Assembly: GCF_036964665.1 (NCBI RefSeq)
Contig: NZ_JBAMDA010000001.1
Span: forward strand, 1,054,001 to 1,118,000
From: Nitrobacter sp. NHB1
GTDB taxonomy: Bacteria; Pseudomonadota; Alphaproteobacteria; Rhizobiales; Xanthobacteraceae
DNA length: 64,000 nt
Reading direction: 5' to 3'
Positions within the stretch are counted from its first letter, which is position 1. Every line of letters begins with the position of its first letter. Below are positions 1 to 64,000 of this stretch, piece by piece. The notes under the pieces are model-generated. The model saw only the letters and a program-made list of their open reading frames with translations, had not been told where the DNA came from and searched no databases. A program made the position numbers and the translations under genes.

Positions 1-155
1 CAACGAAAATCAACGATAGGAATTAGAATTGCCTGACAGGTCGCGGCAAGACCAGGTTCCTTGCTCTCGCGTCTGGGCTTGATCGTGATCGTTTCCGAAG
101 GGGCCAACTCGCGCCTTCTGGCGGAGGATTGGCCCCGCAAAAGGGAGACAGGAAC

Positions 156-1079
156 ATGGCCACCTCTTACCCTGTAGACATCACGACACGCCTACAATCA
201 GGGGCGATCGGTGTAGACGGACCGGTGATCCGTCATATCGGCTTCTCCGACCTTCTCGATTCGTTGCGGCTGGGCTGGGAAGACTTCAAGGCGGTACCGA
301 GCCACGCCATCGTCCTTTGCGTGATCTATCCCATACTCGGACTCCTGCTGGCGCGGGCAGTGCTTGGTTATTCGATCTTTCCGCTGCTGTTTCCGGTCGC
401 CGCCGGCTTTGCCCTGATCGGGCCGTTTGCGGCGCTCGGACTCTATGAACTGAGCTATCGGCGCGAACTCGGCATGGAGGCCTCCGCCTGGCACGCGCTC
501 CGCGTGTTGCGGGCACCGTCGTTCGGATCGATGCTTGGACTGGGCGCGCTTCTGCTTGCCATTTTCGCCGTCTGGGTGGCAACCGCGCACGCGATCTATG
601 TGTCCACCTTCGGCAATACACCCGCATCGGCGATTCCCGATTTCGTCACGCGGGTTTTCACCACGCCCGAGGGCTGGCGCCTGATCGTGGTCGGTTGCGG
701 CGTCGGATTCCTGTTTGCAGCCGTCGCCTTGTGCATCAGCATCGTGTCGTTCCCGCTGATGCTCCACCAGCACGCCGACATGACCGATGCCATGTTGACG
801 TCGATGCGCGTGGTCGCGAAAAATCCAGTCGCAGCCGCGGAATGGGGTTTGATCGTTGCCGTCCTGCTGGTTCTTGGGACGATCCCCTTCTTCCTCGGCC
901 TCACGATTGTGATGCCGCTGCTCGGTCATGCGACGTGGCATCTCTATCGGAAGGCGATCGAGACCCCCTTGACGTCGCCATCGCACGAAGTCCCGGAAAG
1001 GGAGACGGAAAAGCGCTACGCCGCCGACTTCCCGTCGGTGCTCTTCCAGTGGCACTACTGGAGACGGACCGATCTATAG
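156..1079 (+). CDS. DUF2189-type integral membrane protein
   Basis: The product is 307 aa with several hydrophobic segments (a run around residues 50-95, another near 125-150, then pairs around 180-215 and 230-260), so it sits in the inner membrane. Its overall pattern, including the GPFAALGLYELSYRRE stretch, matches the DUF2189 family of putative integral membrane proteins, whose role is unknown. I chose the ATG at 156 because AGGGAGACAGG lies just upstream; a TTG at 129 in the same frame has no comparable site. It stands alone, with a hairpin 40 bases downstream. Family call is from memory of the pattern; function is not assigned. Confidence 0.75.
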   Translation: MATSYPVDITTRLQSGAIGVDGPVIRHIGFSDLLDSLRLGWEDFKAVPSHAIVLCVIYPILGLLLARAVLGYSIFPLLFPVAAGFALIGPFAALGLYELSYRRELGMEASAWHALRVLRAPSFGSMLGLGALLLAIFAVWVATAHAIYVSTFGNTPASAIPDFVTRVFTTPEGWRLIVVGCGVGFLFAAVALCISIVSFPLMLHQHADMTDAMLTSMRVVAKNPVAAAEWGLIVAVLLVLGTIPFFLGLTIVMPLLGHATWHLYRKAIETPLTSPSHEVPERETEKRYAADFPSVLFQWHYWRRTDL

Positions 1080-1118
1080 TATTCCGTTTTTCGGTCGCGA
1101 CCTGAAACGGAACGCAAT

Positions 1119-1158
1119 CCCCGGCTTCAAGAGACGTTAAGCCCTCCCGAAGCCGGGG
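1119..1158 (+). terminator. Hairpin downstream of the DUF2189 gene
   Basis: Ten-base perfect arms (ccccggcttc at 1119-1128 and gaagccgggg at 1149-1158) enclose a 20-base loop. There is no clear T run after it, so it may be a weak or Rho-assisted terminator of the upstream gene, or simply a dispersed palindrome. Confidence 0.45.
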
Positions 1159-1212
1159 TCTTATGATCGCAAAGGACGGCCAGACCGCTGCCAATTGATG
1201 GGGCCGGACCGG

Positions 1213-1262
1213 CAAGAACACCAATAGTAATGAACATATATTCATTACTATTGGTGTTCTTG
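1213..1262. repeat. Perfect 22-bp inverted repeat before trmFO
   Basis: Arms 1213-1234 and 1241-1262 are exact reverse complements of each other around the six bases catata. The arms are AT-richer than the surroundings. The repeat lies 124 bases before the trmFO start and contains an in-frame ATG (1230) that artificially lengthens the trmFO reading frame. It could be a strong bidirectional terminator, a protein-binding palindrome or the footprint of a small mobile repeat. Confidence 0.8.
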
Positions 1263-1385
1263 TGTTTAACGCTTGGTCTCATGCAAATCGCTCACGGTAA
1301 GGAACGCGAGCGCTGCTGTCTTTGCGATCGTTGCGGGGCGCAAACGCGATTCCCCTTGATCGAAAAACGCGCTACCTCTTCACCC

Positions 1386-2819
1386 ATGACACAGATCGAA
1401 TTCTCCCGCGCTGACGTCCATGTCGTCGGCGCCGGCCTTGCCGGCTCGGAAGCCGCCTGGCAGGTCGCAAATCACGGCGTTCGGGTGGTGCTGCACGAGA
1501 TGCGGCCGCACCGGATGACGGCGGCGCACCGGACCGACGGCCTCGCTGAACTCGTCTGCTCCAATTCGTTCCGCTCCGACGACGCCGCCAACAACGCGGT
1601 CGGACTGCTGCACGCCGAGATGCGCCGGCTGGGATCGCTGATCATGCGCTGCGCCGATGCCAATCAGGTTCCGGCCGGCGGCGCGCTCGCGGTAGACCGT
1701 GACGGTTTTTCGTCTGCCGTTACCAAGGCTCTCGACGATCATCCGCTGATCGAGATCAGCCGAACTGAGGTCGATGGCCTGCCGCCGGCGGATTGGCGCA
1801 ACGTCATCGTCGCCACGGGTCCCCTCACCTCGGCTCCTCTCGCCGCCGCGATCCGCGCATTGACCGACGAATCCGCGCTGGCCTTTTTCGACGCGATCGC
1901 GCCGATCGTCCACCGCGACTCCATCGATATGTCGAAGGCCTGGTTCCAGTCGCGCTATGACAAGGTCGGTCCGGGCGGCAACGGCGCGGACTACATCAAT
2001 TGCCCGATGACCGAGGCGCAGTATCACGCCTTCGTGGACGCGCTGATCGAGGGCGAGAAGGTCGACTTCAAGGACTGGGAGACCGATACGCCCTACTTCG
2101 ACGGCTGCCTGCCGATCGAGGTGATGGCGGAACGCGGCCGCGAGACCCTGCGCCATGGGCCGATGAAGCCGGTCGGCTTGACCAATCCGCACGATCCGAC
2201 GGTGAAGCCCTATGCGATTGTGCAGTTGCGTCAGGACAACAGGCTTGGCACGCTTTACAATATCGTGGGCTTCCAGACCAAGCTGAAGCACGGCGCGCAA
2301 ACCCGTGTCTTCCGCACCATTCCGGGCCTTGAGACAGCGGAGTTCGCCCGCCTCGGCGGCCTGCATCGCAACACGTTTTTGAATTCGCCAAAGCTGCTCG
2401 ACACCCGGTTGCGTTTGCGCGCCGAGCCGCGGCTGCGCTTTGCCGGGCAGATGACGGGTTGCGAAGGTTACGTCGAATCCGCCGCCATCGGCCTGATCGC
2501 CGGCCTCTATGCCGCGTCGGACGCGCGGGCGCGGAGCCTCGCCGCTCCGCCGCCGACCACGGCGCTCGGCGCGCTGATTGGCCACATCACCGGCGGTCAC
2601 ATCGAGAGCATTGACGCCGGACCCCGCTCATTCCAGCCGATGAACATCAACTTCGGATTGTTTCCGCCGCTTGCCAATCCGCCAGCGAAGAAGCCGGACG
2701 GCACGCGGCTGCGCGGCAACGAGAAGACCATCGCGAAAAAGCAGGCTATCAGTGCGCGCGCGCTCGCCGACCTCGATCGCTGGATCGCGGATGCGCTCCG
2801 CGTTGCGGCCGCTGCATAA
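1386..2819 (+). CDS. trmFO: Methylenetetrahydrofolate-tRNA-(uracil-5-)-methyltransferase TrmFO
   Basis: This flavoenzyme makes 5-methyluridine at position 54 of the tRNA T-loop, using methylenetetrahydrofolate and FAD/NAD(P)H. The 477-aa product begins with an FAD-binding Rossmann motif ([11 protein letters not shown], residues 15-25), followed by the family signatures HEMRP and [11 protein letters not shown], and a C-terminal GHITGGH segment. The ATG at 1386 is preferred because the family starts immediately before the FAD motif; the frame is open back to 1230, but those 52 codons run through a palindrome and do not resemble the family. The next gene follows 27 bases downstream on the same strand. 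Confidence 0.95.
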
Positions 2820-2846
2820 GTTCAACAGACCGCTTCTGGATCGTTC

Positions 2847-3947
2847 ATGCCCCTTCCCAAACAGGACGCCGCATTCCTGTCCGCAACGTGGACCGAAGGC
2901 GTCCTGCTGAAACGCGACGTGTTTTCCACCGTGGAGCGCGGACGTTTTCGCGCTGCTTCCGGCGAGGTCGATGCGGTGCTGCGGCGGCTCGACCAGGTGC
3001 CGTGGTGGTCTTATGGTGTCGCGCGTCACCTGTTCGCGCGCGAACGCCGGGCCTTGCAGCGCGCCGGCGGCCTCTCCGTCGGGCCGGATCTGCTATGGTC
3101 CGGACGGCAGGCGTTGGTGCGCGGCTTCATCGATGGCGTGGCGCTGCATCTCGCCAGGCCTCACGGCGACCGCGCCTACTTCCAGTCTGCCAAAGCGGCG
3201 CTGCGCAAGCTGCATCGCGCCGGTATCTGCCACAACGATCTCGCCAAGGAACAGAACTGGTTGCGCGGCAGCGATGGCCGCGCCTACCTGACCGACTTCC
3301 AGCTTGCGGCGTGCTTCAACCGGCGGTCGCGGCTATTTCGCATCGCCGCCTACGAGGATCTGCGTCATCTTCTGAAGCACAAGCGCACCTACGCGCCGGA
3401 CGCACTGACGCCCCGCGAGCGCAAGATACTGGCGCGCAAATCGCTGGTGGCGCGGACATGGCTGATGACGGGCAAGAAGGTCTACAACGCCGTCACACGC
3501 GGCGTGTTCAATTTCACCGACCGCGAAGGCGGCGGCCGGCGCCTCGTCAGCGACGCCCCCGTGCTGATCGCGCGCATCAAGGACAACCCGGCGGTACGCG
3601 ACGCGGCCATCGTCGCCTTCGCGGACCGTCGAAGCGGCGTCGGCCTCTACGCCTTTGTCGAGGCCGATCAGGCCGGGCTGGAATCGCAGTTGCGGGCCAC
3701 GCTCGCTGCGGCAAACGATCCAAAGCCGCCGGAACACATACAAATCGTGCCGCGCCTGCCGCGCGATGCAAGCGGCAAGGTGCGCACGGAAATCCTTCAG
3801 CTCATCGCGATGAACCAGATCGATTTGATTGAACCGCTCATTACCAGCCCCGCGGACCGCGAATTTTTCCGCGGCATCCTCGAGAGCCGCAAAAACCTGC
3901 GCGACAGATTTAATTTCGAGTCAACCGACCAGGCGCTGCCATCCTGA
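2847..3947 (+). CDS. Protein kinase-like / acyl-CoA-synthetase C-terminal-domain fusion
   Basis: The 366-aa protein has two parts. Residues ~20-180 are protein-kinase-like: a catalytic-loop motif HNDLAKEQN (129-137), with Asp and Asn spaced as in kinases, and a metal-binding TDF (149-151). Residues ~236-322 look like the C-terminal subdomain of ANL (acyl-CoA/acetyl-CoA synthetase) enzymes, with the LPRDASGKVRTEIL motif around the catalytic Lys311. The large AMP-binding N-domain of ANL enzymes is absent, so it cannot be a complete synthetase. It is probably cytoplasmic. It follows trmFO by 27 bp and converges with the next gene. The substrate is unknown; both domain calls come from visible motifs. 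Confidence 0.75.
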   Translation: MPLPKQDAAFLSATWTEGVLLKRDVFSTVERGRFRAASGEVDAVLRRLDQVPWWSYGVARHLFARERRALQRAGGLSVGPDLLWSGRQALVRGFIDGVALHLARPHGDRAYFQSAKAALRKLHRAGICHNDLAKEQNWLRGSDGRAYLTDFQLAACFNRRSRLFRIAAYEDLRHLLKHKRTYAPDALTPRERKILARKSLVARTWLMTGKKVYNAVTRGVFNFTDREGGGRRLVSDAPVLIARIKDNPAVRDAAIVAFADRRSGVGLYAFVEADQAGLESQLRATLAAANDPKPPEHIQIVPRLPRDASGKVRTEILQLIAMNQIDLIEPLITSPADREFFRGILESRKNLRDRFNFESTDQALPS

Positions 3948-3953
3948 CCTTGT

Positions 3954-4817
3954 TCAGGCACGAAACGTCGTCGTGCGCGATGCCCGCCACAACGTCCACA
4001 GGATGCGCAGCCGCAATGCAACCTGCGGCATGAAGGGATCGACGTCGGCTTGAGCCATGCGATTCAATGCGGAGCGCACCAGCGCGAGCGGGAGATACAC
4101 CGCCCGCGACTCCGGCGGCAGGTCCGGCAGCAGTGCCAGCGCCGCATCGAGATGCGATCGTGATTCATCGGCCAGTCCACTGAGGGCTGCGCGAAGCGAC
4201 GGCATGTCCCGACCCGCGAACACCTGTTCCAGAGTGCTGCCGTGCTGCTCCAGCAATTGCAGCGGTACATACGACTGACGCCGCGACGCGTCAAAACCCA
4301 GCATCGCGATCACCTGCGCGATACCGCGCGCGAGACCCGCGTGACGCGCCAGATGATCCGTCTCATCAGATTGGTGTCCGGCGATACACGAGGCAAGCGA
4401 AAACAGCGTGCACGATGTATCAAAGAGATATTGCTCCAGCGCCGCCAAGTCCGGCATCGGATCGTTGTAGAGATCGAACTGATGCGCCTCGATCAGACGC
4501 GACAACCGCTCGACCGGCAGACCATGGCCCCGGATCGCCAGCAGCAGTTCGGCCGCCACCGGATTGCCTTCAATACCACCGTGTCCCGCACCAGCGAGTA
4601 CATCGGTCCACCATTGCAGACGGATTTCGCCCGGCAACGGCTGGGTGATCTGCTCCCTGACCCTGACGATCTCGACATTAAAGGCATAAAGCGCCAGCAG
4701 CGCGCGGCGGCAACGGAGCGGCGCGAACAGCGTCGTCGCATAGCTTTCGAAATCGTGGTTACGCACGAGGTCTGCGCAGAACGCCGCGGACGAATTCTCC
4801 GATGCCGCACCGCTCAT
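3954..4817 (-). CDS. Squalene/phytoene synthase-family protein, NDUFAF6-like
   Basis: The 287-aa protein belongs to the squalene/phytoene synthase superfamily (CRRALLALYAFNVEIVRVRE near residue 36, LPGEIRLQWW near 61). The aspartate-rich motifs that bind prenyl diphosphates in true synthases are replaced: where DXXXD is expected there is FNVEIVRVRE. That substitution is characteristic of the mitochondrial complex I assembly factor NDUFAF6 and its bacterial relatives, so a catalytic role in carotenoid or hopanoid synthesis is unlikely. It is the last gene of the yajC-secD-secF-Mth938 series, which fits a role in assembling respiratory complex I (inference). Confidence 0.8.
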   Translation of the reverse strand: MSGAASENSSAAFCADLVRNHDFESYATTLFAPLRCRRALLALYAFNVEIVRVREQITQPLPGEIRLQWWTDVLAGAGHGGIEGNPVAAELLLAIRGHGLPVERLSRLIEAHQFDLYNDPMPDLAALEQYLFDTSCTLFSLASCIAGHQSDETDHLARHAGLARGIAQVIAMLGFDASRRQSYVPLQLLEQHGSTLEQVFAGRDMPSLRAALSGLADESRSHLDAALALLPDLPPESRAVYLPLALVRSALNRMAQADVDPFMPQVALRLRILWTLWRASRTTTFRA

Positions 4818-4936
4818 GGTACGGCGATGAGCGCGGTCAAGCGCTGCCTCGACATCGCGTTTGTCATGGCACGGCTATCAGCGCCATCAGGCGCTGCCAA
4901 TGCGGTGAGGTAATCATGGAACGGCTATCAGCGCCG
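4814..4936. repeat. Three imperfect copies of the 3' end of the Mth938-like gene
   Basis: Copies of a ~21-base unit (tcatggnacggcnatnagcgc) start at 4814, 4865 and 4914, about 50 bases apart. On the minus strand each reads as ...GCGCTGATAGCCGTNCCATGA, the last codons and stop of the gene ending at 4914. The 96-base spacer before the NDUFAF6-like gene is therefore built from duplicated copies of the preceding gene's end. Confidence 0.7.
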
Positions 4937-5300
4937 CCGCGACCCGGCGCCGCTCGCCCAGCATGATGTTGTAGGTTCGGATCGCGGGTCCGGTCAGCAT
5001 GGTGTCCACCCCGACGTGAGCGCGGCGCAGCGCCTCGCGCAGGTCGGTTGGCGCGAGCCACACCTCGGTGCCGGTGCCGATCAGCAGGGTATCGATTCCG
5101 GCGGCGCCCGCGAAAACCCGCGCCAGGGCATGGCGGTCGATGTCATCCGGCCGCGTCACCGGCCACGCCCAGATGCCGTCCGGCAGGCATAGCAGCGAGC
5201 CGCGATGCGACATGGTATCGAAGCGGAAGCCACCGTTGCCATAGGCCTCGATCGGCGCGGGCCGCGGAAGGTGCGGCGCATCCGACGGGTCGGCGCTCAC
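4914..5300 (-). CDS. Mth938-like (DUF498) protein, NDUFAF3-like
   Basis: The 128-aa protein belongs to the Mth938/DUF498 family, recognised by PIEAYGNGGFRFD, IDTLLIGTGTEV and VDTMLTGPAIRTYNIML. Eukaryotic members are the complex I assembly factor NDUFAF3. Its start codon overlaps the secF stop by four bases (ATGA), so the two are translationally coupled. Together with the NDUFAF6-like gene downstream this gives a SecDF/NDUFAF3/NDUFAF6 series, which suggests a role in membrane insertion or assembly of respiratory complex I. The biochemical function is unknown. Confidence 0.85.
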   Translation of the reverse strand: MSADPSDAPHLPRPAPIEAYGNGGFRFDTMSHRGSLLCLPDGIWAWPVTRPDDIDRHALARVFAGAAGIDTLLIGTGTEVWLAPTDLREALRRAHVGVDTMLTGPAIRTYNIMLGERRRVAAALIAVP

Positions 5301-6442
5301 GGCTTCGATGGCTTCTGCGGTTTGGCCGACTTCTCAGGTTTGACCGTCTTCTGTGGTTTAGCCGTCTTCTCCGACTTGGCTGTCTTCTCGAGCTTGGCCG
5401 TCTCGGGCTGCTTAGCCGCCTTGTCGGAATTGGCTGCCTCAGACTTGGCCGACTTCTCCTCGACGTTGACGCGGTGATCGCCGACCCCGAGATAGATCAG
5501 GATCGGCGCCGCGATGAAGATCGAGGTGTAAGTGCCGACGAGCACCACGCCGAACATCATCACCGCGGTGAAGCTGTGGATGGCCGGTCCGCCGAACAGC
5601 AGCAATGCCAGCAGCGCCAGCGTGACCGTGACGTGGGTGATGATCGAGCGCGACAAGGTCGAATTGATGGATTCGTTGAGCAGTTCCGGCATCGGCAGCT
5701 TCTTGTAGCGCCGCAGCATTTCGCGAATCCGGTCGTAGATGACGACGGTGTCGTTCAGCGAGTAGCCGAGAATGGTCAGAAGCGCCGCGATGCTGGTGAG
5801 GTCGAAGTCGACCTGCGAGATCGACATGAAGCCGATGGTCAGCACGATGTCATGGACGTTGGCGACCATGGCGCCGAGCGCGAATTGCCACTCGAACCGA
5901 AACCAAAGATAGATCAGGATGCCGAGAATCGCCAGCATCAGGCCGATCATGCCGTAGGCGAGCAATTCGCCGGACACGCGCGGTCCGACCACCTCGACGC
6001 GGCGATAGTTGACGCTGTCGCCCAGCGCGCCGCGCACCTTCTGTACCGCCACCTGCTGCGCGGCATCTCCGCCCGGCTGCTCGGCGACGCGAATCAGCAC
6101 TTCGGTCGGGCCGCCGAACTGCTGGATCTGGACGTCGCCAAGACCGAGCTTGTTCAGCGTCGCGCGCATCGTCGCGATGTCCACGTCGCCGGACTTCGCC
6201 TGCACCTCGAGCAGCGTGCCGCCCTTGAAATCGATGCCGAAATTCAGGCCGTGCGTGAAGAACAGCGTGATGGCGACGATCGACAGCACAGCGGAAATCG
6301 GAAAGCTGATGCGGCGGAAACGCGTGAAGTCGAAATGCGTATCGTCGGGAACGATCCGCAGCGACGGCAGCAGGCCGAAGCAACTGACGATGGTCAGCAC
6401 GACGATGAGGGCACCGAGCCCGAGTAAAATCCAGTGGGTCAC
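5297..6442 (-). CDS. secF: Protein translocase subunit SecF
   Basis: SecF works with SecD in the inner membrane, using the proton gradient to complete Sec-dependent export. The 381-aa product has an N-terminal membrane segment, the conserved FKGGT periplasmic motif (near residue 75), and the C-terminal RND-type membrane bundle including DTVVIYDRIRE. The last ~50 residues are an unusual Lys/Ala/Pro tail made of imperfect KTAKxEK and KxQKP repeats, extending beyond the usual family end (about 310-330 aa). It lies 16 bases after secD on the same strand. Confidence 0.96.
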   Translation of the reverse strand: MTHWILLGLGALIVVLTIVSCFGLLPSLRIVPDDTHFDFTRFRRISFPISAVLSIVAITLFFTHGLNFGIDFKGGTLLEVQAKSGDVDIATMRATLNKLGLGDVQIQQFGGPTEVLIRVAEQPGGDAAQQVAVQKVRGALGDSVNYRRVEVVGPRVSGELLAYGMIGLMLAILGILIYLWFRFEWQFALGAMVANVHDIVLTIGFMSISQVDFDLTSIAALLTILGYSLNDTVVIYDRIREMLRRYKKLPMPELLNESINSTLSRSIITHVTVTLALLALLLFGGPAIHSFTAVMMFGVVLVGTYTSIFIAAPILIYLGVGDHRVNVEEKSAKSEAANSDKAAKQPETAKLEKTAKSEKTAKPQKTVKPEKSAKPQKPSKP

Positions 6443-6458
6443 AGCCGGCTCCGCGTCA

Positions 6459-8060
6459 TCAGATCGGTACGTTTTGCGGCCGCTTCCAGCGCACCCATGT
6501 CGCGACGATCAGCCGGGTCACCTCGAAGGCGGTGAACACCGTGGTGATGATGCCGATGCCGAGCGTCACGGCGAAGCCGCGCACCGGGCCGCTGCCGATA
6601 TAGAACAGCACCGCCGCAGCGATGAACGTCGTGATGTTGGAATCCAGGATCGTCGCCAGCGCCCGCTTGAAGCCGGCGTCGATCGCCGAAATCGCGGTGC
6701 GGCCGCCGCGGATTTCCTCGCGGATACGCTCATAGATCAGCACGTTGGAATCGACGGCGATGCCCACGGTCAGCACGATCCCGGCGATGCCGGGCAGCGT
6801 CAGCGTCGCGTTCAGCAACGACAGCACGCCGAAAATCATGGCGACGTTGATGGCGACCGCAATATTCGCAAACACCCCGAACAGCCGGTAGGTCAGCAGC
6901 ATGAACACGATCACCATGATCGAGCCGACATAGGCGGCGAGTTCGCCTTTTTCGATCGAATCCTGTCCGAGGCCGGGACCGACGGTGCGCTCCTCGATGA
7001 TCGTCAGCGGCGCCGGCAGCGCGCCGGCGCGCAGCAGGATCGCAAGGTCGTTGGCCTCCTGCACCGTGAAGTTGCCGGAAATCTGACCGGAGCCGCCGGT
7101 GATCGGTTCGCGGATGACCGGCGCCGAGATCACCTCGTTGTCGAGTACGATGGCAAATGGCTGTCCGACGTTTTCCGACGTCGCCTGCGCGAACTTGCGC
7201 GCGCCGTTGCTGTTGAATCGGAAGCTCACGATCGGCTCGCTGGTGCGAGAATCGAATCCGGGCTGGGCGTCGATCAGGTCGCCGCCGGAGACGAGCACCT
7301 GCTTCTTGACGACGTAAGGCGTCTTGGGCGCCTGCGAACTCATCAGCACTTCGGAATCGGCAGGCACCCGGCCCTGAAGGGCCTGCTCGGGCGACACGCT
7401 CGAATCGACCATGCGGAAGTCCATCTTGGCGGTCTTGCCGATAATTTCCTTCAACCGCGTCGGGTCCTGCAATCCGGGCACCTGCACCAGAATGCGATCG
7501 GTGCCCTGGCGTTGGATCAGCGGCTCGACGGTACCGAGTTCGTTGACGCGCTTCTCGATAATCTGGATCGACTGCTCGACCGACTGGCGGATGCGGTCAC
7601 TGACCGCAGCCTGCGGAACCGTCATGCGAATCAGCCCGCCGTCAGCACTGCTGACTTCGAGGCTGCGCTGGCCACTGGAGCCGAGCAGACCTCCGAGCGG
7701 ATGCGACAGCTCGCGCAACTTGCCGAGCGCCGTCTGGTATTCCTCCTCCTTGCTGATGCGCACCTCGACCACGCCGTTCTTGGCGGCAAGGCCGGTATAG
7801 GCGATCCGCGCGTCGCGCAGCGCCTTGCGTGCGTCGTCGCGGACTTGATCGAGTTTCTCTTTTTTGACGTAGTTGGAATCGACCTCAAGCAGCAGATACG
7901 AGCCGCCCTGAAGATCGAGCCCCAGCACGAGATGACGCTGCGCCCATTTCGGCCAGGTCTTGACCTGGGCCTCGGGGAAGAAGTTCGGCACCGCGCACAG
8001 GCAGATCGCGAGGGCAATCACGATGATCGCCAGTGCCTTCCACCGCGTAAAATACAACAT
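6459..8060 (-). CDS. secD: Protein translocase subunit SecD
   Basis: This is the 533-aa partner of SecF. It has an N-terminal transmembrane anchor, the LGLDLQGGSYLLLEVD motif at the start of the periplasmic domain, and a C-terminal six-helix RND bundle with GIAVDSNVLIYERIREE. It functions at the inner membrane, pulling translocated proteins into the periplasm. The ATG at 8060 follows a GGGTTATCTCG spacer after yajC (43 bases). Length and motifs are typical. Confidence 0.97.
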   Translation of the reverse strand: MLYFTRWKALAIIVIALAICLCAVPNFFPEAQVKTWPKWAQRHLVLGLDLQGGSYLLLEVDSNYVKKEKLDQVRDDARKALRDARIAYTGLAAKNGVVEVRISKEEEYQTALGKLRELSHPLGGLLGSSGQRSLEVSSADGGLIRMTVPQAAVSDRIRQSVEQSIQIIEKRVNELGTVEPLIQRQGTDRILVQVPGLQDPTRLKEIIGKTAKMDFRMVDSSVSPEQALQGRVPADSEVLMSSQAPKTPYVVKKQVLVSGGDLIDAQPGFDSRTSEPIVSFRFNSNGARKFAQATSENVGQPFAIVLDNEVISAPVIREPITGGSGQISGNFTVQEANDLAILLRAGALPAPLTIIEERTVGPGLGQDSIEKGELAAYVGSIMVIVFMLLTYRLFGVFANIAVAINVAMIFGVLSLLNATLTLPGIAGIVLTVGIAVDSNVLIYERIREEIRGGRTAISAIDAGFKRALATILDSNITTFIAAAVLFYIGSGPVRGFAVTLGIGIITTVFTAFEVTRLIVATWVRWKRPQNVPI

Positions 8061-8103
8061 CGAGATAACCCGTCAGATTCCAGGAATGACCGCTTCCGGG
8101 CAC

Positions 8104-8508
8104 TTAGCTCGCGGCGCTGTCGTCCTTGGCGCCCTCGCCTTTGGCACTTCCCTTTGTCGATTCACCCTTTACCGGCTCGCCCTTGGCCGGCTCGCCCTTG
8201 GCGCGGACGATCGAAATCATATGCCGCATCTGCCGCACCCGGACGCCGTCCGCGATCTCGAACTCGATCTGGTCGTCATCCACAACCTTGGTGACCTTCC
8301 CGACGAGACCACCTGTCGTGATGACGACGTCACCGCGACGGATATTCTTCACCAGCTCATTGTGCTCTTTCGCCTTCTTCTGCTGGGGCCGGATGATCAG
8401 GAAATACATGACGATAAAGATCAGCGCGAACGGCAGCAGCGACATCAGCAAGTTGTTGGTGTCGCCCATACCGGTGGCGGCCTGAGCAAACGCGGGAGTA
8501 ATGAACAT
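8104..8508 (-). CDS. yajC: Preprotein translocase accessory subunit YajC
   Basis: The 134-aa protein has one membrane segment (LLMSLLPFALIFIVMYFLII) followed by RPQQKKAKEH and RRGDVVITTGGLVGKV, both diagnostic for YajC, which binds SecDF. The last ~35 residues are a low-complexity tail of KGEP-like repeats (KGEPAKGEPVKGE), encoded by ~15-base tandem repeats near 8150-8205. It is the first gene of the yajC-secD-secF operon and diverges from the ATPase gene at 8702. Confidence 0.95.
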   Translation of the reverse strand: MFITPAFAQAATGMGDTNNLLMSLLPFALIFIVMYFLIIRPQQKKAKEHNELVKNIRRGDVVITTGGLVGKVTKVVDDDQIEFEIADGVRVRQMRHMISIVRAKGEPAKGEPVKGESTKGSAKGEGAKDDSAAS

Positions 8509-8701
8509 TCGGACGATTCCTTGGAAAACGGGACAGGCCGGCGCGACAGCAGGGTCGGCCGGTCGAGGGCAAATTCGCGCGGACTATAACGGCCGCGGTC
8601 CCAATTGCAACGCCGCCAGACCCTCGATCGGGGCTCATGATTTCGGCTGCTTGCAGGAGCCGGGGCACCCCGCTAAGGCTGCGCGCTCAGGAAAGGCAAA
8701 G

Positions 8702-9667
8702 ATGACAAAAAAGTCACTGAAAACCGGCTCCCGCGCAGCGCCAAGGGCTCGCTCCGGCAACCGGGGCGTCGGCGCGACAAAAGGTCTGGAAACGGCCGCG
8801 GCGCCCGCCGCCGCGGAGCGGATCGCGCGCGCGCTCGAAGCGATTGCCGCCGCCATGTCCTCCGCGGCGGAACGGCCCGACAACCGCGCTGCGCTGACGC
8901 GCGCCGACGCCTTCGTCTGGCATCCCGACGGACGATTGATGCCGGTCCCGCAGGTCAGCCGCGTCGATCTCGCCCTGCTCAAGGGCATCGACCGGATGCG
9001 CGATATCCTGATCGAGAACACCGAACGCTTCGCCAGGGGGCTGCCTGCGAACAACGCCCTGCTCTGGGGCGCGCGCGGCATGGGCAAGTCGTCGCTGGTC
9101 AAGGCGGCACATGCCAGCGTCAACGCCGAGGTCGGAGGTCGGCTCAAGCTGATCGAAATTCACCGCGAGGATATCGAGAGCCTGCCGGGCCTGATGGAGT
9201 TGCTGCGCTCATCGGACTTCCATTTCATCGTGTTCTGCGACGACCTGTCGTTCGACGGCGATGATGCCTCTTACAAATCGCTAAAGGCGGTGCTCGAGGG
9301 CGGCATCGAGGGACGCCCGGACAACGTCATCCTGTACGCGACATCGAACCGCCGCCACCTGCTGGCGCGCGAGATGATCGAGAACGAGCGATCGACCGCG
9401 ATCAATCCCGGCGAGGCCGTCGAGGAAAAGGTCTCGCTGTCCGACCGCTTCGGCCTCTGGCTCGGCTTTCATCGTTGCAGTCAGGATGAATATCTCGCGA
9501 TGGTGCGCGGCTATTGCTCCCACTTCGGCATCAAGCTCGACGACTCCGAGCTGGAGCGGGAGGCGCTTGAATGGTCGACCACGCGCGGCTCGCGTTCCGG
9601 CCGCGTCGCCTGGCAGTTCACGCAGGAACTCGCAGGGCGGCTCGGCGTGCGGCTCGCTGCGAAGTAA
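8702..9667 (+). CDS. DUF815 AAA-type ATP-binding protein
   Basis: The 321-aa cytoplasmic protein carries a Walker A motif (LLWGARGMGKSS, near residue 120) and a Walker B-like FIVFCDDLSFD (near 178), followed by ILYATSNRRHL (sensor 1). This matches the DUF815/COG2607 ATPase family, whose function is unknown. The ATG at 8702 follows AGGAAAGGCAAAG; an in-frame ATG at 8501 lies inside the divergent yajC gene and was rejected. The first ~55 residues are Arg/Ala-rich and probably disordered. Confidence 0.88.
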   Translation: MTKKSLKTGSRAAPRARSGNRGVGATKGLETAAAPAAAERIARALEAIAAAMSSAAERPDNRAALTRADAFVWHPDGRLMPVPQVSRVDLALLKGIDRMRDILIENTERFARGLPANNALLWGARGMGKSSLVKAAHASVNAEVGGRLKLIEIHREDIESLPGLMELLRSSDFHFIVFCDDLSFDGDDASYKSLKAVLEGGIEGRPDNVILYATSNRRHLLAREMIENERSTAINPGEAVEEKVSLSDRFGLWLGFHRCSQDEYLAMVRGYCSHFGIKLDDSELEREALEWSTTRGSRSGRVAWQFTQELAGRLGVRLAAK

Positions 9668-9681
9668 TCTCAAGGCCTGAT

Positions 9682-9801
9682 CCCCGGATGCTGCGCAGCA
9701 GATAGCGATGCGCTGCTGATCCGGGGCAATCACAAGCGCTGGGGTTCGTTACGGTCCCGGATTTGCGGAGCATTGCAAGCGCGACGCACCACATCCGGGA
9801 C
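9682..9801. repeat. Two palindromic repeat units between ATPase and lipoprotein genes
   Basis: Two inverted repeats lie in the 142-base gap: ccccggat/atccgggg (9682-9689 and 9719-9726) and gtcccggat/atccgggac (9754-9762 and 9793-9801). The shared core cccggat suggests they are members of one dispersed repeat family. They separate two convergent genes and may also act as terminators. Confidence 0.6.
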
Positions 9802-9809
9802 ACACAGCC

Positions 9810-11156
9810 TCACGCCCCACTGAGGAATTGAAGCGGGTCAACCGGTGTAGATCCTTTTCGGATCTCGAAGTGGAGCTGCGGCGACGCCGCTTCGCCCGAC
9901 TGACCCGACTTGGCAATGACCTGGCCGCGCTTGATGGTATCCCCGCGCTTCACCAACAGCTCACTCGCATGGGCATATGCGGTCACGTAACCATTGGGGT
10001 GCCGAACCAGGATCAGGTTGCCGTAGCCCTTGAGTTCGTTTCCGGCATAAGCAACGACGCCATCCCCGGCAGCCTTCACCGGCGTGCCCTCGGGCACGGA
10101 GACGTTGATGCCGTCATTTGATTTGCCGTTGGTCCTGGCGCCATAGGCTGCGATCACGCGGCCGCGCACCGGCCAGCGGAATCTTGGCAATGCGCCGGTC
10201 GCCTCGGCGGCCTTGACGGCGGGTTTGACCACGGCCGCTTCGGGCGTCGCCGTCGCAACCGCGAGGTTGACCTTCTGCACCGGACCTTGGGGTGCCGCCG
10301 CCGCAACGTGAACCGCAGGCGCAGATGCAGGCGCGGCGGGAGACGCGGCCGCAGCGACAACAGGCTGCGCGGCCACCGCGGCGGTCTTTGTCTTTGACGG
10401 CACCGTGATCTTCATGCCGATCTTCAGTTTCGTGCTGCGTTGCAGGCCGTTGGCGCGCGCAAGTTCGGCAACCGAAATGTGATTGTGGCGCGCGATGCTC
10501 ATCAACGTGTCGCCGCGATTGACGTAGTGGACTCCTCCGGGCGCAGCCGCAGCGACCGCGGCGGGCTTCTCAGCCGGGGCGGCATGGGTGTTCGCGGCCG
10601 CCGCGCGCTTTGGAATGATCAATCGCTGGCCGGGCTGCAACCGGCGCGGACCGCGGTAGCCGTTGGCCTTGAGGATTTCGGCGGTGGAGACGCCATAGCG
10701 GTGCGACAATCCTTCCAGCGTGTCGCTGGTGCCGACGACGATCGGGGTGCCGCCGCTGTGATTCCAGCCGTCCCGCGCCGCGACAGCGCCAGTGGACGCG
10801 ATCGGACGGGCGGGAGGCGCATACGAGTGGGCGTCGCGCCTGCCTCCCGATACGCCCGATGCTACCGGATAGGATCCTGGCGTCGAGATCGGCGGCGGCA
10901 GCGGCTGGGATTGATATTGCGGCCGCGAATAACGCGGCAACTCGCTGCGTTCGATCGGAGCCGCGGGCGCTGCGGTCACCGAGCCGGTGGCATCGCGCTG
11001 CCATCCGAAATGATTTGACTGCTGCGGATTACTGTCGATCTGCGCCAGGCGCGTGGACATGTCCGCACTACATCCGGCAAAACCGATCGATACCAGCGCC
11101 AGCACCGCGACTTGCGGTACGCGACGCGAGCAAAGCAACTCGACGACACGGGACAT
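9810..11156 (-). CDS. nlpD: LysM/M23-peptidase lipoprotein, NlpD-like
   Basis: The 448-aa product starts with a lipoprotein signal peptide (lipobox FAGC, Cys near residue 29). It has a Pro/Ala-rich linker, two LysM peptidoglycan-binding modules (VGTSDTLEGLSHRYGV near 142 and VNRGDTLMSIARHNHI near 212), and a C-terminal M23/LytM domain (about residues 330-445). The LytM domain retains HASELL and HFEIRKG, but lacks the full zinc-site HxxxD pattern at the first position (NDGINVS), as in non-catalytic NlpD activators of amidases. It lies next to pcm and surE, the usual neighbourhood of nlpD. Confidence 0.9.
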   Translation of the reverse strand: MSRVVELLCSRRVPQVAVLALVSIGFAGCSADMSTRLAQIDSNPQQSNHFGWQRDATGSVTAAPAAPIERSELPRYSRPQYQSQPLPPPISTPGSYPVASGVSGGRRDAHSYAPPARPIASTGAVAARDGWNHSGGTPIVVGTSDTLEGLSHRYGVSTAEILKANGYRGPRRLQPGQRLIIPKRAAAANTHAAPAEKPAAVAAAAPGGVHYVNRGDTLMSIARHNHISVAELARANGLQRSTKLKIGMKITVPSKTKTAAVAAQPVVAAAASPAAPASAPAVHVAAAAPQGPVQKVNLAVATATPEAAVVKPAVKAAEATGALPRFRWPVRGRVIAAYGARTNGKSNDGINVSVPEGTPVKAAGDGVVAYAGNELKGYGNLILVRHPNGYVTAYAHASELLVKRGDTIKRGQVIAKSGQSGEAASPQLHFEIRKGSTPVDPLQFLSGA

Positions 11157-11312
11157 GATTACTCACTCGTACGCAACATAATTACCAATTTGAGTAAACA
11201 TGCTCCCAGTAAACAAGCCTTTAACCGTGACACGCCGCCGCCTTGAAAATTAACGCCGACGCGACAAGGCGTTGCGGCCGCAACTGAACTTGGAGACGGC
11301 CATTCCCGGTGG

Positions 11313-11966
11313 CTAAAGTTCGCGGGCGATGCCCGGCAGCGCCGGTACGAAGCGGACGTCGATCAACTCCTTGCGGACAAGTCCGGCGTTGGTCCGCCGG
11401 AGGAGCATCAGCGTCTGCCGTCCGTTGTGCGGGCCGACGGGCGCGATCAGAAGCCCGTCAGGCTCGATCCGGGCCGTCAGCGCGTCCGGAATCTGCTCCA
11501 TCGCCGCCGTCACCATGATGCGATCGAACTGCCCCGCTCCGGCTGGAACGTCGAAGCCGTCGCCCAGCATGACCTCGACGTTATCGCAACCGAGTTGCTC
11601 CAGCCGGGCGCGGGCTCGATCGGCAAGCTCGCGAAACCGTTCGATGGTCAGGACCTCGCGGCACAGACGTGACAGGATCGCGGCCTGATAGCCGGAGCCG
11701 GTGCCGATCTCCAACACCCGGTGGTCGTCGCGCAATTCCAGCCGCTCGGTCATGTAGGCGACGACGAAAGGCTGGCTGATGGTCTGGCCGCAGGCGATGC
11801 CGAGCGCGGTATCCCGCCAGGCATCGTCGCGATCGTCCGACTCCACGAAGACATCGCGCGGGACGCTGTCCATCGCGCGCAGGACGCGCTGATCGCTGAT
11901 GCCGCGTCGCCGCAGGCTGAGCTGAAACATCATCTTCTCGGGCGGCGGCGGACCGGCGGGGGGCAT
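11313..11966 (-). CDS. pcm: Protein-L-isoaspartate O-methyltransferase
   Basis: The 217-aa cytoplasmic enzyme transfers a methyl group from S-adenosylmethionine to isoaspartyl residues in aged proteins. Visible motifs are VPRDVFV, the [13 protein letters not shown] substrate region and the SAM-binding [15 protein letters not shown]. The frame allows a start at 11966 (Pro-rich leader) or at the Met near residue 12. It sits between surE and nlpD, the conserved order. A second, more divergent isoaspartyl-methyltransferase-like gene is at 18917-19582. Confidence 0.94.
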
Positions 11967-12260
11967 GGGCGAACTCTGAAGCGCTGGCGTTTGGCCACAA
12001 CGGATATCAAGATAAGTTGATGCAATCTGCGCGGATCGCCAGCCGGGTCAATCCAGCGTAGCAAACTTTTGTTCCGGCGGCGGAACGGGCCAGTCACACC
12101 GACTCAGGCAACCCGAGCCCTCGAATTGCATCCATTTGGCCGGCTGCAACCGAGCCGGCAATACCTTATCGTTCGAGCCAGCGACGACTACGCGCATTGC
12201 GTTCGTCCGTGTAATTTGCGACTCTATGCTGGCAATTGGGCAAGGATCGGGATTTCCACC
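11967..12260. other. Intergenic region between pcm and the response regulator
   Basis: About 290 bases between divergently transcribed genes. An open frame runs through it in phase with the response regulator (from 12069), but it has no ribosome-binding site and no receiver-domain similarity before 12261. Promoters for both genes presumably lie here; I see no clear operator or RNA element. Confidence 0.4.
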
Positions 12261-12641
12261 ATGGTACCAGCGAAGCCGCCCGGCGGCTCGGTGTTCCTCG
12301 TCGAGGACGAGGCCATGATCCGCATGATGGTCGCGGATATGCTGGAGGAACTCGGCTACAGCATCGCCGCCGAAGCCGGCGAGATCGAGCAAGCGCTCCA
12401 GCTCGCGCAGACCACGGACTTCGACATCGCCATCCTCGACGTCAACGTCAACGGAAAGCTGATTTCGCCGGTGGCCGAGGTGATCGAAGCACGCAACCGG
12501 CCCTTCATCTTCGCAACCGGCTATGGCACGCAGGGTCTGCCGCCCGAATATCGCGACCGTCCGGCGTTGCAGAAGCCGTTCCAGATGGAGGGCCTCGCCG
12601 CCATGATCGAGCGCACGCTCAAAGGCAGCGCTGTAGCCTAA
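12261..12641 (+). CDS. Single-domain response regulator
   Basis: The 126-aa protein is a stand-alone receiver domain: acidic pocket VEDE near residue 13, phosphoacceptor Asp in ILDVNVNG near 60, a Thr in FATGYG near 90 and Lys in QKPF near 110. It has no output domain, so it probably acts by protein-protein contact or as a phosphate shuttle. The ATG at 12261 places the receiver near the N terminus. No histidine kinase is adjacent. Confidence 0.88.
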   Translation: MVPAKPPGGSVFLVEDEAMIRMMVADMLEELGYSIAAEAGEIEQALQLAQTTDFDIAILDVNVNGKLISPVAEVIEARNRPFIFATGYGTQGLPPEYRDRPALQKPFQMEGLAAMIERTLKGSAVA

Positions 12642-12699
12642 AGCCTTTTCGCTTCTAATGGAATCAGAAGCGGGGCTGAAGCGAACGGGACGGCGCGTT

Positions 12700-13467
12700 C
12701 TACTTCAAGATCCCCGACAGGATCTCGACGAACGCATCGTCGGTGCGATCCAGCCGCAGCGGCGTCACCGAGACGCACCGCGCCGCAATCGCCGCGAGAT
12801 CGGTACCCGCCGCCGGGGTATCGACGGCGTCGGCCTTCTCGAATCCGATCCAGAAATACGGGTTGCCGCGGCCGTCGCGGCGCTCGTCAACCTTGAGGAA
12901 ACCGAGATTGCGCTTGCCCATCCGCGTCACCAGCACCCCGACCACCTCCTCCGGCGCGCAGGCCGGGAAATTGACATTGACCACCGTGTTCTTTGGAATG
13001 CCGGCGTCGATCACCTTGCGGAGAATCTGCGGCGCGAACGTACGCGCGGTTTCCCACACCGGCCTGTCGCCGGTCTCCATGCTGAATTCCTGCGACAGCG
13101 CGAACGACGGCAGCCCGAGCATCGTGCCCTCGAGCGCGCCCGCGATGGTGCCGGAATAAACCACATCCTCGGCGACGTTGCGGCCCCGATTGACGCCGGA
13201 CAGCACGAGATCCGGCCCCTTTTCGCCGAGGATGTGCCGCGATCCCATGATCACGCAATCGGTCGGCGTGCCCTTCACCGCGAAATGGCGGGGTGCGACT
13301 TCGCGCAGCCGCAGCGGATCGTTGAGCGACAGCGAATGCGAGACGCCGGACTGATCGTACTCGGGCGCGACCACCCAGACATCGTCGGACAGGTCCTTTG
13401 CGATTTGTTCGACGATCTCGAGGCCAGGCGCGTGGATGCCGTCGTCGTTGGTACAGAGAATCCGCAT
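12700..13467 (-). CDS. surE: 5'/3'-nucleotidase SurE
   Basis: The 255-aa product begins [15 protein letters not shown], with the metal-binding Asp pair at residues 8-9, and continues with the SGVSHS and SGVNRGRN motifs of SurE. It dephosphorylates nucleoside monophosphates and is linked with stationary-phase survival. It belongs to the serS-surE-pcm-nlpD block, although a ClC gene and a small peptide gene now lie between serS and surE. The gap from surE to pcm holds the response regulator on the other strand. Confidence 0.95.
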
Positions 13468-13682
13468 TCGTGAGGTTGCCCTTTTCGGCTGCTGCTAGTG
13501 ATCCCAGTGCCGTTAGGCAACCTCTTATCCGGCTCCGCCGATGCTGGCAAACCTGACGTTCCGCTTGCGCCGCCGGACTCTTCCGGCGCGCGTGAGGCAT
13601 CTCACATCGCCCGCAGACTGGCGCGTTTACCCTTGATGTGGTGACGCCGGGACTCCTTCCGGCCTGACGACAGGAGCAAGAC

Positions 13683-13802
13683 ATGCACAGCGATATTCGA
13701 GAACTGACCGCGAGCCAACTCAGTGACGTCAGCGGCGGCGAGATCATCGTCGAAGCTGACAAGGACTACGCTCACCATAACGGCGGGACGTGTATTCCCT
13801 AA
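13683..13802 (+). CDS. Double-glycine-leader small peptide
   Basis: A 39-codon frame begins at ATG 13683, nine bases after CAGGAG. Residues 5-19 form a classic double-glycine leader (IRELTASQLSDVSGG), with hydrophobic spacing ending in GG at 18-19. The remaining 20 residues form a short acidic core containing one Cys (ending GGTCIP). Such leaders are processed and exported by C39-peptidase ABC transporters in class II bacteriocins and related peptides. No transporter or modification gene is nearby, so it would be an orphan precursor. It is divergent from surE and convergent with the ClC gene. The leader motif is seen directly; function is inferred. Confidence 0.6.
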   Translation: MHSDIRELTASQLSDVSGGEIIVEADKDYAHHNGGTCIP

Positions 13803-13854
13803 AGATCTGCGAGGGCGGCGTCATACACGCCGCCCCGGACTATCATTATGCCGT

Positions 13855-15183
13855 TCACCGCGCGTTTCCGGTCGCGACAGCGCCGCCCGTTCCGGCGCGT
13901 TGCAAGAACCCCTTGGCCAGCGCGTGATAGACGCCTTCCTTGCAGACCAGCCGGGAACTGCCGTAGGCAATCAGCGCCGCCGCCATCAGCGGCACCACCA
14001 TCTCGTGATTGTCGGTCATTTCCGTCACGATCACAAAGGCGGTGATCGGCGCCTGCACTACACCGGCGAAATACGAGACCATGCCGAGCAGCAGGATCGC
14101 GCCCAGCGGCGCGTCCGGAAAGAACTGCGCAACGTTGGATCCGAGTCCGGCGCCGGCCGCGAGCGAAGGCGAAAAGATACCACCGGGAATGCCACTCACG
14201 GTCGAAAGCAGCGTTGCAAGAAGTTTCAGCAGCCCGAAACTCTCGTGCAGCGGCGTCCCGCTCTCGAGAGCGTGTTTCACCTGCGCATAGCCCGTGCCGT
14301 AGATCGTGTCGCCCGACAGGAATCCGCATACGGCGACGCCGAGCCCGCATACGAACGCAAACGGAAGCGGATGGCGCTTGATAAGCGAGCCGAGCCGTCC
14401 CGGAAACCCAAACGCCAGCAGGATCACAAGCCGGCTGAACGATCCGCCGGCAAGGCCGCCCACAACGCCGCAGATCGGCACCGCCATCCAGTCGACGCCG
14501 GTGCCCAGCGTGGTCGCGGTGTGGCCGAAATAAGCATAATTTCCGACCAGCGCCAGCGAGGTTAGGCCGGCTGCGATCACGGTGCCGATGATCAGGCCGC
14601 TGGTGCGCACTTCGAAGGCGCGGCTCATTTCTTCGATGCCGAAGACGATTCCCGCAAGCGGCGTGTTGAAAGCCGCCGCGACGCCGGCGGCGGCTCCCGC
14701 AAGGATCAGTCCGGGCTGGCGGCGCGGCGACATCCGCCCGATCGCGAACATGATGGATGCGCCGATCTGCACCGTCGGCCCTTCGCGCCCTACAGATGCG
14801 CCGCAAAGCAGGCCCAGCACCGTCAGAAAAACCTTCCCGACACCGATGCGAAAGGAGACCAGCCGGCCCCGCGCCTCGTGGTCATCGAGTTGACGCGCCG
14901 CGATGGCCTGCGGAATGCCGCTGCCTTGCGAATTCGGAAAGAAGCGCAAGGTGAGGAACACGGACAGCACAAATCCGAGCGGTGTGATGACAAACGAAGC
15001 GTAGCGCCATTTTTCGAGTAGGCGCGCGAATAAAAACTGGGCCAGGTCCGACGCTTGCGTTAACCCAACCGCAGCAGCGCCGACGGCAAGACCGCCAGCG
15101 ACGAAAATGACTCGCCGCTGCCATCGGGTTGAGATGACCCGGACCGATCGCAATTGCCTTTCGGTAAGGTGCGGCCTCTGCAT
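13855..15183 (-). CDS. ClC-family chloride channel/transporter
   Basis: The 442-aa multi-pass inner-membrane protein has the three ClC filter motifs: GSGIPQ (near 88), GREGP with the gating Glu (near 128) and GIPGGIFSPSL (near 345). It moves chloride, possibly in exchange for protons. The start is the ATG at 15181-15183, which overlaps the serS stop by one base (TAATG), implying translational coupling to serS. An open frame continues upstream into serS, but only as an overlap in another frame. The C terminus lacks CBS domains. Confidence 0.92.
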   Translation of the reverse strand: MQRPHLTERQLRSVRVISTRWQRRVIFVAGGLAVGAAAVGLTQASDLAQFLFARLLEKWRYASFVITPLGFVLSVFLTLRFFPNSQGSGIPQAIAARQLDDHEARGRLVSFRIGVGKVFLTVLGLLCGASVGREGPTVQIGASIMFAIGRMSPRRQPGLILAGAAAGVAAAFNTPLAGIVFGIEEMSRAFEVRTSGLIIGTVIAAGLTSLALVGNYAYFGHTATTLGTGVDWMAVPICGVVGGLAGGSFSRLVILLAFGFPGRLGSLIKRHPLPFAFVCGLGVAVCGFLSGDTIYGTGYAQVKHALESGTPLHESFGLLKLLATLLSTVSGIPGGIFSPSLAAGAGLGSNVAQFFPDAPLGAILLLGMVSYFAGVVQAPITAFVIVTEMTDNHEMVVPLMAAALIAYGSSRLVCKEGVYHALAKGFLQRAGTGGAVATGNAR

Positions 15184-16610
15184 TATTCCCCGCGGCCGAT
15201 CGCCTTGAGGCCGCCCATGTAGGGCTGCAGCACGTCGGGCACGGCGATGGAGCCGTCTGCCTGCTGATAGGTCTCCATCACTGCGATCAGGGCGCGGCCG
15301 ACCGCCGTGCCGGAGCCGTTCAGCGTATGCACGAAGCGCGGCTTGCCGTCGCTTGCGCGATAACGCGCGTCCATGCGCCGCGCCTGGAAATCGCCGCACA
15401 CCGAGCAGGACGAAATCTCGCGATAGGCACCGCCCTCGCCTTGCCCCGGCATCCACACCTCGATGTCGTAGGTCTTTTGCGAGGCGAAGCCCATGTCGCC
15501 GGTGCATAGCGTCATCACGCGGTAATGCAGGTCGAGCCGGCGCAGCACTTCCTCGGCGCAGGAGAGCATCCGCTCGTGTTCGTCTCTTGATGTTTCCGGC
15601 GTTGTGATCGATACCAGTTCGACCTTGGTGAACTGATGCTGGCGGATCATGCCACGGGTGTCGCGTCCCGCAGCGCCCGCTTCCGCTCGGAAACACGGCG
15701 TCAGCGCGGTGAAGCGCAGCGGCAGTTCTTTTTCATCGAGAATGGAGTCGCGGACGAGATTGGTTAGCGGGACTTCGGCGGTGGGGATGAGCCAAAGCCG
15801 GTCAATCTTAGCAAAGTTTTCAAACGCCAACTCAGTAAATTGATCTCGGTTGCTGTTGGTTATCTCTCTTTCTGACTGCAATCCCATTGCGTTCAACGTC
15901 AGATCCATTGCCGCACGCGCAGACTCCAACGTTGGCCGCTTTTGCGTTGCAAATTGATCGTCGCGAAACTTCGGCAATTGCGCTGTTCCGAACATCGCGT
16001 GATCACGCACCAGCAGCGGCGGATTGACCTCGGTATAGCCGTGCTCGCCGGTGTGAACGTCGAGGAAGAATTGCCCGATGGCGCGTTCGAGCCGCGCCAG
16101 CCCTCGCTTCAGCACCACGAAGCGCGCGCCCGAGAGTTTCGCCGCTGCCTCGAAATCCATGTCGCCGAGCGCGCCGCCGAGATCGTCATGCGGCTTCGGC
16201 GTGAACGCATAATCGCGCTTCTTGCCGAACCGATGATGCTGCACGTTGCCGTGCTCGTCGGTGCCGTCAGTCACCTCGTCGAGCGGCAGGTTCGGAACCT
16301 CAGACAGCGCCTTTTTCAACCCCTCGTCGGCCGCTTTCGCCGCCGTGTCCATCGCAGGCATGGTGGACTTGAGTTCGGCGACTTCCGCCATCAACTTCGC
16401 GGCGCGCGCCTCATCCTTCGCCTTCTTGGCCTCGCCGATTTCTTTTGAGGCCGCGTTGCGCCGCGCCTGCGCCTGCTCAGACGCCAGAATCGCCGCGCGG
16501 CGTTTCTCGTCGATCGCGAGCAGCGACGACGACAGCGGCGAAAGTCCCCGCCGCTTCAGCGCGGTGTCGAAGGCTTGCGGGTTGTCGCGGATCGCTTTGA
16601 TGTCGTGCAT
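15183..16610 (-). CDS. serS: Seryl-tRNA synthetase
   Basis: This class II synthetase charges tRNA-Ser. The 475-aa product has an N-terminal coiled-coil arm (residues ~30-105), LPKFR near 212, the serine-binding [13 protein letters not shown] near 274, motif 2 around [23 protein letters not shown], and motif 3 [15 protein letters not shown]. It is longer than the usual ~425-430 aa because of ~45-50 extra residues (about 221-270) just before the TAEV loop, encoded by a visibly AT-richer stretch at ~15800-15950. The gene is followed by clc with a one-base overlap. Confidence 0.94.
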
Positions 16611-16742
16611 GATAAAATTCCGGTGTCAGGCCGGGCATAGCCGTTCGAAGAACGGCGTCGCTTCCGCTCGCCGATGTCCCCGGCCATCTTCGTGTCGTCG
16701 GTCTCTAGATCGTTTCACGTTTAGACGGAGACGCAATCAAGT
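16611..16742. other. Region upstream of serS
   Basis: This stretch should carry the serS promoter. I see no recognisable T-box (not expected in this group) or other RNA element. It leads into the dispersed repeats at 16743-16888. Confidence 0.3.
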
Positions 16743-16824
16743 GCCGTCATTGCGAGCGAAGCGAAGTAGCCTTCCTTCGAAGTTTTCTGGATTGCTTCGG
16801 CGCGATGCGCCTCGCAATGACGGC
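16743..16824. repeat. Dispersed 'cgtcattgcgag' inverted repeat, copy 1
   Basis: The 82-base unit has 14-bp perfect inverted ends (gccgtcattgcgag at 16743-16756, ctcgcaatgacggc at 16811-16824) and internal gcgaagcgaag and ggattgcttcg segments. A second copy is at 60788-60870. Such units are common between genes in Bradyrhizobium-group chromosomes. Confidence 0.8.
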
Positions 16825-16865
16825 GCTTGATTCCATGTAACGATGAATGGCTATAAAAGACGTGG

Positions 16866-16888
16866 ATGCCCGGCACAAGGCCGGGCAT
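16866..16888. repeat. Short 'atgcccgg' palindrome
   Basis: The arms atgcccgg and ccgggcat flank seven bases, embedded in ggatgcccgg...ccgggcatgacg. The same phrase, with changes, recurs at 55171-55204, so this is another dispersed family of intergenic palindromes. It lies between serS and tatC. Confidence 0.55.
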
Positions 16889-16927
16889 GACGTATTGGGC
16901 GATTCATGGCCCCGCCAAACGTCAACC

Positions 16928-17773
16928 CTACTCCGCCGGGTTTTCCGCCGGCGGCGGCGTGCCGTCGGGTGGTGGCTGCGCGCCCTTGGCGGCGGCTGCC
17001 TTTGCAGCGGCTGACTTGGCGGCGTTCTTCTCGACGATGGATACCGCGACGATCGAACCCTCGTAGAGCAAGAGCAGCGGCAGAGCCAGCGACGACTGGC
17101 TCAGCACGTCGGGCGGCGTCAGCACGGCGGCGATGATGAAGGCGACGACGATGAAATAGCGGCGCTTGTCGCGCAGCATTTTCGAGGTGACCACGCCGAT
17201 CCGCCCGAGCAGCGTCAGGATCACCGGCAACTGGAAAGCGATGCCGAAGGCGAAGATCAGCGACATCGTCAGCGACAGATATTCGCCGACCTTGGGGAGC
17301 AACTGGATTTGCGCGGTTTCGGGACCGGACATCTGCTGCATGCCGAGCGAGAACCGCACGATCATCGGCAGCACCACGAAATAGACCACCAGCGCGCCAA
17401 ATACGAAGAACGCCGGGGTCGCGATCAGGTACGGCAGGAACGCGTTGCGCTCATGCTTGTAGAGGCCGGGCGCCACGAACTTGTAGATTTGCGTCGCCAC
17501 GATCGGAAACGAGATGAAGCCGGCGCCGAACAGCGCCAGCTTCAGTTGGGTGATGAAATATTCGAGCAGCGCGGTGTAGATGAACTTCGAGTTCTCCGGC
17601 CCCGCGACCCAAACGAACGGCCATACCAGCACGTTGTAGATCTGCTTGGCGAAGAAGAAGCACAAGATGAACGCGATACCGAAGCCGACCAGCGCCTTGA
17701 TCAGCCGCGAGCGCAGCTCGATCAAGTGATCCATCAGGGGGGCCTTGCTGGCCTCGATGTCTTCGGAGCTCAT
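16928..17773 (-). CDS. tatC: Sec-independent protein translocase TatC
   Basis: The 281-aa product has six predicted membrane helices and TatC hallmarks: an N-terminal [15 protein letters not shown] (Glu near residue 18), [24 protein letters not shown] and the GIAFQLPVI segment. It is the twin-arginine signal receptor in the inner membrane. The C terminus carries an Ala-rich and Pro-rich tail. The start overlaps the tatB stop by four bases (ATGA), so tatB and tatC are coupled. Confidence 0.96.
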
Positions 17774-18306
17774 GACGCTTTGGCGTCCTTGACGGCCTGG
17801 TGCGGCGTCTCGTGCGTAACCGGAGCCGGCTCAGGCGTGATGTTCTGAAACTCGGGCGCGATCGCCAGCGGCTCGGATGCCAGGGCCTTGGCGTCCGCCT
17901 CCGCGCCGGTCTCGGGGGTCGCGGCCTCCGGCGAGACTGGTCCGCTTGCCGGAACGTCGTCGATGGACGCGGCAGGCTTGTCGGCTGCGGGTTTGTCGGC
18001 CGCTGGCTTGTCGAGATCCTCAAGCTTGGGAGGCTCGCCGAGCGAGTCGGTCAGCCTGGTCATCAGGTTGCCACTGGTCAGGCCGCTGGTGGCGTCGCGC
18101 ACCTCGTCGAAGGATTTTTTCAGGTCGGCCATGTCGGCCTCGCGCATCGCCTCGTTGAACTGGCCCTGGAATTCGGCGGCCATCTTGCGCGCTTTGCCGA
18201 TCCACCGCCCGACCATGCGCAGCACGCCCGGCAGCTCTTTCGGGCCGATGGCGATCAGCGCGACGACCGCGATGACGACCAGTTCACTCCACCCGATGTC
18301 GAACAT
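17770..18306 (-). CDS. tatB: Sec-independent protein translocase TatB
   Basis: The 178-aa protein starts [27 protein letters not shown], the TatB-type single membrane helix followed by an amphipathic helix (MRMVGRW..). The rest is a long, low-complexity, Pro/Ala-rich tail with PAADK repeats. It forms the TatBC receptor with TatC. It is 190 bases downstream of tatA. Confidence 0.94.
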
Positions 18307-18496
18307 GAAACTTTCCGCTCACGCGAGGCTTGCGCCCGTTCCGCTACGCACCCGGGCCAGCTTTGGAATCAAAGCCAAGCTTCAGCGTTTGCCGCAAGCC
18401 GCCGCCGGGATCAATGCGCTTCGACAACCCTGCCGTCTCGTGGTCCCGCCCTCACTTCATTTCCGCGGGAATTCGCGACCTCGCGGCCGTGCTGCG
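18307..18496. other. tatA-tatB spacer
   Basis: The 190-base gap is long for an operon but holds no convincing gene on either strand. I saw no clear terminator, so tatA and tatBC may still be co-transcribed. Confidence 0.35.
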
Positions 18497-18736
18497 TCAG
18501 ACCGTTGTCTTGCTGCCGACGTCGGACCGGCTCGCGCCGGGAGCCGGCTCGCTGTGATCGAGCGTCTTTACGGGCTCGGGCTTTTCCGCGGTCTTCTCAT
18601 CGTCCTGCATGCCCTTCTTGAAGGCCTTGATGCCCTGCGCGACATCGCCCATCAGATCGGAAATCTTGCCGCGGCCAAACAGCAGCAGGATCACCGCGAT
18701 CACCACGATCCAGTGCCAGATGCTCAGTGAACCCAT
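18497..18736 (-). CDS. tatA: Sec-independent protein translocase TatA
   Basis: The 79-aa product starts [21 protein letters not shown], then [22 protein letters not shown]: the TatA/E membrane helix, FG hinge and amphipathic helix. It oligomerises to form the Tat pore. The ATG at 18734-18736 follows GGAGGATTGCAGG, better than the upstream ATG at 18751. In related genomes the gene before tatA is scpB; here scpB is 42 kb away. Confidence 0.95.
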
Positions 18737-18916
18737 CCTGCAATCCTCCAAATCGGCGGCCGGCGTCCGGCCGAAGCTATACGGAAGGTAGGCTCGGGGG
18801 GCGGCAAAAACAAGGATTTAGGCCCCAACGGGTATCGTAAAGGACCCGGTAGCCTTATGACTTTAGTTTGGTCAGGAGCGCGCCGGAACAGTCGCGGATT
18901 TCCGGAACCACCCTCG

Positions 18917-19582
18917 TTAAAAAACGAAGGCCGCTGGCCGCTCGAGCCCCGGCAAAACCGGAACCGACGCATCGAACAGATCTCTGTGTCCGAAATCGGA
19001 ATGCGAATGCGTGACGATGACTGCCCGTTGCGCGCGGCTCATGGCGAACACGCCAACCAGTCGCCCTTCGGCGGCGAGCTGCCGGTAGAGCAGCTCCGGA
19101 ACGACTTCGGTCGCACCCTCCAGAATAATGACGTCATAGGGCGCGTTGGCGGGCGCTCCTTTGGAGGCCGCGGCGGTGACGACGCTCACATGGCCGAGGC
19201 CGAGCGTTGCGAGAATGCCGGCCGCCTTCGCCGCCAGGGCCGGGTCGCTTTCGGTCGCCGTCACCCGATCCGCGAGTTTCGCGACCAGCGCAGCGGTGTA
19301 GCCGGTTGCGCAGCCCACCACGAGAACGTTGTCGGTGCTCTTGATGTCGGCAGCCTGCATCATCTTTGCGACGACCATGGGCTTGATCAGATACCGCTTC
19401 GGCGCCCCTTGCTCGCTGACGTCGAGATCGAGATCCAGATAAGCCAGCGCCCGGCGATCCTCGGGAACGAAAACCTCGCGCGGCAGCGCCAGCATGGCGT
19501 CGATGATTCGAAGATCGGTGACGTCGCTGGGGCGTACCTGACCATCAACCATTTTTCCGCGAGCGGTCGAAAAGTCAGACAT
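18917..19582 (-). CDS. Protein-L-isoaspartate methyltransferase family protein
   Basis: The 221-aa protein resembles Pcm but is distinct from the gene at 11313. It has LPREVFVPEDRRALAYLD, YLIKPMVVAKMMQ in the place of TISQP, and a SAM-binding VLVVGCATGYTAALVAKL. Alphaproteobacterial members of this type usually precede tolC; here tatA follows instead. The ATG at 19582 was chosen because family similarity starts there; the open frame upstream to 19777 has none. Substrate not certain. Confidence 0.85.
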   Translation of the reverse strand: MSDFSTARGKMVDGQVRPSDVTDLRIIDAMLALPREVFVPEDRRALAYLDLDLDVSEQGAPKRYLIKPMVVAKMMQAADIKSTDNVLVVGCATGYTAALVAKLADRVTATESDPALAAKAAGILATLGLGHVSVVTAAASKGAPANAPYDVIILEGATEVVPELLYRQLAAEGRLVGVFAMSRAQRAVIVTHSHSDFGHRDLFDASVPVLPGLERPAAFVF

Positions 19583-19841
19583 CGGAGATCGTCCCTCACC
19601 CATGCAACAGGTTCCGGGAGGACTAGGGCACCCCCACCCCCGATGCAAGCGTTTGCTGGAGCAAGCATCGCGCCGCCGCATTTTGTCGCAGTGTTTTCCG
19701 TCGGTTGCAGGCAATGTGCGCTCATCCAGCGGGTGAAATCCGATCCGGCCGCTCGCCCCTGTCGAGGGGTTGCCCATTTGCCGCTTTGCAAGCGTCGGAG
19801 GCTTTGTTATAGGCTGCGGCTGCGAAGATATTTTCGCCTGT

Positions 19842-19916
19842 TCCCTGGTAGCTCAGCGGTAGAGCATTCGACTGTTAATCGAATGGTCGCTGGTTCGAAT
19901 CCAGCCCGGGGAGCCA
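19842..19916 (+). tRNA. tRNA-Asn (anticodon GTT)
   Basis: The 75-base cloverleaf has acceptor arms tccctgg/ccgggga, a D arm gctcagcggtagagc, an anticodon arm with loop ctgttaa (GTT), a T arm ctggttcgaatccag, and an encoded CCA. It is the likely former insertion site of the decayed sequence that follows. Confidence 0.97.
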
Positions 19917-19943
19917 AACAAAATCAAGCTGTTAGGCGGTTTT

Positions 19944-20411
19944 GAAAAGGCGCCAAGTGAGGCCCTTTTTTCATCGGGCCACCTTAAGGCCACAAGCGAT
20001 GATGCCTTTATCAGTTTGATTTATCGTTCCGCCGTTGTCGTATGCGACTTCACTGGCCGAACCCCCAATGTGTTTTATGAGGCGGGCATCGCCACACTCT
20101 GGGGCGGCATCTTGTTCCGATCACGCAATCGCCCGCCGATATTCCTTTTGACCTGCAGCAGCATCGATACCTCCACTACCTGAACAACGTGGGTGCGGGA
20201 GAATGTGCGGAGAACTGGAAAAGCGGCTTCGTTTTTTGACCGATATCGGTTTTGGATGATTAGCACGCGACCCGATTTGGTGATCCGGCGCAAGCAGGCT
20301 TGGGATGAGTAAGAGGACGTTTGGATTGTCATTTCAGCGAACCAAATTCGCAACGTGATCAGCGCGATGGAGCGCGTCCTAAAACAAATCGAGGAAACCC
20401 CGCCGGCGTGA
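19944..20411 (+). pseudogene. Decayed gene of a nucleotide-hydrolase/deoxyribosyltransferase-like family
   Basis: Three to four frames carry consecutive pieces of one protein. The first gives VVVCDFTGRTPNVFYEAGIA (about 20025-20085). A one-base loss near 20088 moves it to a frame reading HLVPITQSPADIPFDLQQHR and YLHYLNN (20100-20190). Further shifts give GELEKRLRFLTDIGFG (ending 20259) and finally DVWIVISANQIRNVISAMER (20313-20411). The phrase order (DFTGRNPNVFYE.GIAH.LG, then PITQ...PFDL..HR) matches a family of nucleoside 2-deoxyribosyltransferase/TIR-like domain proteins often found on genomic islands. Its location just after tRNA-Asn suggests the relic of an integrated element. Confidence 0.65.
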
Positions 20412-20420
20412 ACCGGCGGG
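20399..20420 (-). terminator. Rho-independent terminator of cspA
   Basis: Perfect 8-bp GC stem (cccgccgg/ccggcggg) with a 6-base loop, starting seven bases past the cspA stop. Reading the minus strand, the stem is followed by ggtttcctcgatttgtttt, a T-rich stretch. A near-identical hairpin lies upstream of the gene at 20696-20715. Confidence 0.75.
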
Positions 20421-20426
20421 AAAAGA

Positions 20427-20630
20427 TCAGCCTACCCGTAGGTTTTCTGCGGATTCCTTGCCGCGGTTCGCGACAACCTCATAGCTCACCTTGTCGCCTT
20501 CATTGAGCGAACCGATGCCAGCCTTCTCCACAGCCGAGATGTGCACGAAAACATCCTTGCCGCCGCTGTCGGGCTGGATGAAACCGAACCCCTTCTGCCC
20601 GTTGAACCACTTTACTGTTCCTGTCGCCAC
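20427..20630 (-). CDS. cspA: Cold-shock family protein
   Basis: The 67-aa protein is a single cold-shock domain with both RNA-binding motifs (KGFGFIQ and DVFVHIS). It binds single-stranded nucleic acid and acts as an RNA chaperone. The paralogue number cannot be judged from here. The gene is flanked by twin GC hairpins, one downstream acting as a terminator and one about 65 bases before the start. Confidence 0.95.
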
Positions 20631-20695
20631 GTCCGCACTCCATGTTGAAACGATCGAGCTATCATGAAGGCTCGCTAAGACTGCTGCAAGGAAAA

Positions 20696-20715
20696 CCCGC
20701 CGGCGGACCGGCGGG
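20696..20715. terminator. Second GC hairpin upstream of cspA
   Basis: cccgccgg and ccggcggg flank cgga, the same arms as the terminator at 20399-20420. On the plus strand the stem is preceded by aaaa but not followed by T; on the minus strand it is followed by gttttccttg. On that strand it would lie in front of cspA, either ending transcription from upstream or sitting in the cspA 5' UTR. Confidence 0.5.
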
Positions 20716-20818
20716 CCTCGTCGTCGGTTGATCAGGCGTACCTGGAGAGGTCGCTATTGGACGGCCTGTCGCTCACCGTTCGACTTTGCCGCGCCACTTT
20801 AACGAACGCGCAACGTTT

Positions 20819-21085
20819 ATGCCGAAAGCTTCCATGACGGGAGGGTCATGGAACGTGAGCAACACACGCGATCCCAAAGGCACCGGGCTGCACCGCTTTT
20901 CCGCGCCACCGACGCGATCGCTCGAACAAAGGCCGTCGCGCCTCGCGAACTGGCCGCCGCCATTCCGCAGCACCGCCGCGAAGCCGAAGATCATCCGGCA
21001 TAAACCCGACGAGAAGCCGCAGCGGGCAAAGCCGCGCGGCTGGCGCCTGACGCGGGCGATGTTTTCCGAATTCGAGGAAGAGTAG
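20819..21085 (+). CDS. Small hypothetical basic protein
   Basis: The 88-codon frame (ATG 20819, alternative TTG 20786) encodes a Pro/Arg/Lys-rich peptide ending RGWRLTRAMFSEFEEE. I recognise no domain and no membrane segment. It lies between divergent cspA and convergent glmU. The opposite strand is also open over part of it, so it may not be real. Confidence 0.4.
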   Translation: MPKASMTGGSWNVSNTRDPKGTGLHRFSAPPTRSLEQRPSRLANWPPPFRSTAAKPKIIRHKPDEKPQRAKPRGWRLTRAMFSEFEEE

Positions 21086-21126
21086 TTTCGGCCGGCGACA
21101 CCGGCCTGCCAACCCTTGCCCTTATT

Positions 21127-22485
21127 TCAACCGGATTTCGGCTTTTTGGCGAGCAGCTTCATCTCGCGGAATCTGCTGGCCCAGCCGTCGCGCACGGTTT
21201 GCCGGCTGCGCCCGATCGCAAGCGCGTCGTCCGGCACGTTTTTTGTGACGACCGAACCCGATCCCACATAGGCACCACTGCCGATCTTCACCGGCGCGAC
21301 CAGCGACGAATTGGAGCCGACGAAAGCCCCGGCGCCGATCTCGGTGCGATATTTGTTGAAGCCGTCGTAGTTGCAGGTGATGGTGCCTGCCCCGATGTTG
21401 GCGCCAGCGCCGACATGGGCATCGCCGACATAGGTCAGGTGATTGACCTTGGCCCCCGCTTCGAGAACGGCGGCCTTGGTCTCGACGAAATTCCCGACCC
21501 GCGCGCCCTCGCCAAGCGACGTTCCCGGTCGCAGCCGCGCGTAGGGACCGACCGACGCATTCCTGCCGATCGACGCCTGAACGATGTGGGAGAACGAGTG
21601 GATCACGGCGCCGTCGGCGATGGTCACGCCGGGTCCGATCACCACGTATGGTTCGATGGTCACGTCCCTGCCGAACGAGGTGTCGGCCGTGAGAAAAACC
21701 GTGTCGGGAGCCACCATGGTCACACCTGCATCGAGCGCCGCCTTGCGCAGCCGCGCCTGCATGACCTGTTCGGCCTCGGCGAGTTGAGCCTTGGTGTTGA
21801 TGCCGCGCACTTCGTCCTCGCTGGTTTCGATCACCGTTGCCGTCAGACCGGACGCCCGGACGATGCTGACCGCGTCGGTGAGATAGTATTCGCCCTTGCT
21901 GTTGGCGTTGCCGATTTTGTCAATGATTTGCAGCGCCGTCTTGCCGTCGAACGCCATGACGCCGGCGTTGCAGAGCGTGATGCGACGCTCGTCTGCGCTG
22001 GCATCCGCCTGCTCGCGGATCGCCGTCAGCCGGCCATTGTCCACGATCAGCCGGCCGTACCCCGTGGGATCGGCGGCACGAAAGCCGAGGACCGCGAGCG
22101 ACGCGCCGGTCTGTAACGGCGCCCGCATCCGCGCGAACGTATCGGCCGAGATCAGCGGCGTGTCGCCGAACGCGATCACCAGATCGTCGGCGCCGCGGGC
22201 GATGGCCTCACGCGCCGCGAGCACGGCGTGCGCGGTCCCGAGACGCTCGTGCTGGACGAACGTCATGACGTCCGGCCGCACGCGTTTCGCTTCATCGGTG
22301 ACAGCCTCATGGCCCGGACCCACGACGACCGTCAGCGACGTTCCCGGGCCGCTCGGCGCGGCCGCCAGCACACGCGCCAGCAGCGTCTGCCCCGCCACCG
22401 GATGCAGCGCTTTCGGCAGCGAGGAGCGCATCCGCGTCCCCTCGCCCGCGGCAAGCACGATGGTCAGACAGCTCCGGCCGGTCAT
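21127..22485 (-). CDS. glmU: Bifunctional GlmU (GlcNAc-1-P uridylyltransferase / GlcN-1-P acetyltransferase)
   Basis: The 452-aa cytoplasmic enzyme makes UDP-GlcNAc for peptidoglycan and lipopolysaccharide. The N-terminal half has the nucleotidyltransferase motif [19 protein letters not shown] (residues ~10-28) and AFGDTPLI; the C-terminal half is a left-handed beta-helix of hexapeptide repeats, with [21 protein letters not shown] and [11 protein letters not shown] typical for the acetyltransferase site. Length and order are normal. It is transcribed away from the next gene. Confidence 0.96.
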
Positions 22486-22576
22486 TCAGATCCTCGTTCT
22501 CCGGCGTGTCATTACGCCGCTGCCGTCATTAAGCGTTTTTGCCTGAAGTGGAAACCGCCCGGCGCTCTGAGATCGG

Positions 22577-24010
22577 GTGGATTTCCTGTTAGCATTCGGC
22601 CATGATTCGGAGGTGCGGGGGTCCGGCGTCATTATTGTGACGAAGAATCAGAACGATTTGGCCGGGAGCGCACCGGCCGATAAAAGCGGCGGCCGGCCGA
22701 GCGGCTTTCTGGCCGACGAGGGCGCGTTCGACCGCCGTACCCTGTGGCGGCTCGGATCGTGGGGCGCCGGCTCCGTCGGAGCCGTCATCGTCGCACTTCT
22801 GGCGCACAACTTCGGGGCTGGGCTCCGACACCAACAAATCGCCGCAACCGATCTGGCAAGGCAATCGCAGCGGCTTCAGTCGATCGCGAAAGAAAACGAA
22901 AATGAAATCAGTCGCATTTCCTCTGCCATCGACACATTGAACGGCGATCGCGACCGGCTGTTTGCCCGTGTCACCGTACTCGAGCAGGGACTCGATTCCG
23001 TCACCGGCTCCATAAGTCCAAACGCGGCGCAAAATGGACCTCGGATGGCGTCCTCTCAGAAAGAAGCCGCCTTGGGCTCGCCGCCGACGGCAACACCGCT
23101 CCTCCAGCAGCCGGATAAAGCGCTGGCGGGCCTGATGCCGCCACTCGCATCCGCAAGGGCTGAAACGGCGGCAGCAAAGCCGTCACCCGCCGACACCGCG
23201 GCCGCGGATTCTTCATCCGCGAACACCCTGTCCGCGAAAGCACCGTCCACGATTTCTCCATCCGCAAATTCGTCGTCCACACCGGCCCCGCTTGCAACGA
23301 ACTCATCCGCAGCCACCGCGACGCCGGTCACACCACAGGCCGCATCGCAACCTTCGACCGCCGCACAGGATATGCCCGCAACAAGGTCCGGCGGGCCGGA
23401 CGAAACAGCAGCCGTTACGCCCGCGAAGCCAGGGCCGAAGAAGGACGGGAAGCCTCACAAGAGCAAGAATGCCGAGAGCAAAACTGCGCCAATCGTCGTC
23501 GCATCCATTCCCGCGACCGTCGATGCTCTACAGGCACCCTCACTCCCTGCCCCTCGTCCGGTGGCGCACACCGATTTCGGCGTCGATCTCGGCAGCGCCA
23601 GATCGATCAAGGGTTTGCGGGCGTTGTGGCGGAGCGTCCTGAAATCGGAGGCAAAAGAACTGACTTCGCTGCACCCGATCATCGTGCTGAAGGAACGTAA
23701 CAACGGGGGCAGTGCGCAAATGCGTCTCGTCGCAGGGCCGCTGGCCGACGCGGCAGCCGCGGCAAAGATTTGCGCCGTCCTGTCCGAAAACGGCCGCACC
23801 TGCGAAACTGCCGTGTTCGATGGCCAGCGCCTCGCCATGAACGAAGACGGCAAAGAGAGCGGTGCCGCCGTCACGACAAAAAAGCCGAGATCGGCGCACA
23901 CCTCACGGCATCGGCACAGCCGGAGATCAGCGCACGCCGAAGAACCGGCGCCGCCGCCGCCGCCCCCACCACCAAAGCCATCGCCGTTCAGTTCGTTCTT
24001 TTCACACTGA
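22577..24010 (+). CDS. Membrane-anchored coiled-coil protein with SPOR-like C terminus
   Basis: The 477-aa product has one membrane segment (about residues 57-80, WGAGSVGAVIVALLAHNF), a short coiled coil (about 85-145), and a long Ser/Ala/Pro/Thr-rich linker. A C-terminal ~80-residue region (LRALWRSVLKS...MRLVAGPLADAAAAAKICAVL) resembles a SPOR domain. The end is a His/Arg- and Pro-rich tail. This suggests a periplasmic protein tethered to the inner membrane, perhaps binding cell-wall glycan. The start is uncertain: the GTG at 22577 gives the longest form, and a GTG at 22637 is an alternative. No named family is certain. Confidence 0.65.
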   Translation: MDFLLAFGHDSEVRGSGVIIVTKNQNDLAGSAPADKSGGRPSGFLADEGAFDRRTLWRLGSWGAGSVGAVIVALLAHNFGAGLRHQQIAATDLARQSQRLQSIAKENENEISRISSAIDTLNGDRDRLFARVTVLEQGLDSVTGSISPNAAQNGPRMASSQKEAALGSPPTATPLLQQPDKALAGLMPPLASARAETAAAKPSPADTAAADSSSANTLSAKAPSTISPSANSSSTPAPLATNSSAATATPVTPQAASQPSTAAQDMPATRSGGPDETAAVTPAKPGPKKDGKPHKSKNAESKTAPIVVASIPATVDALQAPSLPAPRPVAHTDFGVDLGSARSIKGLRALWRSVLKSEAKELTSLHPIIVLKERNNGGSAQMRLVAGPLADAAAAAKICAVLSENGRTCETAVFDGQRLAMNEDGKESGAAVTTKKPRSAHTSRHRHSRRSAHAEEPAPPPPPPPPKPSPFSSFFSH

Positions 24011-24077
24011 AACATCCGACGGCGCCGGGGCCAGGTTCCGGGTTGTCGGGTCGATCGATCCGGATCATATTGGCCTT

Positions 24078-24458
24078 ATGAAAAAAGATCCGTTCCGGCT
24101 GACACCTTACCAGGTGCAATGGCTGCTGATCGTTGGTTTCCTAAGTGTCGGTTACGCGCTCTATCTCCGCTATCTCGGGGTCGAACTGTCCACGGTCGCG
24201 CTGGCATGTGACGCCGGCCTGCAAACCATGCTGTGCACGGGCCGCAGCGTCGCGACCTACCTGTTTCGCAACCACGTCTTCGGCATCGCCGCGCTGGTCA
24301 TCGCAGTGCTGCACGTGATCCGGCCGTCGATCGTACTGTTGACCGCGGGCCTGATTGCCGCCGGCTTCGGAATCGTACTCTACAATGTCGGGCTTTCCGG
24401 TCTTGCGATCGGCCTGCTTGTCATGGGGTTTGCGCGGCCCGCGCCCGCCACAGCGTGA
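24078..24458 (+). CDS. Small integral membrane protein (four helices)
   Basis: The 126-aa product starts MKKDPFRLTPYQVQW and has four hydrophobic segments, two of them around residues 70-115. No catalytic motif is visible. An open frame continues upstream to 23862, but it overlaps the preceding gene; the ATG at 24078 is the sensible start. Its 3' end overlaps the convergent ndvC gene by 38 bases. Function unknown. Confidence 0.65.
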   Translation: MKKDPFRLTPYQVQWLLIVGFLSVGYALYLRYLGVELSTVALACDAGLQTMLCTGRSVATYLFRNHVFGIAALVIAVLHVIRPSIVLLTAGLIAAGFGIVLYNVGLSGLAIGLLVMGFARPAPATA

Positions 24459-26169
24459 CGCCGAGCATGGCGTACACCACGCAGGTCCAGAGCGACTGCC
24501 AGTTTTTCGGACCTTCGTTGAACCCGACATAGACAGCCGCGATCACCAGCAGGCCGGCGAAAACCTGTTCCGCGATCGGGCGGCCGCCGGCGAGCGGGCG
24601 ATTGAGCCACGCCAGCGCCCAGCACGGCAGCACCGCCATCGTCAGCGCGGCAAAAGGAAAATCGCGGTAGCGGGGATCGAATACGAAGCCGAGCGCCGTC
24701 TCGGTCGCGATCAGGGTCGTCACCAGCAACGTGAGTCCCAGCAGCGCCGTCAGCACCGAGCCGGTGCGGCCGGGGCGCGGCCCCATCAATTCGATGAATG
24801 TCGGCAGCGCGCGTCCGGCCATCAGCGCATTCGCGCCCAGCAACGGCGTGATGATTCCGGCTGCCAGCAGCAGTCCCCAGCGCAGCGAGTTGCCGAAGCC
24901 GTAACTCTCGTGACAGAGCTTGTCCGCCGCGACGCCCAGCAGGATCCCCGCCGCCGTCGCCGAAACAGCAACCGCAATCCAGGACATCGGCCGCGGCTTC
25001 CAGGGCCTGCGCCGCAACGTCAGCATGGCGACCGCGAAGACAAGGACGCACAATGCCATCCCGGCGCCCATCTGGATTTTCCAGCGCGGGAAGTTGCTGA
25101 TGGGCTCGCCGGCCGGATATTTCAGCTTGCGCCGGGTGGCGTCGATCAAGCCCCAGTTGCCGCCGACCGTGCCCTCGAGCTGGCGCTTCCAGGGCTGGTC
25201 GTAGGCCTCGATCAGGTTGACGCGAAATTTTTCACGCTTCGCCATATCGAGAATTTCGGACACTACGCGCGCCTGATTGGTGCGCGAGGGCAACGCGCCT
25301 TCGCGCATCCGTCCGGCGCTCGGCCACCCGGTTTCGCCGATCAGGATTTCCTTGCCGGGAAAGGCCGCGGCGACCCGCTTGCGGATGGCGTCGACATGCG
25401 CGGCAGCGTTGCGCGCGCGGATCGGAACATCCTCCCAGTAAGGCAGAATGTGGATGGTGACGAAATCGACCGCGTCATAGATCTCGCGGTTGCGCAGCCA
25501 GTATTCCCAGACATCCGCATAGGTCACCGGCACCGTCACCTGCGACTTCACCAGCCGGATGTTGGCGACGAGATCGGCGGCGGTCATTTCCCCGCGCAGC
25601 AGAACCTCATTGCCGACAACGAGCGCGATGATGGTGTCGGGGTGGTCCTTCGCAAGACCGACCGCGATGTTGATCTGAGCGAGGTTCTTCAGGCGGTTGT
25701 TGCCGAGCCAGATGCCCTGGATGACCTTGAGACCGACCTTCGCTGCCAGAGCCGGCACCCGATCGAGGCCGTTCTCGGTCGAGTAGGTTCTGACGCATTT
25801 CGAGATCTTGGCCAACTGGGCAAGATCCTCGGCGATCTGCTCGGGCGGGATTTCGGTCGTCGCGACCAGCGGAGACTGTTGACCCCGGAACGGAGCATAG
25901 GACACGCATTCCAGTTTCGCCGCCGGATCGATCGGCGCGCGCGCAAGCCGGATCGGCGCGCCGAGCCACCACCACGCCGCCGCGATCAGACCTAGCGAAA
26001 TGACGAGAAGCGCCAGTGGCGTACGAAAGGAAATCGGCTCCATCCTCCGCGAGAGTCGTCGATTAGCGGGTCGAGGCGCTTCTGCCAAGAGCGGCAGCCT
26101 GGCTTGCTGGACAAAATCCAGAATCTCCGTCATGGGAACCTGGTGGAGTGAGTTTGACATTCGACCCAC
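24421..26169 (-). CDS. ndvC: Cyclic beta-(1,3),(1,6)-glucan synthesis protein NdvC
   Basis: The 582-aa protein has one N-terminal membrane segment, a GH17-like (beta-1,3-glucanase/transglucosylase fold) domain and a C-terminal block of about eight membrane helices. The GH17 domain keeps both catalytic glutamates: acid/base in VVGNEVLLRGE and nucleophile in IGETGWPSAG. In B. japonicum the ~62-kDa NdvC is needed for beta-1,6 linkages in periplasmic cyclic glucan, and ndvC, ndvD and ndvB are neighbours, as here. The start could also be the Met at 26133 or 26043. It diverges from ndvD. Confidence 0.85.
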   Translation of the reverse strand: MGRMSNSLHQVPMTEILDFVQQARLPLLAEAPRPANRRLSRRMEPISFRTPLALLVISLGLIAAAWWWLGAPIRLARAPIDPAAKLECVSYAPFRGQQSPLVATTEIPPEQIAEDLAQLAKISKCVRTYSTENGLDRVPALAAKVGLKVIQGIWLGNNRLKNLAQINIAVGLAKDHPDTIIALVVGNEVLLRGEMTAADLVANIRLVKSQVTVPVTYADVWEYWLRNREIYDAVDFVTIHILPYWEDVPIRARNAAAHVDAIRKRVAAAFPGKEILIGETGWPSAGRMREGALPSRTNQARVVSEILDMAKREKFRVNLIEAYDQPWKRQLEGTVGGNWGLIDATRRKLKYPAGEPISNFPRWKIQMGAGMALCVLVFAVAMLTLRRRPWKPRPMSWIAVAVSATAAGILLGVAADKLCHESYGFGNSLRWGLLLAAGIITPLLGANALMAGRALPTFIELMGPRPGRTGSVLTALLGLTLLVTTLIATETALGFVFDPRYRDFPFAALTMAVLPCWALAWLNRPLAGGRPIAEQVFAGLLVIAAVYVGFNEGPKNWQSLWTCVVYAMLGVTLWRARAAQTP

Positions 26170-26331
26170 CCGGCCGCGCGTCCCGTTTCAGCGAGCCTTC
26201 TTGCGAATGTTAGAACCGGACCACCAGGAGCGTCTCCGCCGCATTGGGGACCAATTTGACCGGCATCTGATACCTGAATGAAGGTTGCAGTTGCGGCCAG
26301 GCGGTTGCGGCCAGCAAAGTCGGGGGACTTT

Positions 26332-26910
26332 ATGCGTCGAGTGCTGTTCGGATTCCACAAAGCGTTTTTGCGTGGCCTTGCCGTTCCCGGCTTCGCCTTG
26401 CTGTTCGGCATCGGCGGCGCGATTGCGCAAAGCGGCGATCTTCGCGCTAAGGATCAGAACAAGCCGGCTGCGGCCAACGCAACAAATGCCGCCGATACCG
26501 CCAAGGACAGCCAGCGCAAAACCGACGAATTCGTCGAAGCCGCACGCGTCATCAACGGCCCGGCAGGAAACCCGGAATGCGTCTGGCTCGGCCGTCGCGT
26601 GGTTGTTCTGATGTGGCGCGATGACCTGGACACGGCCTTTCGTCATCTCGATCTCTACGATCGCTTCGGCTGCCCGGGCGGCCACGTTCAGGCAGCATTC
26701 CGATGCCTGGTCCGATTCGGACCTATCGACCCCAAGGCCCCCGATGCGCTGAGCGGCCGCGTTCACACCTGCTGGATCAATCCGGACGCGCAGCCGGTTG
26801 AGCCTGCCGCCGCTGCGGCTTCCCCGCCGGCAGCAAACGCCCCGCCGGCCTCCGCGGCTCCGCCTCCGGCACAGCCAGCGTCTGCGCCCTCCTCCTCGCC
26901 CAAAAAATAG
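26332..26910 (+). CDS. ndvD: NdvD-like exported protein of beta-glucan synthesis
   Basis: The 192-aa product has a signal peptide (cleavage likely after GGAIAQ), an Asn/Ala/Lys-rich stretch, a conserved-looking core (PECVWLGRRVVVLMWRDD, then FGCPGGHVQAAFRCLVR) with Cys residues, and a Pro/Ala-rich tail. I call it NdvD by position: in B. japonicum a third gene, ndvD, encoding a protein of about 26 kDa, lies between ndvC and ndvB. ATG 26332 follows CGGGGGAC; ATG 26278 would add 18 residues. Confidence 0.65.
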   Translation: MRRVLFGFHKAFLRGLAVPGFALLFGIGGAIAQSGDLRAKDQNKPAAANATNAADTAKDSQRKTDEFVEAARVINGPAGNPECVWLGRRVVVLMWRDDLDTAFRHLDLYDRFGCPGGHVQAAFRCLVRFGPIDPKAPDALSGRVHTCWINPDAQPVEPAAAAASPPAANAPPASAAPPPAQPASAPSSSPKK

Positions 26911-27031
26911 CTGCCGCAGCCACCGCCACGAAACCTTTCCTGATTGTCATGGTTGAAGCGGCAGGTCGCCCTTAAAACGCCATGGCGTCATACGAGTTGT
27001 AAAACCACATGGCGGAATTATCTCTGCTGAT

Positions 27032-29764
27032 GTGTTGGTCGGGCCTAGGGGACGGGTCCGTGTTCTTGCCATGCTCGCCCCTGATGGTTTAGTCGCGATG
27101 CGCGCTGTCGCCGCCGTTCTGCTGTTTGTGACCGCTGCACACGCTGCTCTCTGGGGAGTTCTTCAGGAAAGACAGCAGGCTCCCGACTTCAAGGGTGTTC
27201 TGAACAGCGTATCCTACGCGCCGTTCGAAGGGTCGGCGCATCCCGACGTCGACAATATCCCCACTGCCGAGAAAATCCGGTCCGACATGAAAGCGCTGGT
27301 ACACTTGACCCGCGCGATCCGTCTGTATTCGTCGACCGGCGGCGTCGAACTTGTGCCGCCGATCGCCAATGAGTTCGGCCTCAAGGTCATGGTCGGCGCG
27401 TGGATCGACAAACATGTCGAGCGCAACGAGCGCGAGATGCTGGCGGCCATCGATCTCGCGAAACACAACAGCAACGTCAACGGAATCGTCGTCGGCAACG
27501 AGACGATCTTTCGCGGCGATCAAAAGGTCGCCGACCTTATCAAGCTCATTCAGCGCGTGAAGGGTTCCGTGAATGTACCTGTGACCACAGGCGAAATCTG
27601 GAACATCTGGCTTGAGCACCCCGAGCTTGCATCGTCGGTCGATTTCATCGCTGCGCACATCCTGCCCTATTGGGAAGGCTTTTCCAGCAAGCAGGCCGTC
27701 GATCAGGCCCTCATTATTTATCAAAAGCTGCGCGATGCCTTTCCCGGCAAACGGATCGTGATCGCCGAGTTCGGCTGGCCGAGCGCCGGGTACAATCTCA
27801 GGAACGCCAGTCCCGGCCCGCTCCAGCAGGCTGTCACGCTTCGCAATTTTGTCACCAAGGCCCAGTCGATCGGCATGGAATACAACATCGTCGAAGCCAT
27901 CGACCAGCCATGGAAGTTCTTCGAGGGCGGCGTCGGCCCCTACTGGGGCATTCTCGACGCGGATCGCGAGCCCAAATTTTCCTGGACCGGCCCTGTCGTC
28001 AATCCAGCCTACTGGAAGCTCGCAGGTATCGCGCTTCTGATCGGGGTCCTGTTGTCCTTGCCCATTCTGCGGCTCGTCCGTCCGACGGTGATGCAGGCTC
28101 TGCTGCTCTCGGCAGCCGCCAACGGCGTCGGCGCCTGGGTCGCAACCGTCTTCGCCTACTGGACCGGCCATTACTTCGTTTTCGGTTCGGCCTTCGCAAT
28201 GACGCTCGGCATGATCCTGCTGGTGCCGCTGATCCTGATCGCGATGGCGCGCATCGCGGAGATCGCGGCCGTGGCATTCGGACAGCGCCCGCAGCGGCTG
28301 GTCACGAGGGAGGCAGCGGCGACGCAGGCGACCGCAGGCACTCCGCTGCCCAAAGTCTCGATTCACGTGCCCGCGTATTTCGAGCCGCCCGAGATGCTTA
28401 AGCAGACGCTCGATGCGGTCGCGCGCCTGGACTACCCTAATTTCGAATGCGTGGTGATCATCAACAACACCCCCGATCCGGCATTCTGGCAGCCGATCCA
28501 GGATCACTGCCGTGCGCTTGGCGAGCGTTTCAAGTTCGTCAACGCCGAGAAGGTCGAAGGCTTCAAGGCCGGTGCGCTGCGAATCGCCATGGAGCGCACC
28601 GCTGCCGACGCCGAGATCATCGGCGTCATCGATGCCGATTATGTGGTGCAGCCGGACTGGCTCAGGGATCTGGTGCCGGTCTTCAACGATTCCCGCGTCG
28701 GCCTGGTTCAGGCGCCGCAGGATCACCGCGACGGCGACCGCTCGCTGATGCACTACGCCATGAACGGAGAATATGCCGGCTTCTTCGACATCGGCATGGT
28801 CCAGCGCAATGAGGCCAACGCCATCATCGTCCATGGCACGATGTGCCTGATCCGCCGCACCGCGATGGATATGGCGGGGGGCTGGGCCGGCGATACCATT
28901 TGCGAGGATACTGATCTCGGGCTCGCGATGATCGAGCATGGCTGGGTTACGCACTACACCAACACCCGCTATGGCTACGGCCTGCTGCCCGACACCTACG
29001 AGGCGTTCAAGAAGCAGCGCCACCGCTGGGCCTATGGCGGCTTCCAGATCGTCAAGAAGCACTGGCGCCGCTTTCTGCCGGGCGCGAGCCGGCTGTCGAA
29101 AGACCAGAAGCGCGAATTCGCCCTGGGCTGGCTCAACTGGCTCGGCGCCGAAAGCCTCGGCGTCCTCGTTGCGATCCTGAACCTGATCTGGGTGCCGATC
29201 GTGGCCTTCGCCGACATCGCCATCCCCGATAAGATCCTGACCTTGCCAATCATCGCCGCGTTTCTGGTGTCGCTGATCCATTTCGTGGCGCTGTACCGCC
29301 TGCGCGTGCCGGTCAAAACCGCACAGATGCTGGGAGCCATGGTGGCCGCCATGTCGGTGCAGTGGACCGTGTCCCGGGCCGTCGCGCAGGGACTCATCAC
29401 CGAGAACCTTGCCTTCGCGCGCACCTCGAAAGGCGGCCTGTCGCGGATGTCGATCGAGTTTCAGGCATTCTGGGAGGCGGTGATCGGCGTTCTCCTGCTG
29501 GTCGGAGCCGCGGTGCTGATCGTGTCCAATCAGTACAAGGAGGTCCACGAGATCTACATCTTCGCGGGCGTGCTGGTGCTTGAGAGCCTGCCGTTCCTGT
29601 CGGCCGTCGCGATCGCCATCCTCGAGACCTCGCGCATCAACAAGTTTTCGTTCTGGCGCAACGCCCGCATCCGCAGCGCGGAACTGATCGGGCTGCGGCC
29701 GGCGCCGATGCCGACCAGCGCGTCGCCACCCGTCGGCCCCGAGATTCATCGCGAAATAACCTGA
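27032..29764 (+). CDS. ndvB: Cyclic beta-(1,3),(1,6)-glucan synthase NdvB
   Basis: The 910-aa (~100-kDa) inner-membrane protein combines a GH17-like domain (residues ~55-320; GNE with Glu157, AEFGWPS with Glu246), membrane helices at ~330-410, a GT2 domain (~440-690) and further helices to ~870. The GT2 domain has D534AD, the acceptor-binding CEDTDL (E625-D626) and QRHRW (662-666), all features of processive glycosyltransferases. It polymerises UDP-glucose, and its GH17 part probably branches or cyclises the glucan. The GTG at 27032 is the longest start; the ATGs at 27071 and 27098 are alternatives. Confidence 0.88.
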   Translation: MLVGPRGRVRVLAMLAPDGLVAMRAVAAVLLFVTAAHAALWGVLQERQQAPDFKGVLNSVSYAPFEGSAHPDVDNIPTAEKIRSDMKALVHLTRAIRLYSSTGGVELVPPIANEFGLKVMVGAWIDKHVERNEREMLAAIDLAKHNSNVNGIVVGNETIFRGDQKVADLIKLIQRVKGSVNVPVTTGEIWNIWLEHPELASSVDFIAAHILPYWEGFSSKQAVDQALIIYQKLRDAFPGKRIVIAEFGWPSAGYNLRNASPGPLQQAVTLRNFVTKAQSIGMEYNIVEAIDQPWKFFEGGVGPYWGILDADREPKFSWTGPVVNPAYWKLAGIALLIGVLLSLPILRLVRPTVMQALLLSAAANGVGAWVATVFAYWTGHYFVFGSAFAMTLGMILLVPLILIAMARIAEIAAVAFGQRPQRLVTREAAATQATAGTPLPKVSIHVPAYFEPPEMLKQTLDAVARLDYPNFECVVIINNTPDPAFWQPIQDHCRALGERFKFVNAEKVEGFKAGALRIAMERTAADAEIIGVIDADYVVQPDWLRDLVPVFNDSRVGLVQAPQDHRDGDRSLMHYAMNGEYAGFFDIGMVQRNEANAIIVHGTMCLIRRTAMDMAGGWAGDTICEDTDLGLAMIEHGWVTHYTNTRYGYGLLPDTYEAFKKQRHRWAYGGFQIVKKHWRRFLPGASRLSKDQKREFALGWLNWLGAESLGVLVAILNLIWVPIVAFADIAIPDKILTLPIIAAFLVSLIHFVALYRLRVPVKTAQMLGAMVAAMSVQWTVSRAVAQGLITENLAFARTSKGGLSRMSIEFQAFWEAVIGVLLLVGAAVLIVSNQYKEVHEIYIFAGVLVLESLPFLSAVAIAILETSRINKFSFWRNARIRSAELIGLRPAPMPTSASPPVGPEIHREIT

Positions 29765-29912
29765 TCCGGCCGGCGTTGCACCGCTTGCAGGTTGCTGGAA
29801 AATTTGCCTGTAAGACTTGGATTCCGGTGGGTTAATTTGCGTTGTAAGTGTCGCCCGCCAAACCCGGCGCTATTGACCCGCGCTGGCGGTACCCCTACAC
29901 AGCGCTGCACGT

Positions 29913-29988
29913 GAGCGCGTAGCTCAGGCGGTAGAGCACGTGACTTTTAATCATGGGGTCGTGGGTTCGAGTCCCACCGCGCTCACCA
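29913..29988 (+). tRNA. tRNA-Lys (anticodon TTT)
   Basis: The 76-base cloverleaf has acceptor arms gagcgcg/cgcgctc, anticodon loop cttttaa (TTT), T arm gtgggttcgagtcccac and an encoded CCA. Its 3' 51 bases form the left attachment repeat of the element that follows, so the gene is reconstituted after integration. Confidence 0.98.
29938..29988 (+). repeat. attL: 3' part of tRNA-Lys, 51-bp direct repeat
   Basis: The 51 bases from acgtgac to caccgcgctcacca are identical to 48367-48417. The repeat covers the anticodon stem-loop, variable loop, T arm and 3' acceptor of the tRNA, a classic tyrosine-integrase target. Confidence 0.95.
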
Positions 29989-30227
29989 AAACCCCAAGTA
30001 ATACAATAGCTTGCTTTAGTAGCCGATTTTGGCGACCGAAGACCAACCGATTTAACTAACATTTGACTAGGTCAGGCACCGGCTACCAAGTCTTTTATGA
30101 CGATTCTTTGCAGCTTAGTTTGCCCTGCCCCTTGCTGCTGCGTCCCGGATCACGTATATTGATGAAGGGCGAGCCTACTTTCCTATTGTAAAGGCCGCCC
30201 CCCTCCGAAACCTTCCGGAGGGAAAAA
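29989..30227. other. Left end of the element before the Xis-like gene
   Basis: No gene is supported in these 239 bases. They contain ttgactag (30063-30070), one base off the paired ttgactatg motif found near the right end, and a GGAGGG ribosome-binding site at the right margin for the next gene. Confidence 0.4.
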
Positions 30228-30488
30228 ATGCCGAAATCGGCCAAAGCTAGCAAACCACCAAAAACCACTAAAACCTCGACCCACAAGGCGTATCGCGCAC
30301 CTGATGCCGGTGCGCTGCTCGTTAACCGCGCGCAGGTCGCGCGCCTCTTGTCCTGCTCACGATCCACAATCATCCGACTTGAGGAAGCTGGCAGGCTTCG
30401 TCCCGTAAAGCTCATACGCGCGCGAAACGGCGTCACCTTTTACCGCGCCGCCGAAGTGCGCGCTCTCGCGTCAGGGGGTGACGCATGA
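30228..30488 (+). CDS. AlpA/excisionase-like helix-turn-helix protein
   Basis: The 86-aa protein has a basic Lys/Thr N terminus and a MerR-type winged helix-turn-helix (LLVNRAQVARLLSCSRSTIIRLEEAGRLRPVK, residues ~30-60) followed by TFYRAAEV. This is the layout of AlpA/Xis proteins, which control integrase expression and excision in P4-like and PICI elements. It is preceded by GGAGGGAAAA and its stop overlaps the next start by four bases (ATGA). Direction of action is inferred from position next to attL. Confidence 0.75.
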   Translation: MPKSAKASKPPKTTKTSTHKAYRAPDAGALLVNRAQVARLLSCSRSTIIRLEEAGRLRPVKLIRARNGVTFYRAAEVRALASGGDA

Positions 30489-32794
30489 CACGGCGCAACA
30501 ACGAGACCGTCGAACGCGCCCCCACCCTTGACGATTTTGCAGGAAAGCGCCGGTGGGTTGCTTGGCGCGAGGAGCAGCGCAAAGGGTCCGAAAAGCTTAC
30601 AAAAGTCCCCTACGACCCCGTTAATGATAGAAAGGGCAGCTCGACCGATCCGTCGACATGGGGCACGCGAGAGCAAGCCGAGGCCGCTTGGCGTAACCAC
30701 CTAGACGACGGCTCCCGTGGTGGTGTTGGAATCGTCCTTGGCAAACTCAAGGACCGATCATGGTTGATGGGAATCGACCTCGACTCTTGCCTCGACCCGA
30801 AAACCGGAAAGATTGAATCGTGTGCGGCCAAGGTGCTTGATCGATTCAACACCTATGCCGAAGTCTCTCCTTCCGGGAAAGGCGTCAAGCTGTTCTTCCT
30901 CGTCGCACAGGAAGACGCCGACGCAGTCGCCGCTCTGTTTGAACGCAACGATCAGGGAAAATGGAAAGCACGAAAAGCATTCGTGGTAGACGCGCACCAC
31001 GAAATGGCGATTGATCGCGAGAGATATTACACCGTCACCGGCGAATGGCTGGAAGATTGGCCCGAGACGATAACCACAGTTAGCGTCGAAACTGTTCGAT
31101 GGTTTATCGAGGAGGCCGGACCAGAGTTTCTTGAGGCGAACGGCGTCACCACCTCTAACGCCAAGTTGACGGGCCGCGATCAGAGTGGTTCGGGCGTTGG
31201 TTTCGAATTCATGGGCGCGCGTAAGGCCGCAGGCGATTCCTATGAGGAAGCATGTACGGCCATTCTTGCCGACCGAGGTCGAGCAGGCGAATGGGCACGG
31301 CGCTCCGACTCCCGTCAATTGGAGAGAGCTTGGGGCAACAATAGCGCAGCAGCCCCACTCCATACATGGGACGACCCGGATTTGAGTTTGCTTGACGACC
31401 GCCGTGGCAAACTACCGTCCTTCCCTCTCGAAACGTTGCAATCAGAAAAGCTACGGAAATGGGCAAAGCGTGCTGCCATTGGAAGCGGCACCACGCTCGA
31501 ACATGTGATCGTGCCCTTCCTTGGAATCGCTTCCGGCTTGATTGGAGCCGCGCGTTGCGCGCGTCCGATACGCTCTTGGGTGGAGCCACTGACCTGTTGG
31601 ATTGCGCTCGTTGGCTATTCAGGATCGCGCAAGACACCGGGAATGATTGTATCACGACGCGCCCTCGACATTGTTGAAAGCGATCAGCGTGACTCAAACT
31701 TCGACCAAGAGCAGCAGCACAAGCAGAAACTTGCGATGGCGAAGCAGGCGCAAAAACATTGGGAAGAAGACGTTAAGGCAGCACATAAAGAGGGACGTAA
31801 GGCCCCGGTGCTGCCGAGTGAGGCAACCTACGACGAGACGTTCATAACGCCGCGCCTCTACGTCTCCGATGCAACCGTCGAAGCTCTAACTCTGCAATTG
31901 AAGGCACGACCGCAAGGTATGATCTTGTTTGTCGAGGAGTTGGCGCGCCTGTTTACGAACATGAGCCGTCACTCTCAAGGCTCTGATCAGGAATTTTGGT
32001 TGGAAGCTCACGACGGGCTTCCTTGGCGGCAAATACGCCTCGGGCGTTGCGCGCCTGATATTCCCCATCTGTTGATTGGGTTGATTGGAGGGTTGCAACC
32101 GGACAAATTGAAGCTGAGCTTCAAGGGGTCTGCTGACGGGATGAGCGCTCGCTTTCTGTATGCATGGCCGGAAGAGCCTCCCTATCGTGACCTTGAAGAC
32201 GTGATCGATCTTGTCGACCCGCAAATTGTAAAGGTGCTGAAAAGGCTGGCCTATCTCGACGACTTCCCCGAGGGGGATTTGAAACTTACCAAGCAGGCCC
32301 GCGATGAATTCAACGGGCTGCGGCACGAGGTCAGCGAAAAAATGAATGCTGTCTTCGGCCGCGAACGTGAGTGGTGGTCGAAGATACCCAAACACGTTCT
32401 CCGGCTTGCCGGAACATTGACCCTCCTGTGGTGGGCCTTCGAAGATAAACGCGGCCCGAAGTCGAGTGAGATACAAAGCGTCGATATCGAGAATGCTGCG
32501 AGCATGGTGCTTAACTTCTTCTGGCCGCACGCTTGCGCGGCGTTGCGACAGATTGGTCGCGATGAACAACATGCGGATGCGCGCAAGGTACTACAATGGT
32601 TGATCGCCACCGGGAAAGAACGAGTCCGTAATGAAGAGGTGCGGCGCAATCCGCTTGGGAAGTGTGATGCTGCCAACACGGATAAGGTAATGCAATTCCT
32701 GCGGCGCGCCGGTTGGTTGCGTCCATACAGCGAGAAAACCAAAGGTCGCTCCAAAAAAGGGTGGGACGTGAATCCGAAACTGCCAACAAGCTGA
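30485..32794 (+). CDS. Primase-polymerase / DUF3987 replication protein
   Basis: The 769-aa protein starts with a primase-polymerase (AEP-like) region: LMGIDLDSC (Asp98, Asp100) and AEVSPSGKGVK (residues ~125-135). The second half is DUF3987-like: a degenerate Walker A GYSGSRKT (377-384), then ILFVEELARLF as a possible Walker B around residue 480. Proteins of this kind initiate replication of phages, satellites and plasmids. It is coupled to the AlpA-like gene and followed immediately by the iterons at 32838-32971. The Walker A glycine-lysine pattern is atypical (SRK in place of SGK). Confidence 0.8.
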   Translation: MTRRNNETVERAPTLDDFAGKRRWVAWREEQRKGSEKLTKVPYDPVNDRKGSSTDPSTWGTREQAEAAWRNHLDDGSRGGVGIVLGKLKDRSWLMGIDLDSCLDPKTGKIESCAAKVLDRFNTYAEVSPSGKGVKLFFLVAQEDADAVAALFERNDQGKWKARKAFVVDAHHEMAIDRERYYTVTGEWLEDWPETITTVSVETVRWFIEEAGPEFLEANGVTTSNAKLTGRDQSGSGVGFEFMGARKAAGDSYEEACTAILADRGRAGEWARRSDSRQLERAWGNNSAAAPLHTWDDPDLSLLDDRRGKLPSFPLETLQSEKLRKWAKRAAIGSGTTLEHVIVPFLGIASGLIGAARCARPIRSWVEPLTCWIALVGYSGSRKTPGMIVSRRALDIVESDQRDSNFDQEQQHKQKLAMAKQAQKHWEEDVKAAHKEGRKAPVLPSEATYDETFITPRLYVSDATVEALTLQLKARPQGMILFVEELARLFTNMSRHSQGSDQEFWLEAHDGLPWRQIRLGRCAPDIPHLLIGLIGGLQPDKLKLSFKGSADGMSARFLYAWPEEPPYRDLEDVIDLVDPQIVKVLKRLAYLDDFPEGDLKLTKQARDEFNGLRHEVSEKMNAVFGREREWWSKIPKHVLRLAGTLTLLWWAFEDKRGPKSSEIQSVDIENAASMVLNFFWPHACAALRQIGRDEQHADARKVLQWLIATGKERVRNEEVRRNPLGKCDAANTDKVMQFLRRAGWLRPYSEKTKGRSKKGWDVNPKLPTS

Positions 32795-32837
32795 CTTTTT
32801 GCGTCGCAGATTCCGCTATTTTGGTTGATTTTCGAAA

Positions 32838-32971
32838 CTTTCCGACCTTTCCGACCTTTCCGGCCCAGGGTATGAGAATGAACTTTCCGGTACAGTAGAT
32901 TCTAATTTCTCTCTCTCTCTCTCTTTCCTCAATCTCTCTGGGAGGGCGGAAAGGTCGGAAAGGGCGGAAAG
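32838..32971. repeat. Inverted arrays of 9-bp iterons around a pyrimidine-rich tract
   Basis: Three tandem ctttccg(a/g)c units (32838-32864) and a fourth, ctttccggt (32883-32891), face three inverted units g(g/t)cggaaag (32945-32971). Between them is a CT-rich tract (about 32907-32940) with ctctctctct. Placed directly after the replication gene, this resembles an iteron-type replication origin; an alternative is an operator array for the small gene starting at 32995. Confidence 0.7.
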
Positions 32972-32994
32972 TTTACAACGAGGAGCAAAAACAC

Positions 32995-33222
32995 ATGGGT
33001 TCTCACCGAAACAACGATACCCCGCGCATTGTACGCGTTCGCCGCCGCCACCCTCCTCTCACGGGTGAACGACAGATCGCAGCCGATTCCACCGTAGTGA
33101 AATTGTTCAAAACGATTGGACGGAAGCGATCTCGCGCAGCGCAACATGTCGCCTTCGCGGCTCTGGCGGATTATCTAGCCAACGATCCGCAAACCAAAGA
33201 GTCACGACCACGTCACCGCTAA
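32995..33222 (+). CDS. Small basic hypothetical protein
   Basis: The 75-aa protein is Arg/His-rich (IVRVRRRHPPLTGERQIAAD) with a short Ala-rich helix. It has a good ribosome-binding site (GAGGAG 8 bases before the ATG) and starts 24 bases after the iteron array, so it may be controlled by whatever binds there. No domain recognised. Confidence 0.6.
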   Translation: MGSHRNNDTPRIVRVRRRHPPLTGERQIAADSTVVKLFKTIGRKRSRAAQHVAFAALADYLANDPQTKESRPRHR

Positions 33223-33322
33223 CGACCTCGCTTAAAGCGGAAGGATCAAACGCACGTCCAACATTCCCGCGCGTACAATCTCCTCTTAACTCTTGGGCAC
33301 AAGACAATCAGACGAGGCGGAC
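33223..33322. other. Spacer
   Basis: Nothing recognisable on either strand between the small basic gene and the weak minus-strand frame beyond it. Confidence 0.3.
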
Positions 33323-33565
33323 TCAGAACAGTGCCATGCATTCCACACCACAGATGCGCGATAGGCCGATTACCACCTGGCGGAGTGTCTGGTATGGGGA
33401 TTCATGGGCGTGTTTGAGGAGGGGGTAATCTTTGCCTTGCCCAATCCAACCTGTTGCGACGACTAATTGTTTGCTTGCGAATACTCGAATTAACCTTGCT
33501 GTGAAATCCCTTTGCATCGGTGTCAGTTGACCACGCTTAATATCCAGTTTGTGATTTAGTATCAT
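33323..33565 (-). CDS. Weakly supported small protein
   Basis: An 80-codon frame on the strand opposite its neighbours, with MQRDFTARLIRVFASKQLVVATGWIGQGKD inside. The ribosome-binding site (AGAGTAGG) is poor, and codon use is ordinary for the element. I recognise no domain. If real it is the only minus-strand gene between attL and the packaging genes. Confidence 0.35.
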   Translation of the reverse strand: MILNHKLDIKRGQLTPMQRDFTARLIRVFASKQLVVATGWIGQGKDYPLLKHAHESPYQTLRQVVIGLSRICGVECMALF

Positions 33566-33631
33566 GTGCCTACTCTTAATTTATACGTGATTTCAATACG
33601 TTACGTATGAACAATGTAAGCAGTGGATTTC

Positions 33632-33650
33632 TGACTATGCATTGACTATG
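33632..33650 (+). repeat. Paired tgactatg motif upstream of terS
   Basis: tgactatg at 33632-33639 and ttgactatg at 33642-33650, 11 bases apart. The same pair with the same spacing occurs at 48209-48228 beside the integrase. Candidate binding site for the integrase, Xis or a repressor. Confidence 0.55.
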
Positions 33651-33665
33651 TTTCCTCTAGGAAAA

Positions 33666-33685
33666 CGGCACTTCGCGAGGTGCCG
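33666..33685 (+). terminator. Hairpin before terS
   Basis: cggcac and gtgccg flank eight bases, followed by ctctt. The stem is short and the T run weak, so it may be an attenuator or operator instead of a terminator. Confidence 0.4.
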
Positions 33686-33706
33686 CTCTTAGGGTCTTGA
33701 ATTCAG

Positions 33707-34168
33707 ATGCCTACAAGCAAAAGCAAAATTAAAGGCAAGAACACCGCTAGCAACGGTGTACGCTCAGCACGCTTGTATAAATCAAATGCAAGATCGCGCG
33801 TGACAAACGGCGCGTCGTTACTACCAAATGTCGACGGACGTACTTTTTGGGTTAGGCGTTATCGCGACCTCAATTCGCTGTTGCTGTCCGATCAGGGTGG
33901 CGAGGAGAACGCCTCCGAAGCAAGGCGAATGCTTGTAAGGCGCGCGGCCTGCTTAGCTGTTGAACTTGAACGGCGCGAGGCCGTGATCGCAGAAGCGGGC
34001 GAGGCTACTGACAACCAGCTAGAAGTGTATGGGCGCACCTCAAATACATTGCGGCGTCTACTCGAAAGCCTCGGGCTTGAACGCCGCGCTCGCGATATCA
34101 CGCCTAGCTTGGATCAATACATAGCGCAGAACTATCCGCACGAATCCGAAGAGGAGTCGGACGGATGA
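33707..34168 (+). CDS. Terminase small subunit-like protein
   Basis: The 153-aa protein has a basic N terminus (SKSKIKGKN, then RSARLYKSNARSR), a helical middle (ASEARRMLVRRAACLAVELERREAV) and an acidic C terminus. Its position immediately before the large terminase, with a four-base ATGA overlap, and its helical layout suggest TerS, which selects DNA for packaging. No DNA-binding motif is certain, so the call is by context. Confidence 0.6.
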   Translation: MPTSKSKIKGKNTASNGVRSARLYKSNARSRVTNGASLLPNVDGRTFWVRRYRDLNSLLLSDQGGEENASEARRMLVRRAACLAVELERREAVIAEAGEATDNQLEVYGRTSNTLRRLLESLGLERRARDITPSLDQYIAQNYPHESEEESDG

Positions 34169-35790
34169 TTGAACGCGTCCGCATGTCATCTCGACAAGGT
34201 AGCCAAGCACAAAGAGCCTTGACGATCCTCGATGCGATGCGTGATCCCGCGTTGTTCAAACCGTTCTTTAAGAATCCAAGATCATGGAAAGCATGGCTGG
34301 TAGTCCTCGCAGCGATCTTTGCTCTGCCCATGACAACCGAGCAACTCGCGATCTATCAACAACTCACTGGGCGCACAGAAGCACAGAACAAGATCGCTAA
34401 GGAAGTTTGGTTATGCATTGGCAGACGTGGCGGCAAAAGCAGAATCCTTGCACTGATCGCGACATGGTTAGCCGCATTTCACGATTACAAACCGTATCTC
34501 GCACCCGGCGAAAAGGGTGTGGTGCAGATCATTGCCTGTGATAGGAGGCAGGCGAAAGTCGCTCTGCGATACGTGAAAGCCTTCATTTCGCAAACGCCGA
34601 TGTTGGCGCGCATGGTTGAGAGCGAGACTGCTGACAGCATTTCGCTGACCAACGACATTGTCATTGAAGTCGTCACCAATTCCTACAGGTCCTGCCGTGG
34701 ATTCACGCTGGTCGCGGCGCTATGCGACGAAATTTCCTTTTGGCAGGGCGAGGGCTGCGCAAATCCAGATACTGAAATTCTCGCTGCACTCCGACCCGCA
34801 ATGGCAACGATTCCGAACGCCATGCTGCTGTGTGCTTCGAGTCCCTACGCCAAGCGCGGCGCATTGTACGAGGCACATAAGGCTCACTTCGGCAAGGATC
34901 ATGATTCCGTTCTCGTCGTGCAGGCCGATACCGCAACAATCAATCCGATTGTCGACGCGAAGATCATAGCTGATGCCTATGAGGCTGATCCCGCTTCGGC
35001 AGCAGCCGAATTTGGCGCGCAATTCAGAAATGATATCGAATCGTTTGTCTCCATCGAGGCTGTGAATGCTTGTGTCTCACGAGGAATCTATGAACGTCCT
35101 TACGATCCGGCCAAATCATATCTCGCATTCGTCGATCCGTCAGGTGGCAGCGCGGATTCCTTCTGTCTCGCTGTCGGGCACCATGATTACGCGCGACAAA
35201 CCGTCGTGATCGATTGTCTTCGCGAAGTCCAACCGCCGTTCTCACCGGAAAGCGTCACTGAGAAGTTTTGCAGAACGTTGAAAGAGTATCGTGTCTCCGT
35301 CGTAACTGGCGATAGATACGGCGGTGAATGGCCTCGCGAGCAGTTTAGCAAGCTTGGCATTCGCTACGAACCGTCGGCGCTACCGAAATCCGAATTGTAT
35401 CGCGATCTACTGCCATTGATTAACTCGGCTCGTGTCGAACTGCTCGATCACGCCAAGCTCGTCAACCAACTTTGCGGACTGGAAAGACGTACCTCACGCG
35501 GCGGTAGAGATAGCATCGATCATAGTCCCGGCGCACATGACGACGTCGCAAACGTTGTCGCCGGACTGAGTTCGCTCGCCAATCAACATAACGGATATGA
35601 TTGCAGCTACCGGTGGGTTGACGGTGACAGCGACGACTCCGCTTCCGATGCCCGCGAACAGCGCCGCCAACGCATTCTCGCGATCATGAACGACGAGATC
35701 GACGGCGACAGTACTGGGCCAGCACACCCGACACTGAGCGACGAGGAATTGCGTCGGATCGCCAGCCCGATCAGGTTGGGAACATGGTGA
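34165..35790 (+). CDS. Phage terminase large subunit
   Basis: The 541-aa protein is a complete packaging motor: Walker A GRRGGKSR (86-93), Walker B VAALCDE (184-189), coupling motif LLCASSPYAK (221-230), and an RNase H-fold nuclease with acidic residues at VDPSGG (324), TGDRYGGEW (383) and HDDVANVVAG (459-460). It translocates DNA into a capsid and cuts it. Satellites usually carry only TerS and borrow the host phage TerL, so an intact TerL without portal or capsid is notable. A remnant of a related C terminus is at 39432-39582. Confidence 0.88.
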   Translation: MIERVRMSSRQGSQAQRALTILDAMRDPALFKPFFKNPRSWKAWLVVLAAIFALPMTTEQLAIYQQLTGRTEAQNKIAKEVWLCIGRRGGKSRILALIATWLAAFHDYKPYLAPGEKGVVQIIACDRRQAKVALRYVKAFISQTPMLARMVESETADSISLTNDIVIEVVTNSYRSCRGFTLVAALCDEISFWQGEGCANPDTEILAALRPAMATIPNAMLLCASSPYAKRGALYEAHKAHFGKDHDSVLVVQADTATINPIVDAKIIADAYEADPASAAAEFGAQFRNDIESFVSIEAVNACVSRGIYERPYDPAKSYLAFVDPSGGSADSFCLAVGHHDYARQTVVIDCLREVQPPFSPESVTEKFCRTLKEYRVSVVTGDRYGGEWPREQFSKLGIRYEPSALPKSELYRDLLPLINSARVELLDHAKLVNQLCGLERRTSRGGRDSIDHSPGAHDDVANVVAGLSSLANQHNGYDCSYRWVDGDSDDSASDAREQRRQRILAIMNDEIDGDSTGPAHPTLSDEELRRIASPIRLGTW

Positions 35791-35820
35791 AGCCTTTTCC
35801 GCAATGACAGGAGTCCGAAA

Positions 35821-36351
35821 ATGAAACAAGGGATCAGATACTATCGCGACGGCGTCGAAATCGACGAGCACGAAGCCCTTTCAAATGGGATACTGCGCGA
35901 TGGCGTAACTTTGTCAGTACCAACCTCGATGCGAGACTCCTCGTCGTTAGGTCCGTTGCAGCGCGCCGTAGCGGCCGATGCTGATCGGCGCGCCCGTGTC
36001 CGCGACGCGTTCGGTGGTCAAGCAGGTCACCGCCCTGGATATGCGTTGGCGACGAGCGATCAGGCGGCACAGGATGCAAAGGCAAGGGCTTATTCCGCTT
36101 ATGATAGCGAGCGCGAAAATGCGTGGCGCAGCCCACGCCAAAACGGCGGTCCGACCTTTCCGGAGGATCAGCGGAGCAATTGGTCAACGCGCGACGGCAT
36201 CGTTGTTAAAGACACTGGGCCAGGGCCGCGAACTCAACGTCGTCTCGAGACGGTAAACGCCAACGACGCGACCCGCGATCACTCACGTGTTATGCAGGAA
36301 GTCTATGGCGCTTACGACCACGAACTCGCTCAGAGGTGGAGGCACAAATGA
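35821..36351 (+). CDS. Hypothetical phage-type protein
   Basis: The 176-aa protein has a GIRYYRDGVEIDEHEAL N terminus and two similar segments, AYSAYDSERENAWR and VYGAYDHELAQRWR, one near the middle and one at the end. It is polar, with no membrane segment. It follows terL by 30 bases and its stop overlaps the next start (ATGA), so it belongs to the packaging operon. Function unknown. Confidence 0.65.
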   Translation: MKQGIRYYRDGVEIDEHEALSNGILRDGVTLSVPTSMRDSSSLGPLQRAVAADADRRARVRDAFGGQAGHRPGYALATSDQAAQDAKARAYSAYDSERENAWRSPRQNGGPTFPEDQRSNWSTRDGIVVKDTGPGPRTQRRLETVNANDATRDHSRVMQEVYGAYDHELAQRWRHK

Positions 36352-37211
36352 ACGAGCGCCCAGAACCGACAAGCGAAGAATGCTCGCTTGAGCAACGCAT
36401 TTCGGTTGCGCTCAATGATGAAAACGCCAGCAGTGCGGCGTGGACTAAATTGATTGACGAAGTCGAGGCGGCCGCCGCTGCCGCCGACGCGACCGCGACG
36501 AATCTCCGATCTGAATCACTTGATCTTGTTTCGATGCCCGATATCGGCGACGTGCATCATCGCATCGTCAATGCCGAGATGACCCGTGACCGACTGAGTA
36601 ACATAATGCCAAAGTTGCGGGACAAGCTAAGCGCAGCCTTGTACGCCGAGCGATGCGAGCGCTGGTATGCAGATTGCGAGTGCGTCCAAGCACGTCTCGA
36701 CGAAGCCATGTCAATGTTTCGGGGGTACCCCGACCATGCGCAGGCGATTGCCGACACGTTCGCGCTCGCAGCACAGGTCGATACGGAAGTTGATCGCATC
36801 AACGCCTCCGCGCCCGACGGGGTGCACACGCGGCTCAAGCCCGTCGAACTCCAAGCGCGCGGTCTTGATCGCTTTGATCGGAATCATCCCTCGTTGGCTG
36901 CTACCGTTGAACTGGGCTGCTGGGACGATTCCAGCCGCAAGCTTTGGCCATTACGGCACTCCAATTCGCTTGCGGTTGCGGTTGCCGCGAGCATGATCGT
37001 TCCTTATCACCCGGGCGGATCATGGGCTGACCCGGACGTTCAAGCGCTGCGAAGAGCAGAAATCGAGAAGCAGCAAGGGGAGATTGCCGCTTATCACGAA
37101 CGGGCAGCAAGCGATCAGGAGGAGCGGCTCAATCGCGAGGAGCGCGAACGCTTTGTTGGCAGAGCGGGAGCGGATAAGGCGTCGATGCCAGCCTTAAAAC
37201 GGACCGTTTGA
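36348..37211 (+). CDS. Hypothetical coiled-coil protein of the packaging operon
   Basis: The 287-aa acidic protein has long helical stretches (residues ~15-130, and an E/Q/R-rich helix at ~225-260), and a middle region with HPSLAATVELGCWDDSSRKLWP. It is translationally coupled to the preceding gene through ATGA. It is the last gene of the terS-terL series. It might be a scaffold-like or structural relic, but no family is recognised. Confidence 0.6.
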   Translation: MNERPEPTSEECSLEQRISVALNDENASSAAWTKLIDEVEAAAAAADATATNLRSESLDLVSMPDIGDVHHRIVNAEMTRDRLSNIMPKLRDKLSAALYAERCERWYADCECVQARLDEAMSMFRGYPDHAQAIADTFALAAQVDTEVDRINASAPDGVHTRLKPVELQARGLDRFDRNHPSLAATVELGCWDDSSRKLWPLRHSNSLAVAVAASMIVPYHPGGSWADPDVQALRRAEIEKQQGEIAAYHERAASDQEERLNREERERFVGRAGADKASMPALKRTV

Positions 37212-37592
37212 ACGCCACCAGCGGTGCACGCGCCTTTATCACTATCATTCGGAATGGAGTGTTTATTGGAGCCGCGAAGGGAATCGAACCTTCGCACTCA
37301 GCTTGGGAACGCCACGCGCTTCGCATGGAGGTCATCGGCGAAGATTCCCGGCGAGAAAGTCGTGAACAAAATCAATGCGCTTGATTGGACGCCTCATGGT
37401 CGCAGCTCGAAAGGATGCGATTCGCGATCTTCATGAGATGCCGGACGTCAGGCCCGTCTGGGTCCGCCAAAATTGAGGGGATTCATGAGACTCTAAAGAG
37501 AGCGGTTGATTGCGGAAAAAGGCGAACAGGCTAATGAATGGACGCACGATCATCCCGCCGTCGTGATTGCACTGTGAATAATTCAGAAACGA
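37212..37592. other. Non-coding stretch with a tRNA relic
   Basis: About 380 bases with no convincing gene. It contains the tRNA-Gly-like fragment described separately and precedes the anti-phage deaminase gene; a regulatory RNA for that gene could lie in this or the following 230 bases, but I cannot demonstrate one. Confidence 0.4.
37267..37315 (-). pseudogene. 3' fragment of a tRNA-Gly(CCC)-like gene
   Basis: On the minus strand the sequence reads gttcccaagc (anticodon loop with CCC), then a T arm gaaggttcgattccctt and an end ggctcca. The phrase ttcccaagctga with its T arm matches tRNA-Gly(CCC). The 5' half is missing, one T-stem pair is an A-C mismatch and the acceptor strand is one base short, so it is not functional. 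It may be the relic of another element's attachment site. Confidence 0.55.
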
Positions 37593-37775
37593 TTAGCTCT
37601 TCACAGCTAAATTGGGCTTACTAGAACAATCGTTCCTATGATTCCCGTGTGCCGAGCGTGCTTGGCTTTTTTCGTCGTCCAATTCCTGGATACGGCGCAC
37701 AGCCTGAACAACGTCTCTTTCGAGCCATCCTGGCTCTAATTTCATACTATCCATGAAGCGTCTCCCTGTCGTCAC
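37593..37775 (-). CDS. Small hypothetical protein, divergent from avcD
   Basis: A 60-codon frame (possible start also at 37754 or 37745) encodes MKLEPGWLERDVVQAVRRIQELDDEK and a polar tail. The EPGWLER opening is seen in small proteins of rhizobial phages and islands (from memory). It ends in the intergenic stretch and is divergent from the deaminase gene 50 bases away. Function unknown. Confidence 0.45.
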   Translation of the reverse strand: MTTGRRFMDSMKLEPGWLERDVVQAVRRIQELDDEKSQARSAHGNHRNDCSSKPNLAVKS

Positions 37776-37825
37776 AGAAATGGAACTTCGCGTTGACCGT
37801 GGCGCATACGATCTAGGATGCGATA

Positions 37826-39394
37826 GTGAATCAAATTAGCGAGACTAGGTCTAGTTCCAACTTCGAAGAAGACCTTCCCTTTGATGACCATCCTGAACTG
37901 ATCTTGGGCTTAGTTGGCCCCGTTGGCGTCGACTTAAAAGCTGTAACCGATGAACTAATCGATGCGCTACGGGAGGTCGGATACGGTTCACAGGTATTTC
38001 GGATCACAGACCTCATGCGCGAAGTTAAGACAGGTCTTCCGCTTGATGCTACTGGATACATTGAGTCGTACCAACAGCGGATTTCTTACGCAAATAAAGT
38101 AAGAGAGCAATTGCGTCGGAACGATGCATTAGCGATTCTCTCCATTAGCGCGATCAGGCAGTTCAGAGAGGCGACAGGCGGTAGCGTTGAGCGGCCTATT
38201 TCGAAGCAAGCCTACATAATCCGGCAGTTCAAACGACCCGAAGAAATCAAACTGATGCGGGCAGTCTACGGGCGTCAGTTCATTCAGGTATCTGCGTACG
38301 AACCGCAATTTTATCGCAAGCGTCGTATCGCCGTTAAGGAAACTCAATCCAAAAAGCGGCTCGGCTCAACCGCGGACGCTGAAAATGATGCCAACTCGCT
38401 TGTCAAGCGAGACGAAATGGAGGGTGACACAAGACACGGCCAAAATGTCCGCGACGCTTTCCCGCTCGCGGACGTGTTTGTTGAATCCCCTGATCGCAAG
38501 TCATGCAAGGAAACCGTTGGCCGTTTTATTCGCGCGCTTTTTGGCGACAACCATGTATCTCCGACCCACGATGAGTATGGGATGTATCTTGCAAAGACAG
38601 CATCACTAAGATCGTCGGCACTGACACGACAAGTCGGCGCGGCAATTTTTCGCCCAACCGGCGAGATAGTTTCGCTCGGGTGCAACGAGGTACCAAAAGC
38701 GAACGGCGGGACATATTGGAGCGGCGATCATGTTGACCACAGAGACTTCGTTGTCGGGCGGGATCCAAACGACGAAAAGAAGCGCGAACTTGTGACGGAT
38801 TTCATCAATCGCATGTTCAATGCCGGCCTTCTTTCGAAAGATCAATGTGGAAATAGAGACCCCCTTACACTAGCGGATGAATGGTTGGGTGACGACTCGG
38901 CTTACGGCTTGAAGGACTCGAAAGTGATGGACCTTATTGAGTTCGGGCGCGACATCCATGCGGAAATGTCTGCCATAACAGACGCCGCGCGTAACGGATT
39001 GCCGATTGCGGGGGCGACGTTATACTGCACGACGTTTCCCTGCCATTTATGCGCAAAACACATCGTTGCGGCTGGAATAAAGCGCGTTGTGTCAATCGAG
39101 CCTTATCCGAAAAGTTACGCGGAGGAGCTGCATTCTGATTCGATTGAGGTTGATGGCGATGGCGATGGCCATCGCGTAAACTTCCAACGATTCCTAGGAA
39201 TCTCACCTTATCGTTATAGAGAGCTTTTCGAGAAGGGAAAACGCAAGTACTCGACCGGCGAAGCACAGCAATGGAATCGCGGCGAGCGGAAACCAATGAT
39301 TGACGTCATTTACCCGTCATACTTTCAGGCCGAGATGCATGTCGTTAGCCTGCTTGAGCCGCGACTTGCCGCGCTGAATAAGTGCACCCGATAG
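37826..39394 (+). CDS. avcD: AvcD/DCD-type anti-phage dCTP deaminase
   Basis: The 522-aa protein has a P-loop kinase-like N-terminal domain (GLVGPVGVDLKAV, residues 28-40) and a C-terminal zinc-dependent deaminase domain with HAE (378-380) and PCHLC (405-409). It also carries the family pieces SSALTRQVGAAIF and SLGCNEVPKANGGTYW. This two-domain layout and length match the AvcD/DCD defence proteins, which convert dCTP/dCMP to deoxyuridine nucleotides when a phage shuts down transcription, starving it of dCTP. In Vibrio a neighbouring RNA (AvcI) holds the enzyme inactive. The start is a GTG at 37826. It is island cargo, probably directed against competing phages. Confidence 0.88.
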   Translation: MNQISETRSSSNFEEDLPFDDHPELILGLVGPVGVDLKAVTDELIDALREVGYGSQVFRITDLMREVKTGLPLDATGYIESYQQRISYANKVREQLRRNDALAILSISAIRQFREATGGSVERPISKQAYIIRQFKRPEEIKLMRAVYGRQFIQVSAYEPQFYRKRRIAVKETQSKKRLGSTADAENDANSLVKRDEMEGDTRHGQNVRDAFPLADVFVESPDRKSCKETVGRFIRALFGDNHVSPTHDEYGMYLAKTASLRSSALTRQVGAAIFRPTGEIVSLGCNEVPKANGGTYWSGDHVDHRDFVVGRDPNDEKKRELVTDFINRMFNAGLLSKDQCGNRDPLTLADEWLGDDSAYGLKDSKVMDLIEFGRDIHAEMSAITDAARNGLPIAGATLYCTTFPCHLCAKHIVAAGIKRVVSIEPYPKSYAEELHSDSIEVDGDGDGHRVNFQRFLGISPYRYRELFEKGKRKYSTGEAQQWNRGERKPMIDVIYPSYFQAEMHVVSLLEPRLAALNKCTR

Positions 39395-39431
39395 TGCGAA
39401 GTGCGAAGTCTCGCCACGAGTCTTGGCTCAA

Positions 39432-39582
39432 CTAAGCAGTGAACCTATTTAATTGCGCGTGGCCTATCGGATGACTGTCCACTGCCCGTCTTGCGGCTTC
39501 ACCGGTTCTATCGTCCCGGTGACCAAAGCGATTAGAGAGACTAGCAAGTCCAGCGACAACGTTGGCAAGATCGTCATGCTGT
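39432..39582 (-). pseudogene. Remnant of a terminase large-subunit C terminus
   Basis: The minus frame reads QHDDLANVVAGLASLSNRFG, closely similar to AHDDVANVVAGLSSLANQHN at the end of the TerL gene at 34165-35790, but with no nuclease or ATPase part. It is followed by the usual polar tail and a stop. It shows that a second, related terminase gene once lay here on the opposite strand. Confidence 0.65.
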
Positions 39583-39635
39583 GACGGGACTTCGAACCAC
39601 GCGGGCCTGGTCATCGTCACCCGCGATCCGATGCG

Positions 39636-39817
39636 CATCGCTTCGTGATCCTGCCGAAGCGCTGGATCGTCGAGCGCTAGGCCAGCATGGATCATGTCGA
39701 AACCAACGCCTGGCACGCGACTTCGAATGCTACGCAATAACCGTCGCAAACTTCGTCCGCCTCGCCATGATCCGCATCATGCTCAAGCGACTGACCAAGC
39801 CAAGCCATCGCTCATAA
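39636..39817 (+). pseudogene. C-terminal remnant of an IS5-family transposase
   Basis: The plus strand reads HRFVILPKRWIVER, then a stop and a frame change, then NQRLARDFECYAITVANF and VRLAMIRIMLKRL before the stop at 39817. FVxLPxRWxVER and RRLARDFE...AMIRxMLxRL are the C-terminal signatures of IS5-group DDE transposases. The catalytic core and terminal repeats are gone. It abuts the terminase remnant, so the insertion probably disrupted that gene. Confidence 0.7.
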
Positions 39818-39942
39818 ACCGTGGTCGGCGAGTGCAGGCGACGAAATGAGCGTGACAAACGCTGCGATCAAGAGACGGTTGGCGTTCGCTTCACTTGATC
39901 TTGGCGGTCTTTCCTTGGCTTGGAGCGTATCCGAGAGCAGCC

Positions 39943-40311
39943 TCACGCCACCTTACCTTGACGCGTACTTCCGGGGAGGCCCCCGGAAAAGAAAAAAATC
40001 GTGAGCAGTAGCGATGTGTCCTCGATTCCCCGGATCGAGTGCGGGACGCCCCCTTGGAGATACACCCATTGGCCGCTCGAAAGTTCAAGTGTCGTTTCAG
40101 GCAAGCTGAGCAATGCCCGGCCTTCCAGGCAATGCAGCGTGATGGGGCCATCAACTTGGTGGGTCTTGATATCCACGCCAGCATGAACAACGAGGCGTAC
40201 GACTTCGAACGCTTCCGATTTGACGATGGCGGTTGTCCGCGCATCTTTCAGATTTGACCCCAATGGTGCGAGGTCAAAAACTTCTCCGGGGCTGGCGTGG
40301 TGCATTGCCAT
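39943..40311 (-). CDS. Cupin-domain protein
   Basis: The 122-aa protein is a small beta-barrel cupin: VVRLVVHAGVDIKTHQVDGPITLHCLEGRALLSL, then LSSGQWVYLQGGVPHSIRGIEDTSLLLTI. The usual two-His metal motif is partly kept (HQVDGPITLHCLEG, later PHSIRG). The start at 40311 follows AGGGAG; longer forms are open to 40401. Its ligand is unknown. It is island cargo rather than phage core. Confidence 0.75.
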   Translation of the reverse strand: MAMHHASPGEVFDLAPLGSNLKDARTTAIVKSEAFEVVRLVVHAGVDIKTHQVDGPITLHCLEGRALLSLPETTLELSSGQWVYLQGGVPHSIRGIEDTSLLLTIFFFSGGLPGSTRQGKVA

Positions 40312-40375
40312 TGCTGTCATCTCCCTCTGCATTATGGGCGGGTCACTAAACGAGTGTTGGTGCAGGACAGTGACT

Positions 40376-40948
40376 CTATCTACCCGTCGGTCGTCGTCCA
40401 AACCGATACATATCAGGCGGCTCGCGAAGTTGCGGTAAGCCTTTCGGACGATCTGGATAAATGAACTCTTCGCCGCGTAACCATCGCCCGTCGAAGCGGT
40501 CCCAAAACTGAATAGCGTCTAGCTGAACCGCGAACTCGTAAACGCACCACGTCCCATCTCGCTCAATGCGTTCGCCGGTCCCATCAAATGGAAGGCTGTT
40601 CATTTTGCAAACCGCTTCGATAAATCCCCAATGCGCGCGAATATAGCTGTCTTCAAGTGCGACATGGTAGGGGCGCGATCTCTTCCACCGATATTCGCCG
40701 CCACCGCGTTGATGAAAATCCTTCCGCTGCATCAAGAACTCGGGCAGCCGGGCGATGCCGTTGGCAATGCGCCGCGCCTCATCGGATGTCAGATGGTTAT
40801 GCGCGAAGCCGATGCCTTGCAGATCGTCGCGGAACGGCACGTATGCGAGCGGCACGCCCTTGGCGTCACTGACAACGAATGGCCCCACGCCGTCCCGTTG
40901 GACTTGCCACGGGGGCGGAAACCGTCGTTTAGGACCGCTTGACTCCAT
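40376..40948 (-). CDS. Hypothetical protein with a Bradyrhizobium-type small domain
   Basis: The 190-aa protein has an N-terminal ~75-residue part (PFVVSDAKGVPLAYVPFRDD, then LTSDEARRIANGIARLPEFL) that resembles a small domain common in Bradyrhizobium proteins, and a C-terminal ~105-residue part (YHVALEDSYIRAHWGFIEAV) I do not recognise. The ATG at 40948 is chosen; the open frame to 41146 is Arg-rich and overlaps the divergent gene. Confidence 0.6.
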   Translation of the reverse strand: MESSGPKRRFPPPWQVQRDGVGPFVVSDAKGVPLAYVPFRDDLQGIGFAHNHLTSDEARRIANGIARLPEFLMQRKDFHQRGGGEYRWKRSRPYHVALEDSYIRAHWGFIEAVCKMNSLPFDGTGERIERDGTWCVYEFAVQLDAIQFWDRFDGRWLRGEEFIYPDRPKGLPQLREPPDMYRFGRRPTGR

Positions 40949-40998
40949 CAGAACAAAATAAGAACATGTATCTTGCCCGGTCAAGACGGAATAGCGGC

Positions 40999-41199
40999 AT
41001 GAAGACCGAACGACGGCCCGATCAAGCGGAAGCCGAGACTTTAGAGGCCGCAGTAGCGCAGGCGATTGAGGCCTGCGACGGTGATTTGCGCGCAACCATC
41101 CGGGCGTTGCTCGTGGCGAACGAATTTCTAGAAGCGCAAATCTCACAAGGATACCGGCGCGGCGTGAGGCACGGAAGATTTAATACCTATTCGGGATAA
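40999..41199 (+). CDS. Small helical hypothetical protein
   Basis: The 66-aa acidic protein contains AIEACDGDLRATIRALLVANEFLEAQI and ends with RHGRFNTYSG, a pattern seen in many small Bradyrhizobium proteins (from memory). It starts at ATG 40999 in the divergent region with the preceding gene and leads a short plus-strand series. Function unknown. Confidence 0.6.
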   Translation: MKTERRPDQAEAETLEAAVAQAIEACDGDLRATIRALLVANEFLEAQISQGYRRGVRHGRFNTYSG

Positions 41200-41204
41200 C
41201 GGCG

Positions 41205-41357
41205 ATGGGCTGGCGCTCGCAAGAGAATTACGAACTGACCAATGAACGCGACTTCAATCGTCTGCCGTTGCGTGATCGGAGGATCATTCAAAGGGCTGGA
41301 TGGGTTGCAGCGCTGGTGATTGTGTTTGCCTGGATCGTGGCCGGTCATTTCAGGTGA
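41205..41357 (+). CDS. Small single-pass membrane protein
   Basis: A 50-codon frame five bases after the previous stop encodes a polar N terminus (NYELTNERDFNRLPLRDRR) and one membrane helix (AGWVAALVIVFAWIVAGHF) at the very C terminus. This layout, a tail-anchored peptide in a small operon, is coherent, although the protein is too short for family recognition. Confidence 0.55.
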   Translation: MGWRSQENYELTNERDFNRLPLRDRRIIQRAGWVAALVIVFAWIVAGHFR

Positions 41358-41364
41358 CCGCATA

Positions 41365-41664
41365 ATGGTCGATGTAACTTATCACGTGGCACTCCCGCTC
41401 GGCATGGGCGAAGACGGTCCTGAGCCGCGCGAAGCGGTTGAATGCACGAGCGCAAGCGCAGCCATCATGCGCGCCGAAAGGCTTGCGCGGACTGAGGGAC
41501 ATATCGGCGCTGTGGCGTTCAGTCGTACAGGCGATCCGGGTAGCGGCGAGTTCGGGGACGCTGTTTTCCAAATGGAGAATTTAGGCGGACGGCGAGTTCC
41601 ACCAACGAAAAGTGACTTGGCGCACGAAGCCACGACCTGCAAACTGCCTTATGGCCTCTTCTAA
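41365..41664 (+). CDS. Small hypothetical protein
   Basis: The 99-aa protein (ATG 41365, seven bases after the preceding stop) reads MVDVTYHVALPLGMGEDGPEPREAVECTS and SAAIMRAERLARTEGHIGAVAFSRTGDP. It resembles a short Bradyrhizobium family found near the genes around it. No membrane segment or catalytic motif. Confidence 0.6.
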   Translation: MVDVTYHVALPLGMGEDGPEPREAVECTSASAAIMRAERLARTEGHIGAVAFSRTGDPGSGEFGDAVFQMENLGGRRVPPTKSDLAHEATTCKLPYGLF

Positions 41665-41744
41665 ACGAAAATCAGGGCAGGCAACGAAAGGTGATCTACC
41701 TGCCGCGCGGCCCAGCGACCCCGCTCGAAGTGAATTGATAGAGA

Positions 41745-43679
41745 ATGCACATTGCGATTGACCGTCAAGCGCAATGCATGGGATCAACTTACGCGAGTGG
41801 GCGATTTCGGATAACCAGGAATTTCGAACTTCGTTCACTCGCTGTTGGGCGATTAGGAAGTCTTTTGTTTTTTGCAAGTATTATGGTGGCAAGGCTCATG
41901 GCGGACGACGAAAACGATCAATCCGCGGAATCGCATGTAACACCCGAAAGTCAAAAGAGAGCTTCTGGTGTTTTTCAACGTATCAGAAAACGCGCTAACA
42001 CGCTTTCCTATTTACGGCCGTTCGGTCAAATTATCATCGTCGCCATTGCGTGCCTCGTTCTGGCGTTTGCTCTGCTCTGGCTCTTAGACAAAATATTCTA
42101 CTACTATCTCGCGCGGACTTATGTTGATCAAATTGCGCAGACGTTTGACCTCAACCCGCATCTGGCCAACGCCCTCGTATTGGCAACATTTTTCATGGCG
42201 GTCATTTTCGGCCGATTGATTTGGTCATTGTCGAAGACGACACGAAGAATAGGTGTTGCGGGATTTGCTGTCCTCCTGATTGGACATTCGATTCTGCTTT
42301 GGTATGGCGCGCGCGGCGAGCTTATAGACCGCGCAGGTAATACTATCAAATGCTATGTGCTTAGCCGTGACGGCAAGGTGACGTACGGCGAGCATGCGGG
42401 AATTGATCCTGCAACAGGTCGGGAGTGCAGGCCCGTCAAACCGAAGCTCGTGGAGCGGTTGCAAGAGTATGCTGCGGGAAAACGCGCTCAGAAAATTGAC
42501 GATCCCAATCCTGTTTTTTTTGACCCACGCAGCGGTGAGCCGATAGTCTGGTATTACAAATCCAAAAACGGTCTAATCGAACTATACGATCTCATGGGCT
42601 TTGAGCCTAACACGGGCGAAGAGTTGCTCCCTGTCACGAAACAGATAGCACAGGATTGGAAAAATCAGTCGCGACGTGGTCCTAGGCTGATAAATGCCCC
42701 TGAGAAATATGTGTTCTTTGATCCGGTCAGTGGCAATTCACAAGCGTGGTACTGGCGCAACGCCGACGGAAGTTACGAGTTTTACGACGCTCCGGGCTTT
42801 CAGCCTCAAACAGGCGAAAAACTAAATGTCGTAACGCGAGATGTCGTTGACGATTGGAAGAGGCACATCGCCCCCGCACATGTCCCTCAGCGAGTTGATC
42901 CGACCAAATACCCGTTCTTCGATCTTACCACGGGAGTTGCACAGGTCTGGTACTGGCGAGCTAAGGATGGGTCCTATGAATTCTATGACGCACCCGGATT
43001 CGAACCGGAAACAGGAGAAAAGCTATCGATTGTCACCCGAGAGGTAGTATCCAAATGGAAAGCTAGCCTTGTACCGCCTGTGACGGCGCAGTCGAGTGCG
43101 CCGGCGGCCGGTCCGTCACCAGCGAACCCTTCGGTGGCAAGCTCAGGCGATCTCGACATCGAGCTTCGGCAGAAGACTGCAATATTTCTGGTGAATTTGT
43201 ATGCTGGCGTGTCTGGCCCGAATAACAAAGTTTTAAAGGAGGCTTCCCGCAATTACGCGGAGCGGGTCGAATATTTTGGTAAAACCTACACACGCGAACA
43301 GGTGTTGGTGGAATTGCAGCGTTCCGATGAGAGATGGCCGATACGATCTTACCGGATGCGAGCAGACAGCTTGGCAATCGATTGCGACAAAGACGCTATG
43401 ACTTGCACCGCGACCGGCTTGTTGGATTTCGATTGCAGGAGTCCTGAAAGAAGCCAGCGTTCTTCGGGAGCAGCTACCTTCGGCTATCTTCTAAAATACT
43501 CTTCGCCAAAAGAGCCGCCGGTAATCGTAGAAGAGAGTGGAGAAGTGAAGGCGCGCCGCATCGAGCCGCTTGCATTTAATGCCGATCCTCAGCAGGTCGT
43601 TGGGGGACAATTGCCACAGGATCAGGAGGCGATCTTACGAGCCATTCTTTCCGGGATGTTCGGTCACATTGGTCATTAA
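41745..43679 (+). CDS. Membrane protein with three tandem WYW/GFxPxTGE repeats
   Basis: The protein has up to 644 aa (a shorter start at 41898 is equally possible). It has three membrane helices (about 95-117, 141-162, 169-188), then three tandem ~55-residue repeats at ~252-307, 318-373 and 386-440. Each unit reads roughly yxFFDpxtGxxxxWYwrxxdGsyEfYDxpGFxPxTGExLxxVTrxvxxxWK. A degenerate fourth precedes them (DPATGRECRPV). A Pro/Ser linker leads to a C-terminal ~170-residue domain (IFLVNLYAGVSGPNNKVLKEA, YAERVEYFGKTYTREQVL). I recognise no named family. Confidence 0.7.
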   Translation: MHIAIDRQAQCMGSTYASGRFRITRNFELRSLAVGRLGSLLFFASIMVARLMADDENDQSAESHVTPESQKRASGVFQRIRKRANTLSYLRPFGQIIIVAIACLVLAFALLWLLDKIFYYYLARTYVDQIAQTFDLNPHLANALVLATFFMAVIFGRLIWSLSKTTRRIGVAGFAVLLIGHSILLWYGARGELIDRAGNTIKCYVLSRDGKVTYGEHAGIDPATGRECRPVKPKLVERLQEYAAGKRAQKIDDPNPVFFDPRSGEPIVWYYKSKNGLIELYDLMGFEPNTGEELLPVTKQIAQDWKNQSRRGPRLINAPEKYVFFDPVSGNSQAWYWRNADGSYEFYDAPGFQPQTGEKLNVVTRDVVDDWKRHIAPAHVPQRVDPTKYPFFDLTTGVAQVWYWRAKDGSYEFYDAPGFEPETGEKLSIVTREVVSKWKASLVPPVTAQSSAPAAGPSPANPSVASSGDLDIELRQKTAIFLVNLYAGVSGPNNKVLKEASRNYAERVEYFGKTYTREQVLVELQRSDERWPIRSYRMRADSLAIDCDKDAMTCTATGLLDFDCRSPERSQRSSGAATFGYLLKYSSPKEPPVIVEESGEVKARRIEPLAFNADPQQVVGGQLPQDQEAILRAILSGMFGHIGH

Positions 43680-43703
43680 GAACGGCGAAGGTCAGTCTCA
43701 GCT

Positions 43704-44039
43704 TTGCCGATCAACCTGCTTTCGCCAATCTCGGCAACGGCGAGGTCTGCCCCACCGGGCAACGCCTGGCGTTTTTTGTGCTGGTTGTTTGGTGATGAAA
43801 TTACTCGTCGATTCTGTGCCGGACTCGCCGGACTCGAAAATGGCCTCACGAAACAAGAGCGCGAAGCTCGCACCGCCGAATTGGGAGCCGAACTCTTAAG
43901 CCTTGAACATACCGAGGAGGCGCTGGTCACGCGCGCCTTGGCTGAACGGCTGGAAGTGCACCGAAGGCTGGGCGCTTCGCCAATGGCTTTGCTCGGCCTC
44001 ACAGCTACGCCCGTGCCGGTGTTGGCAGCAGCCGAATGA
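43704..44039 (+). CDS. Small hypothetical helical protein
   Basis: The 111-aa frame ends with a helical region (ELLSLEHTEEALVTRALAERLEVHRRLGASPMALLGL) of a kind frequent in rhizobial phage and island genes. The N-terminal ~35 residues look less convincing, so the true start may be internal. It follows the repeat-protein gene by 24 bases. Function unknown. Confidence 0.5.
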   Translation: MPINLLSPISATARSAPPGNAWRFLCWLFGDEITRRFCAGLAGLENGLTKQEREARTAELGAELLSLEHTEEALVTRALAERLEVHRRLGASPMALLGLTATPVPVLAAAE

Positions 44040-44667
44040 AATGGAACTTTGGAACTTTCGGATCATGAGTTCTCACGAATCCGTGGGGACTTTGGGTTCC
44101 AAACCAAGGTTCCACCCCGGTTCCATTGGAATCGGCAGGAGCGTCCGTCCTGCTATCCCCGAACGGCGCTAGTTTTGCCCGACGTGGCCCCGACGTGGAT
44201 TTAGATCGGTTTCCAAGGGGTTAGCAGCAGCCTCGGTCCCAAAGCCTCTGTCGGGCCTCTGTCGTCAAAATGGCAATCGAGGGGTGAAAAGTTCCATTCG
44301 GTTCCATTGAGGGAACTCTAGGCTATGGGTTTGGAACTTGAGATCGAACGAGCATGGCATGGGAAGCCCATGCCCTTGGCGGGGCGATTCCGGGCCGTGC
44401 ATGGCGTGCGCTGCGCGCGTTGAAAGAGGAAAGAAATACGCACACAGCACGCATCTGCGCATTGATTCACATCAACGCAGCATCCGCTTCGGCACCTTGC
44501 GACCCTCATGACCCGCATGGCCGAACGGTCGACAGCCAAGGAGTTTCGGAACCCAAAGGCCGGGTGGGGATCAAACGCCATTGCCAACGCGATGCGATGC
44601 GACCGATGGCTTGGCAGCAGGCTAGGCGGCGGAGATAGCCTCTATGTCACCCCGAACCAAGCAAAAG
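44040..44667. other. Gene-poor stretch with ggttcca/tggaac motifs
   Basis: About 630 bases. Several frames of 70-95 codons are open, but none has a good ribosome-binding site, a recognisable product or a consistent reading. The sequence has repeated ggttcca, gttccat and ggaactt words (44041-44145 and 44288-44340). I see no RNA gene. Confidence 0.4.
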
Positions 44668-46080
44668 TTACAGCGGCAGTTCTGGTTCGACAGGGGTCGC
44701 AGTCAAAGCTTCCTGCGCTGTTCGAACTCTCCTTTCGGCTTCGGAAAACACCTCATCAGGATTGTTGCCGGCAAATGAGGTGCGAATAATGATCTGATCT
44801 AACTCTTCTTTCGCAAGCACTAGAACGCCCAATTTCTCGGCTTGTTCAAGGTCGGCTTGTAGCTCCCCACGCGGCAACGTGGAAACCATAACGGGCAAAA
44901 GCTTGACATGTCCATTGTTGGATTGATCGAGCCGTTCCCGAACCTTCGAATAGCGGGCAACGAGTTTCGGCAGCTTATTGTCCGCTCTCAACAATCCGGT
45001 CGTGCATTCGAGGATAGCGATCTGGCCCTGTGGAGTAGTTAGGATCAAGTCCGCAAAATCCTGAGTTCGTGCCGTCAAACCCATTTGCACCGTACCAAAT
45101 CCGAGCATCCAAAATAGCCAAGCCACCGCGATCTCAAAATCTCGTGCGTCGTGCCCTCTTGAATGTGGACGGGAAAGGAATGTTTTGAGGATGGCTAGCC
45201 CGCTATCGAACGACTCTATAATTTCCCGTCGGGAGTTCTGGGATGTTGTGGGATCGGATATATACCAGTGAGTCTGTGCGACGCCTTTGTAGATGGCGTA
45301 ACAATGAAGGATCGCGGCTTTGCTAACTGGTAGATCGAAAGTACCGATCTGCATGTCATCGGTTTGCTTCCAACTGAACTCGTTACCCGTCAAAACTCCA
45401 CGATTGATTTTTACTTGGTTAATCTCGCGGTATCCTAAAGAAGCTCCCAAGACATCTAGCGTGTTTGCTAGGCGAATAACGACGTGAGCCGTTTGACCTA
45501 CAATTTTCGAATTGTCGCCATCGAATCCCATGACGGCGGCCCCAATCACCTCGATGGTAATTGAGTCAGTAAATAATCCGCCGAGTCCGTACTCAGAAAA
45601 CAACTCTTGCATGCTATCGTGTGGAACGGCCGCGCTTCTCAACTCCCAATCCAACACAGAAGGGCCGGCGCTCAATATCTGCTTGTCTCCGGTCAACCGG
45701 AGCACGTTCACTCTCGATTGAGACTGCAAAGCCAAGGGATGAAGCGGGGTGTACGAAGCCTTGTGTTTTGGGGGGAACGTGAGTTCGCCCTGCGGTGTAC
45801 TAACGGTTCGATTTCCTATGTCGGTAACCATATCTCGATACGACTTCCCTAAGTCCGACAGCTTGAAGTGCCCAGCGCGCACATTCTCCGATTTGAACAT
45901 CTTGAACGACATTTTTGAGTGTGCAGTGTGGAGCCAGATTATGCCTTGAACGATCACAAACTGCCCGGCGTGCTTTACTGCAACGTAAGCGAACGAGTTA
46001 TTTGCATAACCCGACTCCCAAGGAGCAATGGCCTGATAAAAATCGTTAATGTGCCTCGAACTGACGGGGTCGAATGTCAT
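44668..46080 (-). CDS. Putative restriction-endonuclease-fold protein (ECT variant)
   Basis: The 470-aa protein has an unrecognised N-terminal ~300 residues and a C-terminal ~130-residue PD-(D/E)xK-like domain. Visible are a helix DFEIAVAWLFWMLGF (314-328), the acidic turn DFADLILTTPQ (341-351), and ILECTTG (356-362), where the usual ExK lysine is replaced by Thr, followed by NKLPKLVARYSKVRERL. This resembles Mrr-like nucleases with a permuted or degenerate active site. Position next to the integrase in the cargo end of the island fits a defence effector. Nuclease activity is inferred. Confidence 0.6.
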   Translation of the reverse strand: MTFDPVSSRHINDFYQAIAPWESGYANNSFAYVAVKHAGQFVIVQGIIWLHTAHSKMSFKMFKSENVRAGHFKLSDLGKSYRDMVTDIGNRTVSTPQGELTFPPKHKASYTPLHPLALQSQSRVNVLRLTGDKQILSAGPSVLDWELRSAAVPHDSMQELFSEYGLGGLFTDSITIEVIGAAVMGFDGDNSKIVGQTAHVVIRLANTLDVLGASLGYREINQVKINRGVLTGNEFSWKQTDDMQIGTFDLPVSKAAILHCYAIYKGVAQTHWYISDPTTSQNSRREIIESFDSGLAILKTFLSRPHSRGHDARDFEIAVAWLFWMLGFGTVQMGLTARTQDFADLILTTPQGQIAILECTTGLLRADNKLPKLVARYSKVRERLDQSNNGHVKLLPVMVSTLPRGELQADLEQAEKLGVLVLAKEELDQIIIRTSFAGNNPDEVFSEAERRVRTAQEALTATPVEPELPL

Positions 46081-46540
46081 GTTCGCATTCCTGCTACCGG
46101 CACGACATCGGAACCGTTATGCTCGGCACTAGTGGTCAAATACGCGGTTTGCATTGTGGGCATCAACCATACTGAGCGCAAAGACTCCTGCTGCACCGAT
46201 ACGGCATAGAATGGACCCGCGCGGTGTGCCAACCGAGCTATCCCGTCACCGCAGGGCACCCGTAACAAGGACGGTCTGCCAAGCTGCTGGCATAAAATTC
46301 CCAAAGAGTGGTGGCCCCGGAAATGAAATCCCAAGTGGATTTTAGCGATTTCGGCACAGCCCTGATTAACACGTTCGTACCCGCCCCCGAAAAGTCCGGC
46401 TTTTCGAACGCGACTTTGACGCGGGAAGAAGGACCGTGCAACCGTGCTCGCGACGAAAAACACAATGACTTTAGACGATTCTGGCCAATCGCGCCGTTAG
46501 TGGGGGACGCGTACAAGCCGCTTCGTGGGCGAATATGTCG
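46081..46540. other. Intergenic region between cargo and the small pre-integrase gene
   Basis: About 460 bases with overlapping weak frames on both strands and no supported gene. It should hold the promoter of the nuclease-like gene. Confidence 0.35.
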
Positions 46541-46714
46541 TTATTCTTTATCCTTCGATGGCTTGGATTTGGTCGCGGGGGCGTTGATTCCAACGATACC
46601 GAACACCGTGCCAAGCGCCTCTTCTGTCCGGTCCACGCAATCCCCCGGCAGCTTGTCGGGCAACGGCGTCGATTTGGTTTTCTTTTCCGGCGTCGGTTCT
46701 TTGCTCTTTGTCAT
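46541..46714 (-). CDS. Small protein downstream of the integrase gene
   Basis: A 57-codon frame encodes a Lys/Pro-rich N terminus (MTKSKEPTPEKKTKS) and a compact middle (PLPDKLPGDCVDRTEEALGTVFGIVGINA). It has a strong ribosome-binding site (GGAGGGAGG, 7 bases before the ATG) and lies 33 bases downstream of the integrase stop, so it is probably co-transcribed with it. No family recognised; it could be a recombination-related or inhibitor peptide. Confidence 0.6.
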   Translation of the reverse strand: MTKSKEPTPEKKTKSTPLPDKLPGDCVDRTEEALGTVFGIVGINAPATKSKPSKDKE

Positions 46715-46747
46715 GACCGTTCCTCCCTCCTTGTTTGGCGTCCCGCT

Positions 46748-48193
46748 TCAACGTCGCAACGCTATCACGTTGTCTTCGGGCGGGTTGACGATCCGGTCGA
46801 CGAGATCAGCAAGACGCTGCAATGCGTCCGCCTTCTCTGCGTCGTAGGAATGACGATCATAAACGCCTTCAACGCCTTTAATGGAATGGCCTAGTACGCG
46901 CTCCGAAACGTGAGGCAAGACGCCAGCCTTAGCCATGAGCGACTTTGCCGTGCGCCGTAGATCGTGCAACGTCCACCACTCCTGTTTTAACTGGCGTGTT
47001 AGTTCTTTCTTGGCCTCGCGGCCCTTGGCGGCGGCATTGGCTTCCAGCAGCGTCCTGACTTTCGCGACAAATATCAGCTTGGCAGAATCGTTGCGTGCCT
47101 CGGCTATCTTTTGCAGTTCATTCAGCATCAGCAGATCGAACGCTTCCTTGGCCTTGCTAAAGGAGTTGAACGCTGGCGGGGCTGGTGGTGTCTTGTCCGT
47201 CGACTTGCGCCGCCGTCCAGGCGTTCGGCCCGGAAACACATGAGGGTTGTCTTCAAGCCGTGGCTGCGCAGCAATGATATCCTGCACTACTTGTGGCAAG
47301 GTAAGGCTTCCGGCATTGGACTTCTCACGCGCTTCGGTCGGAATCGTCCACACACCATTCGCGAGATTGGCCCATTGCATGGTGGCCACTTTTTCACGAC
47401 GCTGCGCCGTCAATAGCAGCACTCTCACCATTGCACCGAAAACCGTCTTGTCAGTCATGCTATCGCAGGCCGTCCATAATGCTTTGATTTCGTCGTAATT
47501 GAGAATGCGTTTGCGTTTGTGATCGGTGCTATTGCTTCGGTGCATCCCTCGCGCCACCGGTGACGTGTAGTCGTCATTGCGAGTCGTATACCAGTTCATG
47601 GTCTTCCGAATAATCGCGAGCACGACATCGGCCTGACGCGCGCCGTGCTTGTCTTGGATTTGATCGAGCAAGTCGGCAACCTCGCTACGTTTGATATCAC
47701 GAAACGGCTTATCCCCCCATTTCGGATAAACACACTTGGCCAGCAACCGCTCAATGTCAGCTTTCGTGCGCAGCCCCTTGGTTTCGACGTGGCGCTTGAC
47801 GAAGTTCTCGGCCACTTCTTTGAAGCTTGGCCCTCTTGCCTTGGCTTCTGCGAGCGCTTTTTCTTCCACCCGCATTTTTTCTTCCGCGAGCGCCTTGGCT
47901 TCCGACAGCGCTTTTTTGGGATCGGCTAGAAACAGACGCGCTTTATCCCTCGCCTCTTTCACTTTCAGGATCGGGTAAAGGCCCAGAGACTTGGAGGTGA
48001 CGATTGTAATCGGCTTGCCATCCTCCTTGCGCGTTGACCGAGTGTAATACTGCGCAACCCAAGTCTTCCGGCCCTTGGCACTGACTCGCAGCACCAATCC
48101 CGGCACATGTTTGTCGAAGTGGTTTTGGAATTGCTGGTCCGTGGGTGCTTTGAGTTTCGCCACACCCTCGTCAGTGAGCTTCTTTTGCTCCAT
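46748..48193 (-). CDS. int: Tyrosine recombinase integrase (P4 type)
   Basis: The 481-aa protein has a P4-type N-terminal arm-binding domain (DKHVPGLVLRVSAKGRKTW), a core-binding SAM-like domain, and a catalytic domain with Arg in AQRREKVATMQW, HDLRRT, and H...Y in GHSIKGVEGVYDRHSY. It integrates the element at tRNA-Lys, as shown by the 51-bp repeats, and lies 173 bases from attR. An extra ~60-residue segment rich in Lys and Ala (about 365-425) separates the catalytic motifs. Confidence 0.95.
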   Translation of the reverse strand: MEQKKLTDEGVAKLKAPTDQQFQNHFDKHVPGLVLRVSAKGRKTWVAQYYTRSTRKEDGKPITIVTSKSLGLYPILKVKEARDKARLFLADPKKALSEAKALAEEKMRVEEKALAEAKARGPSFKEVAENFVKRHVETKGLRTKADIERLLAKCVYPKWGDKPFRDIKRSEVADLLDQIQDKHGARQADVVLAIIRKTMNWYTTRNDDYTSPVARGMHRSNSTDHKRKRILNYDEIKALWTACDSMTDKTVFGAMVRVLLLTAQRREKVATMQWANLANGVWTIPTEAREKSNAGSLTLPQVVQDIIAAQPRLEDNPHVFPGRTPGRRRKSTDKTPPAPPAFNSFSKAKEAFDLLMLNELQKIAEARNDSAKLIFVAKVRTLLEANAAAKGREAKKELTRQLKQEWWTLHDLRRTAKSLMAKAGVLPHVSERVLGHSIKGVEGVYDRHSYDAEKADALQRLADLVDRIVNPPEDNVIALRR

Positions 48194-48208
48194 TGTCCCA
48201 TACCCGAT

Positions 48209-48228
48209 TTGACTATGTTTTGACTATG
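48209..48228 (+). repeat. Paired ttgactatg motif beside the integrase
   Basis: ttgactatg at 48209-48217 and 48220-48228, 11 bases apart, lies between the integrase start and attR. This spacing of about one helical turn and the location are typical of integrase arm-type sites. A matching pair is at 33632-33650. Confidence 0.6.
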
Positions 48229-48366
48229 TAAGGGGCCTGTTATGGGTTGGCTAGGGGTGACTAGGGAAGAAGCGTTTTGAAGCGTATGACGCTCGTATAT
48301 ATTTGATAATAATCAACTTATGGCGTTTGACTTGATGCGGGCTGGATACCGTCGAATCGGCGTAAT

Positions 48367-48417
48367 ACGTGACTTTTAATCATGGGGTCGTGGGTTCGAG
48401 TCCCACCGCGCTCACCA
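48367..48417 (+). repeat. attR: second copy of the tRNA-Lys 3' end
   Basis: Identical over 51 bases to 29938-29988. It lacks the tRNA 5' half, so it is not a second tRNA gene. It marks the right end of the element. Confidence 0.95.
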
Positions 48418-48908
48418 TAGAATTCATTCCGACTTCGCAGATTTTCTGACGTTCGCGATTCGACGCGCGAGCGCCTCTGCCGGGTGCGTTCCGGCGATCA
48501 GCGAGACGGATCAGGCTCACACCTTCCGTTCCGCCGCTCGTTGCTCAAGGAATGCGATAGCCGCCCTCCGGCTATTATAGGATCGGCTTCATCGAACGTC
48601 TTCGAATCCCGACAAGTCCGGCGGATGATAAAAACGGCGAATGACATCGATGAAATTCGGGACTCAACTTCATACGATGCTTCTCATCGCGAACAAGGAC
48701 TTCTTCCTGTCCGGCACAAGCCGGGGAAGAAATAGAAAACCCCGCCGGAGCGGGGTTATTCTTCGGAGTTGGTACTTGAAGCCATAGCGTTTTCCAGCGA
48801 AGCATGTCCTCGGGCTTGACCCGAGGATGGATACCGGTTCGCGTGAAGAAAACGCGTCAAATCAAATCATAGAGCCCCGCATCTGATTCCATCAGAAGCG
48901 GAAAGGCT
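48418..48908. other. Stretch right of attR with a terminator
   Basis: No gene is firmly supported. A plus-strand 83-codon frame (48484-48735) ends just before a good terminator but has no family resemblance or ribosome-binding site. The region probably includes old flanking DNA of the tRNA-Lys locus. Confidence 0.4.
48738..48757 (+). terminator. Rho-independent terminator
   Basis: aaccccg and cggggtt flank six bases, followed by attctt. It could end transcription entering from the element or from tRNA-Lys read-through before integration. Confidence 0.7.
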
Positions 48909-49169
48909 CTAGTGCTTCAAGCCTACGTGAACTTCGGTCCCAAGTGCTTTTTCTTCGACCCCAAGCGTTTCACAAATCGCCTTCAGGTGCGGAAGATCCG
49001 GAAACTTGATGCCACGCATGTAGAGCGAGATGTCGCAGCGGCGGAAATCAGAGCGACCGCGGAACCGCTTCGATGCTTCGCGGGCGAATTCCGCCTCTGT
49101 CCAATGGTTGTCGGCGACAAGTTTTGCAAGATGATTTCCAAACTCTACTCTATCTGCATCTGCCATCAT
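48909..49169 (-). CDS. Small XRE-like helix-turn-helix protein
   Basis: The 86-aa protein reads RVEFGNHLAKLVADNHWTEAEFAREASKRFRGRSDFRRCDISLYMRG and continues through PDLPHLKAICETLGV. This is a helix-turn-helix of the XRE type found in Bradyrhizobium regulators, with the recognition helix near CDISLYMRG. The tandem ATGs at 49169/49166 follow AGGAAGAG. Probable small transcription regulator; target unknown. Confidence 0.7.
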   Translation of the reverse strand: MMADADRVEFGNHLAKLVADNHWTEAEFAREASKRFRGRSDFRRCDISLYMRGIKFPDLPHLKAICETLGVEEKALGTEVHVGLKH

Positions 49170-49625
49170 TTTCTTCTCTTCCTGACTTCCCATCACACGC
49201 ATCCACCATCCGGGCAGGTGGTCCTGTCCGGAAGACGATACGCGACGCAAACCGCCGGGCCTCCCGGCGATTTTCTTACGTCAAAGGGAATATATCTATT
49301 ACAATACATCGCCCCCATTTACCTCTACCGCCAGCTTCAGGGCACCCCCGCGCATTTTGCATGGAACGATCCCCCGCTCTATCCAACGCGATGGCCATGC
49401 TCCATTCAACGCAGAGCACTGACTCATCCCGCCCTTCCGAGTTTTTGTGAACGCCCTCGGATCTGGAGCTATCGCGCGACGGACTGAGGACCAGTGTGCA
49501 TCACCTGCGTCAGACAGACCGGCTATTGTGAGATTCGATCAGGGAAATTGCGGTATGGATATCAAGCGTGGCGTACGCGATAGAGCGCGACTCGCTCTTC
49601 GGTCAGAACGCCACGGAGGTTTTTG
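49170..49625. other. Intergenic region between the XRE gene and the frameshifted gene
   Basis: About 450 bases without a firm gene. A 23-codon frame at 49556-49627 ends in tgatg, overlapping the next start, and might act as a leader peptide, but there is no other support for it. Confidence 0.35.
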
Positions 49626-50007
49626 ATGAAAGTTCACAGAGCCGCACGATTCGTGACCGTTACTGGCAGTCGTGCCAACGTCGAGCGACAATCCGTCGAT
49701 ATCCTGTTCGCGGGCGACGACGGAAAGGACTATGCGATCGAGATCGACCCCTCCATCTTAGCGGCCCTGGTCGCTCGGCGAGGCCAAGGAGCTTCACGCC
49801 AGCCTTCCTGAGTTGTCCGATCTTCCGATGCAGGAGCTTCGGACTACCCAGATGTCCGTTTCGATGTCTCCCGACGGTACGCTGGCCTGGAGGATTTCCC
49901 TGGCCGGGGACATCCATTTCGATCTGGCCTTCTCTCCCGAGCAGTTTCGCTCGCTGGACCGCAAAATGGCGATGGTGCGTGAACTGATCGACCGCCGCAT
50001 TCAATAA
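49626..50007 (+). pseudogene. Frameshifted small hypothetical gene
   Basis: The first frame reads FVTVTGSRANVERQSVDILF and FAGDDGKDYAIEIDPSILAALVA, then leaves the expected reading near 49769-49775. A one-base shift there joins a second frame, LGEAKELHASLPELSDLPMQ, through SVSMSPDGTLAWRISLAGDI to RELIDRRIQ at 50007. The two parts join smoothly as one ~127-residue protein, so this is a single-base deletion (or a sequencing error). No domain recognised. Confidence 0.65.
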
Positions 50008-50217
50008 CTGGACGAATTTCGCCGAACCCGCCGCCGAGATCGGCGGCGATATCGTAACAGACTGAATTCATTGTTGATTTGCCAGAACCGAATTAAAACT
50101 CAAAATGACGTGCGGATTAACGTTACGGCGAGCCAAATTTGCGATTTCGTGTTGCCGCAAATTTTGAACACATTCTGCCGGAATAACGCGGCAATCACGA
50201 CATCGAGGATCTGGTTC

Positions 50218-50568
50218 ATGCGCGTTACTCGCATTCAAGCTGCTCTTTTTTCATGCGTCCTGACTGCGGGTTTTGCTGCTCCGGCCCTTGCCCAGACGCC
50301 CTACGACGGGCTTTGGAACGTCAAAATCGTCACCAAAACGGGTAGCTGCGACCCGGTGGCGCAATATCCCATGACGGTGACCGACGGCAAGGTTTCGGCG
50401 GCCGACGCCGACGTCACCGGCAGCGTCGGCCACCGGGGTCGGGTGAGGGTGTCAATCCGCGGCGCTTACGCCAACGGCCAACTCAGCGGCAATGCCGGAT
50501 CCGGCAAGTGGAACGGCGCATCCGCAGGAATTCCTTGCAGCGGCCGCTGGGAAGCGTCGCGTCAGTAA
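50218..50568 (+). CDS. Exported hypothetical protein
   Basis: The 116-aa product has a signal peptide (MRVTRIQAALFSCVLTAGFA, cleavage probably after ALA) and a small core beginning TPYDGLWNVKIVTKTGSCDPVAQYP, with two Cys. It is predicted periplasmic. It is followed by another exported protein and may share a beta-strand fold with it. The ATG at 50218 gives the signal peptide; the frame is open from 50071. Confidence 0.65.
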   Translation: MRVTRIQAALFSCVLTAGFAAPALAQTPYDGLWNVKIVTKTGSCDPVAQYPMTVTDGKVSAADADVTGSVGHRGRVRVSIRGAYANGQLSGNAGSGKWNGASAGIPCSGRWEASRQ

Positions 50569-50585
50569 AATCGGGGTCGAGGGCA

Positions 50586-51083
50586 ATGGGATTCGGGGCA
50601 ACCATGTCACGAGGATTATCGACGGCGTGCGCCGTCGGCGCTGCGATGATGCTTTCGGTGTCCGCGAGTTACGCGGGGGCCGGTCCGTTCGAAGGCCTGG
50701 CTGGCGTCTGGACCGGGCGCGGCACCATACAGCTCGAGGGTGGCTCGACCGAAAATATTCGATGCAAAGCCACCTACGCGGTGAGCGGCGACGCGCAGGG
50801 CCTCAATCAGACGCTGCTGTGCGCCAGCGACAGTTACAAATTCGAACTCAAGAGCAACGTGCTTGCCAAGGGTGGGGTTTTGTCCGGCACTTGGCACGAA
50901 ACCAGCCGCAATGTTGGCGGAACTCTCGAAGGGCGTGCCGGCAACGGGCAGTTTAACGTCAACGTCAGCGCTCCCGCATTCACGGCGAAGCTCAAATTGA
51001 CCACGCATGGCAACCGGCAGAACGTCGTCATCAGCTCCGAGGGTCAGTTCAGGGGCGCCCGTATCTCGCTATCGCGCTCCTGA
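50586..51083 (+). CDS. Exported hypothetical protein
   Basis: The 165-aa product starts MGFGATMSRGLSTACAVGAA with a signal peptide (cleavage after SYA or GAG). The core begins GPFEGLAGVWTGRGTIQLEGGS and continues LKSNVLAKGGVLSGTWHET, a lipocalin-like pattern of beta strands. It starts 17 bases after the preceding gene on the same strand. Periplasmic; function unknown. Confidence 0.65.
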   Translation: MGFGATMSRGLSTACAVGAAMMLSVSASYAGAGPFEGLAGVWTGRGTIQLEGGSTENIRCKATYAVSGDAQGLNQTLLCASDSYKFELKSNVLAKGGVLSGTWHETSRNVGGTLEGRAGNGQFNVNVSAPAFTAKLKLTTHGNRQNVVISSEGQFRGARISLSRS

Positions 51084-51170
51084 TTTTTTCAAGCCTTTGT
51101 CGGCCTGGCATTTCTGGCGGTTGCTTTCGTCAGGCCGCACGCGTCGGTGCCACCTCTTTAGCCCGTCACG

Positions 51171-51410
51171 TCAGCGACCCGCGGCCTTGCGTAAGGCAAC
51201 ATTGATGCGGTCCTGCCAGCCCGGACCGCCCTCCTGAAAATATTCCAGGACGTCCTGGTCGATCCGCAGCGACACAAGCTGCTTGACGCCGGGCAGCGCG
51301 GCCGTCTTCGGTGGAGCTTCGGCGACCTTCTTTGTCACCTGCTTGAACGCGGCCTCCGCCTCGGTGCGGGCATCGTTCAGCGTCCTTGGCCGTCTCGGTG
51401 GTTCTGCCAT
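51171..51410 (-). CDS. BrnA-type (CopG/DUF4415) antitoxin-like protein
   Basis: The 79-aa protein has a basic N terminus (MAEPPRRPRTLNDARTEAEA) and a C-terminal ribbon-helix-helix segment, KQLVSLRIDQDVLEYFQEGG then GWQDRINVALRKA, the signature of BrnA/DUF4415 antitoxins. BrnA normally neutralises and represses BrnT, whose gene should sit just upstream. Here that place is taken by cysK, so the antitoxin is an orphan. ATG 51410 follows AGGAAAGAGG. Confidence 0.75.
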   Translation of the reverse strand: MAEPPRRPRTLNDARTEAEAAFKQVTKKVAEAPPKTAALPGVKQLVSLRIDQDVLEYFQEGGPGWQDRINVALRKAAGR

Positions 51411-51448
51411 CGCCTCTTTCCTGAAAATCCGCTCGCAAGACAATTCGA

Positions 51449-52426
51449 TCAAATTCCCTCGAACAGCGCAGTCGAGAGATAGCGCTCCGAAAACGACGGG
51501 ACGACGGCAAGAATCGTCCGGCCCGCGCTCTCCGGCCGCTTGCCGATGGCAAGCGCCGCCGCAACCGCGGCGCCGGACGAAATGCCGCCCGGGATGCCTT
51601 CGTTACGCGCCAGCGCGCGGGCGGTTTCGAGCGCCGTGGCGCTATCGACCTTGACGACTTCGTCGATGACGGAACGATCCAGGATGTCCGGGATGAAACC
51701 CGCGCCTAATCCCTGAATCTTGTGCGGCGAATGCCGGCCGCCCGACAAGACCGCGCTCTCTTCCGGCTCCACCGCAACGATGCGCAGCGCCGGCTTGCGC
51801 GGCTTCAGGGCCTGACCGATCCCCGTGATGGTCCCGCCGGTACCGACGCCCGCCACGATATAATCGATGTTTCCGCCGGTATCGTTCCAGATCTCCTCCG
51901 CCGTGGTGCGCCGGTGAATCTCCGGGTTGGCGAGGTTCTTGAACTGTTGCGGCATCACGGCGTGCGGCGTCGTGCGCACCAGTTCCTCGGCCATGGCGAT
52001 GGATCCCCTCATGCCCTCTGCCGCCGGCGTCAGAACGATTTCAGCGCCCAGAAACGCCAGCATCTTGCAGCGCTCCGTCGAAACCGATTCCGGCATCACC
52101 AGCTTCAGGCGGTAGCCGCGCGAGGCTGCAACGAAGGCCAGCGCAATGCCCGTGTTGCCCGATGTCGGTTCGATCAGAACGGTGTCGGCGTGGATCTTGC
52201 CGGCCTTCTCCATCGCGATGACCATCGCGGCGCCGATGCGATCCTTCACGCTCGCGGCCGGGTTGAAATATTCCAGCTTGGCCAGAATTGTCGCGTTCAC
52301 GCCGTGCTGCTGCGGCAACCGGCGCAGCCGGACGATCGGGGTGTCGCCGACCGTATCGACAATACTGTCGAACACGCGGCCACGGCCGGCACGGTGCGAT
52401 GCATCGGTATTCGACTGCGTATCCAT
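51449..52426 (-). CDS. cysK: Cysteine synthase A
   Basis: The 325-aa PLP enzyme makes cysteine from O-acetylserine and sulfide. Visible motifs are the PLP lysine in NPAASVKDRIG, the substrate loop EPTSGNTGIAL, and the phosphate-binding GTGGTITG. The C-terminal ...SFSERYLSTALFEGI is the family end. The first ~15 residues are an extra polar extension. It is on the minus strand beside an orphan antitoxin. Confidence 0.95.
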   Translation of the reverse strand: MDTQSNTDASHRAGRGRVFDSIVDTVGDTPIVRLRRLPQQHGVNATILAKLEYFNPAASVKDRIGAAMVIAMEKAGKIHADTVLIEPTSGNTGIALAFVAASRGYRLKLVMPESVSTERCKMLAFLGAEIVLTPAAEGMRGSIAMAEELVRTTPHAVMPQQFKNLANPEIHRRTTAEEIWNDTGGNIDYIVAGVGTGGTITGIGQALKPRKPALRIVAVEPEESAVLSGGRHSPHKIQGLGAGFIPDILDRSVIDEVVKVDSATALETARALARNEGIPGGISSGAAVAAALAIGKRPESAGRTILAVVPSFSERYLSTALFEGI

Positions 52427-52647
52427 GTCAGCGTCCTTGAGTAACGGGTTGAAACAATGCGCATCCTCTCCATAGGGTCAGCTAGCACCCGGGGGCAAGC
52501 GCCGTGCGTGCTGCAACAATCCATTGCACCGCAAAACCGGGCGCCCGCAAAACTAGAATCGTAAAAGAAACGTATTTGTGTTGCGACATCGTCAAACATT
52601 GCATTTAATGAAGAACTCAGCTTAGCCTGATCAAAGAGGAGGTCACG

Positions 52648-52866
52648 ATGCCGGCGATTGCTGAAATCCAGTCGACCGCCCTGCCACACTCCGCGCGGCG
52701 GGAATCCGATCTTCCGACCTGCCCGGTTTGCGCTGATACGATGATCGCGGCGGAAGCATCGGCATATCTGTCGGATAACCTCATCGGCCATTTGTGGAGT
52801 TGCGACACCTGCGGTTACGGTTTCGTGACCAAGCATGTCATTGTCCGACGCATCGCCTGCAACTGA
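52648..52866 (+). CDS. Small zinc-ribbon protein
   Basis: The 72-aa protein has two CxxC pairs (CPVC near residue 25 and CDTC near 52) with the expected spacing for a zinc ribbon, ending GYGFVTKHVIVRRIAC. It has a good ribosome-binding site (AAAGAGGAGG) at 52636-52645. It lies between the divergent cysK and convergent tgt genes. Function unknown; a nucleic-acid or partner-binding role is plausible. Confidence 0.7.
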   Translation: MPAIAEIQSTALPHSARRESDLPTCPVCADTMIAAEASAYLSDNLIGHLWSCDTCGYGFVTKHVIVRRIACN

Positions 52867-52891
52867 TAGACACGTCCAACGCAGCCTGACA

Positions 52892-54025
52892 TCAACGCGC
52901 GGCAATATCGCCGCGCGCCCAGTCTTCACGCGTCCGTTCACGAAATTGCTGAAAGGTTTCCTCGGTGATCGCCGCGCGCATGGCCTGCATCAGGTTCTGG
53001 TAGTAGGCGACGTTGATCCCGGAGAGCAGCATCGCGCCCAGCGTTTCGCCCGATCGAACCAGATGATGAAGATAGGCCCGCGAATAGTTTCGCGATGCCG
53101 ACCATGAACTCTCTTCGTCGAGCGGACGCGGATCGTCGGCATGGCGCGCGTTGCGCAGGTTGATTTGGCCGAAGCGAGTGAAGGCCATGCCGTGACGCCC
53201 GTTCCGCGTCGGCATGACGCAATCGAACATGTCGATGCCGCGCGCGACGGCTTCCAGCAGATCGTCCGGCGTGCCGACGCCCATCAGATACCGCGGCCGG
53301 TCCGCCGGCATCGACGGAACCGTTTCCTCGATCATCGCGAGCATCACGGCCTGCGGTTCGCCGACCGCGAGGCCGCCGATGGCGTAGCCGTGGAAACCGA
53401 TTTCGTTCAGCTCCCGCACGCTCGTGCGACGCAGCTCGGGGCTATCGCCCCCCTGAACGATACCGAACAGCATATTGGCAGCGGGCGCCCCCTCGAAAGC
53501 GCGCTTGCTGCGCTCGGCCCAGCGCAGCGAGAGCCGCATGGCGCGCTCCATGTCGTTGCGCTCCGCCGGCAGACGCACGCATTCGTCGAGCTGCATTGCT
53601 ATGTCGGAGCCGAGCAGCCGCTGGACTTCGATCGCGCGTTCCGGCGTCAGTTCGATCGCGGCGCCGTCGATATGGGATCGAAAGGTCACGCCCTGCTCTT
53701 TCACCTTTCGCAACTGCGCCAGCGACATCACCTGGAAGCCGCCGGAATCCGTCAGCATGGGCCCGCCCCAGGTGGTGAATTTTTGCAAACCACCGAGTTC
53801 GGCGATCCGCTCGGCGCCCGGCCGCAGCATCAGATGATAGGTGTTGCCGAGCACGATATCAGTCCCGGCATCGCGCACCTCGCGCCATTGCAGGCCCTTC
53901 ATGGCGCCCTGCGTCCCGACCGGCATGAACGCCGGCGTTCGCACCGCGCCGTGCGGCGTGGTCAGCATTCCGGTACGAGCGTCGCCGTCGCGGCCGAGAA
54001 GCTCGAAATGGTTGGCGAGGCTCAT
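52892..54025 (-). CDS. tgt: tRNA-guanine transglycosylase
   Basis: The 377-aa enzyme exchanges guanine 34 for preQ1 in tRNAs with GUN anticodons (queuosine pathway). It has [13 protein letters not shown], the catalytic loop [11 protein letters not shown], the FGIVQGG and GGLAVGEP motifs and [12 protein letters not shown]. The C-terminal zinc site is unusual: where the family has CxCxxC before [11 protein letters not shown], this protein has SSWSAS, leaving only His. The start overlaps the queA stop by four bases. Confidence 0.95.
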
Positions 54026-55104
54026 GCGCCGGACCTGCCCGGAAATAGCAGGCAGGCATCGCCATAGGAATAGAACCGGTAGCCTGCGGCAATGGCGTGA
54101 GCATAGGCCTGTTTCATGGTTTCAAGGCCGCTGAAGGCCGAGACCAGCATGAACAGCGTCGAGCGCGGCAGATGAAAATTCGTCATCAGAATATCGACGG
54201 CGCGAAAGCGATAGCCCGGCGTGATGAAGATCGCGGTCTCGCCGGTGAACGGCGCGATCTGGCCGTCTTCCCCGGTCGCGCTCTCCAAAAGCCGCAGCGA
54301 TGTCGTGCCGACCGCGACGATCCGGCCACCGCCGGCCCGCGCCGCATTCAGCGCCTCGGCGGTCTCGGCTGAAATCGTGCCCCACTCCGAATGCATGCGG
54401 TGCCCGGCGGTGTCCTCGGTTTTCACCGGAAGAAACGTGCCCGCGCCGACGTGCAGGGTCAGCCGGTGAAGGCCCACGCCGCGTTCGCGCAGCGCCGCTT
54501 CCATCGCCGGCGTGAAGTGCAGTCCCGCGGTCGGCGCGGCGACCGCGCCCTCATGGGCCGCGAACATGGTTTGATAGTCCGCCGCGTCGCGATCGTCAGG
54601 CTCGCGCCGTGAGGCAATGTAGGGCGGCAGCGGCGGTGAGCCCAGATCGGCAATGGCCTGATCCAGCGTCGGCCCGTGAAACGAAAAGGCGAACGTGACT
54701 TCGCCCTCCTCGCCCTTGCTTTCGACCTGCGCATCCAGGTGCCCGAGGAAGCACACCCGCCCATCGTTGCCGAAGCGGACGATATCTCCCGCCACAAGCT
54801 TCCTGGCGGGCTTGACCAGCGCGTTCCACCGCGAGCCGTCGAGGCGCTTGATCAGCGTCGCTTCGATCCTCGGCTCGGCTTCGCGGCCGATGCGGCGGCC
54901 ATGCAACTGCGCGGCAATGACGCGGGTGTCGTTGACGACGAGCTGGTCGCCGGGCCGCAGCCATTTTGGCAGATCGCTCACCCGCTGATCGTGCAAGCCC
55001 GCTCCCGGTTGCACCACGAGCATCCGCGCCGAATCGCGCGGGCTCGCCGGACGCAGCGCGATGCTCTCGGACGGCAATTCGAAATCGAAGAGATCGGTTC
55101 GCAT
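54022..55104 (-). CDS. queA: S-adenosylmethionine:tRNA ribosyltransferase-isomerase
   Basis: The 360-aa enzyme converts preQ1 in tRNA to epoxyqueuosine, using SAM as ribosyl donor. It begins [20 protein letters not shown] and contains [26 protein letters not shown] and [22 protein letters not shown] 55104 matches the family start; the open frame upstream to 55200 is encoded by a dispersed repeat and was rejected. It is coupled to tgt through a four-base overlap, as usual. Confidence 0.96.
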
Positions 55105-55113
55105 ACTGTAAGC

Positions 55114-55204
55114 CGTCATTGCCGGGCTCGACCCGGCAATCCATCTTTCTTGGAAAGACTCTTGTGAAGATGGATGGATGCGCGGGTCAAGCCCGCGCAT
55201 GACG
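55114..55204. repeat. Double palindromic repeat upstream of queA
   Basis: Two hairpins, gccggg/cccggc (55121-55137) and gcgcggg/cccgcgc (55180-55198), within a unit framed by cgtcattgcc and gcatgacg. Same style as the repeats at 16743 and 16866. It lies between queA and the peptidyl-prolyl isomerase gene. Confidence 0.65.
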
Positions 55205-55215
55205 GGTGTCAGCGT

Positions 55216-55680
55216 TCAAGCCGCATCGGCAGCCATACGTGCCTTGACGATCTTGTCGGGATTTTGCACCGGCTCGCCGCGCTTGATCTTGTCGACGTTC
55301 TCCATGCCTTCGGTCACCTTGCCCCAGACGGTGTATTGTCCGTCCAGGAACGAGGCTTCGCCGAAGCAGATGAAGAACTGGCTGTCGCCTGAATCCGGAC
55401 TTTGCGCCCGCGCCATGGATGTCGTGCCGCGCACATGCGGCTCCTTGTTGAACTCGGCCTTCAGTTTCGTGCCCGAGCCGCCCGTCCCGGTGCCTTGGGG
55501 GCATCCGGTCTGCGCCATGAAGCCGTCGATGACGCGATGGAAGACGATGCCGTCGTAGAAGCCTTCACGCACCAGCTCCTTGATCCGCGCAACATGACCG
55601 GGAGCGAGATCGGGACGCATCTCGATGGTCACGGGCCCCTGTGTGGTTTCGAGGATCAAAGTGTTGTCGTTGTCAGCCAT
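55216..55680 (-). CDS. ppiB: Peptidyl-prolyl cis-trans isomerase, cytoplasmic cyclophilin
   Basis: The 154-aa cyclophilin has IVFHRVIDGFMAQTGCPQGTGTGGSG, STARAQSPDSGDSQFFI-type residues (MARAQSPDSGDSQFFICF) and a C-terminal PVQNPDKIVKA. No signal peptide, so it acts in the cytoplasm on prolyl bonds. The first ~25 bases overlap the end of the next upstream gene, suggesting co-translation. The paralogue at 56118 is exported. Confidence 0.94.
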   Translation of the reverse strand: MADNDNTLILETTQGPVTIEMRPDLAPGHVARIKELVREGFYDGIVFHRVIDGFMAQTGCPQGTGTGGSGTKLKAEFNKEPHVRGTTSMARAQSPDSGDSQFFICFGEASFLDGQYTVWGKVTEGMENVDKIKRGEPVQNPDKIVKARMAADAA

Positions 55681-56117
55681 GCTCTCTTCTCTCTCGGTTT
55701 GGGATAGGTTCGTCGGTCGTCAAATCGGATGGTCAGGGGACGGCCCGCAATCGCATCGCCCATGCCCGAAGTAAATGGCATCGGAGCGCAGCGTTGCAAT
55801 GCTTGCATCACGGCCGTCCGGTAGATGATGCGCTCCTCGTCCGTTGCGCTGCGCGTCTCGTAGGTGATGCGGGGGCGACCCAGGAGGCTGCCGTCGCGCC
55901 TGAAGGTGAACTGCACGGTGATCTCCATGCCGGGGTTTCCGCGCGGCAAGGCTGGGGGCTGCCAGCATCGCGTCAACCGCGCGGACATGGCGGCCAGATT
56001 CGGCACTCCATCCTCCTGCGCAACCGCGTGTCCCGATCCAACACCGCCGATGCAGATCGCAACGCAGATCGCAACGCAGATCGCAACGATGACGGCCAGC
56101 CACCGCATGATCCGCAT
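55656..56117 (-). CDS. Exported protein with TonB-C-like domain
   Basis: The 153-aa product has a signal peptide that includes the unusual repeat AICVAICVAIC, encoded by three 12-base tandem repeats (56055-56090). The mature part (RLTRCWQPPALPRGNPGMEI, VQFTFRRDGSLLGRPRITYE) resembles TonB C-terminal-like domains of small periplasmic proteins. It is packed between two cyclophilin genes: its 3' end overlaps ppiB by 25 bases and its start lies one base from the end of the next. Role unknown. Confidence 0.75.
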   Translation of the reverse strand: MRIMRWLAVIVAICVAICVAICIGGVGSGHAVAQEDGVPNLAAMSARLTRCWQPPALPRGNPGMEITVQFTFRRDGSLLGRPRITYETRSATDEERIIYRTAVMQALQRCAPMPFTSGMGDAIAGRPLTIRFDDRRTYPKPREKRAWLTTTTL

Positions 56118-56678
56118 TCACTTGATGTCGGAGGCAACCTGAACCTTCAGCATCTTGTCCGGGTCGGTGACAGTGCCACTCGCCGAGCCGGCGGGCGCCT
56201 TCTTCAGCTTGTCCACCACATCCATGCCGGAGACGACATCGCCCACCACGGTGTATTTGCCGTTGAGGAAGGAGGCGTCGGCAAAGCAGATGAAAAACTG
56301 CGAGTTCGCCGAGTCCGGACTTCCCGCGCGCGCCATGCCGACCACGCCGCGCTTGAACGGCACGTTGGAGAACTCAGCCTTGAGGTTCGGATATTTCGAT
56401 CCGCCGGTGCCGTTGAAATTCTGGCCGTCGCCGGTTTGCGCCATGAAGCCGGCCATGACGCGATGGAACGGAACGTTGTTGTAGAAGCCATCACGAGCGA
56501 GCTGCTTGATGCGCTCGGCATGTTTGGGCGCGATGTCGGTCCGCAGCTTGATGACGATGGTGCCCTTCGTGGTCTCGATCACGATCGCGTTCTGCTTGTC
56601 GAGGTTGGCCGGCAGCGGCTGGGCGAAAGCGGGGATCGCGAACATCAACGCGGCGACGAGGCCAAGGATTCTAATCAT
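56118..56678 (-). CDS. ppiA: Periplasmic cyclophilin-type peptidyl-prolyl isomerase
   Basis: The 186-aa product has a signal peptide (MIRILGLVAALMFAIPAFAQ) and a full cyclophilin domain: NVPFHRVMAGFMAQTGDGQNF, GMARAGSPDSANSQFFICFADASFLNGKYTV. The domain is very similar to ppiB downstream, suggesting duplication. It probably folds exported proteins in the periplasm. It lies 32 bases downstream of coaD and may be in the same transcript. Confidence 0.93.
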   Translation of the reverse strand: MIRILGLVAALMFAIPAFAQPLPANLDKQNAIVIETTKGTIVIKLRTDIAPKHAERIKQLARDGFYNNVPFHRVMAGFMAQTGDGQNFNGTGGSKYPNLKAEFSNVPFKRGVVGMARAGSPDSANSQFFICFADASFLNGKYTVVGDVVSGMDVVDKLKKAPAGSASGTVTDPDKMLKVQVASDIK

Positions 56679-56710
56679 GACAACTCCGGATCAGAGGAAG
56701 GCCGGCTCAT

Positions 56711-57208
56711 TCAACCGGCGAATTTGGTCTTGAGACTCGATGCGACCGGTTGCGGAACGAAAGCTGATACATCGCCGCCCATGGCTGCGATCTGACGCAC
56801 CAGTGTGGCGGTGATCGGGCGAACGCCGGGCGAAGCCGGGACGAATACCGTATGCACGCCGGGCGCCATGGCCTCGTTCATGCCCGCGATCTGCATTTCA
56901 TAATCGAGATCGGTGCCGTCGCGCAGGCCGCGGACCAGGATCGTGGCGCCGGCCTTTTGCGCCGCGGCAATCGTGAGATCGTCGTAGGTCGTGCAGTCGA
57001 AGGCGCAGCCGGCTTTTGCGGCAACCGGGGCGAACACCGAGCGCACCATCGCAAGACGCTCCTCGGCCGGGAACAGCGGCGTCTTGCCCGGATGAATGCC
57101 GATGGCAACGACCAGCCGGTCGCACAGGACGACAGCGTGCCTGACGACATCAACGTGACCGTTGGTGACGGGGTCGAACGATCCGGGATAGAGCGCGACG
57201 CGAGACAT
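56711..57208 (-). CDS. coaD: Phosphopantetheine adenylyltransferase
   Basis: The 165-aa enzyme adenylates 4'-phosphopantetheine in coenzyme A synthesis. It begins [22 protein letters not shown] with the nucleotidyltransferase motif (TNGHVD) and ends with [20 protein letters not shown], a variant of the SSTxVR motif. The C-terminal part matches the family length. It is upstream of the exported cyclophilin in this minus-strand series. Confidence 0.95.
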
Positions 57209-57556
57209 ATTCCCCTCTAGCGCGACCGCCAGGAGGCCGCAAGCGAAGCGGGTTCCACAATCAGCGCTGCCGGAGCCGATATTTATTTTCCAGCGCCGAC
57301 CGAACCCAAACAGGGGGTCGCGCGTCTTCTCGACGTGGCGGCGAGATCACTGAAATCATTGCAGATTCCGGCACTCTGTTTCGCCCGACGAGCCAGGACG
57401 AAACAGGAGGAAATAGGACGAAACAATTCTTCGGCCGATGAAACCACTTTCGGGAGGACACGAAGACATCGCGAAACCGGGGCGGGCTATCAATCCGTCC
57501 AACCAACCGGGCCGCCAAGCCACAAACGGCAAGGCCTAAATAACAAGGGGACCGTC
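57209..57556. other. Divergent intergenic region
   Basis: About 350 bases between coaD (minus) and the exported peptide gene (plus). A short direct repeat aggacgaaaca occurs twice, near 57397 and 57416, but nothing else is recognised. The frame open from 57335 has no start signal before 57557. Confidence 0.35.
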
Positions 57557-57811
57557 ATGACCAAGGCTCTTTCCGCAGTCGCGGTTGCAGCGTTCATTGC
57601 AGCCGCCCTCACCATTCTGCCGGGTTTTGCCCCGCAGGTTTCGGCCAGCACGCCGGTCGCGCTCGCCAAGGGCGACCGACTCGACATTCGCCCCGTCGGC
57701 ACGGACTGCTCGCAGCAGACCTGGCCGAATTTCGAGACGTCCTGCCTCCGCGTCTCCGGTTCCAAAACGATCGTTCGTGAAGCCCGCCTGGTGACGGCAG
57801 CCCGTCACTGA
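57557..57811 (+). CDS. Exported small hypothetical protein
   Basis: The 84-aa product has a signal peptide (MTKALSAVAVAAFIAAALTILPGFA, cleaved near SAS) and a short mature core with KGDRLDIRPVGTDCSQQTWPNFETSCLR, containing two Cys likely to form a disulfide. Similar small periplasmic proteins are frequent in Bradyrhizobium (from memory). The ATG follows AAGGGGACC. Function unknown. Confidence 0.75.
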   Translation: MTKALSAVAVAAFIAAALTILPGFAPQVSASTPVALAKGDRLDIRPVGTDCSQQTWPNFETSCLRVSGSKTIVREARLVTAARH

Positions 57812-57906
57812 CCCGGATCTTCGAGCTTTCGTTCTTCCAACCTCCAAGGCGAAGCCGTCCGTATGCCCACGGGCGGCTTTTGCTTTCCGGCACAGGCGAA
57901 GCGGCG

Positions 57907-60648
57907 CTATCCGCCGTTGCCGTTCTCGTTCTCCTCGCGGATGTGCTCGACCGACACCACGCGCTCGTCCTCCGCCGTGGTGAAGACGCGAACGCCCTTG
58001 GAGGCGCGGCTCGTGATGCGGATACCCTCCACCGGCACCCGGATCAATTGCCCGCCATCGCTCACCAGCATGATCTGGTCCGACATCTCCACCGGGAATC
58101 CCGCCACCAGATGCCCGATCTCGCCGAGCTTGGTCGGATCGCTGGCGCGGATGCCCTTACCGCCACGTCCCGAAACCCTGAATTCGAACGACGACGACCG
58201 CTTGCCATAGCCATGCGCCGTGACAGTGAGCACGAACTGCTCGGCGGCGCCCATCTCCACATAGCGCCCCTCGGGCAGCGAGAGATCGGTATGCGCGGCC
58301 TCGTCGGCCTCCGGCGTCGCCTCTTCGGGCTCGATATCCTCGCCGGTGGCGGCACGGCGGATCGCACCGGACTGTTTCAGATAGGCGGCGCGCTCGGCCG
58401 GCGTCGCATCGAAATGATGGAGAATCGACAGCGAGATCACCCGGTCGCCTTCAGCCAGTGCGATACCCCGCACGCCCATCGACGTCCGGCCCGAGAACAC
58501 CCGCACGTCGGACACCGGGAAACGGATGCACTGGCCGCCAGCGGCAGTCAGCAGCACGTCGTCGCGCTCGGTGCAGATCTGCACGTCGACGATTGCCTCG
58601 CCCTCGCCGAGTTTCATCGCGATGATGCCGGAGCGCCGGACGTCGACGAAATCGGAAAGCTTGTTGCGCCGGACCGTGCCGCTGGTGGTCGCGAACATCA
58701 CATCAAAGTTGGCCCAGGACGATTCATCCTCGGGCAGCGGCATGATGGTGGTGATGCGCTCGGTTTGTTCGAGCGGCAGGATGTTAATCATCGCCTTGCC
58801 GCGCGCATTCGGGGCCGCCATCGGCAGGCGCCAGACCTTTTCCTTGTAGACCTGGCCGCGTGACGAGAAGAACAGCACCGGCGTGTGGGTGGACGCCACG
58901 AACAGCCTCGAGACGAAATCCTCTTCGCGGGTCTGCATGCCAGAGCGGCCCTTGCCGCCGCGCTTTTGCGCCCGATAGGTCGACAGCGGCACCCGCTTGA
59001 CGTAGCCGGCGTGCGAGACGGTCACAACCATGTCCTCGCGCTGGATCAGGTCCTCGTCCTCGACCTCGCCTTCCTGCTCGACGATGACGGTCTTGCGCGG
59101 GGTGGCGAATTCGGCCTTCACCGCACCAAGCTCGGTCTTGATGATCGCCTGCACGCGGGCGCGCGAACGCAGGATATCCAGATAATCGGCGATCTCGACG
59201 GCGAGCTTGTCGAGTTCTTCGGAGATTTCCTCGCGGCCGAGCGCGGTCAAGCGCTGCAGGCGCAGATCGAGAATGGCCTTGGCCTGCTCCATCGACAGCC
59301 GCGCCGTGCCGTCTTCATTCAGGCGATGGCGCGGATCGTCGATCAGCGTGATCATTGCCGCGACGTCCTTGGCCGGCCAGTCGCGCGACATCAAGGTTTC
59401 GCGGGCGGTGGTCGGATCCGGCGAGGTGCGGATGACGCGGATGATCTCGTCGATGTTGGCGACAGCGATGGCGAGGCCGACCAGGATGTGAGCGCGGTCG
59501 CGCGCCTTGTTGAGCAGGAACTTGGTGCGGCGGGTGACGACCTGTTCGCGGAAGGCGATGAACAAGGTCAGAAAGTCTTTCAGATTCATGAGCTGCGGAC
59601 GGCCCGCATCCAGCGCCACCATGTTGGCGCCGAAGTTGGTTTGCAGCGGCGTGAACCTGTAGAGCTGGTTGAGCACGACTTCCGGAACGGCGTCGCGCTT
59701 CAATTCAACGACGACACGGAAACCGTCGCGGTCGGATTCGTCGCGCAAATCCGAGATGCCTTCGATCTTCTTGTCACGCACCAGTTCGGCGATGCGCTCG
59801 ACCATCGTCGCCTTGTTCACCTGATAGGGAATTTCGGAAACGATGATCGCTTCGCGGTCCTTGCGCGCCGGCTCGATCGAGACCTTGCCGCGCATCACGA
59901 TCGAGCCCCGGCCGAGGTGATAGGCCGAGCGAATGCCCTGTCGTCCCAGAATGATGCCGCCGGTCGGGAAATCCGGACCCGGCACGATGTTGATGAGGTC
60001 GTCGATTCCGAGCGCGGGATCGTCGATCAGCGCCACGCAGGCGTCGATGACTTCGCCGAGATTGTGCGGTGGGATATTGGTGGCCATGCCGACGGCAATG
60101 CCGCCGGCGCCGTTGACCAAAAGGTTCGGAAACTTCGCCGGAAGGACCGCCGGCTCTTTCTCGCTGCTGTCGTAGTTGGGCTGGAAGTCGACGGTGTCCT
60201 TGTCGATATCGTCGAGCAGCGATTGCGCGATCTTGGTCAGGCGGGATTCGGTGTAACGCATGGCCGCGGCCATATCGCCGTCCACCGAGCCGAAATTGCC
60301 CTGCCCGTCGATCAGCGGCACGCGCATGGAGAAACCCTGCGCCATGCGCACCAGCGCGTCGTAAACCGACTGGTCGCCGTGGGGATGGTATTTACCGATG
60401 ACGTCGCCGACGGTGCGCGCCGACTTGCGATAAGGCTTGTTCCACTCGAAACCGTTCTCGTACATCGCATAGAGAATGCGCCGGTGAACCGGCTTGAGAC
60501 CGTCGCGCGCATCCGGCAGCGCGCGTGCCACGATCACGCTCATGGCGTAATCGAGATAGCTGCGCTTCATCTCATCGAGGATGGAAACGGGCCGAATGCC
60601 CGAAGGCGCCGGCGGCTCTCCGGACTTCGTATCTTCAGTGTCTGACAA
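57907..60648 (-). CDS. gyrA: DNA gyrase subunit A
   Basis: The 913-aa subunit binds, cuts and rejoins DNA. Visible are [28 protein letters not shown] near residue 80, the active-site Tyr in MRYTESRLT, and the C-terminal beta-pinwheel with [11 protein letters not shown]-type GyrA box residues. At the position equal to E. coli Ser83 there is Gln (CAG, 60370-60372). Glu/Pro-rich insertions occur late in the C-terminal domain. It is the upstream neighbour of the small exported gene and is convergent with it. Confidence 0.97.
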
Positions 60649-60787
60649 TCGAGGATTCCGGTCGGTTTCTGCTCGGAATCATATAGCCTATCGAGGCCTC
60701 GCGAACCACCCCCGACACCGTCCCGTGCAGCGTTTTTCCTTTTGTTTTTCCAGATACTTAGAGCGGGATGAAATGAGCTTGAATCAT

Positions 60788-60870
60788 CGTCATTGCGAGG
60801 AGCGCAAGCGACGGAGCAATCCGGTCTTTCGGAGTGGCTCCTGGATTGCTTCGCTTCGCTCGCAATGACG
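60788..60870. repeat. Dispersed 'cgtcattgcgag' inverted repeat, copy 2
   Basis: 12-bp perfect ends (cgtcattgcgag at 60788-60799, ctcgcaatgacg at 60859-60870) with ggattgcttcgcttcgct inside. Same family as 16743-16824. It sits in the gap between gyrA and scpB, close to an inferred synteny break. Confidence 0.8.
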
Positions 60871-60943
60871 GGAAGCTCACGATCTACAGCCCCGGCCGCG
60901 TCGTCGGTCCGCTCGGGCCGGATGTTCGCCATCGACGCCTGTA

Positions 60944-61732
60944 TTACGGACGTTCGTCGTCGATATCGGCATTCCGGCCGCTGCCCGAGGGATCGTTCGC
61001 GCCGACATCGCCGTCGGCGGAATCGTCGCTTTCCGGCTCCAGAGCCGGGGCCAGCGCCAGTTCGAGATCGCCGGCCTCGAGCGGATCCTCATCGTCGTGC
61101 AAAGCGGGATCGTCGGATGGCGTCGGAACCATGAAGCCGCCGGGCAGACGGGAATCCAGCAACCCCGTTCCCTTCAGCTCCTCCAGGCCCGGCAGGTCGC
61201 CGAGGCTTTCGAGAGTGAACTGGGACAGGAACGCCTCCGTGGTTCCGAAAGTGAGCGGGCGACCCGGTGTCTTGCGGCGGCCGCGCGGCTTGATCCAGCC
61301 GGTCTCCAGCAGCACATCGAGCGTACCCTTGGAGGTGACGACGCCGCGGATTTCCTCGATCTCCGCACGGGTCACGGGCTGATGGTAGGCAATGATCGCC
61401 AGCATCTCGATGGCCGCGCGCGACAGGCGCCGGGTCTCCGTGCTTTCCCGCGTCATCAGCCAGGCCAGATCGCCCGCAGTGCGGAACGTCCACTTGTTGG
61501 CGATGCGCACCAGATTGACCCCGCGCGAGGCGTAGTCCGCTTGTAATTGCGCGAGCGCGACCTTGATGTCGACGCCGTCGGGCATCCGCTTGGCCAGCGC
61601 CGCCTGATCCAGCGGCTCGGACGAGGCAAACAGCAGCGCCTCCAGCAACCGCAATTCCTCGGGGCGCGCTGCGGGGTGTTCCAACTGAGGTTCATCGAGC
61701 CGCTCCACGCGCATTTCCGCCAGGCTTGCCAT
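60944..61732 (-). CDS. scpB: Segregation and condensation protein B
   Basis: The 262-aa winged-helix protein works with ScpA and SMC in chromosome condensation. It has EELRLLEALLFASSEPLDQAALA, LSRAAIEMLAIIAYHQPVTRAEIEEIRGV and LDVLLETGWIKPRGRRKTPGRP. The start at 61732 follows GGAAGAAGGAGACC, whereas the ATG at 61753 lacks a site. The C-terminal ~60 residues are an acidic extension. It is downstream of scpA in the usual order; tatA, the usual next gene, is not here. Confidence 0.94.
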   Translation of the reverse strand: MASLAEMRVERLDEPQLEHPAARPEELRLLEALLFASSEPLDQAALAKRMPDGVDIKVALAQLQADYASRGVNLVRIANKWTFRTAGDLAWLMTRESTETRRLSRAAIEMLAIIAYHQPVTRAEIEEIRGVVTSKGTLDVLLETGWIKPRGRRKTPGRPLTFGTTEAFLSQFTLESLGDLPGLEELKGTGLLDSRLPGGFMVPTPSDDPALHDDEDPLEAGDLELALAPALEPESDDSADGDVGANDPSGSGRNADIDDERP

Positions 61733-61753
61733 CGCTCGGTCTCCTTCTTCCAC

Positions 61754-62590
61754 TTACTGCGCCGGAGCGTCCGACCCCGTCACCGGAGCGGATGCCGGCT
61801 GCGACGCACGCTTGCGAAAATAAAGCGGCGCGAACGCCTCTTTCTGGTTCAGATCCATGACGCCTTCGCGGACCAGTTCGAGCGCGGACGCAAAACTCGA
61901 TGCGAATATGGTGGCCCGCTGCGAGGGATCGACGACAAAGGTCATCAGATAGTCGTCGAGGCATCCCCAGTCCTCGCCGGACAGGCCGACCAGACGCTCC
62001 AGGGACGCCCGCGCCTCGCTCAACGACCAGACCGTGCGCTTGGCCATGTGGACGGTCGCCAAGACGCGCTGCTGGCGCTGCGCGGCATAGGCGGTGAGCA
62101 GGTCGAACAACGTCGCCGTAAACCGCGGATGGCGGATCTCCGCGATCGCCTCCGGATTTCCGCGCGGAAAGATGTCGCGCCGCAGTTGCTGGCGGTTCAT
62201 CAGGCGGTTCGACGCTTCCCGGATGGCCTCGAGGCGGCGCAGGCGATTGGCGAGCGCCGTGGCCATCTCGCCGGCGCTCGGTCCGTCCGCAGTCGCCGGT
62301 TCCGGCAGCAGCAATCGCGATTTCAGGAACGCCAACCACGCCGCCATCACCAGATAATCGGCGGCCAGTTCGAGACGAATCTTGCGCGCCGCCTCGATGA
62401 AAACGAGGTACTGGTCGGCGAGCGCCAGAATTGAGATTTTCGACAGGTCGACCTTCTGCTGCCGCGCCAGCGCCAGCAACAGGTCAAGCGGGCCTTCATA
62501 GCCCTCGACATCGACCATGAGCGCAACGTCGTTATCATCGACGCGCGCGGCCGGCCGTCCCGTTTCAAACGACAGAATTTCCGCGCTCAT
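61754..62590 (-). CDS. scpA: Segregation and condensation protein A
   Basis: The 278-aa kleisin bridges SMC and ScpB. It contains VEGYEGPLDLLLALARQQKVDLSKISILALADQYL, YLVMAAWLAFLKSRLLLP and a C-terminal FASALELVREGVMDLNQKEAFAPLY, all typical. The start at 62590 overlaps the nagZ stop by four bases; an open frame to 62785 lies within nagZ and was rejected. It is coupled to nagZ and followed by scpB. Confidence 0.95.
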   Translation of the reverse strand: MSAEILSFETGRPAARVDDNDVALMVDVEGYEGPLDLLLALARQQKVDLSKISILALADQYLVFIEAARKIRLELAADYLVMAAWLAFLKSRLLLPEPATADGPSAGEMATALANRLRRLEAIREASNRLMNRQQLRRDIFPRGNPEAIAEIRHPRFTATLFDLLTAYAAQRQQRVLATVHMAKRTVWSLSEARASLERLVGLSGEDWGCLDDYLMTFVVDPSQRATIFASSFASALELVREGVMDLNQKEAFAPLYFRKRASQPASAPVTGSDAPAQ

Positions 62591-63612
62591 GCGCCTGCTG
62601 CTCCCGCTGCCGTCAACGCGTCGAGTTCCGCCCGCGCCGCCTCGCGGTCGAACGGCTGCGGCGGCTTGCGCGATGCCAGGGCCCGTCGCGCACGGTCCAG
62701 CGCTTTTCCCGACAGCTCCGGGGTTTCCCCGGCGACCTGACGCATTTCGTCGAGATTGCCGTTGCAATGCAGGACCATGTCGCAACCGGCCGAAACGATT
62801 GCCCGGGTCCGCTCGGCAATTGATCCCGTCAACGCATTCATGGACACGTCATCACTCATCAACAATCCCTGGAACCCGATCGTTCCGCGAATCACCTGTT
62901 CGATGATTGTCGCAGAAGTCGTGGCCGGTTGTGTGGGATCAATCGCGCTGAACACAACATGTGCGGTCATCGCCATCGGCAGGTCGGCGAGCGGCCTGAA
63001 TGCAGCAAAATCAATGGCTTCCAGGTCAATCTTCGAGGCATCCACGACCGGCAGCCGATGGTGGGTGTCGGCGGTCGCCCGCCCATGCCCCGGAATGTGC
63101 TTGAGAACCGGCAGAACGCCACCCTGCTCCAGCCCCTCGGTGACGGCGCGCGCGATTGTCGCGACCTTGACCGGATCGGCGCCATAGGCGCGATCACCGA
63201 TGACGGCATCGGCGCCGGACGCCGGAACGTCCGCCAGTGGCAGGCAATCGACGGTAATGCCGAGATCGGCGAGGTCGGCCGCGATCAGTTGCGCGCTGAG
63301 CCGCGCCGCTTTCAGCCCCGCGGCGCGGTCGCGGTCATAAAGGGCGCCAAACATCGCGCCCGGCGGATAGGCCGGCCAGTGCGGCGGACCCAGCCGCTGC
63401 ACGCGGCCGCCTTCCTGATCGATCAGGACGGGGGCGTCGCTATCGCCGACCGTCTCCCGAAAGTCTTGAACCAAACTCGCAACTTGCAGGGGGTTATCGA
63501 CATTGCGCTTGAATAGAATAAAGCCCCATGGCCGCTCGACGCGGAGGAACTCGCGCTCCTCCGCTGTCAGGCTCAGGCCGGACATACCCGTGATAAATGC
63601 GCGTACATTCAT
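62587..63612 (-). CDS. nagZ: Beta-N-acetylhexosaminidase NagZ
   Basis: The 341-aa GH3 enzyme removes GlcNAc from anhydro-muropeptides during cell-wall recycling. It has LIDQEGGRVQRLGPPHW, the KHIPGHGRATADTHHRLPVVD catalytic loop with the His/Asp dyad, and LLMSDDVSMNALTG containing the nucleophile Asp. No signal peptide, so it is cytoplasmic. It is coupled to scpA by ATGA overlap and lies downstream of the SPOR gene. Confidence 0.95.
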   Translation of the reverse strand: MNVRAFITGMSGLSLTAEEREFLRVERPWGFILFKRNVDNPLQVASLVQDFRETVGDSDAPVLIDQEGGRVQRLGPPHWPAYPPGAMFGALYDRDRAAGLKAARLSAQLIAADLADLGITVDCLPLADVPASGADAVIGDRAYGADPVKVATIARAVTEGLEQGGVLPVLKHIPGHGRATADTHHRLPVVDASKIDLEAIDFAAFRPLADLPMAMTAHVVFSAIDPTQPATTSATIIEQVIRGTIGFQGLLMSDDVSMNALTGSIAERTRAIVSAGCDMVLHCNGNLDEMRQVAGETPELSGKALDRARRALASRKPPQPFDREAARAELDALTAAGAAGA

Positions 63613-63659
63613 GGCGGCCGATTAGCTCGCGTCGGCAGCGAGGGTCAAGGAAACCGCGG

Positions 63660-64000
63660 TTAATTCCTTTGGACGACGCACTGTCCGCCGGCCGATTTGA
63701 GGCTGCCGCAGACGCGCGATGCTTCCTCGGACGAGCCGAACGGCCCAACCATCGCGCGATAGTAGACACCTCTCGCACCAAGGTCGGCGCGTTTGACCAA
63801 TAGAGTCCGCGACCCCAGCACCGACGGGAATTTGCCCTGCAGCACCCGGAACGAGGCCTGCGCGTCCGCTTCGTTCCGTTGCGATGAGACCTGGACCAGA
63901 TAGCCGCCGGCGCTGGCTACGGCCGACGCCTGCTGGCCCGGATTGGTCGAAGCCATCCGGGTCCGCGGTTCGTTGGCGCCCTGCGGGGACAGCGACAGCG
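63660..64000 (-). CDS. SPOR-domain protein, C-terminal part (5' end outside window)
   Basis: The frame is open to the right edge of the window, so the gene continues beyond it. The visible ~113 residues include a linker (SLSPQGANEPRTRMASTNPG) and a full SPOR domain: GGYLVQVSSQRNEADAQASF, LGARGVYYRAMVGPFGSSEEAS, CGSLKSAGGQCVVQRN. SPOR domains bind denuded glycan at division sites. In related genomes it lies between argS and nagZ. The stop is 47 bases before nagZ. Confidence 0.9.
   Translation of the reverse strand, partial: LSLSPQGANEPRTRMASTNPGQQASAVASAGGYLVQVSSQRNEADAQASFRVLQGKFPSVLGSRTLLVKRADLGARGVYYRAMVGPFGSSEEASRVCGSLKSAGGQCVVQRN

Follow-up and report, generated by a model that had tools for sequence, protein, structure and literature searches.

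A conserved divergent small gene adjoins an AvcD-type deaminase in the cargo slot of a satellite-like element of Nitrobacter

Introduction

How is a nucleotide-depleting enzyme carried by a mobile element kept silent until a phage arrives? According to published work, AvcD is inhibited by an RNA, which disappears once the phage shuts off host transcription (PMC10511110), and the AvcI locus lies next to avcD or upstream of it (PMC12409362, PMC9455884). The window analysed here, that is the whole stretch of 64,000 nucleotides from Nitrobacter sp. NHB1 (contig NZ_JBAMDA010000001.1, positions 1,054,001 to 1,118,000), raises this question with a deaminase gene at positions 37826 to 39394 (plus strand). 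A sequence-only reading had presented this gene as an AvcD carried by a satellite and the 614 bases before it (37212 to 37825) as containing little that codes and as a place that could encode an AvcI-like RNA. We report here that the conserved part of these 614 bases is a divergent protein gene.

Results

The deaminase belongs to the AvcD family

The product of 37826-39394 (+), 522 aa long and starting with GTG, is recognised over nearly its full length (residues 24-472) by NF041025, with 453.7 bits for a cut-off of 400, as well as by the PADLOC dCTPase model (520.5 bits) and PHROG 9198, whereas the housekeeping-type ComEB model gives 49.9 bits for a cut-off of 219.45. It is therefore a member of the AvcD family and not a housekeeping ComE/dCMP deaminase, as had been proposed. 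The family is sporadic, being found above the NF041025 cut-off in 8 of 101 genomes (own genome counted). The zinc deaminase motifs HAE and PCxxC are present at residues 378-380 and 405-409, and a structure model built from 42 aligned rows (pLDDT 89.7) matches the human, T4, Streptococcus and chlorovirus dCMP or dCMP/dCTP deaminases in Foldseek, which bears out the deaminase C-domain announced from the letters. HAE and PCHxC occur in 87 of 87 relatives, which were selected by a motif that itself includes PCH.

The "P-loop" N-domain proposed earlier stands as a fold and falls as a motif. Indeed, the modelled domain matches an adenylate-kinase-like protein and has a kinase-like P-loop fold by Foldseek (3lw7, E 1.3e-5; 3h0k, E 4.2e-5), but its N-terminal loop reads GPVGVDL, which is not a canonical Walker A. 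The loop reads GAIGSGVKT in one E. coli member and GAVGSGIKS in one Klebsiella member, and a search of the first 60 residues from the core turned up the canonical GxxxxGK[ST] in 0 of 87 relatives, those of E. coli and Klebsiella being among them; it is uncertain that this motif defines membership of NF041025. Judging from its family, the enzyme should act on dCTP/dCMP and protect against phage.

The gene occupies the cargo slot of a satellite-like element

An exact direct repeat of 51 bp links the 3' part of tRNA-Lys (attL, 29938-29988 (+), within the tRNA at 29913-29988) to a second copy at 48367-48417 (+) (attR, with an Rfam tRNA fragment at 48360-48409), and these repeats thus bound an integrated element of 18.4 kb. 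Within it lie a primase/helicase-like DUF3987 protein (30485-32794 (+); PF13148, phrog_2373, phrog_13901), the large terminase subunit TerL (34165-35790 (+); phrog_2 at 6e-20, and kin) and, at the far end, a tyrosine integrase (46748-48193 (-); PF00589, PF13356, PF22022, phrog_1). The gene directly before TerL (33707-34168 (+)) is a small-terminase candidate by position only; it had no family match in the family-library scans, and a homologue adjoins TerL in several kin loci. Two backbone proteins follow TerL, one of 176 aa (35821-36351 (+)) and one of 291 aa (36336-37211 (+)). Among the ten element proteins scanned against Pfam and PHROGs, the smaller ORFs being outside the scan, no capsid, portal or tail family was found. 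Kin of TerL were found in 19 viral contigs and in 6 of the 61 genomes searched (own counted), and five matches, all weak, in the phage record collection.

A sister element in the same genus (genome G001, locus L207) shares this block, with identities of 47% for a 153-aa protein, 77% for TerL, 44% for the 176-aa and 83% for the 291-aa protein. The latter is the last gene common to both elements, and the DNA similarity of the window to the sister element stops near 37153. Directly after the 291-aa gene, the sister carries a type III-like restriction-modification pair (L207:2237-8307), composed of a type III-like DNA methyltransferase (975 aa, 428.8 bits) and a ResIII-like protein of 1047 aa. The same slot thus holds a deaminase cassette here and type III-like restriction in the sister, and this comparison of two elements points to a cargo slot for defence. 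With its att repeat, integrase, primase, TerL and defence cargo slot, the element appears satellite-like, in agreement with the sequence-only reading.

The dCMP deaminases of T4-like phages match the C-domain (phrog_174), and the enzyme could accordingly be imagined to serve the nucleotide pools of the element's own replication instead of defence. The presence of restriction genes instead of the deaminase in the sister's slot, the N-domain and length shared with the anti-phage family, and the scores given above, with ComEB far below and the anti-phage family above its cut-off, make this explanation highly improbable.

Two other element proteins were noted in passing. The 470-aa product of 44668-46080 (-) has a weak match (E 0.009) to PD-(D/E)xK-like CARF/Csx1 models and could be a second defence gene. 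The 644-aa product of 41745-43679 (+) shows, by eye, hydrophobic N-terminal stretches and repeats of the FFDPxSGxxxxWYW type, and it matched no Pfam family.

A divergent 53-aa gene lies directly upstream of the deaminase

Looking at the 614 bases before the deaminase, we found a divergent gene of 53 codons at 37593-37754 (-), whose product begins MDSMKLEPGWL and which we call the GWL family; with an alternative GTG start upstream, the gene would reach to 37775. The two start codons are separated by 71 nt (37755-37825) in which both genes have a plausible ribosome-binding site, AGGA at 37815-37818 (+), seven bases before the deaminase start, and GGGAGA at 37761-37766 (-) ahead of the 53-aa gene. 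The same region contains ATCTAGGATG, common to the window and to locus L038.

Among the best 80 of 113 relatives, the closest deaminases are those of Bradyrhizobium L038 (about 85-86%) and L039 (74%) and of Pseudorhodoplanes L040 (67%). DNA homology to L038 begins at 37593, the final base of the 53-aa gene's stop codon. The DNA match of L039 starts only at 37874 and that of L040 only at 38003, so that in these two loci only the protein sequence reveals the small gene; the motif KLEPGWLxRDV is present in the 53-aa gene and in frames of L038, L039 and L040, at the same place and in the same orientation. Between the window and L038, codon differences at positions 1, 2 and 3 number 9, 12 and 25 (dN 0.25, dS 1.19). 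For this pair an opposite-strand frame scores 149, compared with 162 for the gene frame, but it contains stops; in the comparisons of L038 with L039 and L040, dS is saturated and uninformative. The small protein is 59% identical between the window and L038 and the deaminase 86%. No credible family was found for the 53-aa protein in Pfam or NCBIfam and none in PHROGs, and its structure model is a single helix spanning residues 10-39, with good confidence up to about residue 30 and a low-confidence tail. The segment 37593-37754 is thus a conserved protein gene with a coding signal, and the description of the 614 bases as nearly devoid of coding content has to be abandoned.

The remainder of the gap (37212-37592) has no DNA match to L038, L039 or L040 and its plus strand folds no better than shuffled sequence (z +0.66). 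In it, just upstream of the cassette, the segment 37267-37295 (-) resembles the 3' end of a tRNA (Rfam tRNA-Sec, 16.7 bits, below cut-off); it has no other match in its own genome at up to 2 mismatches and is thus perhaps the scar of an insertion in another host.

Divergent small genes recur beside related deaminases

The genome relatives were, as above, the best 80 of 113. Loci were selected by the motif [TS]TFPCH in a frame of at least 350 aa, which missed 13 of 97 loci. The counts below refer to 87 loci, non-redundant at 97%; L068, L082, L084 and L103 (incomplete or with too little upstream DNA) were left out, as were the duplicates or fragments L005, L006, L012, L135, L136, L138 and L167. 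Divergent frames with the GWL motif were found in 12 of 92 deaminase loci (three being identical copies), at a distance of 57-151 nt ahead of the deaminase core, for 1.3 matches on both strands expected by chance from the flanks. The other deaminase clades have different small frames in the equivalent divergent position. Altogether, 53 of the 87 loci have a small divergent frame for which a homologue exists in at least one other locus. In control zones of the same size the count was 14 of 87 upstream on the same strand, 12 and 12 downstream, and 4 and 7 at 1.8-2.4 kb upstream, these far zones having fewer ORFs (125 and 129, compared with 169-209) as some loci are short. Since so few small ORFs are shared in the far zones, general synteny does not explain the recurrence. 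When the comparison was restricted to deaminase clusters below 70% identity, the ratio was 32 of 69 clusters against 6, 8, 6, 2 and 5 in the control zones, a comparison whose Fisher tests assume an independence of loci that does not hold.

The coding signal extends beyond the pair formed by the window and L038. In 21 of 22 disjoint pairs (the exception being L065/L101), the small-gene frame scored highest among the six frames, with differences of 571, 445 and 792 by codon position. Iterated profiles raised the number of loci with a partner to 64 of 87, the profiles having been built from the same loci in which members were then counted, and left 23 of 87 in which none was recognised. With these profiles no match at E<=0.01 was obtained among the 810 ORFs of the control zones; a separate GWL profile of eight members gave one control ORF at E 0.0029, and L044 (E 4.2) and L060 (E 0.031) fitted the GWL profile poorly. 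A small divergent partner thus accompanies about two thirds of all deaminase loci examined.

Thirteen further loci with enough upstream DNA (11 missed by the selection motif, plus L082 and L084) were searched with the profiles. They are mostly distant, 32-43% identical; a partner is clear in L072 (7.8e-10) and doubtful in L084 (0.037), and no member of a partner family was found in 11 of the 13, meaning that the partner families belong to the nearer alphaproteobacterial relatives. In six E. coli and Klebsiella records (L177, L180, L213-L216), the deaminase is immediately preceded by an ORF of some 60 aa; this ORF is co-directional and looks unrelated, is annotated as a hypothetical protein in five of the six, and is present in the sixth as an unannotated ORF. 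This ORF ends in tryptophan in three of the six records. On a Pararhizobium plasmid, the divergent small gene is likewise annotated as a hypothetical protein.

That the GWL protein is a common generic small protein was considered and rejected, the strict DNA motif occurring in 1 of 397 genomes of the order, at this locus alone. With a profile of four GWL proteins, 43 of the 149 genomes of the family had a match at E<=1; those below 0.001 were the locus of the window, two places in genome G137 and one in G170, the latter (3.8e-4) inside a frame of 683 aa. A match in G014 (0.0069) adjoins the L009 deaminase. The strict motif was found in three viral contigs, one of which is a Pseudorhodoplanes prophage, the other two matches lying in frames that look like chance. 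The variant PGWL.RQ gave four viral matches, none resembling such a small ORF, and tblastn searches with permissive E limits, using one small protein against plasmids and the prophage protein against phages and plasmids, returned matches at chance level only. A Caballeronia match was met as well.

The small genes start mostly 57-130 nt from the deaminase core, and this spacing, together with the divergent layout and the 71 nt between the starts in the window, is what one would expect if the small protein were a repressor of deaminase transcription acting at a shared promoter region. The predicted 53-aa protein is, as said above, a single helix with a low-confidence tail, it matches no DNA-binding family in Pfam, NCBIfam or PHROGs, and sequences specific to each clade would be expected of a protein partner and less of a repressor. 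We thus hold a promoter regulator to be quite unlikely.

An RNA could overlap the small gene

Rfam gave no family at cut-off in the upstream region. Over 37593-37825, all but 5 of 200 shuffles fold less well than the plus strand (z -2.15), so that an RNA could overlap the partner gene, and a terminator-like hairpin with a T run is present at 37651-37666 (+). It is therefore conceivable that an AvcI-like RNA from this segment is the true inhibitor, the small ORF being secondary or overlapping, and the position would agree with that of AvcI, which adjoins or precedes avcD (PMC12409362, PMC9455884). Against this proposal stand the conservation at the protein level, with an excess of third-position differences in several clades, the silence of Rfam, the minus-strand fold over the same region (z -0.58), and the number of terminator-like sites, which is 2 compared with 0.7 (sd 0.9) in shuffles. 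Altogether, we consider that an RNA inhibitor is unlikely. As the sole content of the gap, an RNA antitoxin was discarded: Rfam, folding and comparison give no support to it as a conserved feature, overlap with the small gene being possible. A gap that serves chiefly as the site of such an RNA is thus not supported, its conserved part being the divergent protein gene.

Partner families track the deaminase phylogeny

When mapped on a tree of the 87 deaminases, the ten partner families need 9 changes, which is the minimum, for a mean of 37.0 after shuffling (0 of 200 shuffles as low), the 32 rows with no family being excluded from this count. The GWL group alone needs three changes when L044 and L060 are counted in. 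The partner families follow the deaminase tree, and the clades cross host families.

The genome of the window has a second deaminase (L002, C1:1136941-1138278; 82725-84302 (-) in the numbering of the window), which lies outside the element. Being only 43% identical, it does not result from a recent duplication within the genome. Its partner is of a different family (DQFIE), common to two further loci, as expected for insulated pairs.

Lone partner homologues are found in phages

The Pseudorhodoplanes genome with a GWL-paired deaminase also encodes a lone GWL protein (L166:4956-5087; profile E 1.5e-7, and 3.4e-11 with a later profile) in a prophage-like region. By eye, this region contains a primase and a DNA methylase; no deaminase is present in the 14 kb read, and the viral collection includes the same prophage (L171). 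For a second partner family, RLARRM, 2 of 11 stretches were confirmed in a scan; they correspond to two phage contigs (L218 and L219, near 6001-6078) in which the core TADRLARRMGG lies inside larger proteins, with no deaminase in the stretch examined. These few lone homologues of two partner families allow, and do not show, a possible role in counter-defence.

They would also suit a small protein acting as a sensor or activator that links the deaminase to a phage signal, since such a sensor could mimic or meet the homologues present in phage contigs that lack a deaminase; the fast evolution of the small protein (59% against 86% for the deaminase, window and L038) points the same way. Against a sensor, AvcD is activated by loss of an inhibitor (PMC10511110); we regard this proposal as decidedly unlikely.

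Discussion

The presence of a conserved divergent neighbour gene suggests that RNA may not be the sole means of controlling the deaminase and that a protein may take part. The preferred reading, which we hold to be evenly poised between right and wrong, is that the cassette would be a two-gene anti-phage module carried as satellite cargo, in which the 53-aa protein holds the deaminase inactive as a labile antitoxin. Judging from conservation, coding signal and co-inheritance, the 53-aa protein is a dedicated and fast-evolving partner. It would keep the deaminase inactive until a phage shuts down host gene expression, at which point the labile partner would be lost and the deaminase set free. 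The latter, if it acts as its family does, would convert dCTP/dCMP into dUTP/dUMP, so that phage DNA synthesis would stall, and the satellite would benefit from a host shielded against competing phages.

Some points count against an antitoxin. A divergent layout is unusual in protein toxin-antitoxin operons. Further points are the 23 of 87 loci with no recognised partner, the 11 of 13 further loci in which no family member was found, the co-directional and unrelated-looking ORF of the six E. coli and Klebsiella records, and the published inhibitor of AvcD, which is an RNA (PMC10511110).

How does the cassette compare with known systems? In type II toxin-antitoxin systems, both genes lie in one operon and a protein neutralises the toxin. 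The cassette resembles them by a small, fast-evolving protein gene co-inherited with its effector and differs from them by its divergent genes, neutralisation here being an inferred role. As for the element, PICI, cfPICI and P4-like satellites combine tRNA integration, an integrase, a primase, a packaging gene and defence cargo. The element shares these traits, and no virion family was recognised among its ten scanned proteins; unlike them it carries TerL and has kin in viral contigs and relatives, the likeness being drawn from gene content. With AvcID of Vibrio, a type III toxin-antitoxin (PMC10511110), the cassette has in common the same named deaminase function and an adjoining small locus, here a putative inhibitor, a likeness that rests on NF041025, the NCBI family for such enzymes, the Vibrio protein itself being outside the alignment. 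It differs in that the conserved neighbour is here a divergent protein-coding gene. The NF041025 and PADLOC dCTPase models cover the enzyme alone and not the partner. In a limited literature search, with the founding reports beyond reach, we found no paper on a protein partner for these deaminases, which is a weak negative.

A wider proposal is more tentative and, in our opinion, rather improbable: that AvcD-type deaminases of the Alphaproteobacteria are controlled by fast-diverging divergent small proteins, one family per clade, and that phages acquired the partners, or the core motifs in them, for counter-defence.

As published, control of these enzymes lies with the RNA antitoxin studied in Vibrio; a protein partner, if true, would be a second mode of control. 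It could then explain how two deaminases of this kind coexist in one genome. The unit has two genes and would be simple to move into laboratory strains, and the partner families point to proteins that phages may encode to counter the system. Finally, a nucleotide-depletion system would be added to the known cargo of satellite-like elements.
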